DNA of 64,000 nucleotides from positions 3,288,501 through 3,352,500 of the forward strand of contig OY987226.1 of the NCBI GenBank assembly GCA_963920705.1. The letters are read 5' to 3'. Source of the stretch: Odiellus spinosus. Lineage: Eukaryota > Arthropoda > Arachnida > Opiliones > Phalangiidae. The notes beneath the pieces are model-generated. The model was not told where the DNA came from. It saw only the letters and a list, made by a program, of their open reading frames with translations, and did no database searches. A program made the position numbers and the translations under genes. This document shows positions 1 through 64,000 of this stretch, piece after piece (position 1 is the first letter of the stretch; each line of letters opens with the position of its first letter).

Positions 1-1136
1 AGAATAGTTCTTAGTATTTTCACGTAATCTAAGGTGTATTCAAAATTTCTACTCCTTCATTTAATTACTCCTAGCTGAAAACTACCAGCTAGTAGAAGGG
101 GAGTTCCAAAGCGAACCTATCACAGCACGAATACATGATCACATGTTCTTACGTAATTTTTGGGGTGCCCTCTAATCCCTCCCGCTCTCACAATAGCATA
201 TTAATTTGCAAGACTACAGTTGTCGTAGGCTCAAAGCGCTGTTTAGGCCTAACCAAAGTAACCATGTTAATGAATTAAAACGAAACTTAAATGTATTTTT
301 AATTAAATGAGTATCTGATTTTAAATTAGTCTTTTAACGTACAAAATAAACTATTTGACTGTAAGTTTATTTCAATTATAACCTAACAATTATAGTAATA
401 AGTAATACATTGGGTATTCAATACTTCCAAGGCTTAGATTTTGGAGGCAACGCATTGCAAATTTTTAGTTTAGATTTAATTCTTTTGTATTAGGCAGGCT
501 AGAAGATCATCATTGACACAGATTTGTATAGTTTTTTACTCTTTAAATTTTGGTGATAATAGGTTTAGGATAGTCTCAAGTCTTTACCGTCAATCTAATT
601 TCTGTAATAAATGTGCCTAGAGGTTAAATTTAGCTTCACTTAGGTAATAGGTTTCGCTATGAAGTCACTTGAGAAGTTGAGTGACAATAGCATTTTTCAA
701 AATCCCACGAAAATATATTAATTATTTCAATGTAAGAAACTGAGAATGATACCAACAAGTAATGAAACTTTTAAATAGCCACCCTTGGTACCAATTAACA
801 AAGCACAAACTTAAGCTAACCAGAACTAAATTTGGGAAGAAGCGGATTTAAGAGGTATATGCCTAGAATAGCTCCAATTAATTATACTTAATTTGTTTTT
901 ATTTAATTTAGAAAGTTTGATCCATGATACGTCAATAATGATTATTTATCAATTGATTTAAGGCTACATTCATTGCTGCATGATTTTGTGTTACTTATAT
1001 AGGAATATTAGATTGGACAAGAAATAAGATTATTGTTAAGCCCTTGTGATTCTTTACCCAGATATTGAGACTAATTATTGGTTTTTTTATCAGATGGATT
1101 GCTGATCAGCAATTAGTCTTAAAGCTGCGCATATCC
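1..1136. other. Upstream non-coding region
   Basis: AT-rich sequence with no convincing coding exon on either strand. A polypyrimidine-poor acceptor-like site (tttacccag) ends at 1061, and a reading frame stays open from there into the HhH exon. Part of 1062-1136 may therefore be 5' untranslated sequence of that transcript. I see nothing else. Confidence 0.4.
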
Positions 1137-4100
1137 ATGGAGGAGAAATGCACAGTTGACATTAACAATGCTTCAGCGAAAGAATTGGAAGAGTTGGATG
1201 GAGTTGGGCCTGATGAAGCCCAGCTGATAATAGATGCTAGACAGGTAATTGAACTTTTATCAAGATTAAGACATGATACGACCCAACTGTATGTTGGGCT
1301 AAATCCATTGTCACATATTAGAGTTAGTGAGAGAGTGAAGTGAATGGATAGTTTGCTTTTTGGACCTAATATTATTGAATATTTAAAATTTAAACTACAA
1401 AAACCGAGGTTTAAATGTTTAGTGTAGATGCTCGTTATTTTCAAACACTCGTAAACCTTGAAATATTCGTAATACATATTTAGACTGCTGCAAGTGTTTG
1501 ATTTTTACCTATATCAACGTCTTACTAAAGCACCTTCACGCTAGAGACTTTAAAATCGATTTAAAACCTTTTCAAGATGATAATTCTATATTTTGACAAA
1601 GTATCTTTATAGTGTACCCCAAAGTTTTACAATTTGATCTTTCCAAAATGGTCTCCAGTGATAACGTGGCTTAACACTACCCAAATTACTTTTTACCGCA
1701 TAATTTGGGAACTAAATAACTTTTAAGCGGGGGCGAGAAATTTTGCTTTAGATAATTAGCTCTGATAATTTAGCATAGTTGGAAAACACCCTTCAGTCGC
1801 AAGTCGTAAGTGAAGGTTATTACATCATCAAGCTAGTTAGTGGCAAGAAATGGGGAAGTGATTTTCCAAAAAATGCCAAAATTACAAATGAACCGTATCT
1901 TATAGATAGATAAAATATGACTGATGTGCCTTTTAAGATTATCTGTGTTAAGTATTTAGTTTACTTCAGTTTTGTTTTACTGTCATCTTTATCAGTTGCT
2001 TAATTATTAGTATCGTAATTTGAAATATTTGATTATTAGAATATTAGAAAATTTGAAGCGAAACCAAACCTCTATTTCAATAATTTTATAATAACACCTT
2101 TGTTTGATTTGTTCAATTTGATGCTAAAGTAGACGAGTATGTAATCTGACTCAAACCTTGTCAAATTGAACTTGCGCCAAGCGTGACGTCGGTTTTACTT
2201 TTTATTTCAATGTGCTCCCATAGAATAACAAAAGAAATTGGCTTCCCTAATGAAGAAAAATCATCTGATTTGATCTAAAATGGACCAAATTGGAAAATTC
2301 AAACAGAATTTGACCAAATAGATAGAATGAAACTTCATATAAACAAATGTGGTCCACTTTTGTTGAATTTAGGTCAATTTTGGCCGAATTTTATTGGAAT
2401 TTTTCACATTGGTAAACCAATTTTTTTGTTTTATTATGAGAGTGTATTGAAATCAAAAGTAAAACGCTCATAACGAGTGTGTCAAAATTGCCATGGAAAT
2501 GTTTTCAATTTCTAAGGATATTTCCAAGCTTGGTGAAAGATCAATTTGATAGGGCTACTTGTCCTTGACCTTTAAATGAAACTAGTTCAGTGTTTTGGGA
2601 AGAAGTTGGGCCATATACTGGAATCTTTGCTCTATTTAAATCATTTAAAATCATGGTACCAATGGCCACTTGGGAATGGGAATAATTAAGCAGAATTTAG
2701 ATTGTTCTACGTGTGTGTGACGTTTAATATTCAAATGGAGGTGTAAATTTTTCAAATTTTCTTTGTTAGGTATTATTTAAAACTAACCAGGTGGGTTAAA
2801 AAATGTATAGCTATGGCATTTATGGATCCCAATTTTATTAAATTTTCATTTCCAATTTTTTGACACCCTCGAAAAAAACGAGCCTAGCTCGATCATATCA
2901 TCTTAATGACACATAATTATTAGATACAATTTAGCAAAATTAATTCGACAAATATGTTTTTTTGATACAAAGGGTTTAACTTATTAAAAGGTTAAACAAG
3001 TTAAATTTATTCAAATTTTGTAACTTTAAACAAAACTTTATACAATAGTAATCATTTATGGCAGCACGCTTAACCTGATTAATTAATAGATTGATTAAAC
3101 ATTTTACAAAGTTTTATTTTGAGGTTAGTCTCGACCAATCGAGAACGTACATGTAAGGAGAAAAATAAATATAGCTACAAAGTTCAACTGTTATATTTTT
3201 TTCTCAGCGTTAGCTTTATAGACTTTTGACGTTTTAGCTTAACCCAGCTTATCATTGAATATTTTTCTAGTAGATCTTAACTGTTAAGTTTGGTTGTTAT
3301 AGTAACAGAAATGTGTTCTTGAAACCCTATAAACGTAATTAAGCTTTATATCGATGGTTACTAAATGGCTCTCGCTTTTAGAGAAACAGTAACGCAAAAC
3401 TGGGGGATCTTCGGGGGTACCGGGACAAGGGGAAACAGGGGGTAAAAATATTTGTGGTTTATTTCGTTTCCTAGACTGGGATAAGTTGTTTAACTTCCTT
3501 TTCATGATATTACCGAAGCTTTTTCTCCTCCTCCTTCTCTTCCATTTAAGGACAAGTCTCATTAAAACTGGTACTACTCTATACAAAAACTAAAACTTAG
3601 TGTGCAACTAATTTTCCCAAAGGGGCACGCACTTTGATGAAAATACTCGACCCCATACACTTTAGCAGAAAATTACGAATCTGACAGTGACTCCTAAAAA
3701 ACGGAAATCAGCAGGGTTTGCTGATCCATCCCTGCGCCCTCACTGAAATTTGAGTTAGGTCAGACAATCCTATTATTTTGCGAACCTTACTACTACACTT
3801 TCCTCTCCAGACAAATTTAAAGTCTGGTTCTACTTACGGAATGAAAGCCTCTAAAAAAAAAACAATTCCTGAACTTGTTCAATCAAAAATAAAATAACCT
3901 AAAGTCTAGGACAAGACTTGCCTTCTACCTATGCTTGTATTCTGTTAATGACACGTGATATAACCAGCCAATAAAAACAATTTCGATTAGGAAATCTTAC
4001 CTTGGGAATATCTTGAATCTGAAGACTCGTGGTCTAGCGTAGACAGAGAGGAAAAACCATCTCTCTTCTCTCAGCACTTGTAGACGCAAACTATTTTGTA

Positions 4101-7100
4101 TTGACTTGATTAGGGCAGGGGGGATAGAACCTATTTTATGAAACCTTTTTGTCCCCCTCACAGAATTCGTTCCTCCTTGAGCTCTTGGGTGCCTTAGAAA
4201 GTGTATTAAATCAAATGTTACGCTTTTGTTTATAGAGATTCAATCCGGTATTGAAGAAGCTTATTATCGTGAGACTTGTCCATCATCAATATAGCCCCCT
4301 CCCCTCTTTTACTGCATACACTACACCCACTATGAGGTTGCCAGGCGCGGCTTATTTCTACCAGGCTGTTTGGTTTCCATAGTTACCTGGTTGTGTACCA
4401 TTTTCAATGTTTTACTATTTTTGCTCTTTTTTTTTTTATTTTCTTTTACCCGGAGTTACTACGTTGCCCCGTCCATGTGTGTTTTGTAGTATGATTTTTT
4501 GGGTTATTTCAGATTCAGCTAGGTTAGAAACTTATTCTTACTCGGTTAGAAGGGCAGGAATGGTTTATCTCGGGAACGGGACAGTCTATATAGGTGAGAT
4601 ATGGTGTTTTTACATAGCTGGGTGCACCGGGTTAAAAATTATTTGGGTTTTGAAGTAGAATTAAAAAAATCCTATTTTTTTGCAACGGATTATTAGAATT
4701 TTTTTATTAATGACACTTGAAATTGTGTAAAACCACCCAATTATCAAGTTTTCAGTTTAAAAGTATAACTTTTCTTGAACTTATTACTTTGATTTAGCCA
4801 CGGTTTGAAATTATTTCAAGGTATTTGTCAAGTTGTGCTTTTATGTTAATTGCTCTGCATCTATGGCAGATGCTTGTTGCAAAAATTTTAAAGTTGGGAA
4901 ATAATGGAAGAGTCATAAAGACTTCCCCAAGACTTTTGTAGTGTTCTTGAGGACCTCTTCAGATCAGACTGTTTTCAGTAAGGGAAGAAACTATAAACAA
5001 CTTGTTAGCTTTAGCTAAATTCTTAGGAACTATATAAATTAGTATCACTTTCAATAATATCCAAATCTTTGTGGGGAAATTTTTATTCAAACCACAAAAT
5101 CCCCTCAAAAATCTCACTATATCCCTTACACAAAACTGTCGAGTGTCTAACCCCTCAGTCAGTAACGGTGCTAAAGGTTCAAAATATATACAAAGAAAAA
5201 GTTACCGCAACAGTAAAAATATTTTATAGTAGCTTTCTTTAAAGTTAAAACAAATTCCCCGCAATATTACATCATGATGATGATTTTCTCCCTTTCTGGA
5301 ATGTGATACCGTTACGTTCAATGCGAGAACTTAGCATATAACACTTTTCGTCATGAAGTGAAAAAATAAAATCTATATATTTTTGGGTTTTAATTGTTTA
5401 GTTTCATTAAAACGCGGCAACCCAGAATAGCAAAATTTTGAATGTGGATTTTTAACAGTATGAAGGAACAAAAAATTAATCCATAGGTATTCGAAGAAAA
5501 AGTTTACACACCGGCGATACTTTAATAGTTAACCATATACACCCTTAAGTTCTTATAAACTATAGATGTTGGTATGATTTTTCCATAACAGGTACAGAAA
5601 TATAGCTGGTCTTCATAGTTCTCTAGTGTCAAACTGGCCTAGTTTTTTTTTTTTCGTTGTTGCAGGCTTTGAGATATAAGCATGATAGTATTTTAAAAAA
5701 TATTTATTTGTTCAATTTCATGAATAATGAATTGTCAGACTTAATTCTCCCATTATCCAAAAATAGTTTAATTTATTACTTAGATCATTGAATCTTAGGT
5801 TATTTCAATTTTGAATACTTTCATCTACAAATAAGGGCTATAAAGTATAATTCTATAATTGTATGGATTTGATCAACCTTTTTAGAATAAAATCCTCCGG
5901 ATTTTTCTTTAACGCGATGTGGACAGTGGAGCCCACGCTATTTCATTTCTATTTAATGATGTAAAAAGAGCTTTCCTAAAACTTAAACTATTCATTATCG
6001 AAATTTATAGTTTATTAAAATATGAGAGCAGTGTGTAGCTGGGAGTATAGTATGATTTTTATTTGCTTTTTGTATTTGGCTTTTGCCTTTTCTTTAATGT
6101 TATAGATTTATAGACTGGCATGCAAATCTATAATTAATGACTCTGAAGGGTTATTTTTAGTTCAATACATATGCTCGCGATGAATCAAACTTGAAAGGGA
6201 ATGTAACCTCAAAAATCTTCTGTTATGAAAAAATTACCCGAGGAAAAAAAAATCCAAAAATTACTCTTTATAGCGACACTCGACTCTTAATTGCTACAAA
6301 GCTTCTTGCGGAGGTATTTCAGGATAATGAGAAATACGTAGTTAGTTACGTAATCACTTTAGTATAGTCGAAGCTACTGGCTTCTATATGTATTAAGTTG
6401 TTAGCCCCTCTGGAATTTCCAAAATGGGGCAAAAGGCTAGAAATATTTTGTCCGCGATATCCTGGTGAACTTTAGTACAAGGTCAGAAGGTGACTTATTT
6501 TATTAAGATGACATATAAGGGCAAGAGTTTTAAATCCTCGAGAGTCAGACCCCTCATTAAGAGGGCTTGCCCTTGCCCCTGTCAAGAGTTAGTTAAAATA
6601 TTATTTGGATAAAAAAAATAATGGTGTTAGGATAGTGTACACTCTTCAGACTCACTTTTAAACCAATGTTTACGTAGTCTTTTTGTTCGCAAAAAAATTG
6701 TCATCATTTTATGTGGTTGAACACTTATCTGAAATAATTATTTGAGGTACAATGTAAGATTTTCCTCAATCATAAATATTTTCTGAAATTTTATTTTTTC
6801 TAGTTATGATTTAATAAAAATTAGGTTTTGATTTCTCCTAAGTGTTAGAAGATGACTATAATTGGTCATTTGAAACCAAACAAACCATCCTAATTTATCG
6901 TAGTTAAATGTTATTTAACACAAGTTTTGTGGAACGTAGTGAATCAAACTAGAAGAACCTCACAATGACATCGTTAAAACTCTAGATTTTCAATTTGAGA
7001 GACTTGAAGTGCTCATTTCAAGGCTTAGTATTGACCAACACATACTAAACAGCAGTTTTTTTTTTTTTTTGGGTCCCTCAACACTATAATCTTTTTGTGC

Positions 7101-7869
7101 GTGGTACACGCGTGTTAAGATTCATGCTCATACCTTGATATAAATTAGGTTCCCTGTATTTTTCTTCTAATATTTCATAAGCAGAATTGTCTCCTCTATG
7201 TTTTGAGAGTATACCCCAGCAACTGATTGTTATAGACATAGGTGTGGCCCCTTTAGTTAATCATCTCTGGAGTTAAAATAGACCTTGAAATGTACAGCCT
7301 GGGATTATAATATCACCTCATTTGATTACGCAATTATATTCCCAACAATATTCTACCCAAATAGGCTATTCTAAATTTACGCAAATGTGTTTTATGAAGA
7401 TAGTTGTTTTACTATTAAGGGCGTCATATATAAATTTTAAAAATTACTGACACACCCATCGCAATCATCCCAGAGTTTTACTCCCAGGGTGTATTTGGCC
7501 CACAGCCAAACGTAGATAATATCCTGACTTCCCAAAATTTTATTCATGCAAAAGCTTCATTTTCTCTGAATTTTAAGCGTGATAATTTTCAAATTTTTGC
7601 GTTATTAACATGAATTTCTAACCTTCTACGATAAAACTTGACATTGTTTTTTGGTTCTAGAACCAAGGCGGTTTTAAATGCATTCATGATTTGGCGAATG
7701 TCAGTGGTTTGAAAGCTGAAATAATTCAATCTAATGAAGCAATACTAAGTTGTACACCAAGGGCGCCTAAATGTTGCTGTTCCTATTTGGCGTCTGTGAC
7801 GCCGCGAGAGCCCTGCAGAATGTCGCTTCTGAGGAAGTTACGGAAAACTCAGATGCAACTCGGAGAAAA
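1137..7869 (+). CDS. Two exons encoding a split helix-hairpin-helix (ComEA-like) domain; probable N-terminus of a long archipelago isoform
   Basis: Exon 1 is 1137-1244 (36 codons; ATG in context tccATGG; donor CAG|gtaatt). Exon 2 is 7661-7869 (acceptor ttggttctag, phase 0; donor AAAA|gtgaga). The first exon encodes VDINNASAKELEELDGVGP, the classic start of a ComEA-type HhH DNA-binding domain, and stops at IIDARQ. The second exon opens with NQGGFKCIHDLANVSGLKAE, the second half of the same domain. Each half is uninformative alone; joined they match the family pattern (DIN-A-S-EL--L-GVG---A--II-AR---G-F---DL--V-GL). Exon 2 then splices in frame to the archipelago exon at 8143, giving an 801-residue protein. 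If that last donor is not used, the frame ends at a TGA (7871-7873) to give a protein of about 105 residues. The domain assignment is inferred from motif, and the fusion from phase only. A separate small HhH gene is the main alternative. Confidence 0.55.
2150..2490. mobile_element. MITE with GACGTC-containing terminal inverted repeats, copy 1
   Basis: The left end carries GACGTCGGTTTTACTTTT followed by ATTTCAATGTGCTCCCATA. The right end near 2437-2480 carries the imperfect inverse (TATGAGAGTGTATTGAAATC then AAAAGTAAAAC). A related copy lies at about 11940-12360 and a fragment at about 21725-21815. There is no coding capacity. Ends are approximate. Confidence 0.6.
4897..4985 (-). mobile_element. 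Truncated MITE copy of the CCCTTACC family
   Basis: The segment ACTTCCCCAAGACTTTTGTA followed by GTGTTCTTGAGGACCTCTTC and AGATCAGACT is the near-exact reverse complement of part of the 180-bp element at 37281-37460. It ends in the same terminal motif, here gtaaggga. The other terminus is missing. Confidence 0.6.
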
Positions 7870-10800
7870 GTGAGATATTTTTGATTTTATATATTTAATA
7901 AGAATGGTGACTATGAAATGGTTAGCTTGAACTATTTGGGGATAGTACCTCTAACACTTGAGGAATATTGAAAATTTACATCTTTGTGTACAATATTTAA
8001 ACTTGTATAGGCCATAATGCCCTTCTCATAATGAATGTCCAACTTAATTCACTACAAAGAGAGGGGTGTCAGTGGTTAGCACTGTTGTCTCACAGTGGGT
8101 CCAGGTTTGATTAATCTTAAATGCGTTTTTCTACTCCCACAGACTTGTTAGTAAAAACCTTCCCGGTACAAGTAGTGAAGCTGACAAGAGTGTTGCCGAA
8201 GAAGATGACAGGGTTGACGAAGAAAGTCCCGATTTGCCAACACCTAGTAACGCTGCCAAAGAAGCAGAAATTAGCTCAATAGCCAGTTCCGTTAGAAAAC
8301 TTTTAAGAGGGTCGTCGTCGTTGGACAATCCCGATTGTAGCGAACCCGTGTCGGAAGCCGAAATGGAATCATCGGGTGAAGAAGACATTGACATTGAAAC
8401 GGGTGACGTTACCGCGTCAGATTTGAAAAGGGAAGGTTGTACCTTACTCTGTAAAGAAGAAACTACCATCTCGACCGTCATTTCCAGCGTCCCCGATAAA
8501 CCTTTGGTTAGTTTCTTTAGAGAAACAAATTTATATAATAGTTAACGCGGTGGTGAAAATATTGGGTATTTTTTTCATCTAGTTTCAGATGAAACGTAAA
8601 TCTGACGTAGTAGATGCCAAAGTAGATACCCCTGGTAAAAAACCGTGTCGAACTTTAGAAGTGTGCGAAACACCAACCGGTGACGCGTCTCTGGATAGCG
8701 GAACCGCCGATAATGAAGCGGATTTAGAATGCGATGTTAGTAGCCCTTTAACTGTTCCCAATCGCGTTTTAGCCATGGAACGAAGATTAGGAAAAGTTAA
8801 ACCCCCACCTCATTTAGAAGATTGGTTAGGGACATATCAGGTATGTTGGAAAATTAACGTTGTTTCCTGTTAAATCTCATATTTAAACAATTGTTTAGTC
8901 TTGGACTTCAGCTCAACGTTTAGCGGCTTTAGATCAATTAATAGAAATGTGTGAACCGACCCAAATTAGGCACATGATGTGCGTTATTGAACCTCAATTC
9001 CAGAGGGATTTTATTTCATTGTTGCCAAAAGAAGTAAGATTTCGTATCTTTTTGTTATAACAGCTGATGGTTGCCAATTTATAATTGATATATAATTAAG
9101 CCAAAAAAGTTCCTTGTGTTAATTATTGTTTTAATTTAGAAACTTAATAAGGATATTTTTTTAGACACTTTACTAACTTGGGTATCCTAGTTAGGGCTGC
9201 GTCAATTCATAATAAATTATACTCTTGTACTTTTTTTCAATCAACTAAATTCATAGTTTTTTAATTATTTACTGCAAAGTATGAGGAAAAATTCACAGGT
9301 AACATCTGGGAAAATTAAGGAAATGGGGTTTAACAAATGTTGTACGAACCTTGTAGGCCACGGACTGGTACTCATTGGATACCTAGATAATGGCAAGGCA
9401 CTTAAGACTCTCAACTGAGTACTCATATATATTATGGGTTGTCACTTCGCACTATTATAATTGTATATCAAGTATAAATATGTAAAATGACTTTCATTTT
9501 TCTCTTTTAGAAGTCCTTATTAATAATTTGATATTTATCTTCTTTTTCTTTTAGTTAGCCTTATACGTTCTGGCCTTCCTAGAACCTCGCGATTTATTAA
9601 GAGCCGCTCAAACTTGCCGTAACTGGAGAATCCTAGCGGAAGATAATCTATTATGGAGGGAAAAATGCCGGGAAGCCGGCATCGACGACGTGAGAGAAGT
9701 TTTAGGGAAAAGAAAAATTCGTAGTTCCAGTTCCATCAGTTTGTCGGTGGCTTCCAGTCCCAGCCCGTTGACGGGCAATGGCTTTTCTAATATCGATACC
9801 CTAATTCCTAGTCCTTGTAAAGCGGCTTTCATGATGCATCATAACATAGAAATGAATTGGAGGTTTCATCCCATTAGGACGCCAAAAGTATTCCATTTTT
9901 TTTACTTGATCTACGTACGGTCACATTAAGTGCTTTGAAACCATTTACGAACGGTTTGACTGTTTAAACGGTTTAAATTTTTTCCAAGTATCTAGTGTGA
10001 ACGCGACTTGGTTTCCAATTTCTGAAACATTTTGAATTTTTTCCCTCGCTGCAGGTTTTAAAAGGTCACGATGACCATGTAATAACTTGTCTACAGTTTT
10101 CTGGCAATAGAATAGTTAGCGGTTCCGATGATAACACTTTAAAAGTCTGGTCAGCCTCCTCAGGGAAAGTAAGTGTGATATATTATTTTAATATTGATCA
10201 GATCTCTATCTTTAACTCGGCAACTGTCAATTTGCATTGTTTTAGTGCCTACGAACTCTACAAGGACATACGGGAGGAGTTTGGTCTTCTCAAATGTCGG
10301 GAAACATTATCATTAGCGGTTCTACGGATCGCACGCTCAAAGTATGGAACGCGGATTCTGGTCACTGTATTCACACTTTATTCGGCCACACATCAACTGT
10401 CAGGTGTATGCACCTTCACGGAAGCAGGTAAGGAACTTTTTTTGGATTTGAGATCACTTAAGAGTTTTTTGGGCTGAGAAATTATCTTTAAATTAAAATT
10501 CATTGTATTTATGGTGATATTGTTAAAAATATTGGTATCGGTTAAACATAGAATAACAGCCAACACTAGTTTGAAAATTTCAAGTGTGAACCCAGGCTTT
10601 ATTTATAATATATACAAAATATATTATAGGGTTGTTAGCGGATCTCGGGATGCCACGTTACGGTTATGGGATATAGAAACTGGCGAATGTTTACACGTAT
10701 TAGTGGGGCACGTGGCTGCCGTTCGTTGCGTGCAATATAATGGACGTTTAGTAGTAAGCGGCGCTTACGACTACATGGTCAAAGTTTGGAATCCTGAAAG

Positions 10801-11610
10801 GGAAGAATGTCTTCATACCCTGCAAGGACATACGAATCGCGTTTATTCCCTACAGGTAAATGTTTCGTAATCATTATTTTATGATTAAAAAACCGAAATC
10901 TTAACTCATTCGTCATTTTAGTTTGACGGGGTTCACGTAGTTAGTGGCTCGCTGGATACATCGATCCGCGTTTGGGACGTTGAAACTGGCTCTTGCAAAC
11001 ATATGTTAATGGGACATCAATCATTAACCTCCGGAATGGAACTCCGGAATAATATTTTAGTGTCGGGAAATGCCGATTCAACCGTAAAAGTGTGGGATAT
11101 TCTAACGGGACAGTGTCTTCAAACGTTAGCAGGTAATTCAACATTGATTATTTTAAATTTAACACAGTTTATATTTAAAATCCGTAAATTTCCTATGTTT
11201 GAAGTGATTTGCCTGGTGTCCTTGTTAATTTTTAACTTCATATTCTAGCTTGTATTAAAAAATTCCTATATTTTATTTAAAGGATTTACGAATTTTCGTG
11301 CTTTTAAAATCTTACGTTTTGTTTTCTACCTTGACCAGGATCACACAAACATCAAAGCGCCGTAACCTGTCTTCAGTTCAACAATAAATTTGTCATTACC
11401 TCCTCCGATGACGGAACTGTCAAACTTTGGGATTTAAAAACTGGAGATTTTATTCGTAATTTAGTGGCTTTAGAGAGTGGCGGTAGCGGGGGAGTAGTGT
11501 GGCGGATTCGAGCTTCTCCGACTAAATTAGTTTGCGCCGTTGGTAGCCGAAATGGAACGGAAGAAACTAAGTTAGTGGTTTTAGACTTTGATGTGGAACA
11601 ACAAAAATAA
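7820..11610 (+). CDS. ago: Archipelago / FBXW7: F-box and WD40 substrate receptor of SCF ubiquitin ligase
   Basis: Exons: 7820-7869, 8143-8506, 8589-8840, 8899-9033, 9555-9887, 10055-10168, 10246-10427, 10630-10855, 10922-11132, 11339-11610. All have GT/AG borders and compatible phases, giving 712 residues from the ATG at 7820 (the human protein is about 700). Residues 1-250 are acidic and serine-rich. The F-box starts at [12 protein letters not shown] (about 256) and continues [22 protein letters not shown]40 repeats run from about 379 (GHDDHVITC) to the C-terminus. The arginines that hold the phosphodegron are present in [19 protein letters not shown] and [11 protein letters not shown]. By family, it targets phosphorylated cyclin E, Myc and Notch for degradation in the nucleus and cytoplasm. 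The start is uncertain: an in-frame upstream extension adds an HhH domain (see 1137-7869). Identity of the F-box/WD40 part is certain. Confidence 0.93.
8055..8112 (+). mobile_element. tRNA-derived SINE-like fragment
   Basis: In the intron before the 8143 exon, the stretch AGTGGTTAGCACTGTTGTCT followed by CACAGTGGGTCCAGGTTTGA resembles the tRNA-derived head of widespread animal SINEs. It has an A-box-like segment (AGTGGTTAGCACT) and a degenerate B-box (GGTTTGATT instead of GGTTCGANNCC). No cloverleaf acceptor stem closes around it, so it is not called as a tRNA gene. Confidence 0.4.
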
Positions 11611-11939
11611 TGAAGCAACCACGATGAACGCGTAGTACAAGGACGTGCGTGAGTGTTTCGTAATACAAACAAAAGACTCTCTCTATCTTTCTTTTCCCCA
11701 GTAAAATTATGTTTTGTTTCAATTTTAAAGCAGTTTCTTTTAAAAGTTTATTTTAACTTTCTGCTTTTCTCTGAGGGTTTCGTTAAAATTTACGAGTCTT
11801 ATCTGTCTTTTCTTCTAATGAGAGACTAATTGACCTGAAAATTATATTTGTAACCTGTAATAAGTTGGATGAAGATTCAAGAAGCCTTTCAGAATGTTTG
11901 ATTGATTTAAAAATCTTCAAGCATTGGTTAGAGTTGGAC

Positions 11940-12360
11940 TCGATTTGTCCAAGCCTTCTCAAATTGATCTCGCTTCAAGAAAAAATTCACGAGGCTTGAC
12001 GTTAGTTTTACTTTCATTTCAATGTCCTCCCAACGAGGAAAAAATCTTTTAATTTGGTGCAAACTGATCCAAATTGAAAAATTTCTGCGGAATTCCACCA
12101 AATAAACCAAATGAAATACAATGAAAGGCATATTACATTTTGGTCCACTTTTGTTGACTTCAGGTTAATCCATTTGGTCTAATTGGTCAAATTCCGCTTG
12201 AAGGTCCAAATTCGAAATTTTTGGACCGAATGAGATTTTTTTTCTCATTGGGGAAAGTAAAACCGACGTCAAGCGGACGTAAAAACAGTCTTGGGGAATT
12301 TTTCAATTTCTTGTGATTAAGTTTGCGCAAGATTATCTTGATTAGGCCCAAATCGAGACT
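11940..12360. mobile_element. MITE with GACGTC-containing terminal inverted repeats, copy 2
   Basis: The left end has GACGTTAGTTTTACTTTCAT followed by TTCAATG. The right end near 12254-12285 has AAAGTAAAACCGACGTCAAG, the imperfect inverse. The interior (aatttggtgcaaactgatcc, caaattgaaa) resembles copy 1 at 2150-2490. Non-coding; ends approximate. Confidence 0.55.
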
Positions 12361-13647
12361 GGTTACTTCAAAGGGGAACCATTTATTACAGGTACAATTT
12401 TAAAAAGAAATTCAGTTCGACCCTTCGAAATGAAGTCTAGGATGGTTCCAGTGTTAAGATAAAAAAAAAAAAAATAGAATTAAATTTTATTTAAGACTTC
12501 AATATTTGAAAATTTCAAAAATAATATTTCAAATTTTAAAGAGATATAAAATAAAAAGAAAAAGTGAAAAACCAATTCAAGTTTTAAAAGGGGAAATTAA
12601 ATTTTTAATTTTTGAAATAGTTCTTAAAGTTAGGAATAAATAAACGATATTTCCCCCAAAAGGTTACGGATTCATCTGTGATGGTTTAATTATAAGATTT
12701 ATTTTAATTTTTAAAAGACGAGGCATATTAAGAATTGAATTATTAAATGATAGGGTAGGTCTTGGTCACTGCGAACGAAACATCGCTTAAGTTAAAAGAA
12801 AATGTTTCACGTAGCAAATTTGTTTTAAGAATGTGGCTTTTTAGGTTTTAATTTTTCAATTATTTTGCTGGTTGTCTTTGAGTTAATCTAGGGTTTTCCA
12901 AGAAGTGTGTAACGGGCAAGACTCGAGCTCGTTTGGGGAAAAAATTGAGCGTGTGTAGGCAAAACTTTAGCACGTGAAAAATAATTAGAGAAAGACTGTT
13001 TTTCATATAAACATTTTTTTGTGCGGATAATCCTAGATCTTGGGAAAAATGTTAAAAAACGTTGTCTACTCTGATTAGATTCTCACTTCACTTTCTTTTG
13101 ATCGCATCCTCTTAATTTTTGCCCACTACACGCTCCTTTGAAAACTCAGCTTTAGAGGAGAAATACAAACATAAGCTATGTTTAGTCATTTTTCCAGTCT
13201 CATTCCTGCCCCCCCCCCCCCCTTTGTTTTAGCCCTTTCAAGAAATATCCTATAATAAGAAAATTCCTGTTACGAATAATTGTTGGTGAATGTTTAATAG
13301 ATGGAAGAAAACTTGTTTGGTTTTTTTTTTATTTTAAATGAAAATTAATGAAAAGTATCGTAAGAATTTTTTGGGATATAGAGATAAGAGCTCAGTTTTT
13401 AACTTTTTCTTTTTTGAGTTGGTTAAAATGTATTTTTACTGTTTGTGTCGAATCATTTGTTTATAAAAAAAAAATCTTATTTATACAAGATTGGACAAGG
13501 ATTTTTGTTAAAATTTATCTTCTACCACTAACCCTACGATAGTAAAGAAGGATACTTATTTACGAAAAAATCATGACTTAAGTTTTTCGTGAATAAATAT
13601 CCTTTAATATTCTACTACCATGACAAAAATCAAATACTCCTTTAACC

Positions 13648-14015
13648 CAATCCCAGTAAGTTTGACCATTTAACTTTACTAATCCCAACAAGTTTGACCA
13701 TTTAACTTTACTAATCCCAACAAGTTTGACCATTTAACTTTACTAATCCCAACAAGTTTGACCATTTAACTTTACTAATCCCAACAAGTTTGACCATTTA
13801 ACTTTACTAATCCCAACAAGTTTGACCATTTAACTTTACTAATCCCAACAAGTTTGACCATTTAACTTTACTAATCCCAACAAGTTTGACCATCTAACTT
13901 TACTAATCCCAACAAGTTTGACCATCCAACTTTACTAATCCCAGTAAGTTTGACCATCCAACTTTACTAATCCCAGTAAGTTTGACCATCCAACTTTACT
14001 AATCCCAGCAAGTTT
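13648..14015. repeat. 32-bp minisatellite, about 11.5 copies
   Basis: The unit is AAGTTTGACCATTTAACTTT plus ACTAATCCCAAC. The central copies are essentially identical. The last ones carry CCATCTAAC or CCATCCAAC and CCCAGTAAG variants, so the homogenised core has diverging edges, especially on the right. Confidence 0.9.
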
Positions 14016-14668
14016 CATGAAGCATTATTTTATGCTAGATTATTGATACTGCACAAAAAATCTTACTCTAAGTATTCTCGAAATAGTTACAAGATTTCAA
14101 ACGAAAAAGTAATTTAGGCTATTTTATTACTCACCCACGTGGCAATATTCTTTAAATTTGTCGCCATAAGTTTGGTAATGAATCACATGTCGTAAAACTC
14201 GCAAATGAAAAAGCATCAACATAAGCTGCGTTCAGCGACATATGCCAAAGCGTCTGGTAGGCTACCGAATAATGTATTTTCTATGCACCCCGTTGCACCG
14301 GTATGTCGCTGAACTTAGCCACTACTACTAGCACTGCTAGCAGAGTCTAGGTCTAGCAGACGCTATTTTTTTACGGTAATTCGTTTCTTCGGTTAGCTTT
14401 CTCAACAAGTGATGCTGATTTAATAGATAATCTTTATCATTATTCCTAAACAAATTTAATAGATAATCTTTATCAATATACTTAAAATGTTGACGTAAGA
14501 GATATTGAGGCCACAGTTCGATAAAATATAAGACGATTTTATGCGTCAGAGATCTCGTTTCGGTACGTTCTTGGTTTTCACAAGGTCGTTGCTAAATCTT
14601 GTCTGTTAATTTTAATTAAAACTTCATTATTTAATATTTACAGATTACTCCAACTTAAACTATCAAAA

Positions 14669-17600
14669 ATGGGTGTCATAAAGCTATATCAATCACCTGG
14701 GCTAAGCGAATGGCAAGTGAACCAAAAATGTAAAGAACTGGGGGAATTGATACCAGGAGTTACTGTGAAGTCATTGAGGACAGAATATTGCAATTATATC
14801 GAATCAATTGAGAAGTTATCGAAGGACTCTGTTAACAAACTGATTTGGATACTTGCGTCAGGTTTTAAGGACATAGTTAGCGAAGAAACTACTCTACTCA
14901 GAGGAAAGAATGAAACGGTTTTAATAGAAATTGGTCCAAGGTATATAAAATTTACAAACCTAATAATTTATAATAATATGAAAAAAAATATAGCCTTGTT
15001 ATAGTATAGTTTTTTGTTTTTAGACTAAACTTTTCTACAGCATTTTCAACCAATGCAGTATCCATCTGTTGGTCTATTGGTTTAAAAAGTGTGAAACGTT
15101 TTGAACGCTCTATTAGATATCTTATTGAAATTGAAGCCCACAATGAAGTTTCTTTCGTTGTGATTGAAAATCAAGTTAGTTTCTCAGTTTCTTTTGACCT
15201 GTAATGAAGAAAATCTTAACAATGAGCAATAATTAGTATACAGATGCCTTGCACGATCGTATGACTGAATGTCGCTACACAACTAATATTGAAACTTTCG
15301 ACTTGCAAGAAACTCCTAAACCTTGGAAAGAAGTAGATTTACTTAGGTACGGGCGCAAAGCTTTGGAGGATGTTAGTCAAGAATTAGGCTTAGCGTTTGA
15401 TGACTGGGACTTGGATTTCTATACGGATATGTTTTGTAATCAACTAAAAAGAAACCCAACGACGGTAGAGTGTTTCGATCTTGCTCAATCTAATAGCGAA
15501 CACAGTCGACATTGGTTCTTTAAAGGCCGAATGGTAATTGATGGAAACGAAGCTAAAGAATCACTCTTTGATATGATTGTCGATACTCAAAAGAATAGCA
15601 ATCAAAATAATGTAATCAAATTCTCCGATAATAGCAGGTATGTTCCTGAAATTTCATATTGCATTAAGCAAATATTCCTCATGACCGAAAATAACGACCC
15701 AAAACTTTAACTGTGTGACAAAAAGTATTCTTAAAATAATTGATCCTGATTAAAAAGATTGAATTGTGACTGAAAAATAGTAAATTTCCATTAAAAAAAA
15801 ATAATATTAATGCTCTAAAATATTTTAGCACAGATCTTAGTGGTCGTCTTTCCGGTTGAGTGTGAACTAAGCTTTAACAACTTGTTTCACACTTTTTGCA
15901 GCGCGATTCTAGGTTACGACATTCGTTACCTTAAACCTTCGGAAACTTCCTTCGCCAGTCCCATGTTTTTAACCGATGAAAATAGAGATATAATTTTTAC
16001 GGCAGAGACTCACAATTTTCCTACAGGAGTCGCTCCTTTCAGTGGTGCCACAACGGGAACTGGCGGTAGAATTAGAGACGTTCAAGCTGCTGGTAGAGGC
16101 GCTCACGTAATTGCTGGAACAGCAGCCTATTGTTTCGGCAATCTTAATATACCAGGCTATGAGTTACCGTGGGAAGATAGTTCCTTCGAATACCCAAATA
16201 ATTTCGCCAGACCTTTAGCCATTGCTGTCGAAGCTAGTAACGGAGCGTCTGACTACGGAAACAAATTTGGCGAACCAGTTTTGGCTGGATTTGCCAGATC
16301 CTTCGGAATGAAACTAGCCAATGGGGAACGTCGAGAATGGATCAAACCCATCATGTTTTCAGGGGGAATTGGAAGCATTTCACACGATCAGATTAAAAAA
16401 TTCGCCCCAGAGAAAGGAATGCTAGTTGTTAAAGTTGGAGGTCCAATTTATCGTATCGGAGTTGGTGGAGGATCGGCTTCTTCCGTTCACGTACAAGGGG
16501 ATCAAGAAGCGGCATTAGATTTTGGTGCTGTTCAAAGAGGGGATGCCGAAATGGAACAGAAATTGAATAGAGTTATACGTTCATGTTTGGAACGGCGGGA
16601 AGGAAACATCATTTGCAGTATTCATGATCAAGGAGCAGGTGGAAATGGTAATGATGTTTTTTTGTTGTTTGTGGTGTGTGTGAATATTCTGAAACTTGAC
16701 TTTAAATTATTTATTGTAATACATTTTTCATTTGCTTCAGGAAATGTGCTCAAAGAACTCGTGGAACCGGCTGGAGCAGAGATTCTAACGTCCGGTTTTC
16801 AACTTGGCGATCCAACAATATCGACTATGGAATTATGGGGAGCCGAATACCAAGAAAGCAATGCCATTTTGATTTCTGACAAACATAAATCAGATTTGGA
16901 AGCCATTTCCGCTCGAGAAAAGTGTCCAGTTTCTTTCGTAGGAACTGTGACTGGTGATGGGAAAGTCGTTTTAAAGGAAAATAATTCTAATAACTCTAGA
17001 CATCCGTTTGATATGGAACTGTCCTATGTTTTGGGTTCAATGCCGAGAAAAGTAAGTTGTGATGATGCGTTTTCCTCACCACTAACTGATTTTAAATCCA
17101 ATCAATAGGTATTTAAGATGGAATCCTATAAACCAGCCTTGGAACAGTTAAACCTACCTGATGATTTAACATTATTATCGTGTTTAGAAAGAGTTTTAAG
17201 ATTGCCATCTGTTGGTAGTAAAAGATATTTAACCAATAAGGTAATATTTGTTGTTTTATTTTACTAACTTGACGGAAACGCCATTTTTTACACTAGATCT
17301 CTAAAAGCTCCACTATATCAAGAAACTTATTATCTCAATCATTTTAAAGGGACTATCTGCGATTTTCAAACCCCCTTTAATGTCACCTTTCTTTTCTAAC
17401 TTAGCAGACGAGGTTGTACAAAACAAATTGTACAGTCGAAGCTAGGCTGCGTGCGTAAGGGAAGAGCATTTTAAAGGGGCAAGTTTCAGAGCAGATAGGG
17501 CCTTTAAAACATTGTTGGATAGACTCTCTAGGCTCTGATTAGTCAGGAAGCCTCTTTTTTAAAATATAAGCCTAGTGGTAAGCCTAAAAAAAGTTTCGAG

Positions 17601-20600
17601 CATTATTTTATATTTGAAATAATTGTGAAAAAATTCCAGATTTTATATTTAATTTCTAAAAATAGTAAAAATTAACAAAGCTAGAATAATTTTCAGTCAA
17701 TAGTCTTCCTTTAAGGCTTTGAACTCTTTTAATGTATAGTTTTTTCATAAATGAAGGTTGACAGATGCGTTACTGGTTTAGTAGCTCAGCAGCAGTGCGT
17801 TGGTCCTTTACACACGCCTCTCGCTGATGTGGCGGTCATTGCTTTGTCACATTTTGATACTGTAAGTTGATTTGAGCATATCTTTATTAGTTAATTGTTT
17901 TTGTAAATATTATTAATGTAATATTTCAATCCACACATACGAATCCTTTAATAACACAAACTATTCTAAATACTTGTAGGTTGGTTCTGCTACTAGCATT
18001 GGCGAACAACCCATAAAAGGTTTAATTGACCCTGCAGCAGGTGCCCGAATGTCAGTCGCTGAAGCCATTACCAACCTTATGTTTGCTAGAATTAGTTCTT
18101 TGAAAGTAAGGAACTTTGACTTATTATTGCAAAATAGTATTTAAGTAATTTCACTACTAGGATGTGAAATGCAGTGGTAATTGGATGTGGGCTGCGAAAC
18201 TTCCGGGTGAAGGAGCCGCATTAGTCTCTGCCTGCCAAGCTATGTGTACGGTTATGGGTCAGTTAGGTATCGCCATTGATGGTGGTAAAGATTCCTTGAG
18301 TATGGCAGCCAGAGTTGGTTCGGATACCATTAAAGCGCCTGGCGCTATCGTAATTTCTGCGTATGCCCCATGCCCAGATATCAGGCAGATTGTTACGCCA
18401 GATCTAAAGATTCCACACAACAGAGGTAATTATATTTTCATCTTATAACCAGTGACCTTTTAAATAGACGAAAAAATTTAGGCCTAGCTATTGTGGACAA
18501 ACTGGTTATAAAGAAAGTTTTCTTTAACCAGGGACCATATATTTTCCAACTATCCCATAACTTTTCATTTGTAAGAGGGGGTCACTGGACATTTGTCCAA
18601 TACGTAAAAGTACTTACAAGTATCTGAAATCTGGCAAAGTCTGATAATTTTTAAAATGTCCCTAAACTCTGAGTTTGTGATGGGATTACTGGACAATTGT
18701 GCAATAAGAATACATTCTTATTTCTTGACCAAATACTACGTTGTTTTCAAAGAAAAAGCATAGCAATCGTAACGAAATGTTTCCCCAAAAACGTTTTTTC
18801 TATTTCTCAAAACGAATTGCTTCAATTGTTAGGTTCTCTCATTCGTATCGATCTATCCAATGGCAAAACAAGATTAGGTGGTACGGCTTTAGCCCAATGT
18901 TACGGTCATCTTGGTAGCTCTACTGCGGATCTAGATGAACCCGAACTTTTAGTCAAAGGCTTTGAAGTTACTCAGAAATTAATAGGAGGTAAAAAAATAA
19001 AAAAAAAATTAATACTTTCTTCGAGACTTAAAAAGTTGAAATTTCAGAAAAGAAGATAACCGCAGGGCACGATATTAGTGACGGTGGTCTTATAACATGC
19101 CTTCTTGAAATGGCATTCGCAGGAAACGCCGGTTTATCCGTTAATATTGATCACAGTTTAAGTTGCGATTCTATTGGGATATTATTCTCTGAAGAAGTTG
19201 GATGGGTCATTGAGGTTGCCAAAATCGATGTCGACTACGTTCTTGAACAATATAGAGATCAAAACATCCCTTGTTCATTGATTGGAACCAGTTTTGGTTA
19301 CGCAATTGATGCTAAGGTAAGAATTTCATGATTTATTTAACGCATAATCGCAAATGCAAATATTTTAAATTCACGTGAAGTTTAAGAACTATTTTTCATT
19401 TCCATTTGCTTTAAGTTTCATAATGTCCCTCGTCCCTTGATTGAATCCAGCGTGATTGATGCTAAGGTAAAAATTTTATCTTACACCAATCATTTACAAC
19501 CAAAAAAAATCAAGGAAATACGTTAAAAAACATAACAAATCAAGCATTTTATGTGTAGTGTTGGCTGATATCGTAATTTTAACTGATATTTTAAATTATA
19601 TGACAAAATGAAGGAATATCGTCTTTGTTGCCATTCTGTAGTCTTATTATGGTAGTTAAATAATGGACTTGTTAACGTAAAAGTGGTGAAATTAGTTGAG
19701 GGGGAGCTGGAGCAGTAGTAGTGCAGCCCAACACTACTGTCATGTAATCAAAGTATATATTCTAAGCAGCCAATTTATCTCTTTGACCTCGTAGGTGAAA
19801 GTTAGAGAGCTCGAAGTCATTAAATTTTGCGGTAGGAAGGTCTATATCTACCATTGCTCGTTGCTCTAAGCTTTGTTCTGTTTCGTGATGCTATGTAGAT
19901 TCTTGATATTTTAAAGTGAGAATGAAGAGAGGAGATTTCTCTCATCTGCGTTCGTATTAACAGGGTGGGTATATCAGGGAAAATGATTTTGAGTCAAAAA
20001 ACTCGCGTAACAATCATAATTATTCAAGGAAATTTATATAATAAAATTTATGACACCCAAGACTATTGCAAACCCAAAAATGTTTAGTGTACTTTTAGAA
20101 AAGTTAAAATCTGCGAAAAGTTGTGCTTCATTCTCCCTTTAAATGAACATTACTAGGGCAAAATCTCACAACCAATTAATTTTTTCCCTGATTCTTTGTA
20201 TTTAAATATATCCTCTTGAAGTTTTTCAAATTTTGAAAAAAATTATATGCAATAATTAACTTTGTTTGGCTTAGCAATGCTATTAAATTGCCCAAAGTGG
20301 CTCTATCTATATTCGAGTAATCAATAATCACAGATGATGGTTTGCAAAACTGAAATTCGATTGGTTTGTTGGTAATGGTAGCGAAATTCAAACGCATGCT
20401 TAGTATACAAAACTTGTAAAAAGTATTTTCTAGTAGAATTTTGGGGGCATATTTTAACATAAGGAATCAGAAAAAAAAAATAAAAAAATAAAATAGACAT
20501 GCAAGATCATGTTAAATTGATCTTAAGCCAAACTTGCAAATTTAATCTTTACAAATGAAGTTAAGGTTATTTCATTTTGTCGATTTCTGTAAGCCAATTT

Positions 20601-22374
20601 GTTACAATTAAATTTGCAAGCATGGTGCTAGATCAGATTGACAAGGCCAGAATCTTGTCAGGTTGCGTGTCTACTATAATTTTGAATAATAGTATTACAT
20701 CACTATTATTAAAAAATTACATTTAGATTGAAGTAACGTATAATGGAGTAATTGTCTTGAATGAACCTATGGTTAATTTACGAGAAATCTGGGAAGAAAC
20801 GAGTTACCAGTTAGAGTTAAGGCAATGTAATCCTGACTGTGCACTAATGGAATTCAAGGGACTTCGTGACCGAACAGCGCCTCCTTTCAAATTATCTTTT
20901 AAACCTGATCCGATACCGAAGCTAGAAGATTTCAGTATGAAAGTTCCATTTTTTTTGTAGCTTTCCATTGATGTACATCAATGTCAAAAGTGTTTAAACC
21001 TGTTTACAGCTCCCCAAATAAGAGTCGCTGTTGTTAGAGAGGAAGGGTCTAACGGAGATCGCGAAATGATCTCCGCTCTGTCAATGGCTGGTTTCCAAGT
21101 TTGGGATGTTACTATGACAGATTTGCAAACAAAGAAAGCTACTTTGGATAATTTTCGTGGAGTAATTTTTCCCGGAGGCTTTAGTTTCGCCGATGTTCTT
21201 GGATCGGCCAAAGGATGGGCAGCTACGTTTTTGTTCGACGAATCTCTTAAAAATCAACTGGCCAGTTTTAAACAGAGGAAAAACACTTTTAGCCTGGGAG
21301 TATGCAATGGTTGTCAGTTGTTGGCTCTTCTTGGTTGGGTGTCTCCTCCGAAAGAAGATTCGAGTAATTTTTGCGTTTTGATTTCAATTTGAATATTCTG
21401 CAAATTTTTTAACAACTCTTTTTATAGATGTTAGCTTATCTAGTCAGCAGGGAGTACTTCTCAGTCGTAATGTGTCTGAACGATTTGAATCGAGGTTTTC
21501 CACCGTTCGAATTAACAAAAGCGATTCTATTATGCTCAAGGGAATGGAAGACTCGATTCTTGGTGTTTGGGTCGCTCATGGAGAAGGTATGTTGTATTTT
21601 GAACCTGGTTTAACTTGATTGCACCTTTAGAATAGACACTCAACTTGAATCTATCTGGCCATACTTTGTGAAATTGATTTCGTACTAAGGTCTACCAATA
21701 TAATCTTAGTTAAAGTACATACGCCTGACGTCAGTTTTAACTTTTCATTTCATTGCGCTTCCATAGAATAACCAAAGAAATCGGCTTACCCATTTAGGAA
21801 AAATCTTATGTTTTAGTCATATGAGAAGCTCTTAATTTCGTTATTAAAACTTCTAAAACTGGGCATAATCACACCTACTACACTTTTACTTTGTCTCGCG
21901 CACTTCAGCGATATCTCTCATTGATAAATTGCTTGAAATATCACTCATGAAAACGAGCCTTCACTAGTTCTCATAGATGGCGCCCTTGTAGTATCATAGT
22001 TTTATTTATTTTCCCCGTAAATTTAAACAGTAAATGAGATACCTCCAATTGAATTTAAAATAATTACAGGCAGATTTGATTTTAAAAGTGAAAATCTGTT
22101 GGAAAGAGCCATGGCTGATAATTTGATCGCCGTGTCTTACGTTGACGATTTGGGTAAACCGACTGAAAAATATCCAATGAATCCTAATGGTAGTCCAAAG
22201 GGTATTGCGGCTCTTTGTTCGAAAGATGGGCGTCATTTAGCCATGATGCCTCACCCCGAACGATGCGTATTGCCTTGGCAATGGCCTTGGATGCCTGAAT
22301 CTTGGAAAACCAACGTAAAGGTTTCACCTTGGATGCAAATGTTTATCAACGCTCACAATTGGTGCCAAAAATGA
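14669..22374 (+). CDS. Pfas: Phosphoribosylformylglycinamidine (FGAM) synthase
   Basis: Exons: 14669-14940, 15024-15174, 15237-15637, 15902-16647, 16741-17051, 17109-17240, 17757-17861, 17980-18105, 18161-18425, 18833-18988, 19048-19316, 20727-20934, 21010-21363, 21428-21586, 22070-22374. The product is 1,319 residues; human PFAS is about 1,338. It converts FGAR, glutamine and ATP to FGAM, the fourth step of cytosolic de novo purine synthesis, and joins the purinosome. The order is an N-terminal PurS-like part, then the linker (LHDRMTE), then the synthetase (TAETHNFPTGV, GATTGTGGRIRD, IHDQGAGGNGNVLKEL), then a class I glutaminase from about 1048. The nucleophile Cys is about 1146 in GVCNGCQ, with His and Glu in MMPHPER. 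Exon 3 uses the acceptor at 15236 (aattag), because the nearer cag at 15243 would break the frame. No lesion was seen. Confidence 0.96.
17343..17509. mobile_element. MITE of the AAAGG-CTATCTGC family, copy in Pfas intron 6
   Basis: Left end TTTAAAGGGACTATCTGC, right end GCAGATAGGGCCTTTAAA, so the termini are imperfect inverted repeats. Internal TTCTAACTTAGCAGACGAGG and CATTTTAAAGGGGCAAG are shared with copies at 29643, 35190 and 42960. Non-coding. Confidence 0.7.
19421..19475 (+). repeat. Partial duplicate of the 3' end of Pfas exon 11 with its donor
   Basis: About 105 bp past the exon 11 donor (ATTGATGCTAAG|gtaaga) the sequence repeats as CCCTTGATTGAATCCAGCGT followed by gattgatgctaag|gtaaaa. 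It looks like a degenerate local duplication of the exon end and donor. I do not include it in the coding model because exon 11 to exon 12 already reads through cleanly. Confidence 0.45.
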
Positions 22375-25025
22375 AAAATATATTAGGATTTTTTTTTTTT
22401 TTTTTACTAAAGTAATTGGGTTAAAAATACTAACATACAAGCGTGGTACCTGAATAATGATTTTATTAGCCTTAAAAATTTAGATAATACTATTTTTCTA
22501 TAATTCTCCTTAAAATAAACTTATTTACATCTTTTGTACATTTTTTCTCATTCGTTTATATGAGGCTACCGAGTCCGGCTGCACAATTACCTAGTTCTGA
22601 CACTGCAACAAGTTTTCGTCTTAAAGGGCTGAAAACTCGTTGAGTGGCTATGTGATATTAATCTTTACTCTATCAATCCTAGTTTTCTACCAACCCAATG
22701 TACGACTTTGCAAAAAGTGTACCAAGTTAGGGGCGCCTACCCTCTAGGCCATTGCTACTATGGCTCTAAATTTAGGCAAAGAACCTGTCCCGCTATGAAT
22801 ACTTAGCTGGCTTCACCTAAGATAGATGGCGCCACCTAACCAAGGTGTCAGATATATAAAAATTCTGGCTCCAAGCAAAGCACCTGTCTTAAACATCCCT
22901 CATTAACATTTGTAAGTTAATAAACTTATGGAGTATAATAGTTACAGATATTTATTGAACTAAAGACGACAAATGGCAGCAGAGATGGGATTCAAAAACC
23001 ATGAGCTGAACGAATGCGAGTCGCAGCAATATCTCCCAGTTTTTTCTAGTCCCTATAGCCTACATTGGTAAGTTTTAACTTTTCTTTACAAATATATGAT
23101 ATAGCCAGACAATATGAACAATCTAAATGAAGAAATCGGCATAGTGAAAGAAAACTATATCTTTTCTCTCCTCACCCGCTTAGGCAAACTATTTGGGAGC
23201 ATGTCAGGATATTTTTTAAGTTTTATTCAGGTAAATAGGCAAATGGCCCTCTACAAGACTTTGTCTTAGATTTATTTTTGAGAGAACCCATAGAAATAAC
23301 AAAAAGCCCAAATTATCTCACCATGTACTTGAACTAACAATCCCTGACAGTCTAAGACTTTAAAAAATATCTGAGCAAGAATCCATAGAAATGACCAAGA
23401 ACGTTGAAACGGGATATCTTGGCACCACTATTTTGCTGGCTGATCTATTTATAGGAGATTGATTTTTGCTCTCTGTATTTTCAAATATTGGGGGGTGATA
23501 ATTTGCCTGACGAGGCTGCTATATATAGATTTCAGCTAGAAATGAGGTATTTAAGTTCTCGCAAGAAATATAGGGTCCCAGGTGTCTATGCCAAACTGAA
23601 ATATTCTCCATTAATACCATTTACGTGTGTTCCCAGTGTTAGTGACAAGTTTTTTCTCAAATTAGGCAAATCCTAAAACCTTTAGGGATCCCAATTTTAG
23701 AATTCATAAACCTTTGAATTTGGATTAAATAGTGACAATATCACTTAAACATAGTTACGAACGAGAGTAGAAATTAGTAATTAACATTGATTTGAATATT
23801 GGTTTTTAATGATTTTTTATTGGAACATTTTAAGGCTTCAAGTCATTATAAATAGTAAATCGATTTTATCCTCTTAATTTTTCTAGTATAAATTTTAAAA
23901 AAAATCTGCTTTTTAAAGTGTTATAAGTATTAGCTCATTTCCTTTAAATCAAGTGTTGGGACCTCAAAACGCCCTTGCGCAGTCTCATCCGGCTATACAC
24001 CAAATATGAACTGCCAGAGACAGAAACCAATGGGACATGGACATTCATGTAAACCCCATCTTTCCTGCCTTTGGTAAGAAAAATCTCTGACTATTAACAA
24101 TGATCATCGTATCTTAAAAGATAAAACAAAACCAGGAGTTTAGAAGCAAAGTTGAAACTAACAAAACCACGAGTGTATCTACCTATACTCTATTGCAGCC
24201 AAGCACGTGGTGTTCTTAACTACTTTCGCCCACACTGTTCTGGCCGCTAGTTTTTGTTATTCATCTTTATTTATTAAGATAAGTGTCTATTGTTAATAGT
24301 CCAGTAATGTTCAGAGGAGAAGCACGCGTTAACAGACCCACCACTTGCTTTAAATTAGTTCAATCATGTTCTTTCGTAAAACTAAATTTTTCCTAACAAA
24401 ATCATTGGCTTCTAACTATAAATATTTTCAATTGAATATTTCCCCCCTAAAAAAACCGGAAGTTGAGATATTATAAGCAGATGTGTGGAAGCTCTTAAAA
24501 CTATTGCCAGTACGCGAAAAATTCGTTTCCCCCCCCCCCCCCCCCACAATGTTTGAGGAGAACTTCAGTTACATTTTTGGAAAATTTGATATAATTTCAC
24601 ATTTGGAATATTTTTTTCTCCAGAGTTTTTAAAACTCTTAATACTGATTCTACGTAAATTATAAATTTTTAAAACAAAATTTTTGGTTTTTAATAATTCT
24701 TTTTCGTTATACTCGGTAATAACCATTAACTTTGAAATGGATATAAATTCTCTTAAGCCTCGTTCATAAATACACCTAAAAGAGCTATGTTAAGTTTAGA
24801 TTTAAATAATTAAAGTTAGAAATTATTTCATGTTCCTTCGTGAAATGAACGAAACTAAATTCTAACATATAATTTGTGTCCAAGGAAAGCTCTTCATACC
24901 AATTTTGCCTTCCAGTATGAATGAGGCTTTAGAAAACCAAATTCTATAAATTGGAATTTGTGTCCCCCAGTTATAACGGAGTAAATTATAAAATTATTAA
25001 TTAAAATGTAAAATTTTTAAATAAT
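22375..25025. other. Intergenic region between convergent Pfas and egh
   Basis: Carries a poly-T tract at 22390, possible polyadenylation signals for both genes, and a poly-C tract at about 24531-24545. The stretch 22840-22990 (a TATA-like motif, aataaac, then ATGGCAGCAGAGATGGG) faintly resembles the end of a retroelement LTR and primer-binding site, but no partner LTR or protein was found. No coding exon is supported. Confidence 0.4.
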
Positions 25026-26402
25026 TTAAACAGTAACGAGAGGTTTTGCTTCCTTGTTCACAACGTAGAATCTGTATTTGTTTCCAAATAATCCCCATAT
25101 AACAGCCGTGTTTTCAATGACTATATTGAATGGTACGGTGCACAAAGCGCCGATTAGTCTCAGTACGAAACGAATAGGTCCCAGTCGATAAAAGCTGAAT
25201 GATTTGATTACCCCGAAAACATACATGTAGATATTCACGGCTCCAATGAATGCGCACAAAATGGTGATAGGCTGCCAACACGGTATTGGAAATAAACCGG
25301 CTAAAATAATGTTGGACGTGCTTAACGGTATAGTGAGCCAAGAGTATAAGGATATGCTAAGGAAAATCTTTGTCGAGATAGGAATTGCTGGGCTGTGAAC
25401 GACTAGATATATGCCTTGAATCCAACGTTTTCTTTGCTGCACAAAATCCCAAACGGTGAATGGAGATTTTTCCCACATTTCACCTTCAATGAAATCAAAT
25501 GTGTAGCCATCTTTCGCCGCCACCATGCTAAAATAGCAATCTTCAGCGATCGATCCATCAATACCGTGATCGAAAGAAACCTTTTTTTCAGCTCCAGCTT
25601 GCGTTACCACGTAAGAACCTTTCCATCCAAACACTGGACGATGAAATTTTTTAAACTGAAAACGTAGCTTGCCCATGTCATCGGCTATTCGGAAGCTGTC
25701 TGCTAAAGTCGTTAGCCAATTAACGACGTTTTCATTGGCATACGTGATCAAACCTTGCCCAAATTGATGTTGCCCGTTGTAAGCAAAGTTTAATACTCCT
25801 TTAGCGGCATTTTCTGTGATGATTGTCTCTTCGTCTAAATGGACAATCCAGTCAGTGTCGTTAAGTAAATTAACTTCGTCTTCGAGGCAATACTGCAAAG
25901 CTCTAGCTTTAAACAAAGCGCCAGATTTTGTACGGTAGCTTGTAGGGACAACAACCTCTCTAATTCGAGCGTGTTTAGGTAGATTAAGAGGCTTGTCAGA
26001 CACTACTTCCATCATAAAGTTTTCCAGTCCCACATCTAAACACGTGTTCATGTTCCGTGTTACGTTGCTTTTAACTAAATCAGGATAATCTCCCCTCGTT
26101 ACGGTACGAATGCATATAAAAGGTGCCAGTAAAGGAGAACCCTTTAACGCAACCTTATCCGGGAAAGCATTGTAAATGACTAAGCCGAGGAAGTTGAATA
26201 TTGTCTGTGGTAGGGCTAGAAAGGGCAGGATTCGAAAAGCGTAAAGAAGAAATGTCCACAAATAACCGTAATTGCTAATTGGATCCACGTCTTCATAAGC
26301 AAATTTCCAAAGGTGGATTCCACCCGTGAACACTTCCATCACAATGATAAGCGTAAAAAATAGGATACAGTGGACAATATGTTTTCCTTGGCTGCTCAAC
26401 AT
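25026..26402 (-). CDS. egh: Egghead: beta-1,4-mannosyltransferase of arthro-series glycosphingolipids
   Basis: A single uninterrupted coding exon of 458 residues, matching the family length (about 457). By homology it transfers mannose from GDP-mannose to glucosylceramide at the ER/Golgi membrane. Seen: an N-terminal membrane segment (HCILFFTLIIVMEVF), a second near LLYAFRILPFLALP, the GT2 DXD-like motif HLDEET (about 188-193), EDCYF (about 287), the QQRKRWIQG motif (about 322), and C-terminal hydrophobic segments. The frame is open 24 codons further upstream, but I start at MLSSQGK because tttgttttcag, a good acceptor, ends just before 26427. The extra codons are therefore probably intron and 5' UTR. 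This also matches where the known family begins. No lesion seen. Confidence 0.94.
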   Translation of the reverse strand: MLSSQGKHIVHCILFFTLIIVMEVFTGGIHLWKFAYEDVDPISNYGYLWTFLLYAFRILPFLALPQTIFNFLGLVIYNAFPDKVALKGSPLLAPFICIRTVTRGDYPDLVKSNVTRNMNTCLDVGLENFMMEVVSDKPLNLPKHARIREVVVPTSYRTKSGALFKARALQYCLEDEVNLLNDTDWIVHLDEETIITENAAKGVLNFAYNGQHQFGQGLITYANENVVNWLTTLADSFRIADDMGKLRFQFKKFHRPVFGWKGSYVVTQAGAEKKVSFDHGIDGSIAEDCYFSMVAAKDGYTFDFIEGEMWEKSPFTVWDFVQQRKRWIQGIYLVVHSPAIPISTKIFLSISLYSWLTIPLSTSNIILAGLFPIPCWQPITILCAFIGAVNIYMYVFGVIKSFSFYRLGPIRFVLRLIGALCTVPFNIVIENTAVIWGLFGNKYRFYVVNKEAKPLVTV

Positions 26403-27643
26403 GATTACTTGTAATTTCAAAAATAGTCTGAAAACAAAATCGTTTTTATGAGAGATGGGGACACTCATTGACAAAGCCTGTTTGCTTCCCTCTAACCCTG
26501 CCTTAGGATGTCTTCTAATTCAGTGCCAAAACATTGAATTTAAAACCACAATGCAGCTACAATGATTAATATTTGTCTTTTTTTAAGATTAATACATGAC
26601 TGGGTTACAAAAAAGACCAGCCCACAACAATTATTGGAGATGAGGAACCTACAGGACAACAGCAAGACTCTGGTCTTCAGTTGCATGTTTAGAGCCAGTA
26701 CTTAATTCCATGTGGCATGCTACTTGAGGGGATCTGCAGGTAAGCCCATTAAATTCAACGTTTTGGCGCATCAACTCATCCGACTTAACGGATTCAGCAT
26801 AGGGTTATAACTTATAAGGTAGTATCTTATGGCGTTTTCCATTGATCTGCTGAGGTGCAGTTCAAAGAAAAAGTCCATTAGCACCATTAGTCATGTAAAT
26901 TTCCGATTTCGTAGATAAATTAAATATCTAAGCCTTTGCCACCTACTTGGGTTTTGAACTTTTGATTGCGATTCTCAGTCTGCCTTGTCGATTTCTGGGA
27001 AACTCGAAGCTTAGGTTAAAATAACTGTATTTTAAACTTCGGCCATCTTATGGTTATTAATTTTTGGCTACTTTTTTGTTACCTGTCTGACCTAATTCGA
27101 AAGATGAAACGAAACGAACCTAGCCTATACGAGCCGTGCTTTCCCGCAGCGGTTTCCCACGGTTTCTACATAAAACCTTGTGAAAAACGCGACAGTAATT
27201 AACGAATCAGAGACTCCGAACGGAAGTGACAGAAAAAAAATTATTGCGTCACAGCCGGCAATGTTTCGGATGCGAACACACCCTCTTAACCTTGAACAAA
27301 AAAAGCTCCTGCATAAGTATGCAATAACAAGTCCGTTTCTTTCATTTGATTGGTTACGTGAAAGATGGGGGAAGGAGCTTATTTATTTTTTGTGTTGGAA
27401 GGCGGCAACCACGAAAGAAGATTTTAGGATTTTGTCTGCTATATCTTCTGTCAGCGATGAGTAAACCAAATTAGACATTTGAAAATAACTTTTTTAAATC
27501 TATAAATATGGATAAAATTGGCGCAAGGTATGTTGGATTAAACAAATTTCGATAAAATGGTACTTTTTGCAATTGATGTATAATTGCGGCTAAAATTTAT
27601 TATCAAAAATTAGAGAATTCCACTGAGCCTAACTCACTATAGA
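26403..27643. other. Upstream region of egh, no gene recognised
   Basis: Probably holds the egh 5' UTR exon(s), since an acceptor for the minus strand lies at 26427/26428. An open frame at 27180-27464 (plus) starts with GTG and has no recognisable domain, so it is not called. I see nothing else I can support. Confidence 0.4.
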
Positions 27644-29463
27644 CATAGCCTCCTCGATCACGCGCTTCGGCTGCGCTCGCGCTATAGAAGCCTCGGCAAA
27701 GAAAAAAATTAACATGTGTTTGAGAGAATAAATGGGAAATTAAAACTCCCCCAAAAGACGGCGCGAAAAAGCACTAAAATGTAGGGGGGAAAAGTCGAGG
27801 GGAGAAACAAATTCTTGTCTAAAGTTTTAAATTTACGCTCCAGCTTCCTGATTTTTTAACCACATCTAATTAAGTATGTACGGATAATTTACAAATTAAT
27901 TCCGAGCCTTTGAGAATTACAGATTTGGCGTTAATAATTGTTGAAACTAGCGAACCTATTATTTTTCTTTACTGACCGAGCTTTTTGCGGTTTTCACCGA
28001 TTGCGCGGGGTTCTTTTTAAATCTAAAGCCTTGATCCATTAACACAGGCACTGCAGTCACGCTGTAGATGCTATTTATAAACTTATATTCTAATTTCACC
28101 CTCTGATTTGATTTTTATTCTATGACAATATACTATTTTACTCAAAAACAAGTGTGGAAATTAATAAGGTTGCAATTGTGAGAATTGATAAGAGAGAGAA
28201 ATTACTAAATTTTGAAGCCGGGTAATAGGCCTTATTATAAAATAATCTTTGGAAACGAATAAAAGAACCGTTAAAAAGCACCCGTTTGTATTGAAGATGG
28301 TCCTTTTTTCAAGGCTGGTACAAAGTATAGGATTTTCTATACTTTTTCCAGCCTTGAAACTAACAAAAAGAGCCGTTATATAGAACCCGTTTATACGGAA
28401 GATGGGACATTTTTTCAAGGTTGAGACGTAGTCGGAATTTATGTTATCGTCTATTCGGGTCAACTCTGTTTTCAAACCACTCTTCCCTGTTTCGGCTCAA
28501 AAATCTAAATACGGCGGTCTTCTCTTGTCTTTTCGTTGGATACAGTTGTCTAAAAATTTTGAGAGCTCTATGATGGGTATTTATTTCCTAGTAGTACATC
28601 ACATTCTTGTACACTAACTTGTAAGAAATCCCTTAATATTTTCGTAAACAATAGCATTGTGAAATGAGAGTCCCCAAATAATTTGAGATTCTCTTTAAAT
28701 TTAAAACATTCACCACCATCTTAACCTATGATCAGATAGTAGTAGTATCAATATGTTGTAAAAAATATATTTATACCAATATTAGATTGCCCCGAACAAC
28801 ATTTTTTCCAAACCTAGTTATTTAATCTAATCTAGGGTTGAAAGGCGAAATATTTCCCTAACCAGATTTCGTAATTTTAGGGTGATAAATTTAAATTAAA
28901 AATTAATTATCAATGTGAGGTGGTAGCGTGTAAGTTGTGAAATTTTGGGAGAGAAGTTTTTTTGCCGTTTTCAAAACGCCATACATAGTTATTTAACTAT
29001 AACGAGAGTAGATTTAACACTAATCTATTATCATTATAGTTAAATACCTATGTATGGCATTTGGAAAATGGCAGGAAAACTTCTCTCCCAAAATTTCAAA
29101 ACTTACCAGAGTTAATGATTGAAGCACCAAATTGTACGCGGTAAAGCTTTGCACACGCTACAATCTTACGTTGATATTTAATTTTTTACTTAAAAACTAA
29201 TCACCCTAAAATTATGAAACCTGGTTAGGGAGATAAAATAAACTAATTTGGAAAACATATATTTTAATTGTGGCTTTTAAAAATCATTAAAGATCCGAAA
29301 AGGGCAAAACCCTTCAAATTTGGTCAGTTTCCCCCCTTTGAGACGTGCATCAGTTTGGGGGAGTTTTGTAAATCTCGAGAATTCATTTATTCGCGATTTT
29401 CGGCCGATTGCCGGGGCTTCTATAGCGCGAGCGCAGCCGAAGCGCGTGATCGAGGAGGCTATG
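27644..29463. mobile_element. Non-autonomous DNA transposon with long terminal inverted repeats (1.8 kb)
   Basis: 49 bp at 27644-27692 (CATAGCCTCCTCGATCACGC ... CTATAGAAGCC) are the exact inverse of 29415-29463. Weaker inverted similarity continues inward for more than 100 bp: gaataaatg and aaaactcccccaaa on the left match their inverse near 29340-29400. The TIR is GC-rich against an AT-rich surround. No transposase is visible. The interior holds a direct repeat (accgttaaaaagcacccgtt at about 28265, with a diverged partner at about 28372) and a second fold-back element at 28855-29232. Confidence 0.75.
28855..29232. mobile_element. Fold-back (palindromic) element nested in the 1.8-kb element
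   Basis: The outer arms CCTAACCAGATTTCGTAATT and TTAGGGTGAT invert to ATCACCCTAAAATTATGAAA and CCTGGTTAGG at 29200-29230. The inner arms GGGAGAGAAG...ATACATAGTTATTTAACTAT (about 28949-29002) invert to ATAGTTAAATACCTATGTAT...CTTCTCTCCC (about 29037-29090). Almost the whole 378 bp can fold into one hairpin. Non-coding. Confidence 0.75.
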
Positions 29464-29642
29464 CTATAGAGCACCGAGTAAAATTCACAAATTATATATG
29501 CCTTGCAAAAGATTGATTTTTCAAAGCGGAACATATAAAAGCCATTAACCCAATGTGTGTTTTTGCTTGTCCCAGGGACAGCTAAAACTGTAGCGAATCA
29601 AATGTTCTAAAGTTTAAATGCCTCAGAGCGCGCTTTTTTCTA

Positions 29643-29814
29643 TTAAAGGCCCTATCTGCTCTAGAATTTGCCCCTTGAAAATCATCTTCCCTTATGCACA
29701 CAGCTTAGCTTTGACTGTACAATTTATGATGACCAACGTCGTCAGCTAAGCAAAAAAGGGCGACTTTAAAGGGGCTTTAGAAAACGCAGACTGCTCCTTT
29801 AAAGTTGTTAGTAG
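29643..29814. mobile_element. MITE of the AAAGG-CTATCTGC family, intergenic copy
   Basis: Begins ATTAAAGGCCCTATCTGCTC and ends gcagactgctcctttaaag. The interior (atcatcttcccttatgcaca, attgt/aattta) matches the copies at 17343, 35190 and 42960, in the opposite orientation to the 17343 copy. Confidence 0.65.
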
Positions 29815-30448
29815 CCATTATTCAGCTCTTTGTTGTCTGGCAGATAACACATGACACCTCTCTTACCTAAATTGCTGTAAAATTGAAAACGTCAACAAAT
29901 CTGCTGGTGCCAAGTTAAACTTTTAACTTGTCTATAGTACAGTTTGATCATTTTGATTGTGTTTGAACTTACCCTAATCTGAAATTCTTCACTATACATC
30001 AAACACTCCAAAAAGTAAATTTTTTTATACTCAAAGGCTAAAAACACTTTTATTAACTTAAAGTGTATCATGTGTAAATGTTTTGACGAGTTTAGTTACA
30101 ATATGTTATGATTCTAATGGGAGGGCACGGGTACAAGGTTTTTAGGAAATATCCAAAATACAATTACGACGTTTTTTTTTTTTTTTTCACTCTCTCCAAT
30201 CTGACTAGCCGGAGCTTTCGTTAAAATCGTGAAATTAAAATTTCATTATTTTTATAACACTCAACATGAACGAATAAAATGCAAAATAAAAACAAAGAAA
30301 ACGATGGCACCTATCCTATACCGTGACAAAAAGTGACAAACTTATACGTAACTTTTCGCGTTTGTCATTTAGGTACTTTGGGGGAGCGATGGCTGATTTA
30401 TATTATGTTACCAGTAGATGTTTATGTTTAGGCGATGTTAAACGTTAT

Positions 30449-31847
30449 TTAGTTCATGGGAGGTTGTTGTTGTTTCTTCGAATGAAATCTGACATCATGT
30501 TCGCGTCTTTGACTGGGCGAAATGAAGCCCCGTCCGCATTGTGTGCACTGATGAGGATACTGTTTCGTGTGAACGCAAATGACGTGAGCTTTGAGCGAAC
30601 TGGCTTGCGTGAAGCTTTTGAAACAAATGGAGCAAGTGTAAGGACGCTCCTTCGTATGCACGCGCATGTGACATATCAGCGTGTTACGAAGTGTGAAACA
30701 TTTTCCGCAGTCCAAACACTTCAGGGGACGCAAATTAGTGTGCGTTTTTAGGTGCGAGTCCAAGTTTCGCTGGCTAACAAATATTTTACTACAGCGGGGG
30801 CATGGGAAGTATCGCCCGTCTCCCGGATCCATCACCCGTTTAGTTTTTGATTTTCGAGGTTCCGATTGGCCACCCGGGCCAGTCACGTGATTCGCGCGGG
30901 AAGTCGAAGGCCCGTGATTGGCTCGCGGCGTCGACGCCCCGTTGTGATTAGGTCGCGATGATGGCGGTTGTTGTTGTTGTTGCTGCTGCTGCTGCTGATT
31001 TTGGGCCTGAGCTTGTTGATGTTGAGGAGGCGGAGGAGCGGCCGTAACGGCGGCGGCAGCAGCAGCGGCTGCCGCCGCGGAAACTGCCGTGTTCGGTAGC
31101 GCGGCTTCCCGTAAACCCGGGTCCGGACTCGGTCTACAATGACTGTCTTGTACATCCCGATTAAGGTTACAAGGCGAAGAATGATGATTCGACGTACGAA
31201 TCGGCCCTCTCGGTGGTTTAAGTTCGACATTGCTACAAAAATTAAAATCCCAATTACGAGACTCGATTTTCTTAGCATACAAAAATTTTTGGCCTCGAGC
31301 CCGCTCCGTTCCGCACGGAGGCTTATCGTACCGTTATGTCGAACGGACCCCATTATATACGCGCGCGGAAGCCTCCCCTATTTCCCCCATTTTGCAAGGA
31401 CGCCTATACAGGCGCCATGATACGTAAAGTTTAAAAAATCCTATACAAAGTCAGGCGTGCTACGGTAATTTACGTAGTTGTCAACCTATACAGAATTTTG
31501 GTAAATAAAGCCAACGTGCACGGCGCGCGTTTTCTAGCTCGTCGTTCGACACCCGTAAAAATAGCTAGGAATTATTTTTCGCGTCCCAATCTAAAATAAC
31601 GGAGAAGATGCCTCGCACGAGACGGGAAAAGAGAAAGGGAAGAACCCATTATCGCGGAGGAGCTATATTCGTAGTTCATGCTCTGGGCCTACCTTGTAGG
31701 CCTATATCGACGCGCTGCATCCTGCGGGAAACTGGAAACGTCCGGCTGACGATGATGATGGTCCATGAAAATTCCGGCACTCGGTGGATAATTTTGCAAA
31801 TGACTAAATAGTCCGCTCGACATTTTGTTAAAATGTTCGAGATTCAT
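30449..31847 (-). CDS. C2H2 zinc-finger protein with four fingers and Ala/Gln tracts, unnamed
   Basis: Exon 1 is 31693-31847 (MNLEHFNKMSSGLFSHL..., donor ACAAG|gtaggc). Exon 2 is 30449-31232 (acceptor tttttgtag). The AG|C junction restores serine and the frame, giving 312 residues. The long frame of exon 2 extends upstream without an ATG, which is why a first exon is needed. Four C2H2 fingers lie at about 196-216, 224-244, 252-273 and 281-302, with TGE-like linkers replaced by THTNLRP and HTKERP. Before them are a 10-Ala tract (about 104-113), a 10-Gln tract (131-140) and a basic KSKTKR stretch. Inferred role: nuclear DNA-binding transcription regulator. I do not recognise the orthologue. The local sequence is GC-rich, unlike its neighbours. 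Confidence 0.82.
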
Positions 31848-32399
31848 CTTTAAATTATTGTCAAAAAAGTACAGTTGGGCCCGTCACTAGGAAAAGAAAC
31901 ATAGCACCTCGGGGCGCGCCCTCTACCTAAACATCCTAACACTATTTTTGGCAATTTTTAGATGCTAGCGCCACTCGTTCGAAAAACTCGTACTATTCGA
32001 GCGCGGGAAAAGAAGACCTTCAAAACGTGTCTTTTGGGAACGCCTACCCCCCCTTCGTACATACTTCGCTTGACTAGTACTTCATCCATCCATTCGATAA
32101 CGGTGTTACCATGGCGGAAGGTAAATGTCACGCAAAAAAAAATTGCGTTTATGTTTTGGTTTTGAAAAGCGACCGCGTGACTGTTTTAACTTTTATTTTT
32201 ACTTTCTCTTTTAGGTTACGTCACGCTTACTATTTAATTTATCATGACGTAAAGTCGCGTAACTCTTTCCCTGCACGCGACGGAGTAAATTCGTAGGCTT
32301 AGCTCCTGTAACTGTGGTAACTGGTACGTCAATCAAAATCAAATTTGACAATAATTTTTCCTAATTATTTTATCTAAATTATTTAAAACTGATTTAATA
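31848..32399. promoter_or_regulatory. Divergent promoter region between zinc-finger gene and RdRP-like gene
   Basis: 552 bp separate two divergently transcribed start codons. The half next to the zinc-finger gene is CpG-rich (ggggcgcgccct, gagcgcggg). On the plus strand, accATGGCGGAAG|gtaaatg at 32111-32120 and an acceptor (ctttctcttttag) before 32215 would join to an 11-codon frame (MAEGYVTLTI then a stop). This is a plausible spliced upstream ORF or leader for the RdRP-like gene. No clear TATA box was seen. Confidence 0.4.
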
Positions 32400-35300
32400 A
32401 TGGCTTATAGGCCTAAACGTCGAGTGATAGGAAGTTTAGAGCCTAGGGGAAGATACGATCATCATAAAATCGTCGAAATTAGTGTTGAATTTTATCTACA
32501 TCAAATAGAAAATCTAAAGTTAATAGAGAAAAAATTTACTGAAATCGCCAAAAAACTGAAGCAACATTGCGGCATTAAATTGATTAAGCAACGTTACAGT
32601 AATACCTCAACATCTGTAACATTGAGTGAACGTTTATATCTTAAAATTGAATGTGCGGGTGAAAGCTCTAATTTTCCAAAAGAGACCTCCCAAGCTTACT
32701 CAATTTTTCAAAAAGACTTTGTGAAAATTGTTCTTGAAGAAATAGCAAATCATATTGATCGACCCTGGCTGAGTTTTAATCGTAGCAATGCCTATCCAAG
32801 ATATTTTACTAGCGCTCATGAAGATGTCAAAATTGCGAATATTAAAATTGGAACGTTAGTCTCTTGCAGTAAATTTATCGGCCATTTAGCTAGAGGTGTG
32901 CGTGAAGTAAATTTTTTACATGATAATCGTAAGATAGTTATTGATGATCAGTTAGAAATTCAGTACAGTTCCTTCAAAAACATTCTTGTTTATGGAAAAG
33001 AGTGGGTAATACAGGTTTTGCATCCGCCAATAATTTACTCTACTAAAGAAACCAAGTTTTCTCGCCTCAGCGTCAATCCTTTCATATTAGGTCGATGCAA
33101 TGCTATTCTACTCAACTTTGAGAATGAATACGAAGCTAATCAAATTTTATCCCGCATATATTATTGCTGTCAAAACTTTAGTTTAAAAATCTACTACGTT
33201 TGTTTCGAAACACATTCGCAAAAAGTCCCTGATAAATTGTTAAAATTTGATTTCGGTTTGTTCGAAATAAATTACCTGATCGAAGCCATTTTAAGAAGAA
33301 GTTACGCTCTAGAGTTGCAAGGTTTTCTTGCTTTTCGAGTGACTGTTCAAAATTTGCTTAGAAAAAATGCCATAGTTTTAACCGAAGCGTTGAAGGAGTT
33401 AATTTATTCAATGGATGCCGGTTTAGTCTTTCAATTCGAGAGTTTTTTGCAAGAATCATTCGAAATAAAAATCAATGATAAAGTTGCAAACATCTTGGAA
33501 ATAATTCCTGAAAAAATTAAACTAGTTAGAAGAGCCGTTATTACTCCAACTCGGGTTCTACTCTACCCACCTGAACTGATAATTACGAATAGAGTCATTC
33601 GTAAATTTCACATAGATTCCTCTCTAAGAGTAGCATTTCGGGATGACAGTTTGAACAAATTCTCTCAAAGTAATGGCAGATATATCAGAAGAGATGTTAT
33701 TTCAAAAACGGTTAACAGTATCGTGGATGGAATAAATATTGCTAAAAGAAAATTTGAGTTTTTGGGCTGGTCCTGTTCTCAAATTAGAGATCATGGTTTA
33801 TGGATGTACGCCAAAGACCCGCAAGGCAACACCGCAGTGTCTATTCAAAGATGGATGGGAGATTTCTCAAATATCAGAGTGGTGGCTAAATTTGCAGCAA
33901 GAATGGGACAATGTTTTTCGCAAACGGAAGAGACTGTCGCTGTACCCTTAATCGAAGGTAGAGTTAAAACGGAGGAAGATATCGTAGGAAGTGAAATTGA
34001 CCCAGAAAGCAAAGAGCCTTATGTCTTTTCCGACGGAGTTGGGAAAATTTCATCCGATTTAGCCCAAAAAGTGTGTCATAGACTGGAACTTGCGAAACCA
34101 TGCAGCGCTTTCCAGATAAGATATTCCGGTTACAAAGGGATGCTCGTCGTTGATCCAACACTGAAAGACTTTGATATTATTTTTCGTGAAAGTATGAAGA
34201 AATTTGAGTGCGCATCTTCCCAGACTTTAGAAATAGTCAAGACATCGCAAGCGTGTAATTAATTTAATCTAGGAATGATAGATGTTACACTGGAAATTCT
34301 TAAGAATTTAGAATTGGCCTTGTTCAAATGTCTCATTTAGTGATGTCGATCATGAATAACGTTTTGGGTTATGACAGCTTTTCTTCCCCCGCATCACTGA
34401 TCTGTCATAGTCTCAAGTTATAACGCCTCTTAGTGGCCTAGCTTAATGAAAAATAACTAGATTGAGACAAATAATTAATAAATTTCTTTACAACTTTTCT
34501 ATCTAATAATAAATAGTTACAATCGATAAATCTTATTTTTCCTCACAATTGATAAACTACTCCAAGCCTGGGAATTTATCGAGTGACTTAAATGCTAGCA
34601 ACCAATCAGGGAAAACAGTTAAAGAGTACATGGTTTCATCACTTCTCAGCTAGCTATGCATAAATAGTAACCCCCAGTTTGGAAAATGTTCCTACAATAG
34701 GGTCTATAAGAATTCCCAGTGTAACTTCCATCCTTGATTTAATTCATCAACATTTCACTGTGGGTATTTATTTCTTTTATTTCTTAGGCGGCCTGATGTT
34801 AAACCGACCATTCATAACCATTCTAGACCAAATGGGAATAGAACACTCAGTTTTTCTTAAAATTCAAAATGAAACCTTGCAATGTTACACCGACATGTTT
34901 CTGGATGATGAAAAAGCAGTTGCCTACTTAAGGATGCGTCGCAATATGCCAAATATTCAATTTGATGAGTTTATTACTTCGGGAATTTTCCCTACAGTTG
35001 AACCTTTTTTTCACGCTATGATGTTAACAGGCCATAAATTTGAAATTGGTATGTGTTCGAGACACAACTGCCCAGGCTAACCTCACACCGCTATGTCTGT
35101 TCCGACACTTCTACTCAATTGTTTCTCATCTTCTGCAAACACCTTTTTCCCGTCTAAAATAATTTGTATTACGCGGAACAGTTTTTATCCACCTCTTTTA
35201 AAGTCAACTTTTCTTGCTTAGCATATGACATTGTCCATAACAAATTGTACCGTCATAGCAAGGCTGTGTGCATAAGGGAAGATGATATTAAAGGGTCAAA

Positions 35301-37204
35301 TTTCAGAGCAGATAGGTCCTTTAAGCCTACTTAAAAAGGCTCGCCTATTGGTGGGAGATTACACTCGCTTAATGTACATCGACGGAGAAAGAAGAAACAA
35401 TGGTCAAAGGGATAGAAATTGCATGTATTTTACTCGGGAAAAAGCGTGTTGCAGCTGATGCAATGTCATTGAGTAGAAAGTGTCAGGAGGGACCCAACAA
35501 CATTTTCATTTTTAGCTCAAATCATGAAGAAAGCCAGAATTCCTATCAATCCATCAGACGGTCGAAACTTGTTTGGTGTTCTTGATGAAACTGGTACCTT
35601 AAACTACGGAGAAATTTTTATTCAGTACACTACGAATCTTATTGGGCAAGTGTGTCGCATTGTTTTATTCTACCTACGCTATATAGTTGATTAATTAATA
35701 AATCTCTTTATTATAGACGAGTGATTTATTGAAGTTCTTCTCTATGTTTATCGTCAATGATCGTATTGGTCCATTAGCGAACGCCCATTTAGCTACGGCA
35801 GATAATTTTGGGTTGCGTCACGAGCTCTGCACTTTATTAGCAAGAAACTGTAGCGTCGCTGTGGATTTTTCCAAAAGTGGCGTTGCTCAAGAATTAGAAG
35901 ATATTAGTAATGTCAAGTGGTATCCGGATTTTATGGAGAAATTTGACAAAACTACTTACAAATCAAAAAGAGTGTTGGGAAAACTCTACCGAAATTGCCT
36001 CGCTTATTCTCGAACTAATTCCAATTTTCCGAATCGCTACGAAAATATTCAGGTAAATTAATTTTAAAATTGAAACCTTTTGTCGCGCGTAATGCCTGTC
36101 CATTGTTAATAATCTTACAAAGCGCTTATAACATTATAGGTGGATCCTTTACTAATATATCCTGGTTGGGAAAAGTACAAATCAAAGGCCATTGAATCTA
36201 GAAACAAATATAACAGTTTTCTCGATTCAATTTTTATCAACTATGGCGTTATTCACGAGAGTGAAGCGATGACTGGATTATATACTAGACTAAACGGTCG
36301 ATTTAGCGTCAAAAACGGTCAAAATGAAGCGGAAGCGCTTATTAAAATACTTCTACAAAGCTTATGGCGTTGCTTTAAGCACGATTTTGATGAGGAATTC
36401 TTGACTGAATCGATGATTGTTGTCGATGAAATTAAGAAAAAGGCCTCTGCCTGGTATATTGTAACGTATAGCGAAAAAAATCCCAAATTTTTAAGCTTCC
36501 CTTGGATAGTTTCGAAATATTTGCTCAATATTAAATACGGAAATATTTCTGAAAAGGAGATAAGATTGAGCGAGAAACCGGTAATTAACAAGTTAGAAAG
36601 TCTAGTTGCCTTAAAATTAGCGGTAACGTTGCCAGTTATTGATAAAGCTAGAATATTAGTCGAAAAATGGGCTTTTTATCATAAATTTAGCTCGAATGAA
36701 GTTTTGAAACTATTCTCTCCAACAAATACCGCTTGTAGCGAATCCATTTGTTTAGTTTTGGAATTTTTCAAATACATCGTAGAAATAAGCATGCGCGATG
36801 AAATTGGTATCACAGCGGAGTTAAACTCGCGTAAATGTAATATAAAATGGGAATCTATCGAATATATTGCTAGAGAAGCCAGGAATTCGTATCAACACAT
36901 TGCTGTTAAAAAGGATCTTAAACCGTTCGGGTTATCGCCATCGTGTAGTTATAATAAACCCAATCTTATAGAAATGGAGCCATTATCAATTTCCGAAGAC
37001 GTTATAGAGTTTAGTAATTTGGATGATCTTTCAAATTTTTTTAAAGTTAGATCTAGGGTTAAAGAAGTTAAAACCAGGCTTGTGGGTGGTAAAATTTTAA
37101 TTAGCGCTATTGGCGACGAAATTGCGATTGAAAATTTGCAACAAATGATCAGGAAAGGGTCTAATTGGATCAAAAAGTCCTTTGGACCTCAACCTACGGG
37201 CTAA
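32400..37204 (+). CDS. Eukaryotic RNA-dependent RNA polymerase (RdRP) family protein lacking the catalytic DxDGD segment
   Basis: Exons: 32400-34254, 34788-35048, 35516-35649, 35717-36052, 36140-37204. The frame is uninterrupted, giving 1,216 residues. The family (plant RDRs, QDE-1, C. elegans EGO-1/RRF) makes second-strand RNA for small-RNA silencing. Conserved blocks are present in order: VFSDGVGKISSD (about 543), RYSGYKGMLVVDP (574), LMLNRPFITILDQ (620), GRNLFGVLDETGTLNYGE (720-737), then VNDRIGPLANAHLATAD (about 761) and the C-terminal helical region. Between FIQYTTNLIGQ (750) and TSDLLKFF (751), joined by a 67-bp intron, the expected HPGD-R and DLDGD catalytic blocks (over 100 residues) are absent. 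They are not elsewhere in the window either. Without those aspartates the product should not polymerise. Either a non-catalytic derivative, a recent in-frame deletion, or an assembly loss. Confidence 0.85.
35190..35325. mobile_element. MITE fragment of the AAAGG-CTATCTGC family in RdRP-like intron 2
   Basis: Shares TTCTTGCTTAGC, AACAAATTGTAC, AAGGCTGTGTGCATAAGGGA and GAGCAGATAGG with the copies at 17343 and 42960. It lies within the 35049-35515 intron. The left terminus is diverged. Confidence 0.6.
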
Positions 37205-37280
37205 GCAGTATTAACTAAAAAGAGGTTTAATGTTCCTTAACGATAGGGATACATTAGGAAGAGAGGCAAAATTCAAACAA

Positions 37281-37460
37281 TCCCTTACCGAAAAAAGTTA
37301 GTCTGATCCGAAGAGGTCCTCAAGAATGCTACAAAAGTCTTGGGGAAGTTTTTAAGACTTCTTGACATAATGAAAGACTTCCCCAAGACCTCTTAAGACT
37401 ACATAAGACACCCGAAAGACTTTCTCAAGACCTCTTAAGACAATTTTTTTTGGTAAGGGA
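37281..37460. mobile_element. MITE of the CCCTTACC family, 180 bp
   Basis: Begins TCCCTTACCGAAAAAAGTTA and ends AATTTTTTTTGGTAAGGGA, which are inverted repeats at the termini. The interior holds repeated AAGACTTCCCCAAGACCTCT-type segments in both orientations. A truncated copy lies at 4897-4985. Confidence 0.7.
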
Positions 37461-38595
37461 TATAGTATTTGAAGTAGACCCGGAACCACGTCAAATTGAT
37501 CTCATTCCAAGCTTTTGAAATTGAAAAAATTCTTGAGACTGGCTTTTACATACAATGCCTAAAAACAGCCTGGTTACGTGTCTTCTTTAAATTAGTAAAA
37601 TGCAAAGTTAATGATTAAGGTGACACGTAAGAAAAATATTTTAATAATGTATAATATATTTTTGCATGATAATTTTTTAGTCTAAGAATATATCGAAATT
37701 TAGAAGAAAATATAGTTATTTTTATATATATCGAAAATTAGAAAATTTAGTCATTTTTATATATTGAAAATTAGAAAATTTATCTTTTAAAATGTATTGA
37801 ATATTCAATGAATTTAATTAAAACCAATTTTAAATTAAACTATAGAATATCGAATGGCTTAGTATATGTCACATGAACATGGCCCCATAGAGTAAAGAGG
37901 GAAGATAGGAAAATAACTTTTTTTTCTTAGAACCAAGACACCCTTAACCTCATAGAAAAGGAGGACACGTTTTCTCTAAATGCTACAACATTGTCATTCT
38001 TTACGTCAGTATGTTGCCCCACCATATCCCTGATAGTGCTTATCTTTACTCTCAACAGTTGCCACTAAATTTCTTAAAAACAAACTGATCTGGCTTTATT
38101 GAACAAAAATCTGGGATGAACTAAACTCAAATTACGCGTTAACTATTGTAAACAAATTTTAGGATGATTTGGGAGAAATTTTATGCAAATTTTTAGTAAA
38201 GACACTATGCTTTTCCAAATCCAAGAGTATATATATTTATTTAGAGCTCAGATTTGGTGAAACGGGTTTTATTCCATGAATTTTCGCATAAGGAACCTCT
38301 CTCCTAACCATGCCTCTGAGATTTCCAAGAACCTCTCTCCTATAGCCCCCCCTTGCGGAATCACCCCTGCCTTTGACAGTAGCGGTGAATTAGCGCTGAT
38401 CACATAAGTCACTCAAAAACAAGATTTTGCGTAACTAAAAGTGATACATTATTACACTTGTGTTATGAAAGTTTTTGCCCACTTGTGGGTTAGTGGGCGT
38501 CTTGGTTCTTAAGTAAAAAAAGTGGTTCTTTTCATCTCCTCTGGCATTACTCTATTTCTTACATCTTTGATACGCAAATCTAGAGACTAGTTTGC
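37461..38595. other. Intergenic region between convergent RdRP-like and NRF-6-like genes
   Basis: AT-rich. At 37675-37790 there is a short degenerate repeat (atatcgaaaattagaaaatt and variants). Holds the 3' ends of both genes. No coding exon or recognised mobile element. Confidence 0.45.
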
Positions 38596-41500
38596 TTATA
38601 ATTTAGTATTCCTCTTTTCGTGTATATCGTTTATATCTGGTTGAGTGTTTAACTCGCTGTCGAAGCCTAACTCCTTAGCCTTTTTCATAACGAATCTCCT
38701 CAGTAAAACAGATTCTAATTCCTTGAGAGGGGAATCGAAGAATATTTTCACCACAAATGCGACTATCAGAGAAGCCACCAAGTTTCCAAAAAAGATCCAA
38801 ACCTAGCAAAAAATGTATAATTTGTTAGAAATTTATCTCCCCAAAAAAAAATTAAGACCACTTTAAATCGTCTAAAGCCCGTTTTCAATCAACCTTTTAC
38901 TTTTACAAGAGAAGCTTAGACTATATTAAATCCATTAAGATATCCACTTTTCTGTCACTTGATGGCTTTTAACTTGGATTAAACGAGAGCTTGATTTAAG
39001 ATTCACGTTGTTTTTGAAGCAAAAAGATTCTTGGTCAAAAATATTGATTGAACACGCGCCTTTAAGATCGGTAAAAACAAGTTCGGTAACACCAAAGTAC
39101 CCCGAGTGCAGAATTTTTGTAAGAACCTTGCCCCGAGTGTATGTAACCTAACCTAACCCAACTGAACCTAACTTACAAGTTAATGAAGTGTGTCTTTTCA
39201 TATAATATATAGAAATAGTTGAAGGCTCGCCCTTTGGAATTCTGTAGTATTTTGCTACCCCTAACATCCCTAATCATTTTACTCTAGAGACGATAGGGGT
39301 TTTCCGTTTCAGCTAGACACTTGTACACTTACCGCAAAAGCGTGTCTCGCGTCTACTGTAGATCTTATAGATGATGACTGGCACCACAAAACTATGAAGT
39401 GAAACAAATATATTAAGTAGGTTAGTCTACTCAATGGTATAAAGCCTTTCCAAGCAAGAATACTGTTTACGAATCCTGTAAAGAGAAACAACAGATTATT
39501 TAACAAAGCCCACACACAAAGTGATTTAGGAATCATGATGTTTGCTTAAAGATGTATGCTAACATATTCGAAGCTAAGGCGGCAACTTTAAAAAGGTTTT
39601 TGTAGTGCTACTCAATTCTATGGAGGTTGGAAGCCAACCCATATGAACGCAGACAAAGCGTTTTTCTATAATACAAAAAAGCATTATATGCTTATAGGAC
39701 ACACCCTATTGCAATCCAAATGGTGAAAATCTTAGACGATACGCAAATTATCCGAGTGACGTCAGCCCTTTTTTCTCGCGCCATAAAAATTTCTTTCAAG
39801 CTCCGTTTTCATGAGAGCAAAATTTGAAGCGATTTACCAATGAGCGACGTTTACTTACCTCCGTAACCAGTAGCGCAGTTGAGTATTACAAAAGCCACGC
39901 CCAACACGAATCCCAAACGGTACAGTGAAGCGTACGCCACAGACTCAAGCTCTGTCGGTATACCGCCTTGATTCCATTTTGTGGTTCCAAACAAGATTGA
40001 AGTCGTTAGAATAAAAGCCACCATCCATCCTACTACTCTAACGCTCTGCGAAATAATACGTATGTTAGGCAATCCTGTTTTTTTTAAGGAAATGCAAGAG
40101 TCGGCATTTAATTACCATGGATATTCTAATCTTATCGTGCGTTGCTAAGTAATAACCTAGTAGTAAACCCAGGCCGTACGATCCCGAATGAGAGTACGGC
40201 ATAAGATACGTGTAGCTAGCGATGCTGGCAAGGAGGCTAAAATATTTTAAATATAAATTTTAAACATTGAGTTTTAATCTAGATATATTTAAAAGTAAAT
40301 CACCCGTCACACATGGAGTTCATTGGGAAATTTTAATTGTTTAATTTAGATGGAATATTTAACTTGTTGCCTTTACTTTATTCCAACTCATAGCTCTAAC
40401 AAGAGTTCCACCCTTTAATGCGCAACAAGCTCGTTTAGAGTTACTTACTCTATGTCACTACCATATGGAATGAGCAAAGTTGGAGGAAGATTTAAGAGAT
40501 ACGTTGCAATTCCAGGTGCTACTACTGACACCAGTATCATGCCAATAGCCATCATGTATCCGTAACACGGTTTTCTGAAAAACATATTCCTTAGTAGGCC
40601 GTTTTTACTCTTTGACATTACACAAATTCAAGTAAAATACTTCAATAACAGCCATAGAAATATCAAGGAACATAGGAATAATTGAAATTCGCACGATATG
40701 TACCAGGTATGGTGGATACACTTTGAAACATAGATACGGAAATGTTAAAATAGGATTCAAAACAACTAAGATGAGAATAAACCGAGATTATCTTACCATG
40801 TCCCTGGCTTCTAAGAAGTTGTTGACTGAAAGAGCTACAGCCCACCAGTTTTTCCTACAGTTCTGAATTATGCCATCCATGCTTTCTTGCCAAAATGGTC
40901 CTGAACCGAAAAGGGGTGATAGAATCAATAGCCCAATTGCTAACAATGCCGATGGAATGAGTCTCCATAATCTTTTCGCAATTATTATTGGAACATTGAA
41001 TACTCGTAAGCCGTACTTGTTGACACCCTTAACGACCATGTTGCATATTAAGACACCGCTAGTTACGAAGAAAGTAAGTTAACAAAATTTTTAAACTTTT
41101 CAAAATGAGGGTATAAAAAGTTCGCCTCAAGAACAAATAACATTTAAACCAAAAAGAATTCTATAGGTGTCCATTGTCTGCCAAGGCGGTTTACATTAAT
41201 CCCCATAAGAAAGATTCGCATAGGTTATATTCACATTCCACCATGGATTGGTAGGCAATGGTCGCTTACGCGAAGCTAGGCTCCGTTTACCTGAAGGTCA
41301 CCCATGTAGATTCTGATAAATCAAGGTGGAATAAATTTATTTATACCTTGTAAAGAAGAAAACTTCCACTGAAACCAAAGCGTTGGTTATAGCTTGGAAT
41401 GATGGGTCGTCAATATATTTATAAGCATTATACATGTTATCTGCAAACGGAACAGATTAGGTGAAACTTTTCTTGAATGAGTCTTGAATAAATATAGAGA

Positions 41501-43863
41501 AAAAAATATATATACTTAATGCTTGGAAGTTGAAAAAGACATAGGTATGTCCCAAAACTACCCATGTTATTGATATGACCTTCAAACCGTGAAGACACGT
41601 CAGACTTGCTTGATCTGGATCAATTTTAGTTTCCAATATCTTTGGAACGTTGTAAGGGATTGAAAATGACCTAATGAGTTCCCATTTCAAATCTAAATGG
41701 TATCGATAATTGATAAATGTTACTTTACCAAGAATATATCTAATTTAATTCGGAGAGAGTAAATATATTGATACATTTTGTCTTAATTTTATACATTTCT
41801 TAGATAAAATACTCCGCCCATTTACGTCAGTCAAACCGGCTGGGAATTTGACGCTAACAGTGCAGTCCTACAACTTATTGAAACGCCAATCCATTCACCT
41901 AGAGCTTTCCTCGATGCCTTTCTTCGCCGGGTGGAGTACAGTATCCACAAGTACATAAACGTGAACCAGAGGGTACCGCGTGACGTTTCGTTATGGCTAA
42001 TAACATGAATCTATTCATCCATCATGAATATTCAACTTACCCTCAAAGGAGATAGGAGGAGCTTATAAATCGCGAGAAACCCTTAATGTTTGGGTTGCCT
42101 TGATGCTTGGACCATGCCTATCGCCGACAGAAGCGACTTGTAATTTCACGAGGTAAAAGAATAGATTCTTGCTTATAGCCTGTTTCCCAATCCCTCTAAT
42201 GTTAAGAAAGATATATATGTTTCTCCATCATTCTAGCGCTTTATTGCAATATTTTGTAATTTAGTTCGTGGGTTTTCTAGTCCCAAGCTAAACAAAACCT
42301 AAAATGAATTTGCCATCAATGTTTCAATTATTTAGCTTACTTTTGTTATCTCGAATATCTTTAGGATCGTCATAAACGAAAACTTGAATAGCTGTGGCTA
42401 AGACGACTAGAATAATAAACACCAACACGACGCATCTATAAAAGATTAAAAACATTTACCAAGATATTTATCCAGTGCTTGCAATTTCTAAAAACAAAGC
42501 TTAATTATTACATAATGATGATTTGATCCGTTTCCACAACTAGTTTTGTCTTGACTACGCAGTCCGTAACTCTCGCGAAGAAGTCCACGCGTTCAGCAAC
42601 TTAAATTCAAATATTTCTTTAGGTCCAAAGTTAAGTCAGTAAAATATACCCTTTGTTTTACCTGATTGCGCGATTTTTTGCACGTCATCTCGTGTGCAGA
42701 CTGAAGGAACGCAAACGCCGACACGCAGACCAAGCTGATAGAATATGGCTGCGTTTTTCTTTAACTCATTAACTAGCTGTGCACGTAAAAGTAAAATGCC
42801 ATAAAAAATTAAAGCCTTATTTATTCGGTAGGATCCGATTTCATCCAACTATTTGGATAAACTCTAGTTTGATTATCAAAAAGTTTCGTAACAGTATTAG
42901 GGCCGACATCTTGAATTCAAGATCCAAATAGTTATCACAGTGGCGCAACAGTGAACAGAGTCCCTTTAAAATCGACTTCTTTTCTTGCTTAGCTGACAAC
43001 GTTGACCATAAATTGTACATAAGGGAATAGCATTTTAAAGGGGCAAATTTCAAAGCAGATAGGGCCTTAAGAAAAAGGTTTTGTCTTTTAATAAAAATAC
43101 AATCTTGTTTATTTTACCAAATTAGATGTAGTAAAGTTTTTCATGACTTCCAACTCCTTGTCCAGCCTCAACTTCTTTGGCCTAGGTGGAAGAGGAGGTC
43201 TAATAGTGACGGTGCAGTATTGGCCAATAAACCCGCCATCGTCATCCGGATTGAGTTCGACGTCCAAGCATTGGTCGAAAGCCCCCAAAGACGTGAAAGT
43301 TCCGTCCATAATTCCACTCGGTAATTTCCCCATAGCGTCTATCACTATATTGTATGAAATTGAACACAACAGGATTACTTTTCCTGTATTACACCAATCT
43401 GGAGCTTTACAGTGGCTGAACTTCTTCACTTTGGGTGGGTCAAAGTACCATTTTGACCTATTTTTATTATAAATAGTCTCTTTTCCCATATTTTATTTGC
43501 GGATTCTAGTGGGAGCCCTGATGTAAGATAGAAATCAAGGAACGATAACATACTTTTTAGCGCCCACGGTTTCATTTGTCCTAATCCAAAGAACGTCTTG
43601 GTTAAGGATGTGGAACATTTGTCGCTTATGTCCACATCGCTACTGGCGCTTAGTAAGACTGGTAAAGCTTCTTTTAAAACACTTTTCACAATAGTCTCAA
43701 ACTTTTTTTGGAAAGAATTCCACTTCGCGAACAATTCTGTAGTGTTTTGCACAACGTCCACTTGGATATGCCGTGAAAAACTGTTGCTTTTTACCCTGTT
43801 TATGTTCGTAAACGCGACAATTATCGCGATGCCCAATGCGAGATGTTGAATCTTAATTTTCAT
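38596..43863 (-). CDS. NRF-6-like membrane acyltransferase (acyltransferase 3 family), copy A, complete
   Basis: Fourteen exons in transcript order: 43863-43554, 43344-43118, 42776-42662, 42599-42512, 42435-42341, 41692-41516, 41440-41347, 41058-40797, 40720-40641, 40574-40449, 40236-40116, 40045-39859, 39475-39333, 38802-38596. All are phase-compatible; the product is 743 residues. Residues 1-26 are a signal peptide (LALGIAIIVAFTNI). The NRF domain follows, with KPWALKMIDAMGKLPSGIMD and Cys residues in DKCS, DQCL, QYCT, GVCVPSVC and DCVV. The multi-pass acyltransferase-3 domain holds the characteristic HG at 313-314, WVVLGHTY (about 322-329), GPFW, CRKNWW, HTWYISCEFQLF and a late helix LIYLFHFIVLW. 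Named after nematode nose-resistant-to-fluoxetine proteins, the family is proposed to move or modify lipids and xenobiotics at epithelial membranes. The substrate is unknown here. Confidence 0.92.
42960..43067. mobile_element. MITE fragment of the AAAGG-CTATCTGC family in NRF-6-like A intron 2
   Basis: Starts GTCCCTTTAAAATCGACTTC and ends AAAGCAGATAGGGCCTTAAG, with the shared interior TTTTCTTGCTTAGCTGACAA. Shorter than the 17343 copy through an internal deletion. Confidence 0.6.
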
Positions 43864-46090
43864 CTTGAAGAGTGCTGTTGGTTATCTACCGAAGCGTTTC
43901 TCGCTTCTTTGAAACAAAGTCCTGCCAATAATTATGATTAAGTGTTAATTTACGTAGAGCTATATCAAGGCTAAAGTTATTAGGTTTAGATTAATTCCAT
44001 AAAAATTGCCAAACGTTTTTATTAGCTAGCATAAAATTTACACTTTATATTTTGTGGCCTGTTTTTGTAAGTTTAGTTTGTAACTCTTCTAGGGTTTGCA
44101 CGACTGACCACTATATTATATCTTGAGGATAAACAAATTAAAATTCGATTTGTCTCATGACTCAGTCGCAATCGTTTGAAATCGACACGCGAGCATATTT
44201 TGCTTTAAATGGAAACTTGGAGATAAAAATGCAATTTATTTTCGAATACACAATGTTAATAAACGTATTAGAGATTTTCAAGCAATTTTTAGACACGTTT
44301 TTGGTGTTAAAATTAATTTCTAAAGTTTTGTAAAGTTTGAATAAAAGTAGGCTATATATAATATAATCATAGTACTTCAGCCATCAACAGCGCTTGGAAA
44401 GACCTAACATTAAAAGAATAGGCCGGCGTTGGATGCCTAAGACCTTCAGTACCAAACGACGTCCTATGTACCCCGTATGTTATGGTCCTATCACAGAAAT
44501 TAGCGCTTGAAATCTGATAGAACCATTATCTTGTGTTATTCATATTTTTTCAGATATTTTATTTTCGAATTAAGTGTTTATAAATTAAACAATTGCATTT
44601 TTATATCCAGATAATTGTTAAATGGATTGCGTTTATCGGAAGATAGACGTTTGTAGCTTTAGGGGTTTAAAGAAAATAAGGAAAAAACACAAGGGGTATC
44701 CCTTGCGATGTTCTTAAAGTGGCATTTCGTAGAATTCGTGTAAAATAAAAGAAATATAATTCAAATTTATTAAAAAAAAATAATAAATTAAAGACCAAGC
44801 TTCTTATAATTTTATTTCATTTGGATGAAAATATATTTTCAAATTTCTTATCCGAAGGTTAATAATTTTCTAAAATAAGTTGCCAATTAATTTAATCTTC
44901 GGATAAGTTAACTAGAATAATAAATTGTCTATTTTTAACTCTAAACGTCTCGTAAAAAAGTTTTTTTTATGAATTTTCTACTACAGGATAACTTTCTTTC
45001 CATTGCCATTTTAATATCAATTTAAAGCATTTTTTTCATCACTTAATTTCCACTTTTAAACGAAAGATTAAACGCGTGAAAGCTTTGATTAATTAAAATT
45101 AATTAATGTACATAAAATAGAAATTAAAATTTGCAACCTTACCACCCAAAGCTCTTGTACAACGAACTACTTCACTGTAACTCCAACGAGTAGCGAAGAA
45201 AATTCTATCTCAAAGACGTTCACCTTAATATACTCGAAATTTATATGATCAGAAAAAAAATACATTTCAAGATACCAAATATCATCGAACTTGATACGTT
45301 AAAGAATGATTTCCAAACTCTGACGTCGACAATTTTAGTTTACACTTAACATGATTTGTATCATCGCCTCAACACTGATTCGTCTATTCACCTTGAATGT
45401 GTTTCAAAAAGCGTGGCTTCGGTTTAAAGTGGGGCTTAATCTAGAAAGTCTCACTTTTCGTACGAAAATTATTCGTTAATGTCGTCATATCGAGAAAAAA
45501 TAGGTACATATTTGTGACAGAGGTATACAATTTTTAATATGGTGTTTTAATAGTATGATTTAACTAAAAATATAAGCCATTAGGCATTCGAAAAAAACGT
45601 GACACCCTCACTATAACTAACAAACTAACTATTACACCACTCGTATTGCAAACTTATCATGAGTTTAAAAAACATTAATAACAGGCTAAGAGCTTTTGAA
45701 GGAAGTAATTTGACAGCCGAAATTCAAAGTTGAATGGCAGACGTGTAATAATTTGTTTCTCGGGCGAAGGTTTTGTAAAAGGGAAATTTTAAAAGTGATT
45801 TTTCAAGAGTTGTTATTGTTTTGATCACCAACTCGGATCCAGTTTTTTACCTCAAGCATCTTGGAGTCATGATGGCGCCACAAATAACCACATTTTTACA
45901 TTCTCCATCTTCATGGATCTGAAAGCTACCATACTATTTTTTCCAAAAAAAAATTCACAAAATTTCTCAAAAAAAACTAAGAATCTTAAACAAAATTGCA
46001 GAAGACTAAAAAGTCTGAAAAATCTAAAAAAAAAAAAAAAAAAAAAATAAAAGCTCAAAAAATCAGTTTTATTTCCAAGGCAAAGCGTGT
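43864..46090. other. Intergenic region upstream of NRF-6-like A
   Basis: Presumed promoter of the acyltransferase, then AT-rich sequence with no recognisable gene. The open frames in the last few hundred bases are simple A/T-rich sequence leading into the satellite. Confidence 0.45.
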
Positions 46091-46475
46091 TTTATTTTTA
46101 AAGGTTGCTTTACTTTTAAAATCTCAAAATATCTCAAAAAATCTCAAATCTCAAAAAATCTCCAAAATTTTCAAAAAATCTCAAATCTCAAAAAATCTCC
46201 AAAAATTTCAAAACATTTCAAAAAAATCTCAAAATATTTCAAAACATTTCAAAAAAATATCAAAAAATTTCAAAAAAATATCAAAAAATTTCAAAACATT
46301 TCAAAAAAATCTCAAAATATTTCAAAACATTTCAAAAAATCTCAAAAAATTTCAAAACATTTCAAAAAAACTCTCACATATGTTTCAAATGATCTCAGAA
46401 AAATCTCAAAATATCTCAAAAATCACAAGAAATCTCCAAAAATGCCAAAAAAATCACCTCAAAAAAGCGTGATTA
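46091..46475. repeat. Degenerate AAATCTCAAAA / ATTTCAAAAC simple repeat, left flank of satellite
   Basis: Irregular short units such as AAAATCTCAAAATATCTC, AAAAATTTCAAAACATTTC. They resemble a decayed version of the TCTCAATTTTCTCAAA block inside the satellite at 49936-50290. Confidence 0.8.
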
Positions 46476-46625
46476 TTTTCCAAGCGTGTTTTATTTTCAA
46501 AGAGTAACTTATTTTCAAAGGGTGTTTTATTTTCAAAGGGTGTTTTATTTTCAAAGGGTGTTTTATTTTCAAAGGGTGTTTTATTTTCAAAGGGCGTTTT
46601 ATTTTCAAAGGGCGTTTTATTTTTT

Positions 46626-49600
46626 ACAGGGGGTGTATTTATATTTTACAAGGGGTGTATTTATATTTTACAGGGGGTGTATTTATATTTTACAGGGGGT
46701 GTATATATATTTTACAGGGGGTGTATTTATTATTTATTTTTTTTTACAGGGGGTGTATTTATCATTTAATTTTTTTACAGGGGGTGTATTTATCATTTAT
46801 TTTTTTACAGGGGGTGTATTTATCATTTATTTTTTTACAGGGGGTGTATTTATCATTTATTTTTTTTACAGGGGGTGTATTTATCATTTATTTTTTTTAC
46901 AGGGGGTGTATTTATCATTTATTTTTTTTACAGGGGGTGTATTTATCATTTATTTTTTTTACAGGGGGTGTATTTATATTTTACAGGGGGTGTATTTATA
47001 TTTTACAGGGGGTGTATTTATATTTTACAGGGTGTGTATTTATTATTTATTTTTTTGCAGGGGGTGTATTTATTATTTATTTTTTTTACAGGGGGTGTAT
47101 TTATCATTTATTTTTTTACAGGGGGTGTATTTATCATTTATTTTTTTACAGGGGGTGTATTTATCATTTATTTTTTACAGGGGGTGTATTTATCATTTAT
47201 TTTTTTTACAGGGGGTGTATTTATCATTTATTTTTTTTTACAGGGGGTGTATTTATCATTTATTTTTTTTTACAGGGGGTGTATTTATCATTTATTTTTT
47301 TTACAGGGGGTGTATTTATCATTTATTTTTTTTACAGGGGGTGTATTTATCATTTATTTTTTTTTACAGGGGGTGTATTTATATTTTACAGGGGGTGTAT
47401 TTATATTTTACAGGGGTGTATTTATATTTTACAGGGGGTGTATTTATATTTTACAGGGGGTGTATTTATATTTTACAGGGGGTGTATTTATATTTTACAG
47501 GGGGTGTATTTATATTTTACAGGGGGTGTATTTATATTTTACAGGGGGTGTATTTATATTTTACAGGGGGTGTATTTATATTTTACAGGGGGTGTATTTA
47601 CATTTTACATAGGGTGTATTTATTATTTATTTTTTTGCAGGGGGTGTATTTATTATTTATTTTTTTTTACAGGGGGTGTATTTATCATTTATTTTTTTTT
47701 ACAGGGGGTGTATTTATCATTTATTTTTTTACAGGGGGTGTATTTATCATTTATTTTTTTACAGGGGGTGTATTTATCATTTATTTTTTTTACAGGGGGT
47801 GTATTTATCATTTATTTTTTTTACAGGGGGTGTATTTATCATTTATTTTTTTTTACAGGGGGTGTATTTATCATTTATTTTTTTTACAGGGGGTGTATTT
47901 ATCATTTATTTTTTTTACAGGGGGTGTATTTATATTTTACAGGGGGTGTATTTATATTTTACAGGGGGTGTATTTATATTTTACAGGGGGTGTGTTTATT
48001 ATTTATTTTTTTGCAGGGGGTGTATTTATCATTTATTTTTTTTTACAGGGGGTGTATTTATCATTTATTTTTTTTACAGGGGGTGTATTTATCATTTATT
48101 TTTTTTTACAGGGGGTGTATTTATCATTTATTTTTTTTACAGGGGGTGTATTTATCATTTTTTTTACAGGGGGTGTATTTATTATTTATTTTTTACAGGG
48201 GGTGTATTTATCATTTATTTTTTTTACAGGGGGTGTATTTATCATTTATTTTTTTTACAGGGGGTGTATTTATCATTTATTTTTTTTACAGGGGGTGTAT
48301 TTATCATTTATTTTTTTTACAGGGGGTGTATTTATCATTTATTTTTTTTACAGGGGGTGTATTTATATTTTACAGGGGGTGTATTTATATTTTACAGGGG
48401 GTGTATTTATATTTTACAGGGGGTGTATTTATATTTTACAGGGGGTGTGTTTATTATTTATTTTTTTGCAGGGGGTGTATTTATTATTTATTTTTTTTAC
48501 AGGGGGTGTATTTATATTTTACAGGGGGTGTATTTATATTTTACAGGGGGTGTGTTTATTATTTATTTTTTTACAGGGGGTGTATTTATCATTTATTTTT
48601 TTTTACAGGGGGTGTATTTATCATTTATTTTTTTTACAGGGGGTGTATTTATATTTTACAGGGGGTGTATTTATATTTTACAGGGGGTGTATTTATATTT
48701 TACAGGGGGTGTATTTATATTTTACAGGGGGTGTGTTTATTATTTATTTTTTTGCAGGGGGTGTATTTATCATTTATTTTTTTTACAGGGGGTGTATTTA
48801 TCATTTATTTTTTTTTACAGGGGGTGTATTTATCATTTATTTTTTTTACAGGGGGTGTATTTATCATTTTTTTACAGGGGGTGTATTTATTATTTATTTT
48901 TTACAGGGGGTGTATTTATCATTTATTTTTTTTACAGGGGGTGTATTTATCATTTATTTTTTTTACAGGGGGTGTATTTATCATTTATTTTTTTTACAGG
49001 GGGTGTATTTATCATTTATTTTTTTTTACAGGGGGTGTATTTATCATTAATTTTTTTTACAGGGGGAGTATTTATCATTTTTTTTACAGGGGGTGTATTT
49101 ATATTTTACAGGGGGTGTATTTATATTTTATTTTTTTTTGCAGGGGGTGTATTTATCATTTATTTTTTTTACAGGGGGTGTATTTATCATTTATTTTTTT
49201 ACAGGGGGTGTATTTATCATTTATTTTTTTACAGGGGGTGTATTTATCATTTATTTTTTTTACAGAGGTGTATTTATCATTTTTTTTTTTTACAGGGGGT
49301 GTATTTATCATTTATTTTTTTTTACAGGGGTTGTATTTATCATTTATTTTTTTTACAGGGGGTGTATTTATCATTTATTTTTTTTTACAGGGGGTGTATT
49401 TATCATTTATTTTTTTTACAGGGGGTGTATTTATATTTTACAGGGGGTGTATTTAAATTTTACAGGGGGTGTATTTATCATTTATTTTTTTTAACAGGGG
49501 TGTATTTATCATTTATTTTTTTTACAGGGGGTGTATTTATATTTTACAGTGGGTGTATTTATTATTTTTTTACAGGGGGTGTATTTATTATTTATTTTTT

Positions 49601-49935
49601 TTTTACTGGGGGTGTATTTATGATTTATTTTTTTACAGGGGGTGTATTTATTATTTATTTTTTTTTGCAGGGGGTGTATTTATTATTTTTTTTTTTACAG
49701 GGGGTGTATTATTATTTTTTTACAGGGGGTGTATTTATTATTTTTTTACAGGGGGTGTATTTATTATTTATTTTTTTACAGGGGGTGTATTTATTATTTA
49801 TTTTTTTTACAGGGGGTGTATTTATTATTTATTTTTTTTACAGGGGTTGTATTTATTATTTTTATTTTTTACAGGGGGTGCATTTATTATTTTTATTTTT
49901 TACAGGGGGTGTATTTATTATTTTTATTATTTACA
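46626..49935 (+). repeat. Satellite block G1 (ACAGGGGGTGTATTTAT units, about 3.3 kb)
   Basis: Runs of the 22-bp unit (acagggggtgtatttatatttt) alternate with runs of 30-33 bp units (insert catttatttttttt). The longest pure 22-bp run is about 47375-47600. Roughly a hundred units. Occasional variants are ggggtg with one G fewer, gggggtgtg, and tgcag instead of tacag. The tgcag variant recurs at the start of long-unit runs, suggesting higher-order duplication. Confidence 0.95.
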
Positions 49936-50292
49936 ATCTCAATTTTCTCAAATCTCAATTTTCTCAAATCTCAATTTTCTCAAATCTCAATTTTCTCAAA
50001 TCTCAATTTTCTCAAATCTCAATTTTCTCAAATCTCAATTTTCTCAAATCTCAATTTTCTCAAATCTCAATTTTCTCAAATCTCAATTTTCTCAAATCTC
50101 AATTTTGCAAATCTCAATTTTCCATATCTCAATTATCCAAATCTCGAAAATCTCAATTATCCAAATCTCGAAAATCTCAATTATCCAAATCTCAAAAATC
50201 TCAATTTTCCAAATTTCAAAAATCTCAATTATCCAAATCTCAAAAATCTCAATTTTCCAAATTTCAAAAATCTCAATTTTCCAAATCTCAAA
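49936..50292 (+). repeat. Satellite block C1 (TCTCAATTTTCTCAAA units)
   Basis: About ten clean 16-bp units to 50105, then degenerate units with ATCCAAATCTCGAAAA and TTTCCAAATTTCAAAA up to 50292. Confidence 0.92.
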
Positions 50293-50580
50293 GGGGTACC
50301 CTTTGTAAAAAAAATCAATTATTATTTTTTACAAGAGGTACCCCTTTTTTATTTTCAAAGGGAGTTTTATTTTCAAAGCGTGTTTATTTTCAAGGATGTT
50401 TTATTTTCAAATTGAGTTTTATTTTCAAAGGGAGTTCTATTTTCAAAGCGTGTTTTATTTTCAAAGGGAGTTTTATTTTCAAAGGGAGTTTTATTTTCCA
50501 AGGGAGTTTTATTTTCAAAGGGAGTTTTATTTTCAAAGGGAGTTTTATTTTCAAAGGGAGTTTTATTTTCAAAGGGAGGT
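50293..50580 (+). repeat. Satellite block K2 (TTTTATTTTCAAAGGGAG units)
   Basis: Opens with a small inverted pair (ggggtaccctttgtaaaa and ttttttacaagaggtacccc, 50292-50347), then about a dozen 17-18 bp units. It parallels block K1 at 46476-46620, where the unit ends GGGTG. Confidence 0.9.
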
Positions 50581-50582
50581 AT

Positions 50583-51525
50583 TTTTTACAGGGGGTGTAT
50601 TTATCATTTATTTTTTTTACAGGGGGTGTATTTATTATTAATTTTTTTTTACAGGGGGTGTATTTATTATTTATTTTTTTTACAAGGGGTGTATTTATTA
50701 TTTATTTTTTTGTACAGGGGGTGTATTTATTTTTTTTACAAGGGGGTGTATTTATTATTTATTTTTTTTACAGGGGGTGGATTTATTATTTATTTTTTTA
50801 CAGGGGGTGTATTTATTTTTTTTTTTTTTTACAGGGGGTGTATTAATTATTTATTTTTTTTTACAGGGGGTGTATTTATTATTTTTTTTACAGGGGGTGT
50901 TTTTATTATTTTTTTTTTTTACAGGGGTGTATTTATTATTTATTTTTTTACAGGGGTGTATTTATTATTTTTTTTTACAGGGGGTGTATTTATTATTTAT
51001 TTTTTTTACAGGGGGTGTATTTATTATTTATTTTTTTTTACAGGGGGTGTATTTATTATTTATTTTTTTTACAGGGGGTGTATTTATTATTTATTTTTTT
51101 GTACAGGGGGTGTATTTATTATTTTTTTTACAGGGGGTGTATTTATTATTTTTTTTTTACAGGGGGTGTATTTATTATTTATTTTTTTACAGGGGGTGTA
51201 TTTATTATTATTTTTTTTTACAGGGGGTGTATTAATTTTTTTTTTTACAGGGGGTGTATTTATTATTTTTTTTACAGGGGGTGTTTTTATTATTTTTTTT
51301 ACAGGTGTGTATTTATTATTTATTTTTTTTACAGGGGTGTATTTATTTTTTTTTTTACAGGGGGTGTATTATTTTTTTTTACAGGGGGTGTATTTTTTTT
51401 TACAGGGGGTGTATTTATTATTTATTTTTTTTTACAGGGGGTGTATTTATTATTTTTTTTTACAGGGGGTGTATTAATTATTTATTTTTTTTACAAGGGG
51501 TGTATTTATTATTTTTTTTACCCTG
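50583..51525 (+). repeat. Satellite block G2 (long-spaced G units)
   Basis: Acagggggtgtatttatta units with variable T-rich spacers, more diverged than G1, up to the strand switch. Confidence 0.92.
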
Positions 51526-51529
51526 TAAA

Positions 51530-54500
51530 AAAATAAAAATAATAAATACACCCCCTGTAAAAAAATAAAAATAATAAATACACCCCCTGTAAAAAAGAAA
51601 AATTATAAATACACCCCCTGTAAAAAAATAAAAATTATAAATACACCCCCTCTAAAAAAATAAAAATAATAAATACACCCCCTTTAAAAAATAAAATAAT
51701 AAATACACCCCCTGTAAAAATATAAAAATAATAAATACACCCCCTGTAAAAAAATAAAAATAATAAATACACCCCCTGTAAAAAATATAAATAATAAATA
51801 CACCCCCTGTAAAAATATAAAAATAATAAATACACCCCTGTAAAAAAATAAAAATAATAAATACACCCCCTGTAAAAAATAAAAATAAATACATCCCCTG
51901 TAAAAAATAAAAATAAATACACCCCCTGTAAAAAATAAAAATAAATACACCCCCTGTAAAAAATAATAATAAATACACACCCTGTAAAAAATAATAATAA
52001 ATACACCCCCTGTAAAAAATTAAAATAAATACACTCCCTGTACAAAATAAAAATAATAAATACACCCCTGTAAAAAATAAAAATAATAAATACACCCCCT
52101 GAAAAAAATAAAAAAAATAAATACATCCCCTGTAAAAAATAAAAATAATAAATACACCCCCTGTAAAAAATAAAAATAATAAATACACCCCCGGTAAAAA
52201 ATAAAAATAATAAATACACCCCCTGTAAAAAATAAAAATAATAAATACCCCACTGTAAAAAATAAAAATAATAAATACACCCCCTGTAAATATAAAAATA
52301 ATAAATACACCCCCTGTAAAAAATAAAAATAATAAATACACCCCCTGTAAAAAAAGATTGGGAAAATTGAGATTGGGAAAATTGAGATTGGAAAAATTGA
52401 GATTGAGAAAATTGAGATTAGGAAAATTGAGATTGGGAAAATTGAGATTGGGAAAATTGAGATTGGGAAAATTGAGATTGGGAAAACTGAGATTGGGAAA
52501 ATTGAGATTGGGAAAATTGAGATTGGGAAAATTGAGATTGGGAAAATTGAGATTTGAGAAAATTGAGATTTGAGAAAATTGAGATTTGAGAAAATTGAGA
52601 TTTGAGAAAATTGAGATTTGAGAAAATTGAGATTTGAGAAAATTGAGATTTGAGAAAATTGAGATTTGAGAAAATTGAGATTTGGAAAATTGAGATTTGG
52701 AAAAAAATAAAAATAATAAATACACCCTCTGAAAAAATAAAAATAATAAATACACCCCCTGTAAAAAAATAAAAATAATAAATACACCCCCTGTAAAAAA
52801 ATAAAAATAATAAATACACCCCCTGTAAAAAAAAAAAAAATAATAATAAATACACCCCCTGTAAAAAAATAAAAATAATAAATACACCCCTGTAAAAAAA
52901 ATAAAAATAAATACACCTCCAGTAAAAAAATAAAAATAATAAATACACCCCCTGTAAAAAAAATAAAAATAATAAATACACCCCCTGTAAAAAATAAAAA
53001 TAATAAATACACCCCCTGTAAAAAAAGATTGGGAAAATTGAGATTGGGAAAATTGAGATTGGGAAAATTGAGATTGAGAAAATTGAGATTGGGAAAATTG
53101 AGATTGGGAAAATTGAGATTGGGAAAATTGAGATTGGGAAAATTGAGATTGGGAAAATTGAGATTGGGAAAATTGAGATTGGGAAAATTGAGATTGGGAA
53201 AATTGAGATTGGGAAAATTGAGATTGGGAAAATTGAGATTGGGAAAATTGAGATTGGGAAAATTGAGATTTGAGAAAATTGAGATTTGAGAAAATTGAGA
53301 TTTGAGAAAATTGAGATTTGAGAAAATTGAGATTTGAGAAAATTGAGATTTGAGAAAATTGAGATTTGAGAAAATTGAGATTTGAGAAAATTGAGATTTG
53401 AGAAAATTGAGATTTGAGAAAATTGAGATTTGAGAAAATTGAGATTTGGAAAATTGAGATTTGGAAAAAAATAAAAATAATAAATACACCCTCTGAAAAA
53501 ATAAAAATAATAAATACACCCCCTGTAAAAAAATAAAAATAATAAATACACCCCCTGTAAAAAAATAAAAATAATAAATACACCCCCTGTAAAAAAAAAT
53601 AATAAATACACCCCCTGTAAAAAAATAAAAATAATAAATACACCCCTGTAAAAAAAATAAAAATAAATACACCTCCAGTAAAAAAATAAAAATAATAAAT
53701 ACACTCCCTGTAAAAAAAATAAAAATAATAAATACACCCCCTGTAAAAAAATAAAAATAATAAACACACACCCTGTAAAAAAAATAAAAATAATAAATAC
53801 ACCCCTGTAAAAAAATAAAAATAAATACACCCCCTGTAAAAAAAATAAAAATTATAAATACACCCCCTGTAAAAAAATAAAAATTATAAATACACCCCCT
53901 GTAAAAATAAAATAATAAATACACCTCCTGTAAAAAAATAAAAATAAGAAATACACCCCCTATAAAAAATAAAAATAATAAATACACCCCCTATAAAAAA
54001 TAAAAATAATAAATACAACCCCTGTAAAAAATAAAAATAAATACACCCCCTGTAAAAAACAAAAATAAATACACCCCCTGTAAAAAATAAAAATAAATAC
54101 ACCCCCTGTAAAAAATAAAAATAAATACACCCCCTGTAAAAAATAAAAATAAATACACCCCCTGTAAAAAATAATAATAATTACACCCCCTTTAAAAAAT
54201 AAAAATAATAAATACACCCCCTGTAAAAAATAAAAATAATAAATACACCCCTGTAAAAAATAAAAATAATAAATACACCCCCTGTAAAAAAATAAAAATA
54301 ATAAATACACCCCCTGTAAAAAAATAAAAATAATAAATACACCCCCTGTAAAAAAATAAAAATAATAAATACACCCCCTGTAAAAAATAAAAATAATAAA
54401 TACACCCCCTGTAAAAAATAAAAATAATAAATACACCCCCTGTAAAAAAAGATTGGGAAAAATTGAGATTTGAGAAAATGGAGATTTGAGAAAATGGAGA

Positions 54501-54710
54501 TTTGAGAAAATGGAGATTTGAGAAAATTGAGATTTGGAAAATTGAGATTGTAAAAAATAAAAATAATAAATACACCCCCTGTAAAAAATAAAAATAATAA
54601 ATGCACCCCCTGTAAAAAAAATTATAAATGCACCCCCTGTAAAAAATAATAAATACACCCCCTGTAAAAAATAAAAATAATAAATGCACCCCCTGTAAAA
54701 AATAAAAAAC
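51530..54710 (-). repeat. Satellite right arm, inverted G and C blocks
   Basis: Inverted G blocks at about 51530-52345, 52706-53020, 53468-54445 and 54555-54705. Inverted C blocks (attgagattgggaaaa, attgagatttgagaaa) at about 52350-52700, 53025-53465 and 54449-54550. Blocks 52350-53020 and 53025-53780 look like successive copies of one higher-order unit of roughly 700-760 bp, sharing the same variant units. Confidence 0.9.
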
Positions 54711-55105
54711 TTGGAAAATTGAGATTTTTGAGACTTGGAAAATTGAGATTTTTGAGACTTGGAAAATTGAGATTTTTGAGACTTGGAAAATTGAGATTTT
54801 TGAGACTTGGAAGATTGAGATTTTTGAGATTGGAAAATAAAAGACCCTTGAAAAATAAAAGACCCTTGAAAAATAAAAGACCCTTGAAAAATAAAAGACC
54901 CTTGAAAAATAAAAGACCCTTGAAAAATAAAAGACCCTTGAAAAATAAAAGACCCTTGAAAAATAAAAGACCCTTGAAAAATAAAAGACCCTTGGAAAAT
55001 AAAAGACCCTTTGAAAAAAAAAAAATACCCTTGAAAAAAAAATACCCTTGAAAAAAAAATACCCTCGATAAAAAAATACCATTGAAAAAAAAATACCCTT
55101 GAAAA
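54711..55105 (-). repeat. Satellite right end, inverted C then K units
   Basis: Units of ttggaaaattgagatttttg-agac (about 54715-54835), then CCCTTGAAAAATAAAAGA units (54836-55010), decaying into aaaaaaaatacccttg. This mirrors the K and C blocks at 50110-50580 on the other arm. Confidence 0.9.
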
Positions 55106-56138
55106 AACTGCCATTCAAAAAAAAAAAAAAATTTAAAAGTACCCTTGAAAAATAATTACTCTTGAAAATTTATTCTTGTAAAAACCGCCCTTTAAAAACT
55201 TACCTGAAAAACTGCTCTTGAAAAACTGAAAATATATATGCCCTAAATCTTGAAATCTAAATAATGACATAAAAAGGAGAGGCAACAACAATTTATTAAT
55301 AAACAAATGTTAACAAATAAAAGTCATTAAAAGCTTTTTTCACGAATTTCGTATCAGAAAAAAAAAAACAAAAAAAAAAAATAAAAAAATAACGTGATAT
55401 TACAAAGTATTTACTCAAAATTATGCTTTTCACCATTCATTTAAAATCGTACGATAGTTTTCAACATTTAAAAACGCACTGGAGTACAAAATAATCTTAT
55501 TTTGAAGGAGACACTCGGAAGAATAAATTCCGTCGAAACCTACTGAAAACCGTCTATACATAATTTCCCACAAAATATTCAACCGTTTTATCGCGAATCG
55601 GATTGGAAATTCGTGTTTTCAGTCTATTTTTTCGAGAATTTGAATTTTCAGAAAAGGGGAGTGGCCGGAACTGTAGCGCTATCTTTCAACGCGAGCCATT
55701 CTGAATAACATCCATTTTTTACGAATGCGTGGGAAAATAGAATTCGCGCGATATTTCCGATTTTTTCCGTGCGAGGTCGCCACTTGTAGGTGTCTATTTC
55801 AAAATAGACCCCCCCCCCCCCTAACATAATTTCATAGAGCTTTCAATTTGAAATACCTGTTTTTTGGTCATTGTTGCGGATAGAAAACCTGATTGAAAGG
55901 TGCTAAAACTATTTCTATATCTGCATTTTTTTAGATTTATCCGAGTGTCACCCTTTAAAGTAAAATTTAACGTGTAAAAAACCTTTGTTAAAATAGGCGA
56001 TAGAATTGAAATTATTCTAAGTAAGATAGTATTCCGATATAATATTCTATAATTTTGTTTATAATGGAATAAAGTTTCAGAAATATTTTAACTTTTCCCG
56101 TGTTTAAAACTTTTATTACGATAAGCCACCAGAGTAAT
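55106..56138. other. Region between satellite and NRF-6-like B
   Basis: AT-rich with poly-A tracts and a poly-C tract at about 55809-55820. No gene or mobile element recognised. Confidence 0.45.
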
Positions 56139-59100
56139 TTAAAGCCTTGTATTTTTATGGTACGCTTTTGCATTCGTTTGCGATTTTAATTCTTTATTAT
56201 CAGTAATTTTAGGTTCGATTTTCTTAGAGATTAATCGCCCTAAGAAGACGCTTTCTATTTCCTTTAGCGGCGAATCGAAGAACACTTTAACTAAAAAAGC
56301 CAATAAAACTGTGCCCCACAGATGTCCAAACATGATCCAAACCTAAAAATTAAAATTATATACTTAATCTTAAAAACAAACAAACCTTTAAAGGCACGAA
56401 CATACTCCGAAACTGTGTCTGGAATCAACTGTCGATCTATTTGTTGAAACTTGATACCACATAACCACGTAATGCAGCAAGTAAACTAAATAGGCTATTC
56501 TACTTAAAGGTAGCATTGCCTTACATGATAAAATAGAGTTGACAAAACCTGCGAACAAATTAAAACATTACAATCATACGCGAGAAAAACCTTCTTGCAC
56601 CATAAGATACATTTTGTATTTTAAACTATTTAAAATAGTTGAATATATTCGTTCTACCGCTTACGAATTTTTAGTATAATAATTATTCCATAAAAGTAAA
56701 CAGTACCCCTTAATACTATAAGCAAAGGGTTAGGTAAACGTACTAGCCCATCACCAGAAGCCGATGAAACCCTCCTTTGAAGTCTATTACTCCCTGGTCT
56801 TGTCTACCCCTCTCTGCATGGGTTAGTTTCAAAAATCTCGATTCGTACGCCTCCTAACGGTAGATATTTTCGGAGCGGGAGTTCGTCGAGCGAATATCTC
56901 TAGCAGCCTCGGAGTTCGTCAAAAAAACGTCGTCGTTTGTGGAGAGAGAGAATTTCCAATTTTCCGTAGACAGGGGGGTATGAAGTAGGACCCCTCCGAT
57001 GTCGTAAAATTGGGAATTTTACCCATACAGAGAAGAGCGCTGTATCGAACATTAGAGTAGTAGACTTCAAAGGAGGGTTTCATCTACTTCTGCTATTAAC
57101 AATTAATCCGGTCAATCTTAAAATATAAAGATGAGCAACAAAACGTGGCATTTATAAGCGTCCTCAAACGGCAAACAGTTCAAGAAAAAGTAGTAAATAA
57201 CAAAACTACGTGCGCGTTTCTCTATTCTTTGTCCAAAGCAGCCGAACACGAGGTTTTTGTTAGTTCCTACTTTTGCCCGCACTTTTTGGGCCATTAGAGG
57301 ACGCTTAACAAGCGCCAGGTTATTAAAATAGATAGGGTCCATAGTCTTAACTAAGTTATACCTCCGTAGCCTCTGGCGCACATGATTGTAACAAAAGCTA
57401 CACCAAGTGTCCACCCAATTCGGTAAAGAGAAGCGAAAGCGACTGCTTCCAACATTGTTGGAGTCCTTGACGGTAGGTGCCAGATTACTGGGCTATATAC
57501 TATAGATCCACAAATTCCGACAGCAAGAACCCATCCTACACATCTAATGAACTAAAGGTTGAATGAAATGTTAAAGTACAAAATTATTTTTGTACTTTAT
57601 TTACGATTGATATAATTACTCTTGGTATTGGTATTGACGCCTTGATAGCCAAAAGGTATCCGACTAGTAGTCCTATGGCGTATGGCCCCGCGTGTCCGTA
57701 TGGTTTAAAGTAATAGTTAATTTCCCACGTTTTAAGGTCTCTGGAATAAGTTGTTAAGATATTGGAAGCAAGAACTCATTTACGCGTATCTAAGAACATG
57801 GGGTATAAATATCTTGTAACTTTTTTTTAACAAAATATAGAAAATTAAATAACTATTGTCGTGATAGTATAAAGTCTAGACAAGGAAGATCTATAATGGG
57901 AAGGATGGTCATACGTTATATAACCTGTCGAGAGAAACCATAAATTCGGCATCGATGTTCAAGCGCGCATCTATTTCACGCTACTGTTTAAGATGTCAGT
58001 AAGGCTATTTAACAAGAAACGACAAAGAGCCGTGCGACGTCACCAAAGTCTAGGTCGACTCTAAGATAAAGGTAGTGGTGACAGGTGACTATAACGCGCG
58101 AGTATAGGTTTTGATCAAAGCTGTGTCTCATCGATCATGCGCAGTTGATTAGTAATGCCGAAAAATCGAATATTACATGTCTACTTATCAAATTTTTCCC
58201 GGCGGGGTCCAGCTATCTTCGCGGTCATCCCCTTAGAAATCTTCCTTGGTTTGATTTTTTTAGAGATCTGAGAATTTATTGTAACTAGCTCGTTACGAGG
58301 ATGGAAGTTGTAATCCCATGTTCTTATACACTCGAATGAGTTCTTGGTGTAACCTGTAATTGTAGCTACCTTCTACTTTTACTCACTTTATAACATTAGT
58401 TATGTTAAAGTTAGCTTCAATAAAGTGAGTAAATTATTTTTTCATTGTTTATAGGGCTTTGAAAAGGTCTCATGATAACAAAAGTTCGTCCGCAATTTTC
58501 GCAACATTTGTACGCTTAGATCTTTTTTCGGTCGGCTCCATTTTTATTACCCAAAATATTATGTCAAGGTCGTTAGTGGCGCGGGTTAATAATAGATGTC
58601 AGGAGCGATTTACTTGAAAAATCGATTCGAAGCGGACGAACTTTTGCTACAAAGTTTGGGAGGATGGTTATTGAATCGCGGCCCTCCCATATTCTTATGG
58701 AACCTGAATGGATTCTTGACGTTAGTTATTTTATCTATGGGCTTTAGCAAAGTTAAAACTCTCCTTATAAAAACTCCAACTCTAAATAAATCGTGTTACT
58801 CCTATAGCAGTAAATGACACGAATCTTATATACCAGATTATCGTGTTTGACAATAATCTGAACCTTTTACACAATAGTATATTAAATATATTTACTCTAC
58901 ATCTGGATTAACTATAATAAAAGTCGGTGGTAAATTTAGAAAGTAAGTCAAAGCTGCTGGAACTACGATTGAAACCATTATCATGATCGTTGCGATAAAA
59001 AATCCATAAATTGGTTTTCTGTAAATGTACGCATTTATAAATCGCATCACTTACGGTAAATTAGTATAATCAGATTTTTTAAATATATACCTAAATAGCA

Positions 59101-62100
59101 GCCACAAAAAAGCCATTGAACACAGAAACAGTTGCATCTCAGCAGATATATACCAAGTATGTTGCATACACTACATATGAGATATATATTATATCAGAAG
59201 CCGATGAAACCCTCCTTTGAAGTCTATTACTCCCTGGTCTTGTCTACCCCTCTCTGTATGGGTTAGTTTCAAAAAGCGCGATTCGTACGCCTCCTAACGG
59301 TAGATATTTTCGGAGCGGGAGTTCGTCGAGCGAATATCTCTAGCAGCCTCGGAGTTCGTCAAAAAAAAAACGTCGTCGTTTGTTGAGAGAGAGAATTTCC
59401 AATTTTCCGTAGACAGGGGGGTATGAAGTAGGACCCCTCCGATCTCGTAAAATTGGGAATTTTACCCATACAGAGAGGAGCGCTATATCGAACATTAGAG
59501 TAGTAGACTTCAAAGGAGGGTTTCATCTACTTCTGATTATATTATAATCATTAGGCAATATTTAAATTTTGTTAGAGACTGCTTAATTAAAAACACTCTG
59601 AGATAAAACTTATTTGGCTGCAATTTATTTCAATGTGGTAATAGGAAAAATCTTATTTAAGGTGAACAGTTACTTGTGAAGAGTAGGACATATCTTAAAT
59701 ATGGTAGATATTTCTAAACTATGGTCGGAATTTACAGAAGCCAGGGTCACCAAAGACGCGGACCCAGTTCAATGGTTTAATGAACGTTATATAGTTGGTT
59801 AACAGGGGGAACACTAAATTAACGCGGGTTCCCAAAGTCAAAGGCTTTGTTCCCACATCGCTACGCCACTGGGAACATCTGGAGAACAGTTTTTGAGGCT
59901 TACAATTTAATTTGGCGAGCTTTTACAGAGATAAAAGGTATTCAAATTTCTATCTAATTTATTGCGTTTTGCGAATGAATTAAAGTTAAAAATATATTTA
60001 CCATTTCTTCGACATCCACGAAATTGTTAATTGATAAGGCTATAGCCCACCAATTTTTTCTGCAGTAATGAACTTCAGAATCCATGTTTTCGTGCCAAAA
60101 AGGTCCCGATCCCGTCAAGGGTGTCAAAATCATGATTCCCACTACTAATAATGCTGCTGGTATCAGCCTCCACACTCTCCTTCCAACGAAAATAGGTACG
60201 ATGAAAGCCCTCGTGCCATGCTTGTTGACCAACTTGACGGTCACGTTACACAAAATAACGCCGCTAATTGCGTGTACATCGCCAATAGATTAGTTTTAAT
60301 GTGGGGGAAAGGGTAAAGGCCATAAATGACGCAACCTCAAACCAGAATAAACACAATGGCCCAAGCTGCACAGTGAACACTTAAACAACGCCATAAATTT
60401 ACCTAAATTTTTGCGTCCTTTGACTCATGTGTTTTTTTCCTTTCGAGGGATCGCGGTTTTTTATTTTTATTCGTGATTTTTAATGTTTATCAGGGTTTTT
60501 TTATTAAAATTCGCGTTTTTTTTTCTTCAGGGGGTAAAAAATATTAATTCAACTGAAAATTACGAATTTGACCCGGTAAAATAGCTAAAAAGCTGATAAA
60601 ATTGGTAACGTTTTGCGTGTTTATGTGTTTTCAACTCGTATTCACCGGTTGGCAACCCTGCATATTGTGGACACTTTTGTCCAAGGTTTAGAGGTCGGGG
60701 TTTGAACAAGATTATCCAGAAATATTAGGTTAATCAGTTAATCATAAAAAAATAATCGGTAAATTATTCGCGATTACATTGCGTTTATCATAGACTTCCC
60801 GTGGATAATTTCAAAATATGAATAAAGATAAAACAAACAGAAATTATCTTATCCAAACCCCGACCTCTACCAAGGTTGCGTATTTCTTTTATGCTCTATT
60901 TAATTACCTCACGAAGAAAAATGTGTCCACGGAGAGCAATGCGTTTAATATAGTTTGGAACCAAACGTCTTGACCGAAGTCTACCACATTTAATAAGTCA
61001 TCTAGATTTCGGATATTTTCTTTAAATAAATGATATTTTGGACAAATAATATTATCGTGACATATTTACTGAGCATTTGTTTGTTATTGAAACAATAAGT
61101 GTGTCCCAAAACGACCCAACTCATTGAAATCACCTTAAAACCATGCAAACAAAGTAATTCTTTCTGGTCCTGATGAAAGTCGGTTTTGAAAATATTCTTA
61201 ACGTTGTAGGGAATGGAAAATGATCGTATCAATTGCCAGCATAAACCTAAAATCAATTATGCTGTTTTAAATATAAGGTCATTTAAATGAGAATTTAAGA
61301 CAAAGTGTAAGCCTAATGACTTCCATTATCTTTAAAGTTATCTAAGAATCTTGGGGTAGCCTGAAAATATCTCTAAGCAACGCCTCCTATATTTTATCAA
61401 AGCCAGTGCACGCGGGAAAAAAAATTCTAAAAGAGGAAATCTAGTTCGCCAATTTTCCCCTCTAGAGGCGCGATTAACCAACGATTTTTGCATACGCGTC
61501 TCTCCCGTTACCGTGGCAACCTGACATAGGAACGTCTCCTACGTCGGGTTGCCACGGTAACGGGAGAGACGCGTCCGCAAAAGTCGATGAATGATCCTGC
61601 CACCTACCGAGAAAAAATGACAATCCTATATAAGCTAAAGTCCCCTCCTGCTTCAGGAGCGTGCACTGGCTTTGATAAAATATAGGAGGCGTTGCTCTTT
61701 GAACAATAGTTCTTACTTTTGGTACCGTTAATATCTTTCGTTTTTTCGAAGCCAATTAAATGCGCCACTGTGGCCAACACCGTTATTGTTACGAATGCCA
61801 GTAAAATGCATCTAAAATGTTTATTATATATTTTTTATTTGAATATTCTTAAAGTTACGCTACCTGGAGTACATAATAAGAAGTTCTTAAATCTGCAGGG
61901 AATTTGAAATTACTTTTTTAGCTTAAGGGCAAGGACCGCAAAGTCAGTTCAATTGCTCCTTTTGAATTGGCTTTTTCCAAGGTAGAGCGATTTTTAAAGC
62001 ATTTTTAAGCATCACTACTAGGTAGGGCTTAATTTTTTTTCTGGTATTTTAATAATCTTTTATTTGTATCGAGAAAAAGGTTGCCACAGCGGTGCCTATA

Positions 62101-63249
62101 CGGGTCTAAGAACTTATTTTTATGTACTCCTAATGTTACTTATTACATAATTATGATTTGGTCCGTTTCAAAGATGACGCTTTCTTTAGTATGGCAGTCC
62201 TTAACCTTCGCATACATTTCCATACCCGAAACCACTGTATGTAAATCATATTTTGATATGGACAAATTATACTGCAGAGGGACCCACAACAAAAATCGCA
62301 GCCGCCATAGGATTTTGCTTAGGAATTAAAATTCCCGGCTATAATGTTGTTTGCTGTAGGACACGTAAGAGATGGGGCGACGCTCTCGGTATGTAGGCGT
62401 AGCTAAGATAGTAGTTTATAGTAAGACAAACTAGAGGACCTCTGATCGAAGTGCTGGGAAATTGGGCACCGTCGTCGTGGGTCCCTCTACAGTATGCTTG
62501 GTCCATGGCTTGGCGGGTTGAATGTCGGGATTAGCTACCCTTCGGGGGTTAGACTCGAATGTCGGAAATATAAATAGGGTATGAAATCAAATATCGGGAC
62601 TAGACTTGACGGTTATGGTTAAACGTTGTTGAATGTTGGTAATATGCTAGATAGGTTATGGTGTGATGTCGTGAATATATGTTGGATTATGGAAGAATCT
62701 CCGAAATTAGATGCGGGCGAAATCCTAGATTAGTCTTAGGGATTGTGGGTGTGTTTATGAGCTTAGAAATCGTGTTATTTAATGCCATCCGAAGCCAAAT
62801 CTACCTCCATTAACGATTTTCTGAAGGTCATCTTGACTGCATAGTGAAGGAACACATAATCCCAATCGAAATCCAATTGTGTAAAATAATGCGGCGTTTT
62901 TCTTCAATTCTTGAAACACCTGCGCGGCGAGTCGGATTCTTTATAGAATTATTTCGATAACCCGTCTATCTCTAAAACTACATTCGCACTAGCGTATCCC
63001 AGTGAAATTTTAAATAACATACTTGATTTTTCGCTGTGAAGTTTTGCAAATCCCTTAGAACAGTGTCCGTTCGATAAAACGGGAGTCTCGCTGGCAATGG
63101 TGGTCTGATTGTAAGGGCGCAATATTGTCCCTTGAAACCTCCGTATTCGTTAGAGTTAACGTCAATACTTAGACACTGGTCGTAAGCGCCAAGGGAACTG
63201 AAAGAACCGGACATAATACCACTAGATGGTTTGCCAATAGAGTCGAACA
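56139..63249 (-). CDS. NRF-6-like membrane acyltransferase, copy B, 5' exon not in window
   Basis: Thirteen exons in transcript order: 63249-63023, 62919-62805, 62234-62147, 61811-61717, 61246-61070, 61001-60908, 60263-60002, 59170-59091, 59018-58896, 57740-57620, 57551-57362, 56548-56406, 56342-56139. About 639 codons, intact. The first exon here begins at phase 1 (M)FDSIGKPSSGIMSG, equivalent to exon 2 of copy A. The signal-peptide exon must lie beyond 64000 or be lost. Ten of the thirteen exons have exactly the same length as in copy A. Seen: NRF cysteines (DQCL, QYCA, LCVPSLC, DCHT), HGFKVISMSWVVLGHTY, GPFWHENM, CRKNWWA, HTWYISAEMQLF and LVYLLHYVVMW. Five MITEs sit in or next to its introns. 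Function as for copy A; the substrate is unknown. Confidence 0.88.
56755..57092. mobile_element. MITE of the CAGAAG family, copy 1 (338 bp)
   Basis: Left end CAGAAGCCGATGAAACCCTC and CTTTGAAGTCTATTACT; right end AGTAGTAGACTTCAAAGGAG and GGTTTCATCTACTTCTG, the imperfect inverse. Nearly identical to 59195-59535. In an intron of NRF-6-like B. Confidence 0.85.
58476..58717. mobile_element. 5'-truncated copy of the CAAGAATCC fold-back MITE
   Basis: TAACAAAAGTTCGTCCGCAA through CCTGAATGGATTCTT is nearly identical to 63477-63705 and retains the right inverted repeat, but the left terminal repeat is missing. Confidence 0.75.
59195..59535. mobile_element. MITE of the CAGAAG family, copy 2 (341 bp)
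   Basis: Same element as 56755-57092, differing by a handful of substitutions and three extra A in a poly-A run. Flanked on both sides by ATTATAT, a likely 7-8 bp target-site duplication. In an intron of NRF-6-like B. Confidence 0.87.
61376..61696. mobile_element. MITE with 38-bp perfect terminal inverted repeats
   Basis: AGCAACGCCTCCTATATTTT...CCAGTGCACGC at the left is repeated in inverse at the right (GCGTGCACTGG...GGAGGCGTTGCT). An inner inverted pair (ACGCGTCTCTCCCGTTACCG, TGGCAACC and inverse) surrounds a short loop at about 61525-61540. Non-coding; in an intron of NRF-6-like B. Confidence 0.85.
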
Positions 63250-64000
63250 CTAGAAGAATAACCACATGGTTGGAAAGATAAGCAATCGGACACAAATAGT
63301 CAAAACTCCACAATATATTTCTTAAGACATGTCACTTTCATTAAATAAATGTTGTTTGGCGTATGACCATTAAAATAATATGCTAATACCAAGAATCCAT
63401 TCAGGTTCCATAAGAATATGGGAGCATAGCTTTAGCCTCTGGTACCATCCTCCCAAACTTTGTAACAAAAGTTCGTCCGCAATTTTCGCAACATTTGTAC
63501 GCTTAGATCTTTTTTCGGTCGGCTCCATTTTTATTACCCAAAATATTATGTCAAGGTCGTTAGTGGCGCGGGTTAATAATATAATGTCAGGAGCGATTTA
63601 CTTGGAAAATCGATTCGAAGCGGAAGAACTTTTGCTACAAAGTTTGGGAGGATGGTTATTGAATCGCGGCCCTCCCATATTCTTATGGAACCTGAATGGA
63701 TTCTTACTAATACAATATTTGGACCGCATGATAATAAGATTGTTTCAGATTCTGTATTTGGCCCACCAATAAAAAATAGTTGTGCATCCCTGCTTTAAAA
63801 TGGACAAATGTACTTTGATATTTTACTCATTCTACTTTTTTATAGAGCTACCTTCATATAGTATTTAAAAATTTAAATTAAACTGTTAATTTAGGCAAAA
63901 TCTGCATGGAAAGGCCCATCCAATCAGATCGTGCGATCTAGTGACTATGGTTGTTGGTTTAAAAATTTCTAGCATTACATGGGAGGTTATTTGTTTTGAA
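63250..64000. other. Region upstream of NRF-6-like B exon 2
   Basis: Apart from the MITE, no signal-peptide or NRF exon equivalent to copy A exon 1 is visible on the minus strand. In copy A the equivalent intron is only 209 bp. Confidence 0.5.
63390..63706. mobile_element. CAAGAATCC fold-back MITE, full copy with target-site duplication
   Basis: The left arm AAGAATCCATTCAGGTTCCA...CCATCCTCCCAAACTTTGTA inverts to TACAAAGTTTGGGAGGATGG...TGGAACCTGAATGGATTCTT, terminal repeats of nearly 100 bp with an unpaired insert. CTAATAC flanks both sides (63383-63389 and 63707-63713), as expected for a 7-8 bp, hAT-like target-site duplication. Confidence 0.82.

What the first reader, a model, noticed from the sequence alone, without database searches (positions are those of the whole stretch)
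35516..36052. RdRP-family gene with the catalytic DxDGD segment missing in frame
Seen: the gene reads open over 1,216 codons and five exons and holds family blocks before (GVLDETGTLNYGE) and after (VNDRIGPLANAHL) the active site. Exon 3 and exon 4 join in phase 0 across a 67-bp intron where the HPGD-R and SGSDLDGD-Y blocks belong. Known: the three aspartates of DxDGD bind the catalytic metal in cellular RdRPs. Inference: loss of exactly in-frame sequence, with no other stop or frameshift, suggests either a pseudoenzyme with a retained scaffold or RNA-binding role in silencing, or a very recent deletion.
Basis: partly seen in the sequence, partly recalled or inferred. Interest (0 to 1): 0.82.

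Follow-up and report, generated by a model that had tools for sequence, protein, structure and literature searches.

The report
RNA-copying enzyme gene missing its core
One of about nine RNA-copying (RNA-silencing) enzyme genes in an invertebrate genome has lost the DNA for its active site, most likely through a fairly recent deletion that leaves a dead copy, while sister genes with the active site remain.

Summary
The window holds a cellular RdRP gene (PF05183; 32400-37204, five exons, 1,216 codons) in a 443-Mb genome. The catalytic segment is absent from the assembled DNA: Pfam positions 371-479 are missing, and no DxDGD or HPGD occurs in six frames of the window. Eight paralogues carry DLDGD; the closest, 74% identical in the core, lies 1.3 Mb away.

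The left edge lies inside the ancestral exon 3, about 10 codons before the paralogues' donor. The 67-bp 'intron' pairs the ancestral acceptor with a weak, non-ancestral donor (CAA|GTGTGT). In-frame splicing is possible but not shown; unspliced, the frame stops at 35694.

The retained sequence evolved as tightly as the sister gene: 57 of 57 positions shared by eight paralogues and a solved RDR chain are kept; dN/dS is 0.044 versus 0.043; no neutral phase is supported, with a limit near 0.03 substitutions per site. So the enzyme was probably active until recently. Best reading: a recent deletion and a probable null copy. An assembly deletion and a selected pseudoenzyme remain open.

The parts
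32400..34254 (+). exon 1 of the RdRP gene: N-terminal region and start of the PF05183 domain (Pfam 1-239)
   Evidence: 54.6% identical to L010 over window aa 36-556
34788..35048 (+). exon 2 (Pfam 243-325)
35516..35649 (+). exon 3, cut short: Pfam 331-370; homology to L010 ends at GGGCAA (35649), 10 codons and one base before L010's donor
35650..35716 (+). junction stretch, proposed 67-bp intron: non-ancestral donor CAA|GTGTGT, acceptor TTATTATAG at the same place and phase as in L010; an unspliced frame stops at 35694
35717..36052 (+). exon 4 (Pfam 480-581)
36140..37204 (+). exon 5, C-terminal region with no Pfam family over its cut-off; 49% identical to L010

Best explanation
The gene is one of about nine cellular RdRP genes (PF05183) in this genome. 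A genomic deletion took the last ~10 codons of ancestral exon 3, the catalytic exon or exons (KNPC..GD and SGSDLDGD, about 110 residues) and most of the following intron (shown by comparison with paralogues, L010 above all). Without those residues any product lacks the metal-binding aspartates and part of the catalytic barrel, so it should not polymerise RNA (from recalled knowledge of the family, not tested). Because the rest of the catalytic core is untouched, the gene was probably an active polymerase for nearly all of its separate history and the deletion is recent (inference from rates). Most likely it is a young null copy, fixed or segregating in the species, with its work left to paralogues (inference).
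For: Pfam 371-479 missing while 331-370 and 480-581 align. No catalytic motif in the window in six frames, and no stray copy elsewhere: a search with the missing segment of L010 gave 12 matches, all in the eight paralogues or the C6 relict, on contigs C1, C2, C5, C6, C11 and C17. DLDGD in 8 of 8 paralogues. The left edge falls inside an ancestral exon. 57 of 57 universal positions outside the gap are kept; 1 of 83 positions invariant in the other eight proteins changed, the same number as in L010. dN/dS is 0.044 for the window and 0.043 for L010; dN/dS = 1 on the window branch costs 17.65 log-likelihood units. A neutral phase is limited to about 0.033 substitutions per site for the whole gene, and by the absence of stops and frameshifts to about 0.005-0.009, or 0.015 from stops alone.
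Against: A random exon-intron junction gives a phase-0 donor at least this good within 2 nt of the join in 0.5% of simulated cases, or any usable in-frame donor in 1.8% (L010 sequence), so the open frame is a mild coincidence for a null copy. Synonymous sites are saturated and the outgroup branch length ran to its limit, so the rate tests give bounds, not dates. The C-terminal 293 codons alone exclude no neutral phase up to 0.14. After the gap dN/dS is 0.157 for the window and 0.098 for L010, not a significant difference. Over the whole length against L011 the window has 80 unique changes and L010 61 (no test run). No reads, transcripts or related species were available.
Confidence: 0.55

Rival explanations
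1. Maintained pseudoenzyme: the shortened protein is spliced in frame through the new donor and kept by selection for a non-catalytic role, for example binding RNA or partner proteins in silencing.
For: Open over 1,216 codons with no stop or frameshift in the spliced model. The best-scoring GT between 35560 and 35714 is exactly at the end of homology and in phase 0; chance about 0.5-2%. The 67-bp length matches the short introns of this family (14 of 42 are 56-75 bp). dN/dS is well below 1.
Against: All 57 universal positions outside the gap are unchanged and the exon 3 and exon 4 flanks show no drift (1 of 30 invariant positions changed), unlike what a long time without catalysis should leave (inference). 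The gap removes part of the catalytic barrel, so a stable fold is doubtful (recalled, not modelled). The selection seen can all predate the deletion.
Confidence: 0.22
2. Assembly artefact: the segment exists in the animal but was lost in the assembly.
For: The rest of the gene looks like that of an active enzyme, which a missing-sequence error would also explain. A comparable case is in print: one amphioxus RdRP gene carried a 1,657-bp direct repeat that the authors judge an assembly artefact (PMC6396948, passage seen).
Against: The contigs are chromosome-sized (window contig 34.5 Mb), with no Ns in the window, no stray copy of the segment on another contig, and no second match to the junction (which skips very common words).
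Confidence: 0.17
3. Ordinary old decaying pseudogene.
For: The genome does hold one degenerate RdRP relict (C6, L018: a TAG inside its KNPC-exon match; a frame break after DLDGD by eye).
Against: No stop or frameshift in 1,216 codons other than the gap; for the whole gene a neutral phase above about 0.033 substitutions per site is rejected.
Confidence: 0.03

Closest known systems
PF05183 cellular RdRPs: paralogue L010 (C2:1991439-1997028) and the seven others in this genome
   Same: Domain order, 74% core identity to L010 and 39-51% to the others, shared intron positions
   Different: The eight paralogues keep the KNPC..GD and GSDLDGD blocks; the window gene lacks about 110 residues there
RDR-type RdRPs of solved structure (7w84, named only 'RNA-dependent RNA polymerase' in the listing; 7roz, 'RNA-dependent RNA polymerase 2')
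   Same: L010's domain aligns over residues 4-553 of 553 (E 9.7e-94 to 7w84); all 57 universal positions outside the gap are kept in the window protein
   Different: Residues of 7w84 from about 756 to 866, including DLDGD, have no counterpart in the window gene (counted by hand on the alignment)
Amphioxus RdRP candidates without an intact active site (PMC6396948; passages seen)
   Same: An animal with six candidate RdRPs, of which three hold an intact DbDGD
   Different: [quoted passage not shown] here the DNA itself is examined and the gap is placed against eight paralogues

Membership tests
PF05183 cellular RdRP family | Match to the PF05183 profile over its cut-off | tested here: met
   four of five exons match, 223, 37.2, 36.1 and 74.5 bits against a cut-off of 23.8
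PF05183 cellular RdRP family | Conserved core outside the active-site segment | tested here: met
   57 of 57 universal positions outside the gap kept
Catalytically active RdRP | DxDGD metal-binding loop | tested here: not met
   absent in six frames of the window; 25 of 82 universal positions lie in the gap
Decayed pseudogene | Stops, frameshifts or relaxed constraint in the remaining sequence | tested here: not met
   (whole gene; the C-terminal part alone is uninformative)
Pseudoenzyme | Selection acting after loss of catalysis, and an expressed product | not testable with these tools
   needs sister species, population data, cDNA

The most novel reading that the evidence does not exclude
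A selected non-catalytic animal RdRP: a deletion through the catalytic barrel was made translatable by a new phase-0 donor exactly at the junction, giving a 1,216-residue protein with the rest of its core intact that modulates the eight paralogues.
Probability: 0.18. Interest if true: 0.7.

Novelty: new member of a known kind. Interest (0 to 1): 0.25.

Why it matters
If the deletion is real it catches gene loss in progress inside an expanded animal RdRP family, a group whose roles outside nematodes are unsettled (abstract and passages of PMC6396948). If the protein proved to be made and kept, it would be a rare test of whether an RdRP can serve silencing without polymerising. The result also shows that this genome keeps eight RdRP genes with the catalytic motif.

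Tried and rejected
Catalytic exon hidden in the introns or on the other strand: no D.DGD or HPGD in six frames of the window. Second, intact copy of the same gene (haplotig or recent duplicate): of 56 matches listed, one is the window itself, four are L010 at 71-77%, and 51 are a dispersed repeat in the intron before exon 3 (40 of 2,332 candidates were scored). Mobile insertion at the junction: 35630-35735 matched only itself (the tool skips very common words). Clean whole-exon loss: rejected, because it would shift the frame (computed for L010). Species: a 16-kb contig holds cox1 open under the invertebrate mitochondrial code, beside a frame I take by eye for nd2; an arthropod, perhaps a chelicerate, is my guess from memory and no call shows it. 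Structure prediction was not run, since spliced proteins are not contiguous window sequence. Gene models of L009, L015 and L016 are rough; L016's has a stop in its C-terminal part. The donor matrix uses 42 GT-AG introns that I picked by eye from the models, three of them from the window gene; L010's GC-AG intron was left out. Literature: seven searches were answered (the longest result lists were shown in part, 15 of 128, 8 of 23, 15 of 23). By titles and abstract beginnings none listed was about an animal RdRP with this segment deleted; one search found 0 papers. I read passages of PMC7659050, PMC6396948 and PMC10062562 only.

Full report
Setting. The window is C2:3288501-3352500 of a 443-Mb genome in 286 contigs. 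The gene at 32400-37204 on the + strand is a cellular RdRP: exon 1 matches PF05183 positions 1-239, exon 2 243-325, exon 3 331-370 and exon 4 480-581; exon 5 has no family over its cut-off. It reads open for 1,216 codons in the five-exon model.

The gap is in the assembled DNA. No D.DGD or HPGD occurs in six frames of the 64 kb, and the window has no Ns. A genome search with PF05183 gave 47 matches, which I group into nine genes and a relict. Eight paralogues (L009-L016; L017 overlaps L016) hold DLDGD (8 of 8), and so does the degenerate C6 relict (L018). Searching with the missing segment of L010 gave 12 matches, all in those loci. So paralogues with the motif exist and no stray copy of the window gene's own segment was found. 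The closest paralogue, L010, is 74% identical in the core; the other seven are 39-51% identical to the window protein.

Anatomy of the junction. In L010 exon 3 continues after '..TTDLLGQ' with ETNKNTSILK plus one base to a phase-1 donor; then come a 66-bp intron, the catalytic exon (272 bp), an 892-bp intron and exon 4. I saw a later donor of the same kind by eye in the seven others, though the script's model for L015 put it elsewhere. The window matches L010 up to GGGCAA at 35649 and resumes at the acceptor that L010 also uses (35716/35717). The left edge therefore lies inside the ancestral exon. Joining L010's exon 3 at its donor straight to exon 4 would leave one extra base. The window's proposed donor CAA|GTGTGT scores 5.15; 4 of 42 family donors score as low, and 8 of 181 decoy GTs in the exons score as high; the acceptor ranks 27 of 42 from the weakest. 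Unspliced, the frame ends at 35694, and my model-building script preferred that reading. In a simulation on L010 sequence, 0.5% of random junctions have a phase-0 donor this good within 2 nt of the join and 1.8% have any usable in-frame donor.

Constraint. Of 82 positions identical in eight paralogues and the aligned part of the solved chain 7w84, 25 lie in the gap and the other 57 are all kept in the window. Of 83 core positions invariant in the other eight proteins, one changed (M to L); L010 also has one. Relative-rate counts in the core between window and L010 do not differ with any of the seven outgroups (lowest p 0.23); over the whole length against L011 the counts are 80 and 61, untested. 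A three-branch codon model on 1,086 codons gives dN/dS 0.044 (window) and 0.043 (L010), and a value of 1 on the window branch costs 17.65 log-likelihood units. For the 383 codons after the gap the same test is weaker (2.3 units), with 0.157 for the window and 0.098 for L010, not significantly different. Synonymous sites are saturated and the outgroup branch ran to its limit. Adding a neutral phase to the end of the window branch does not improve the fit for the whole gene; about 0.033 substitutions per site is the 95% limit (which lets window and L010 share one dN/dS). The exon 3-4 flanks alone (134 codons) allow about 0.1, and the C-terminal part alone (293 codons) excludes nothing up to 0.14. 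Absence of stops and frameshifts limits neutral divergence to about 0.005-0.009, or 0.015 from stops only, under assumed indel rates.

Reading. The retained sequence behaves like that of an active polymerase until late in its history. A recent deletion leaving a null copy fits best; an assembly deletion fits the same numbers and is only made less likely by contiguity and the lack of a stray copy. A maintained pseudoenzyme is helped by the in-phase donor and the open frame, but it must explain why no universal core residue drifted.

Known context. Several RdRP copies are usual in Acari (1 to 5 per species over nine species in the table passage of PMC7659050). In amphioxus three of six RdRP candidates had an intact DbDGD, and one gene had an apparent assembly artefact (passages of PMC6396948). 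Tick RdRPs are said to keep the catalytic site (passage of PMC10062562). Animal RdRP candidates without an intact active site are thus already reported, though faulty gene prediction was not excluded there.

Noticed in passing
window 46710-55106: About 8 kb of low-complexity tandem arrays (mostly 31-32-bp and 15-18-bp units) whose long mechanical ORFs look like repeat translations, not genes.
   Followed up: partly
window 35197-35324: A dispersed repeat in the intron before exon 3; 51 listed matches genome-wide at 72-89% identity, some of them side by side.
   Followed up: no
window about 34070/34071: The window gene lacks an intron that the models place near this point in all eight paralogues; L010's copy there reads as a 62-bp GC-AG intron.
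   Followed up: partly
L018 (C6:6690000-6699000): Degenerate RdRP relict: KNPC-like exon match with one TAG and a DLDGD block about 3 kb away with a frame break by eye; closest by eye to L014.
   Followed up: partly
G000 C17: Several partial cox1 copies, four of them with two TAG inside, on C17 beside the full cox1 on the 16-kb contig C286; they look like nuclear copies of mitochondrial DNA.
   Followed up: no
window 10001-31333: Neighbouring coding stretches: WD40 (10001-10477, +), FGAR-AT linker and AIRS_C (15237-17108, +), glycosyltransferase family 2 (25026-26519, -), C2H2 zinc finger (30449-31333, -).
   Followed up: no
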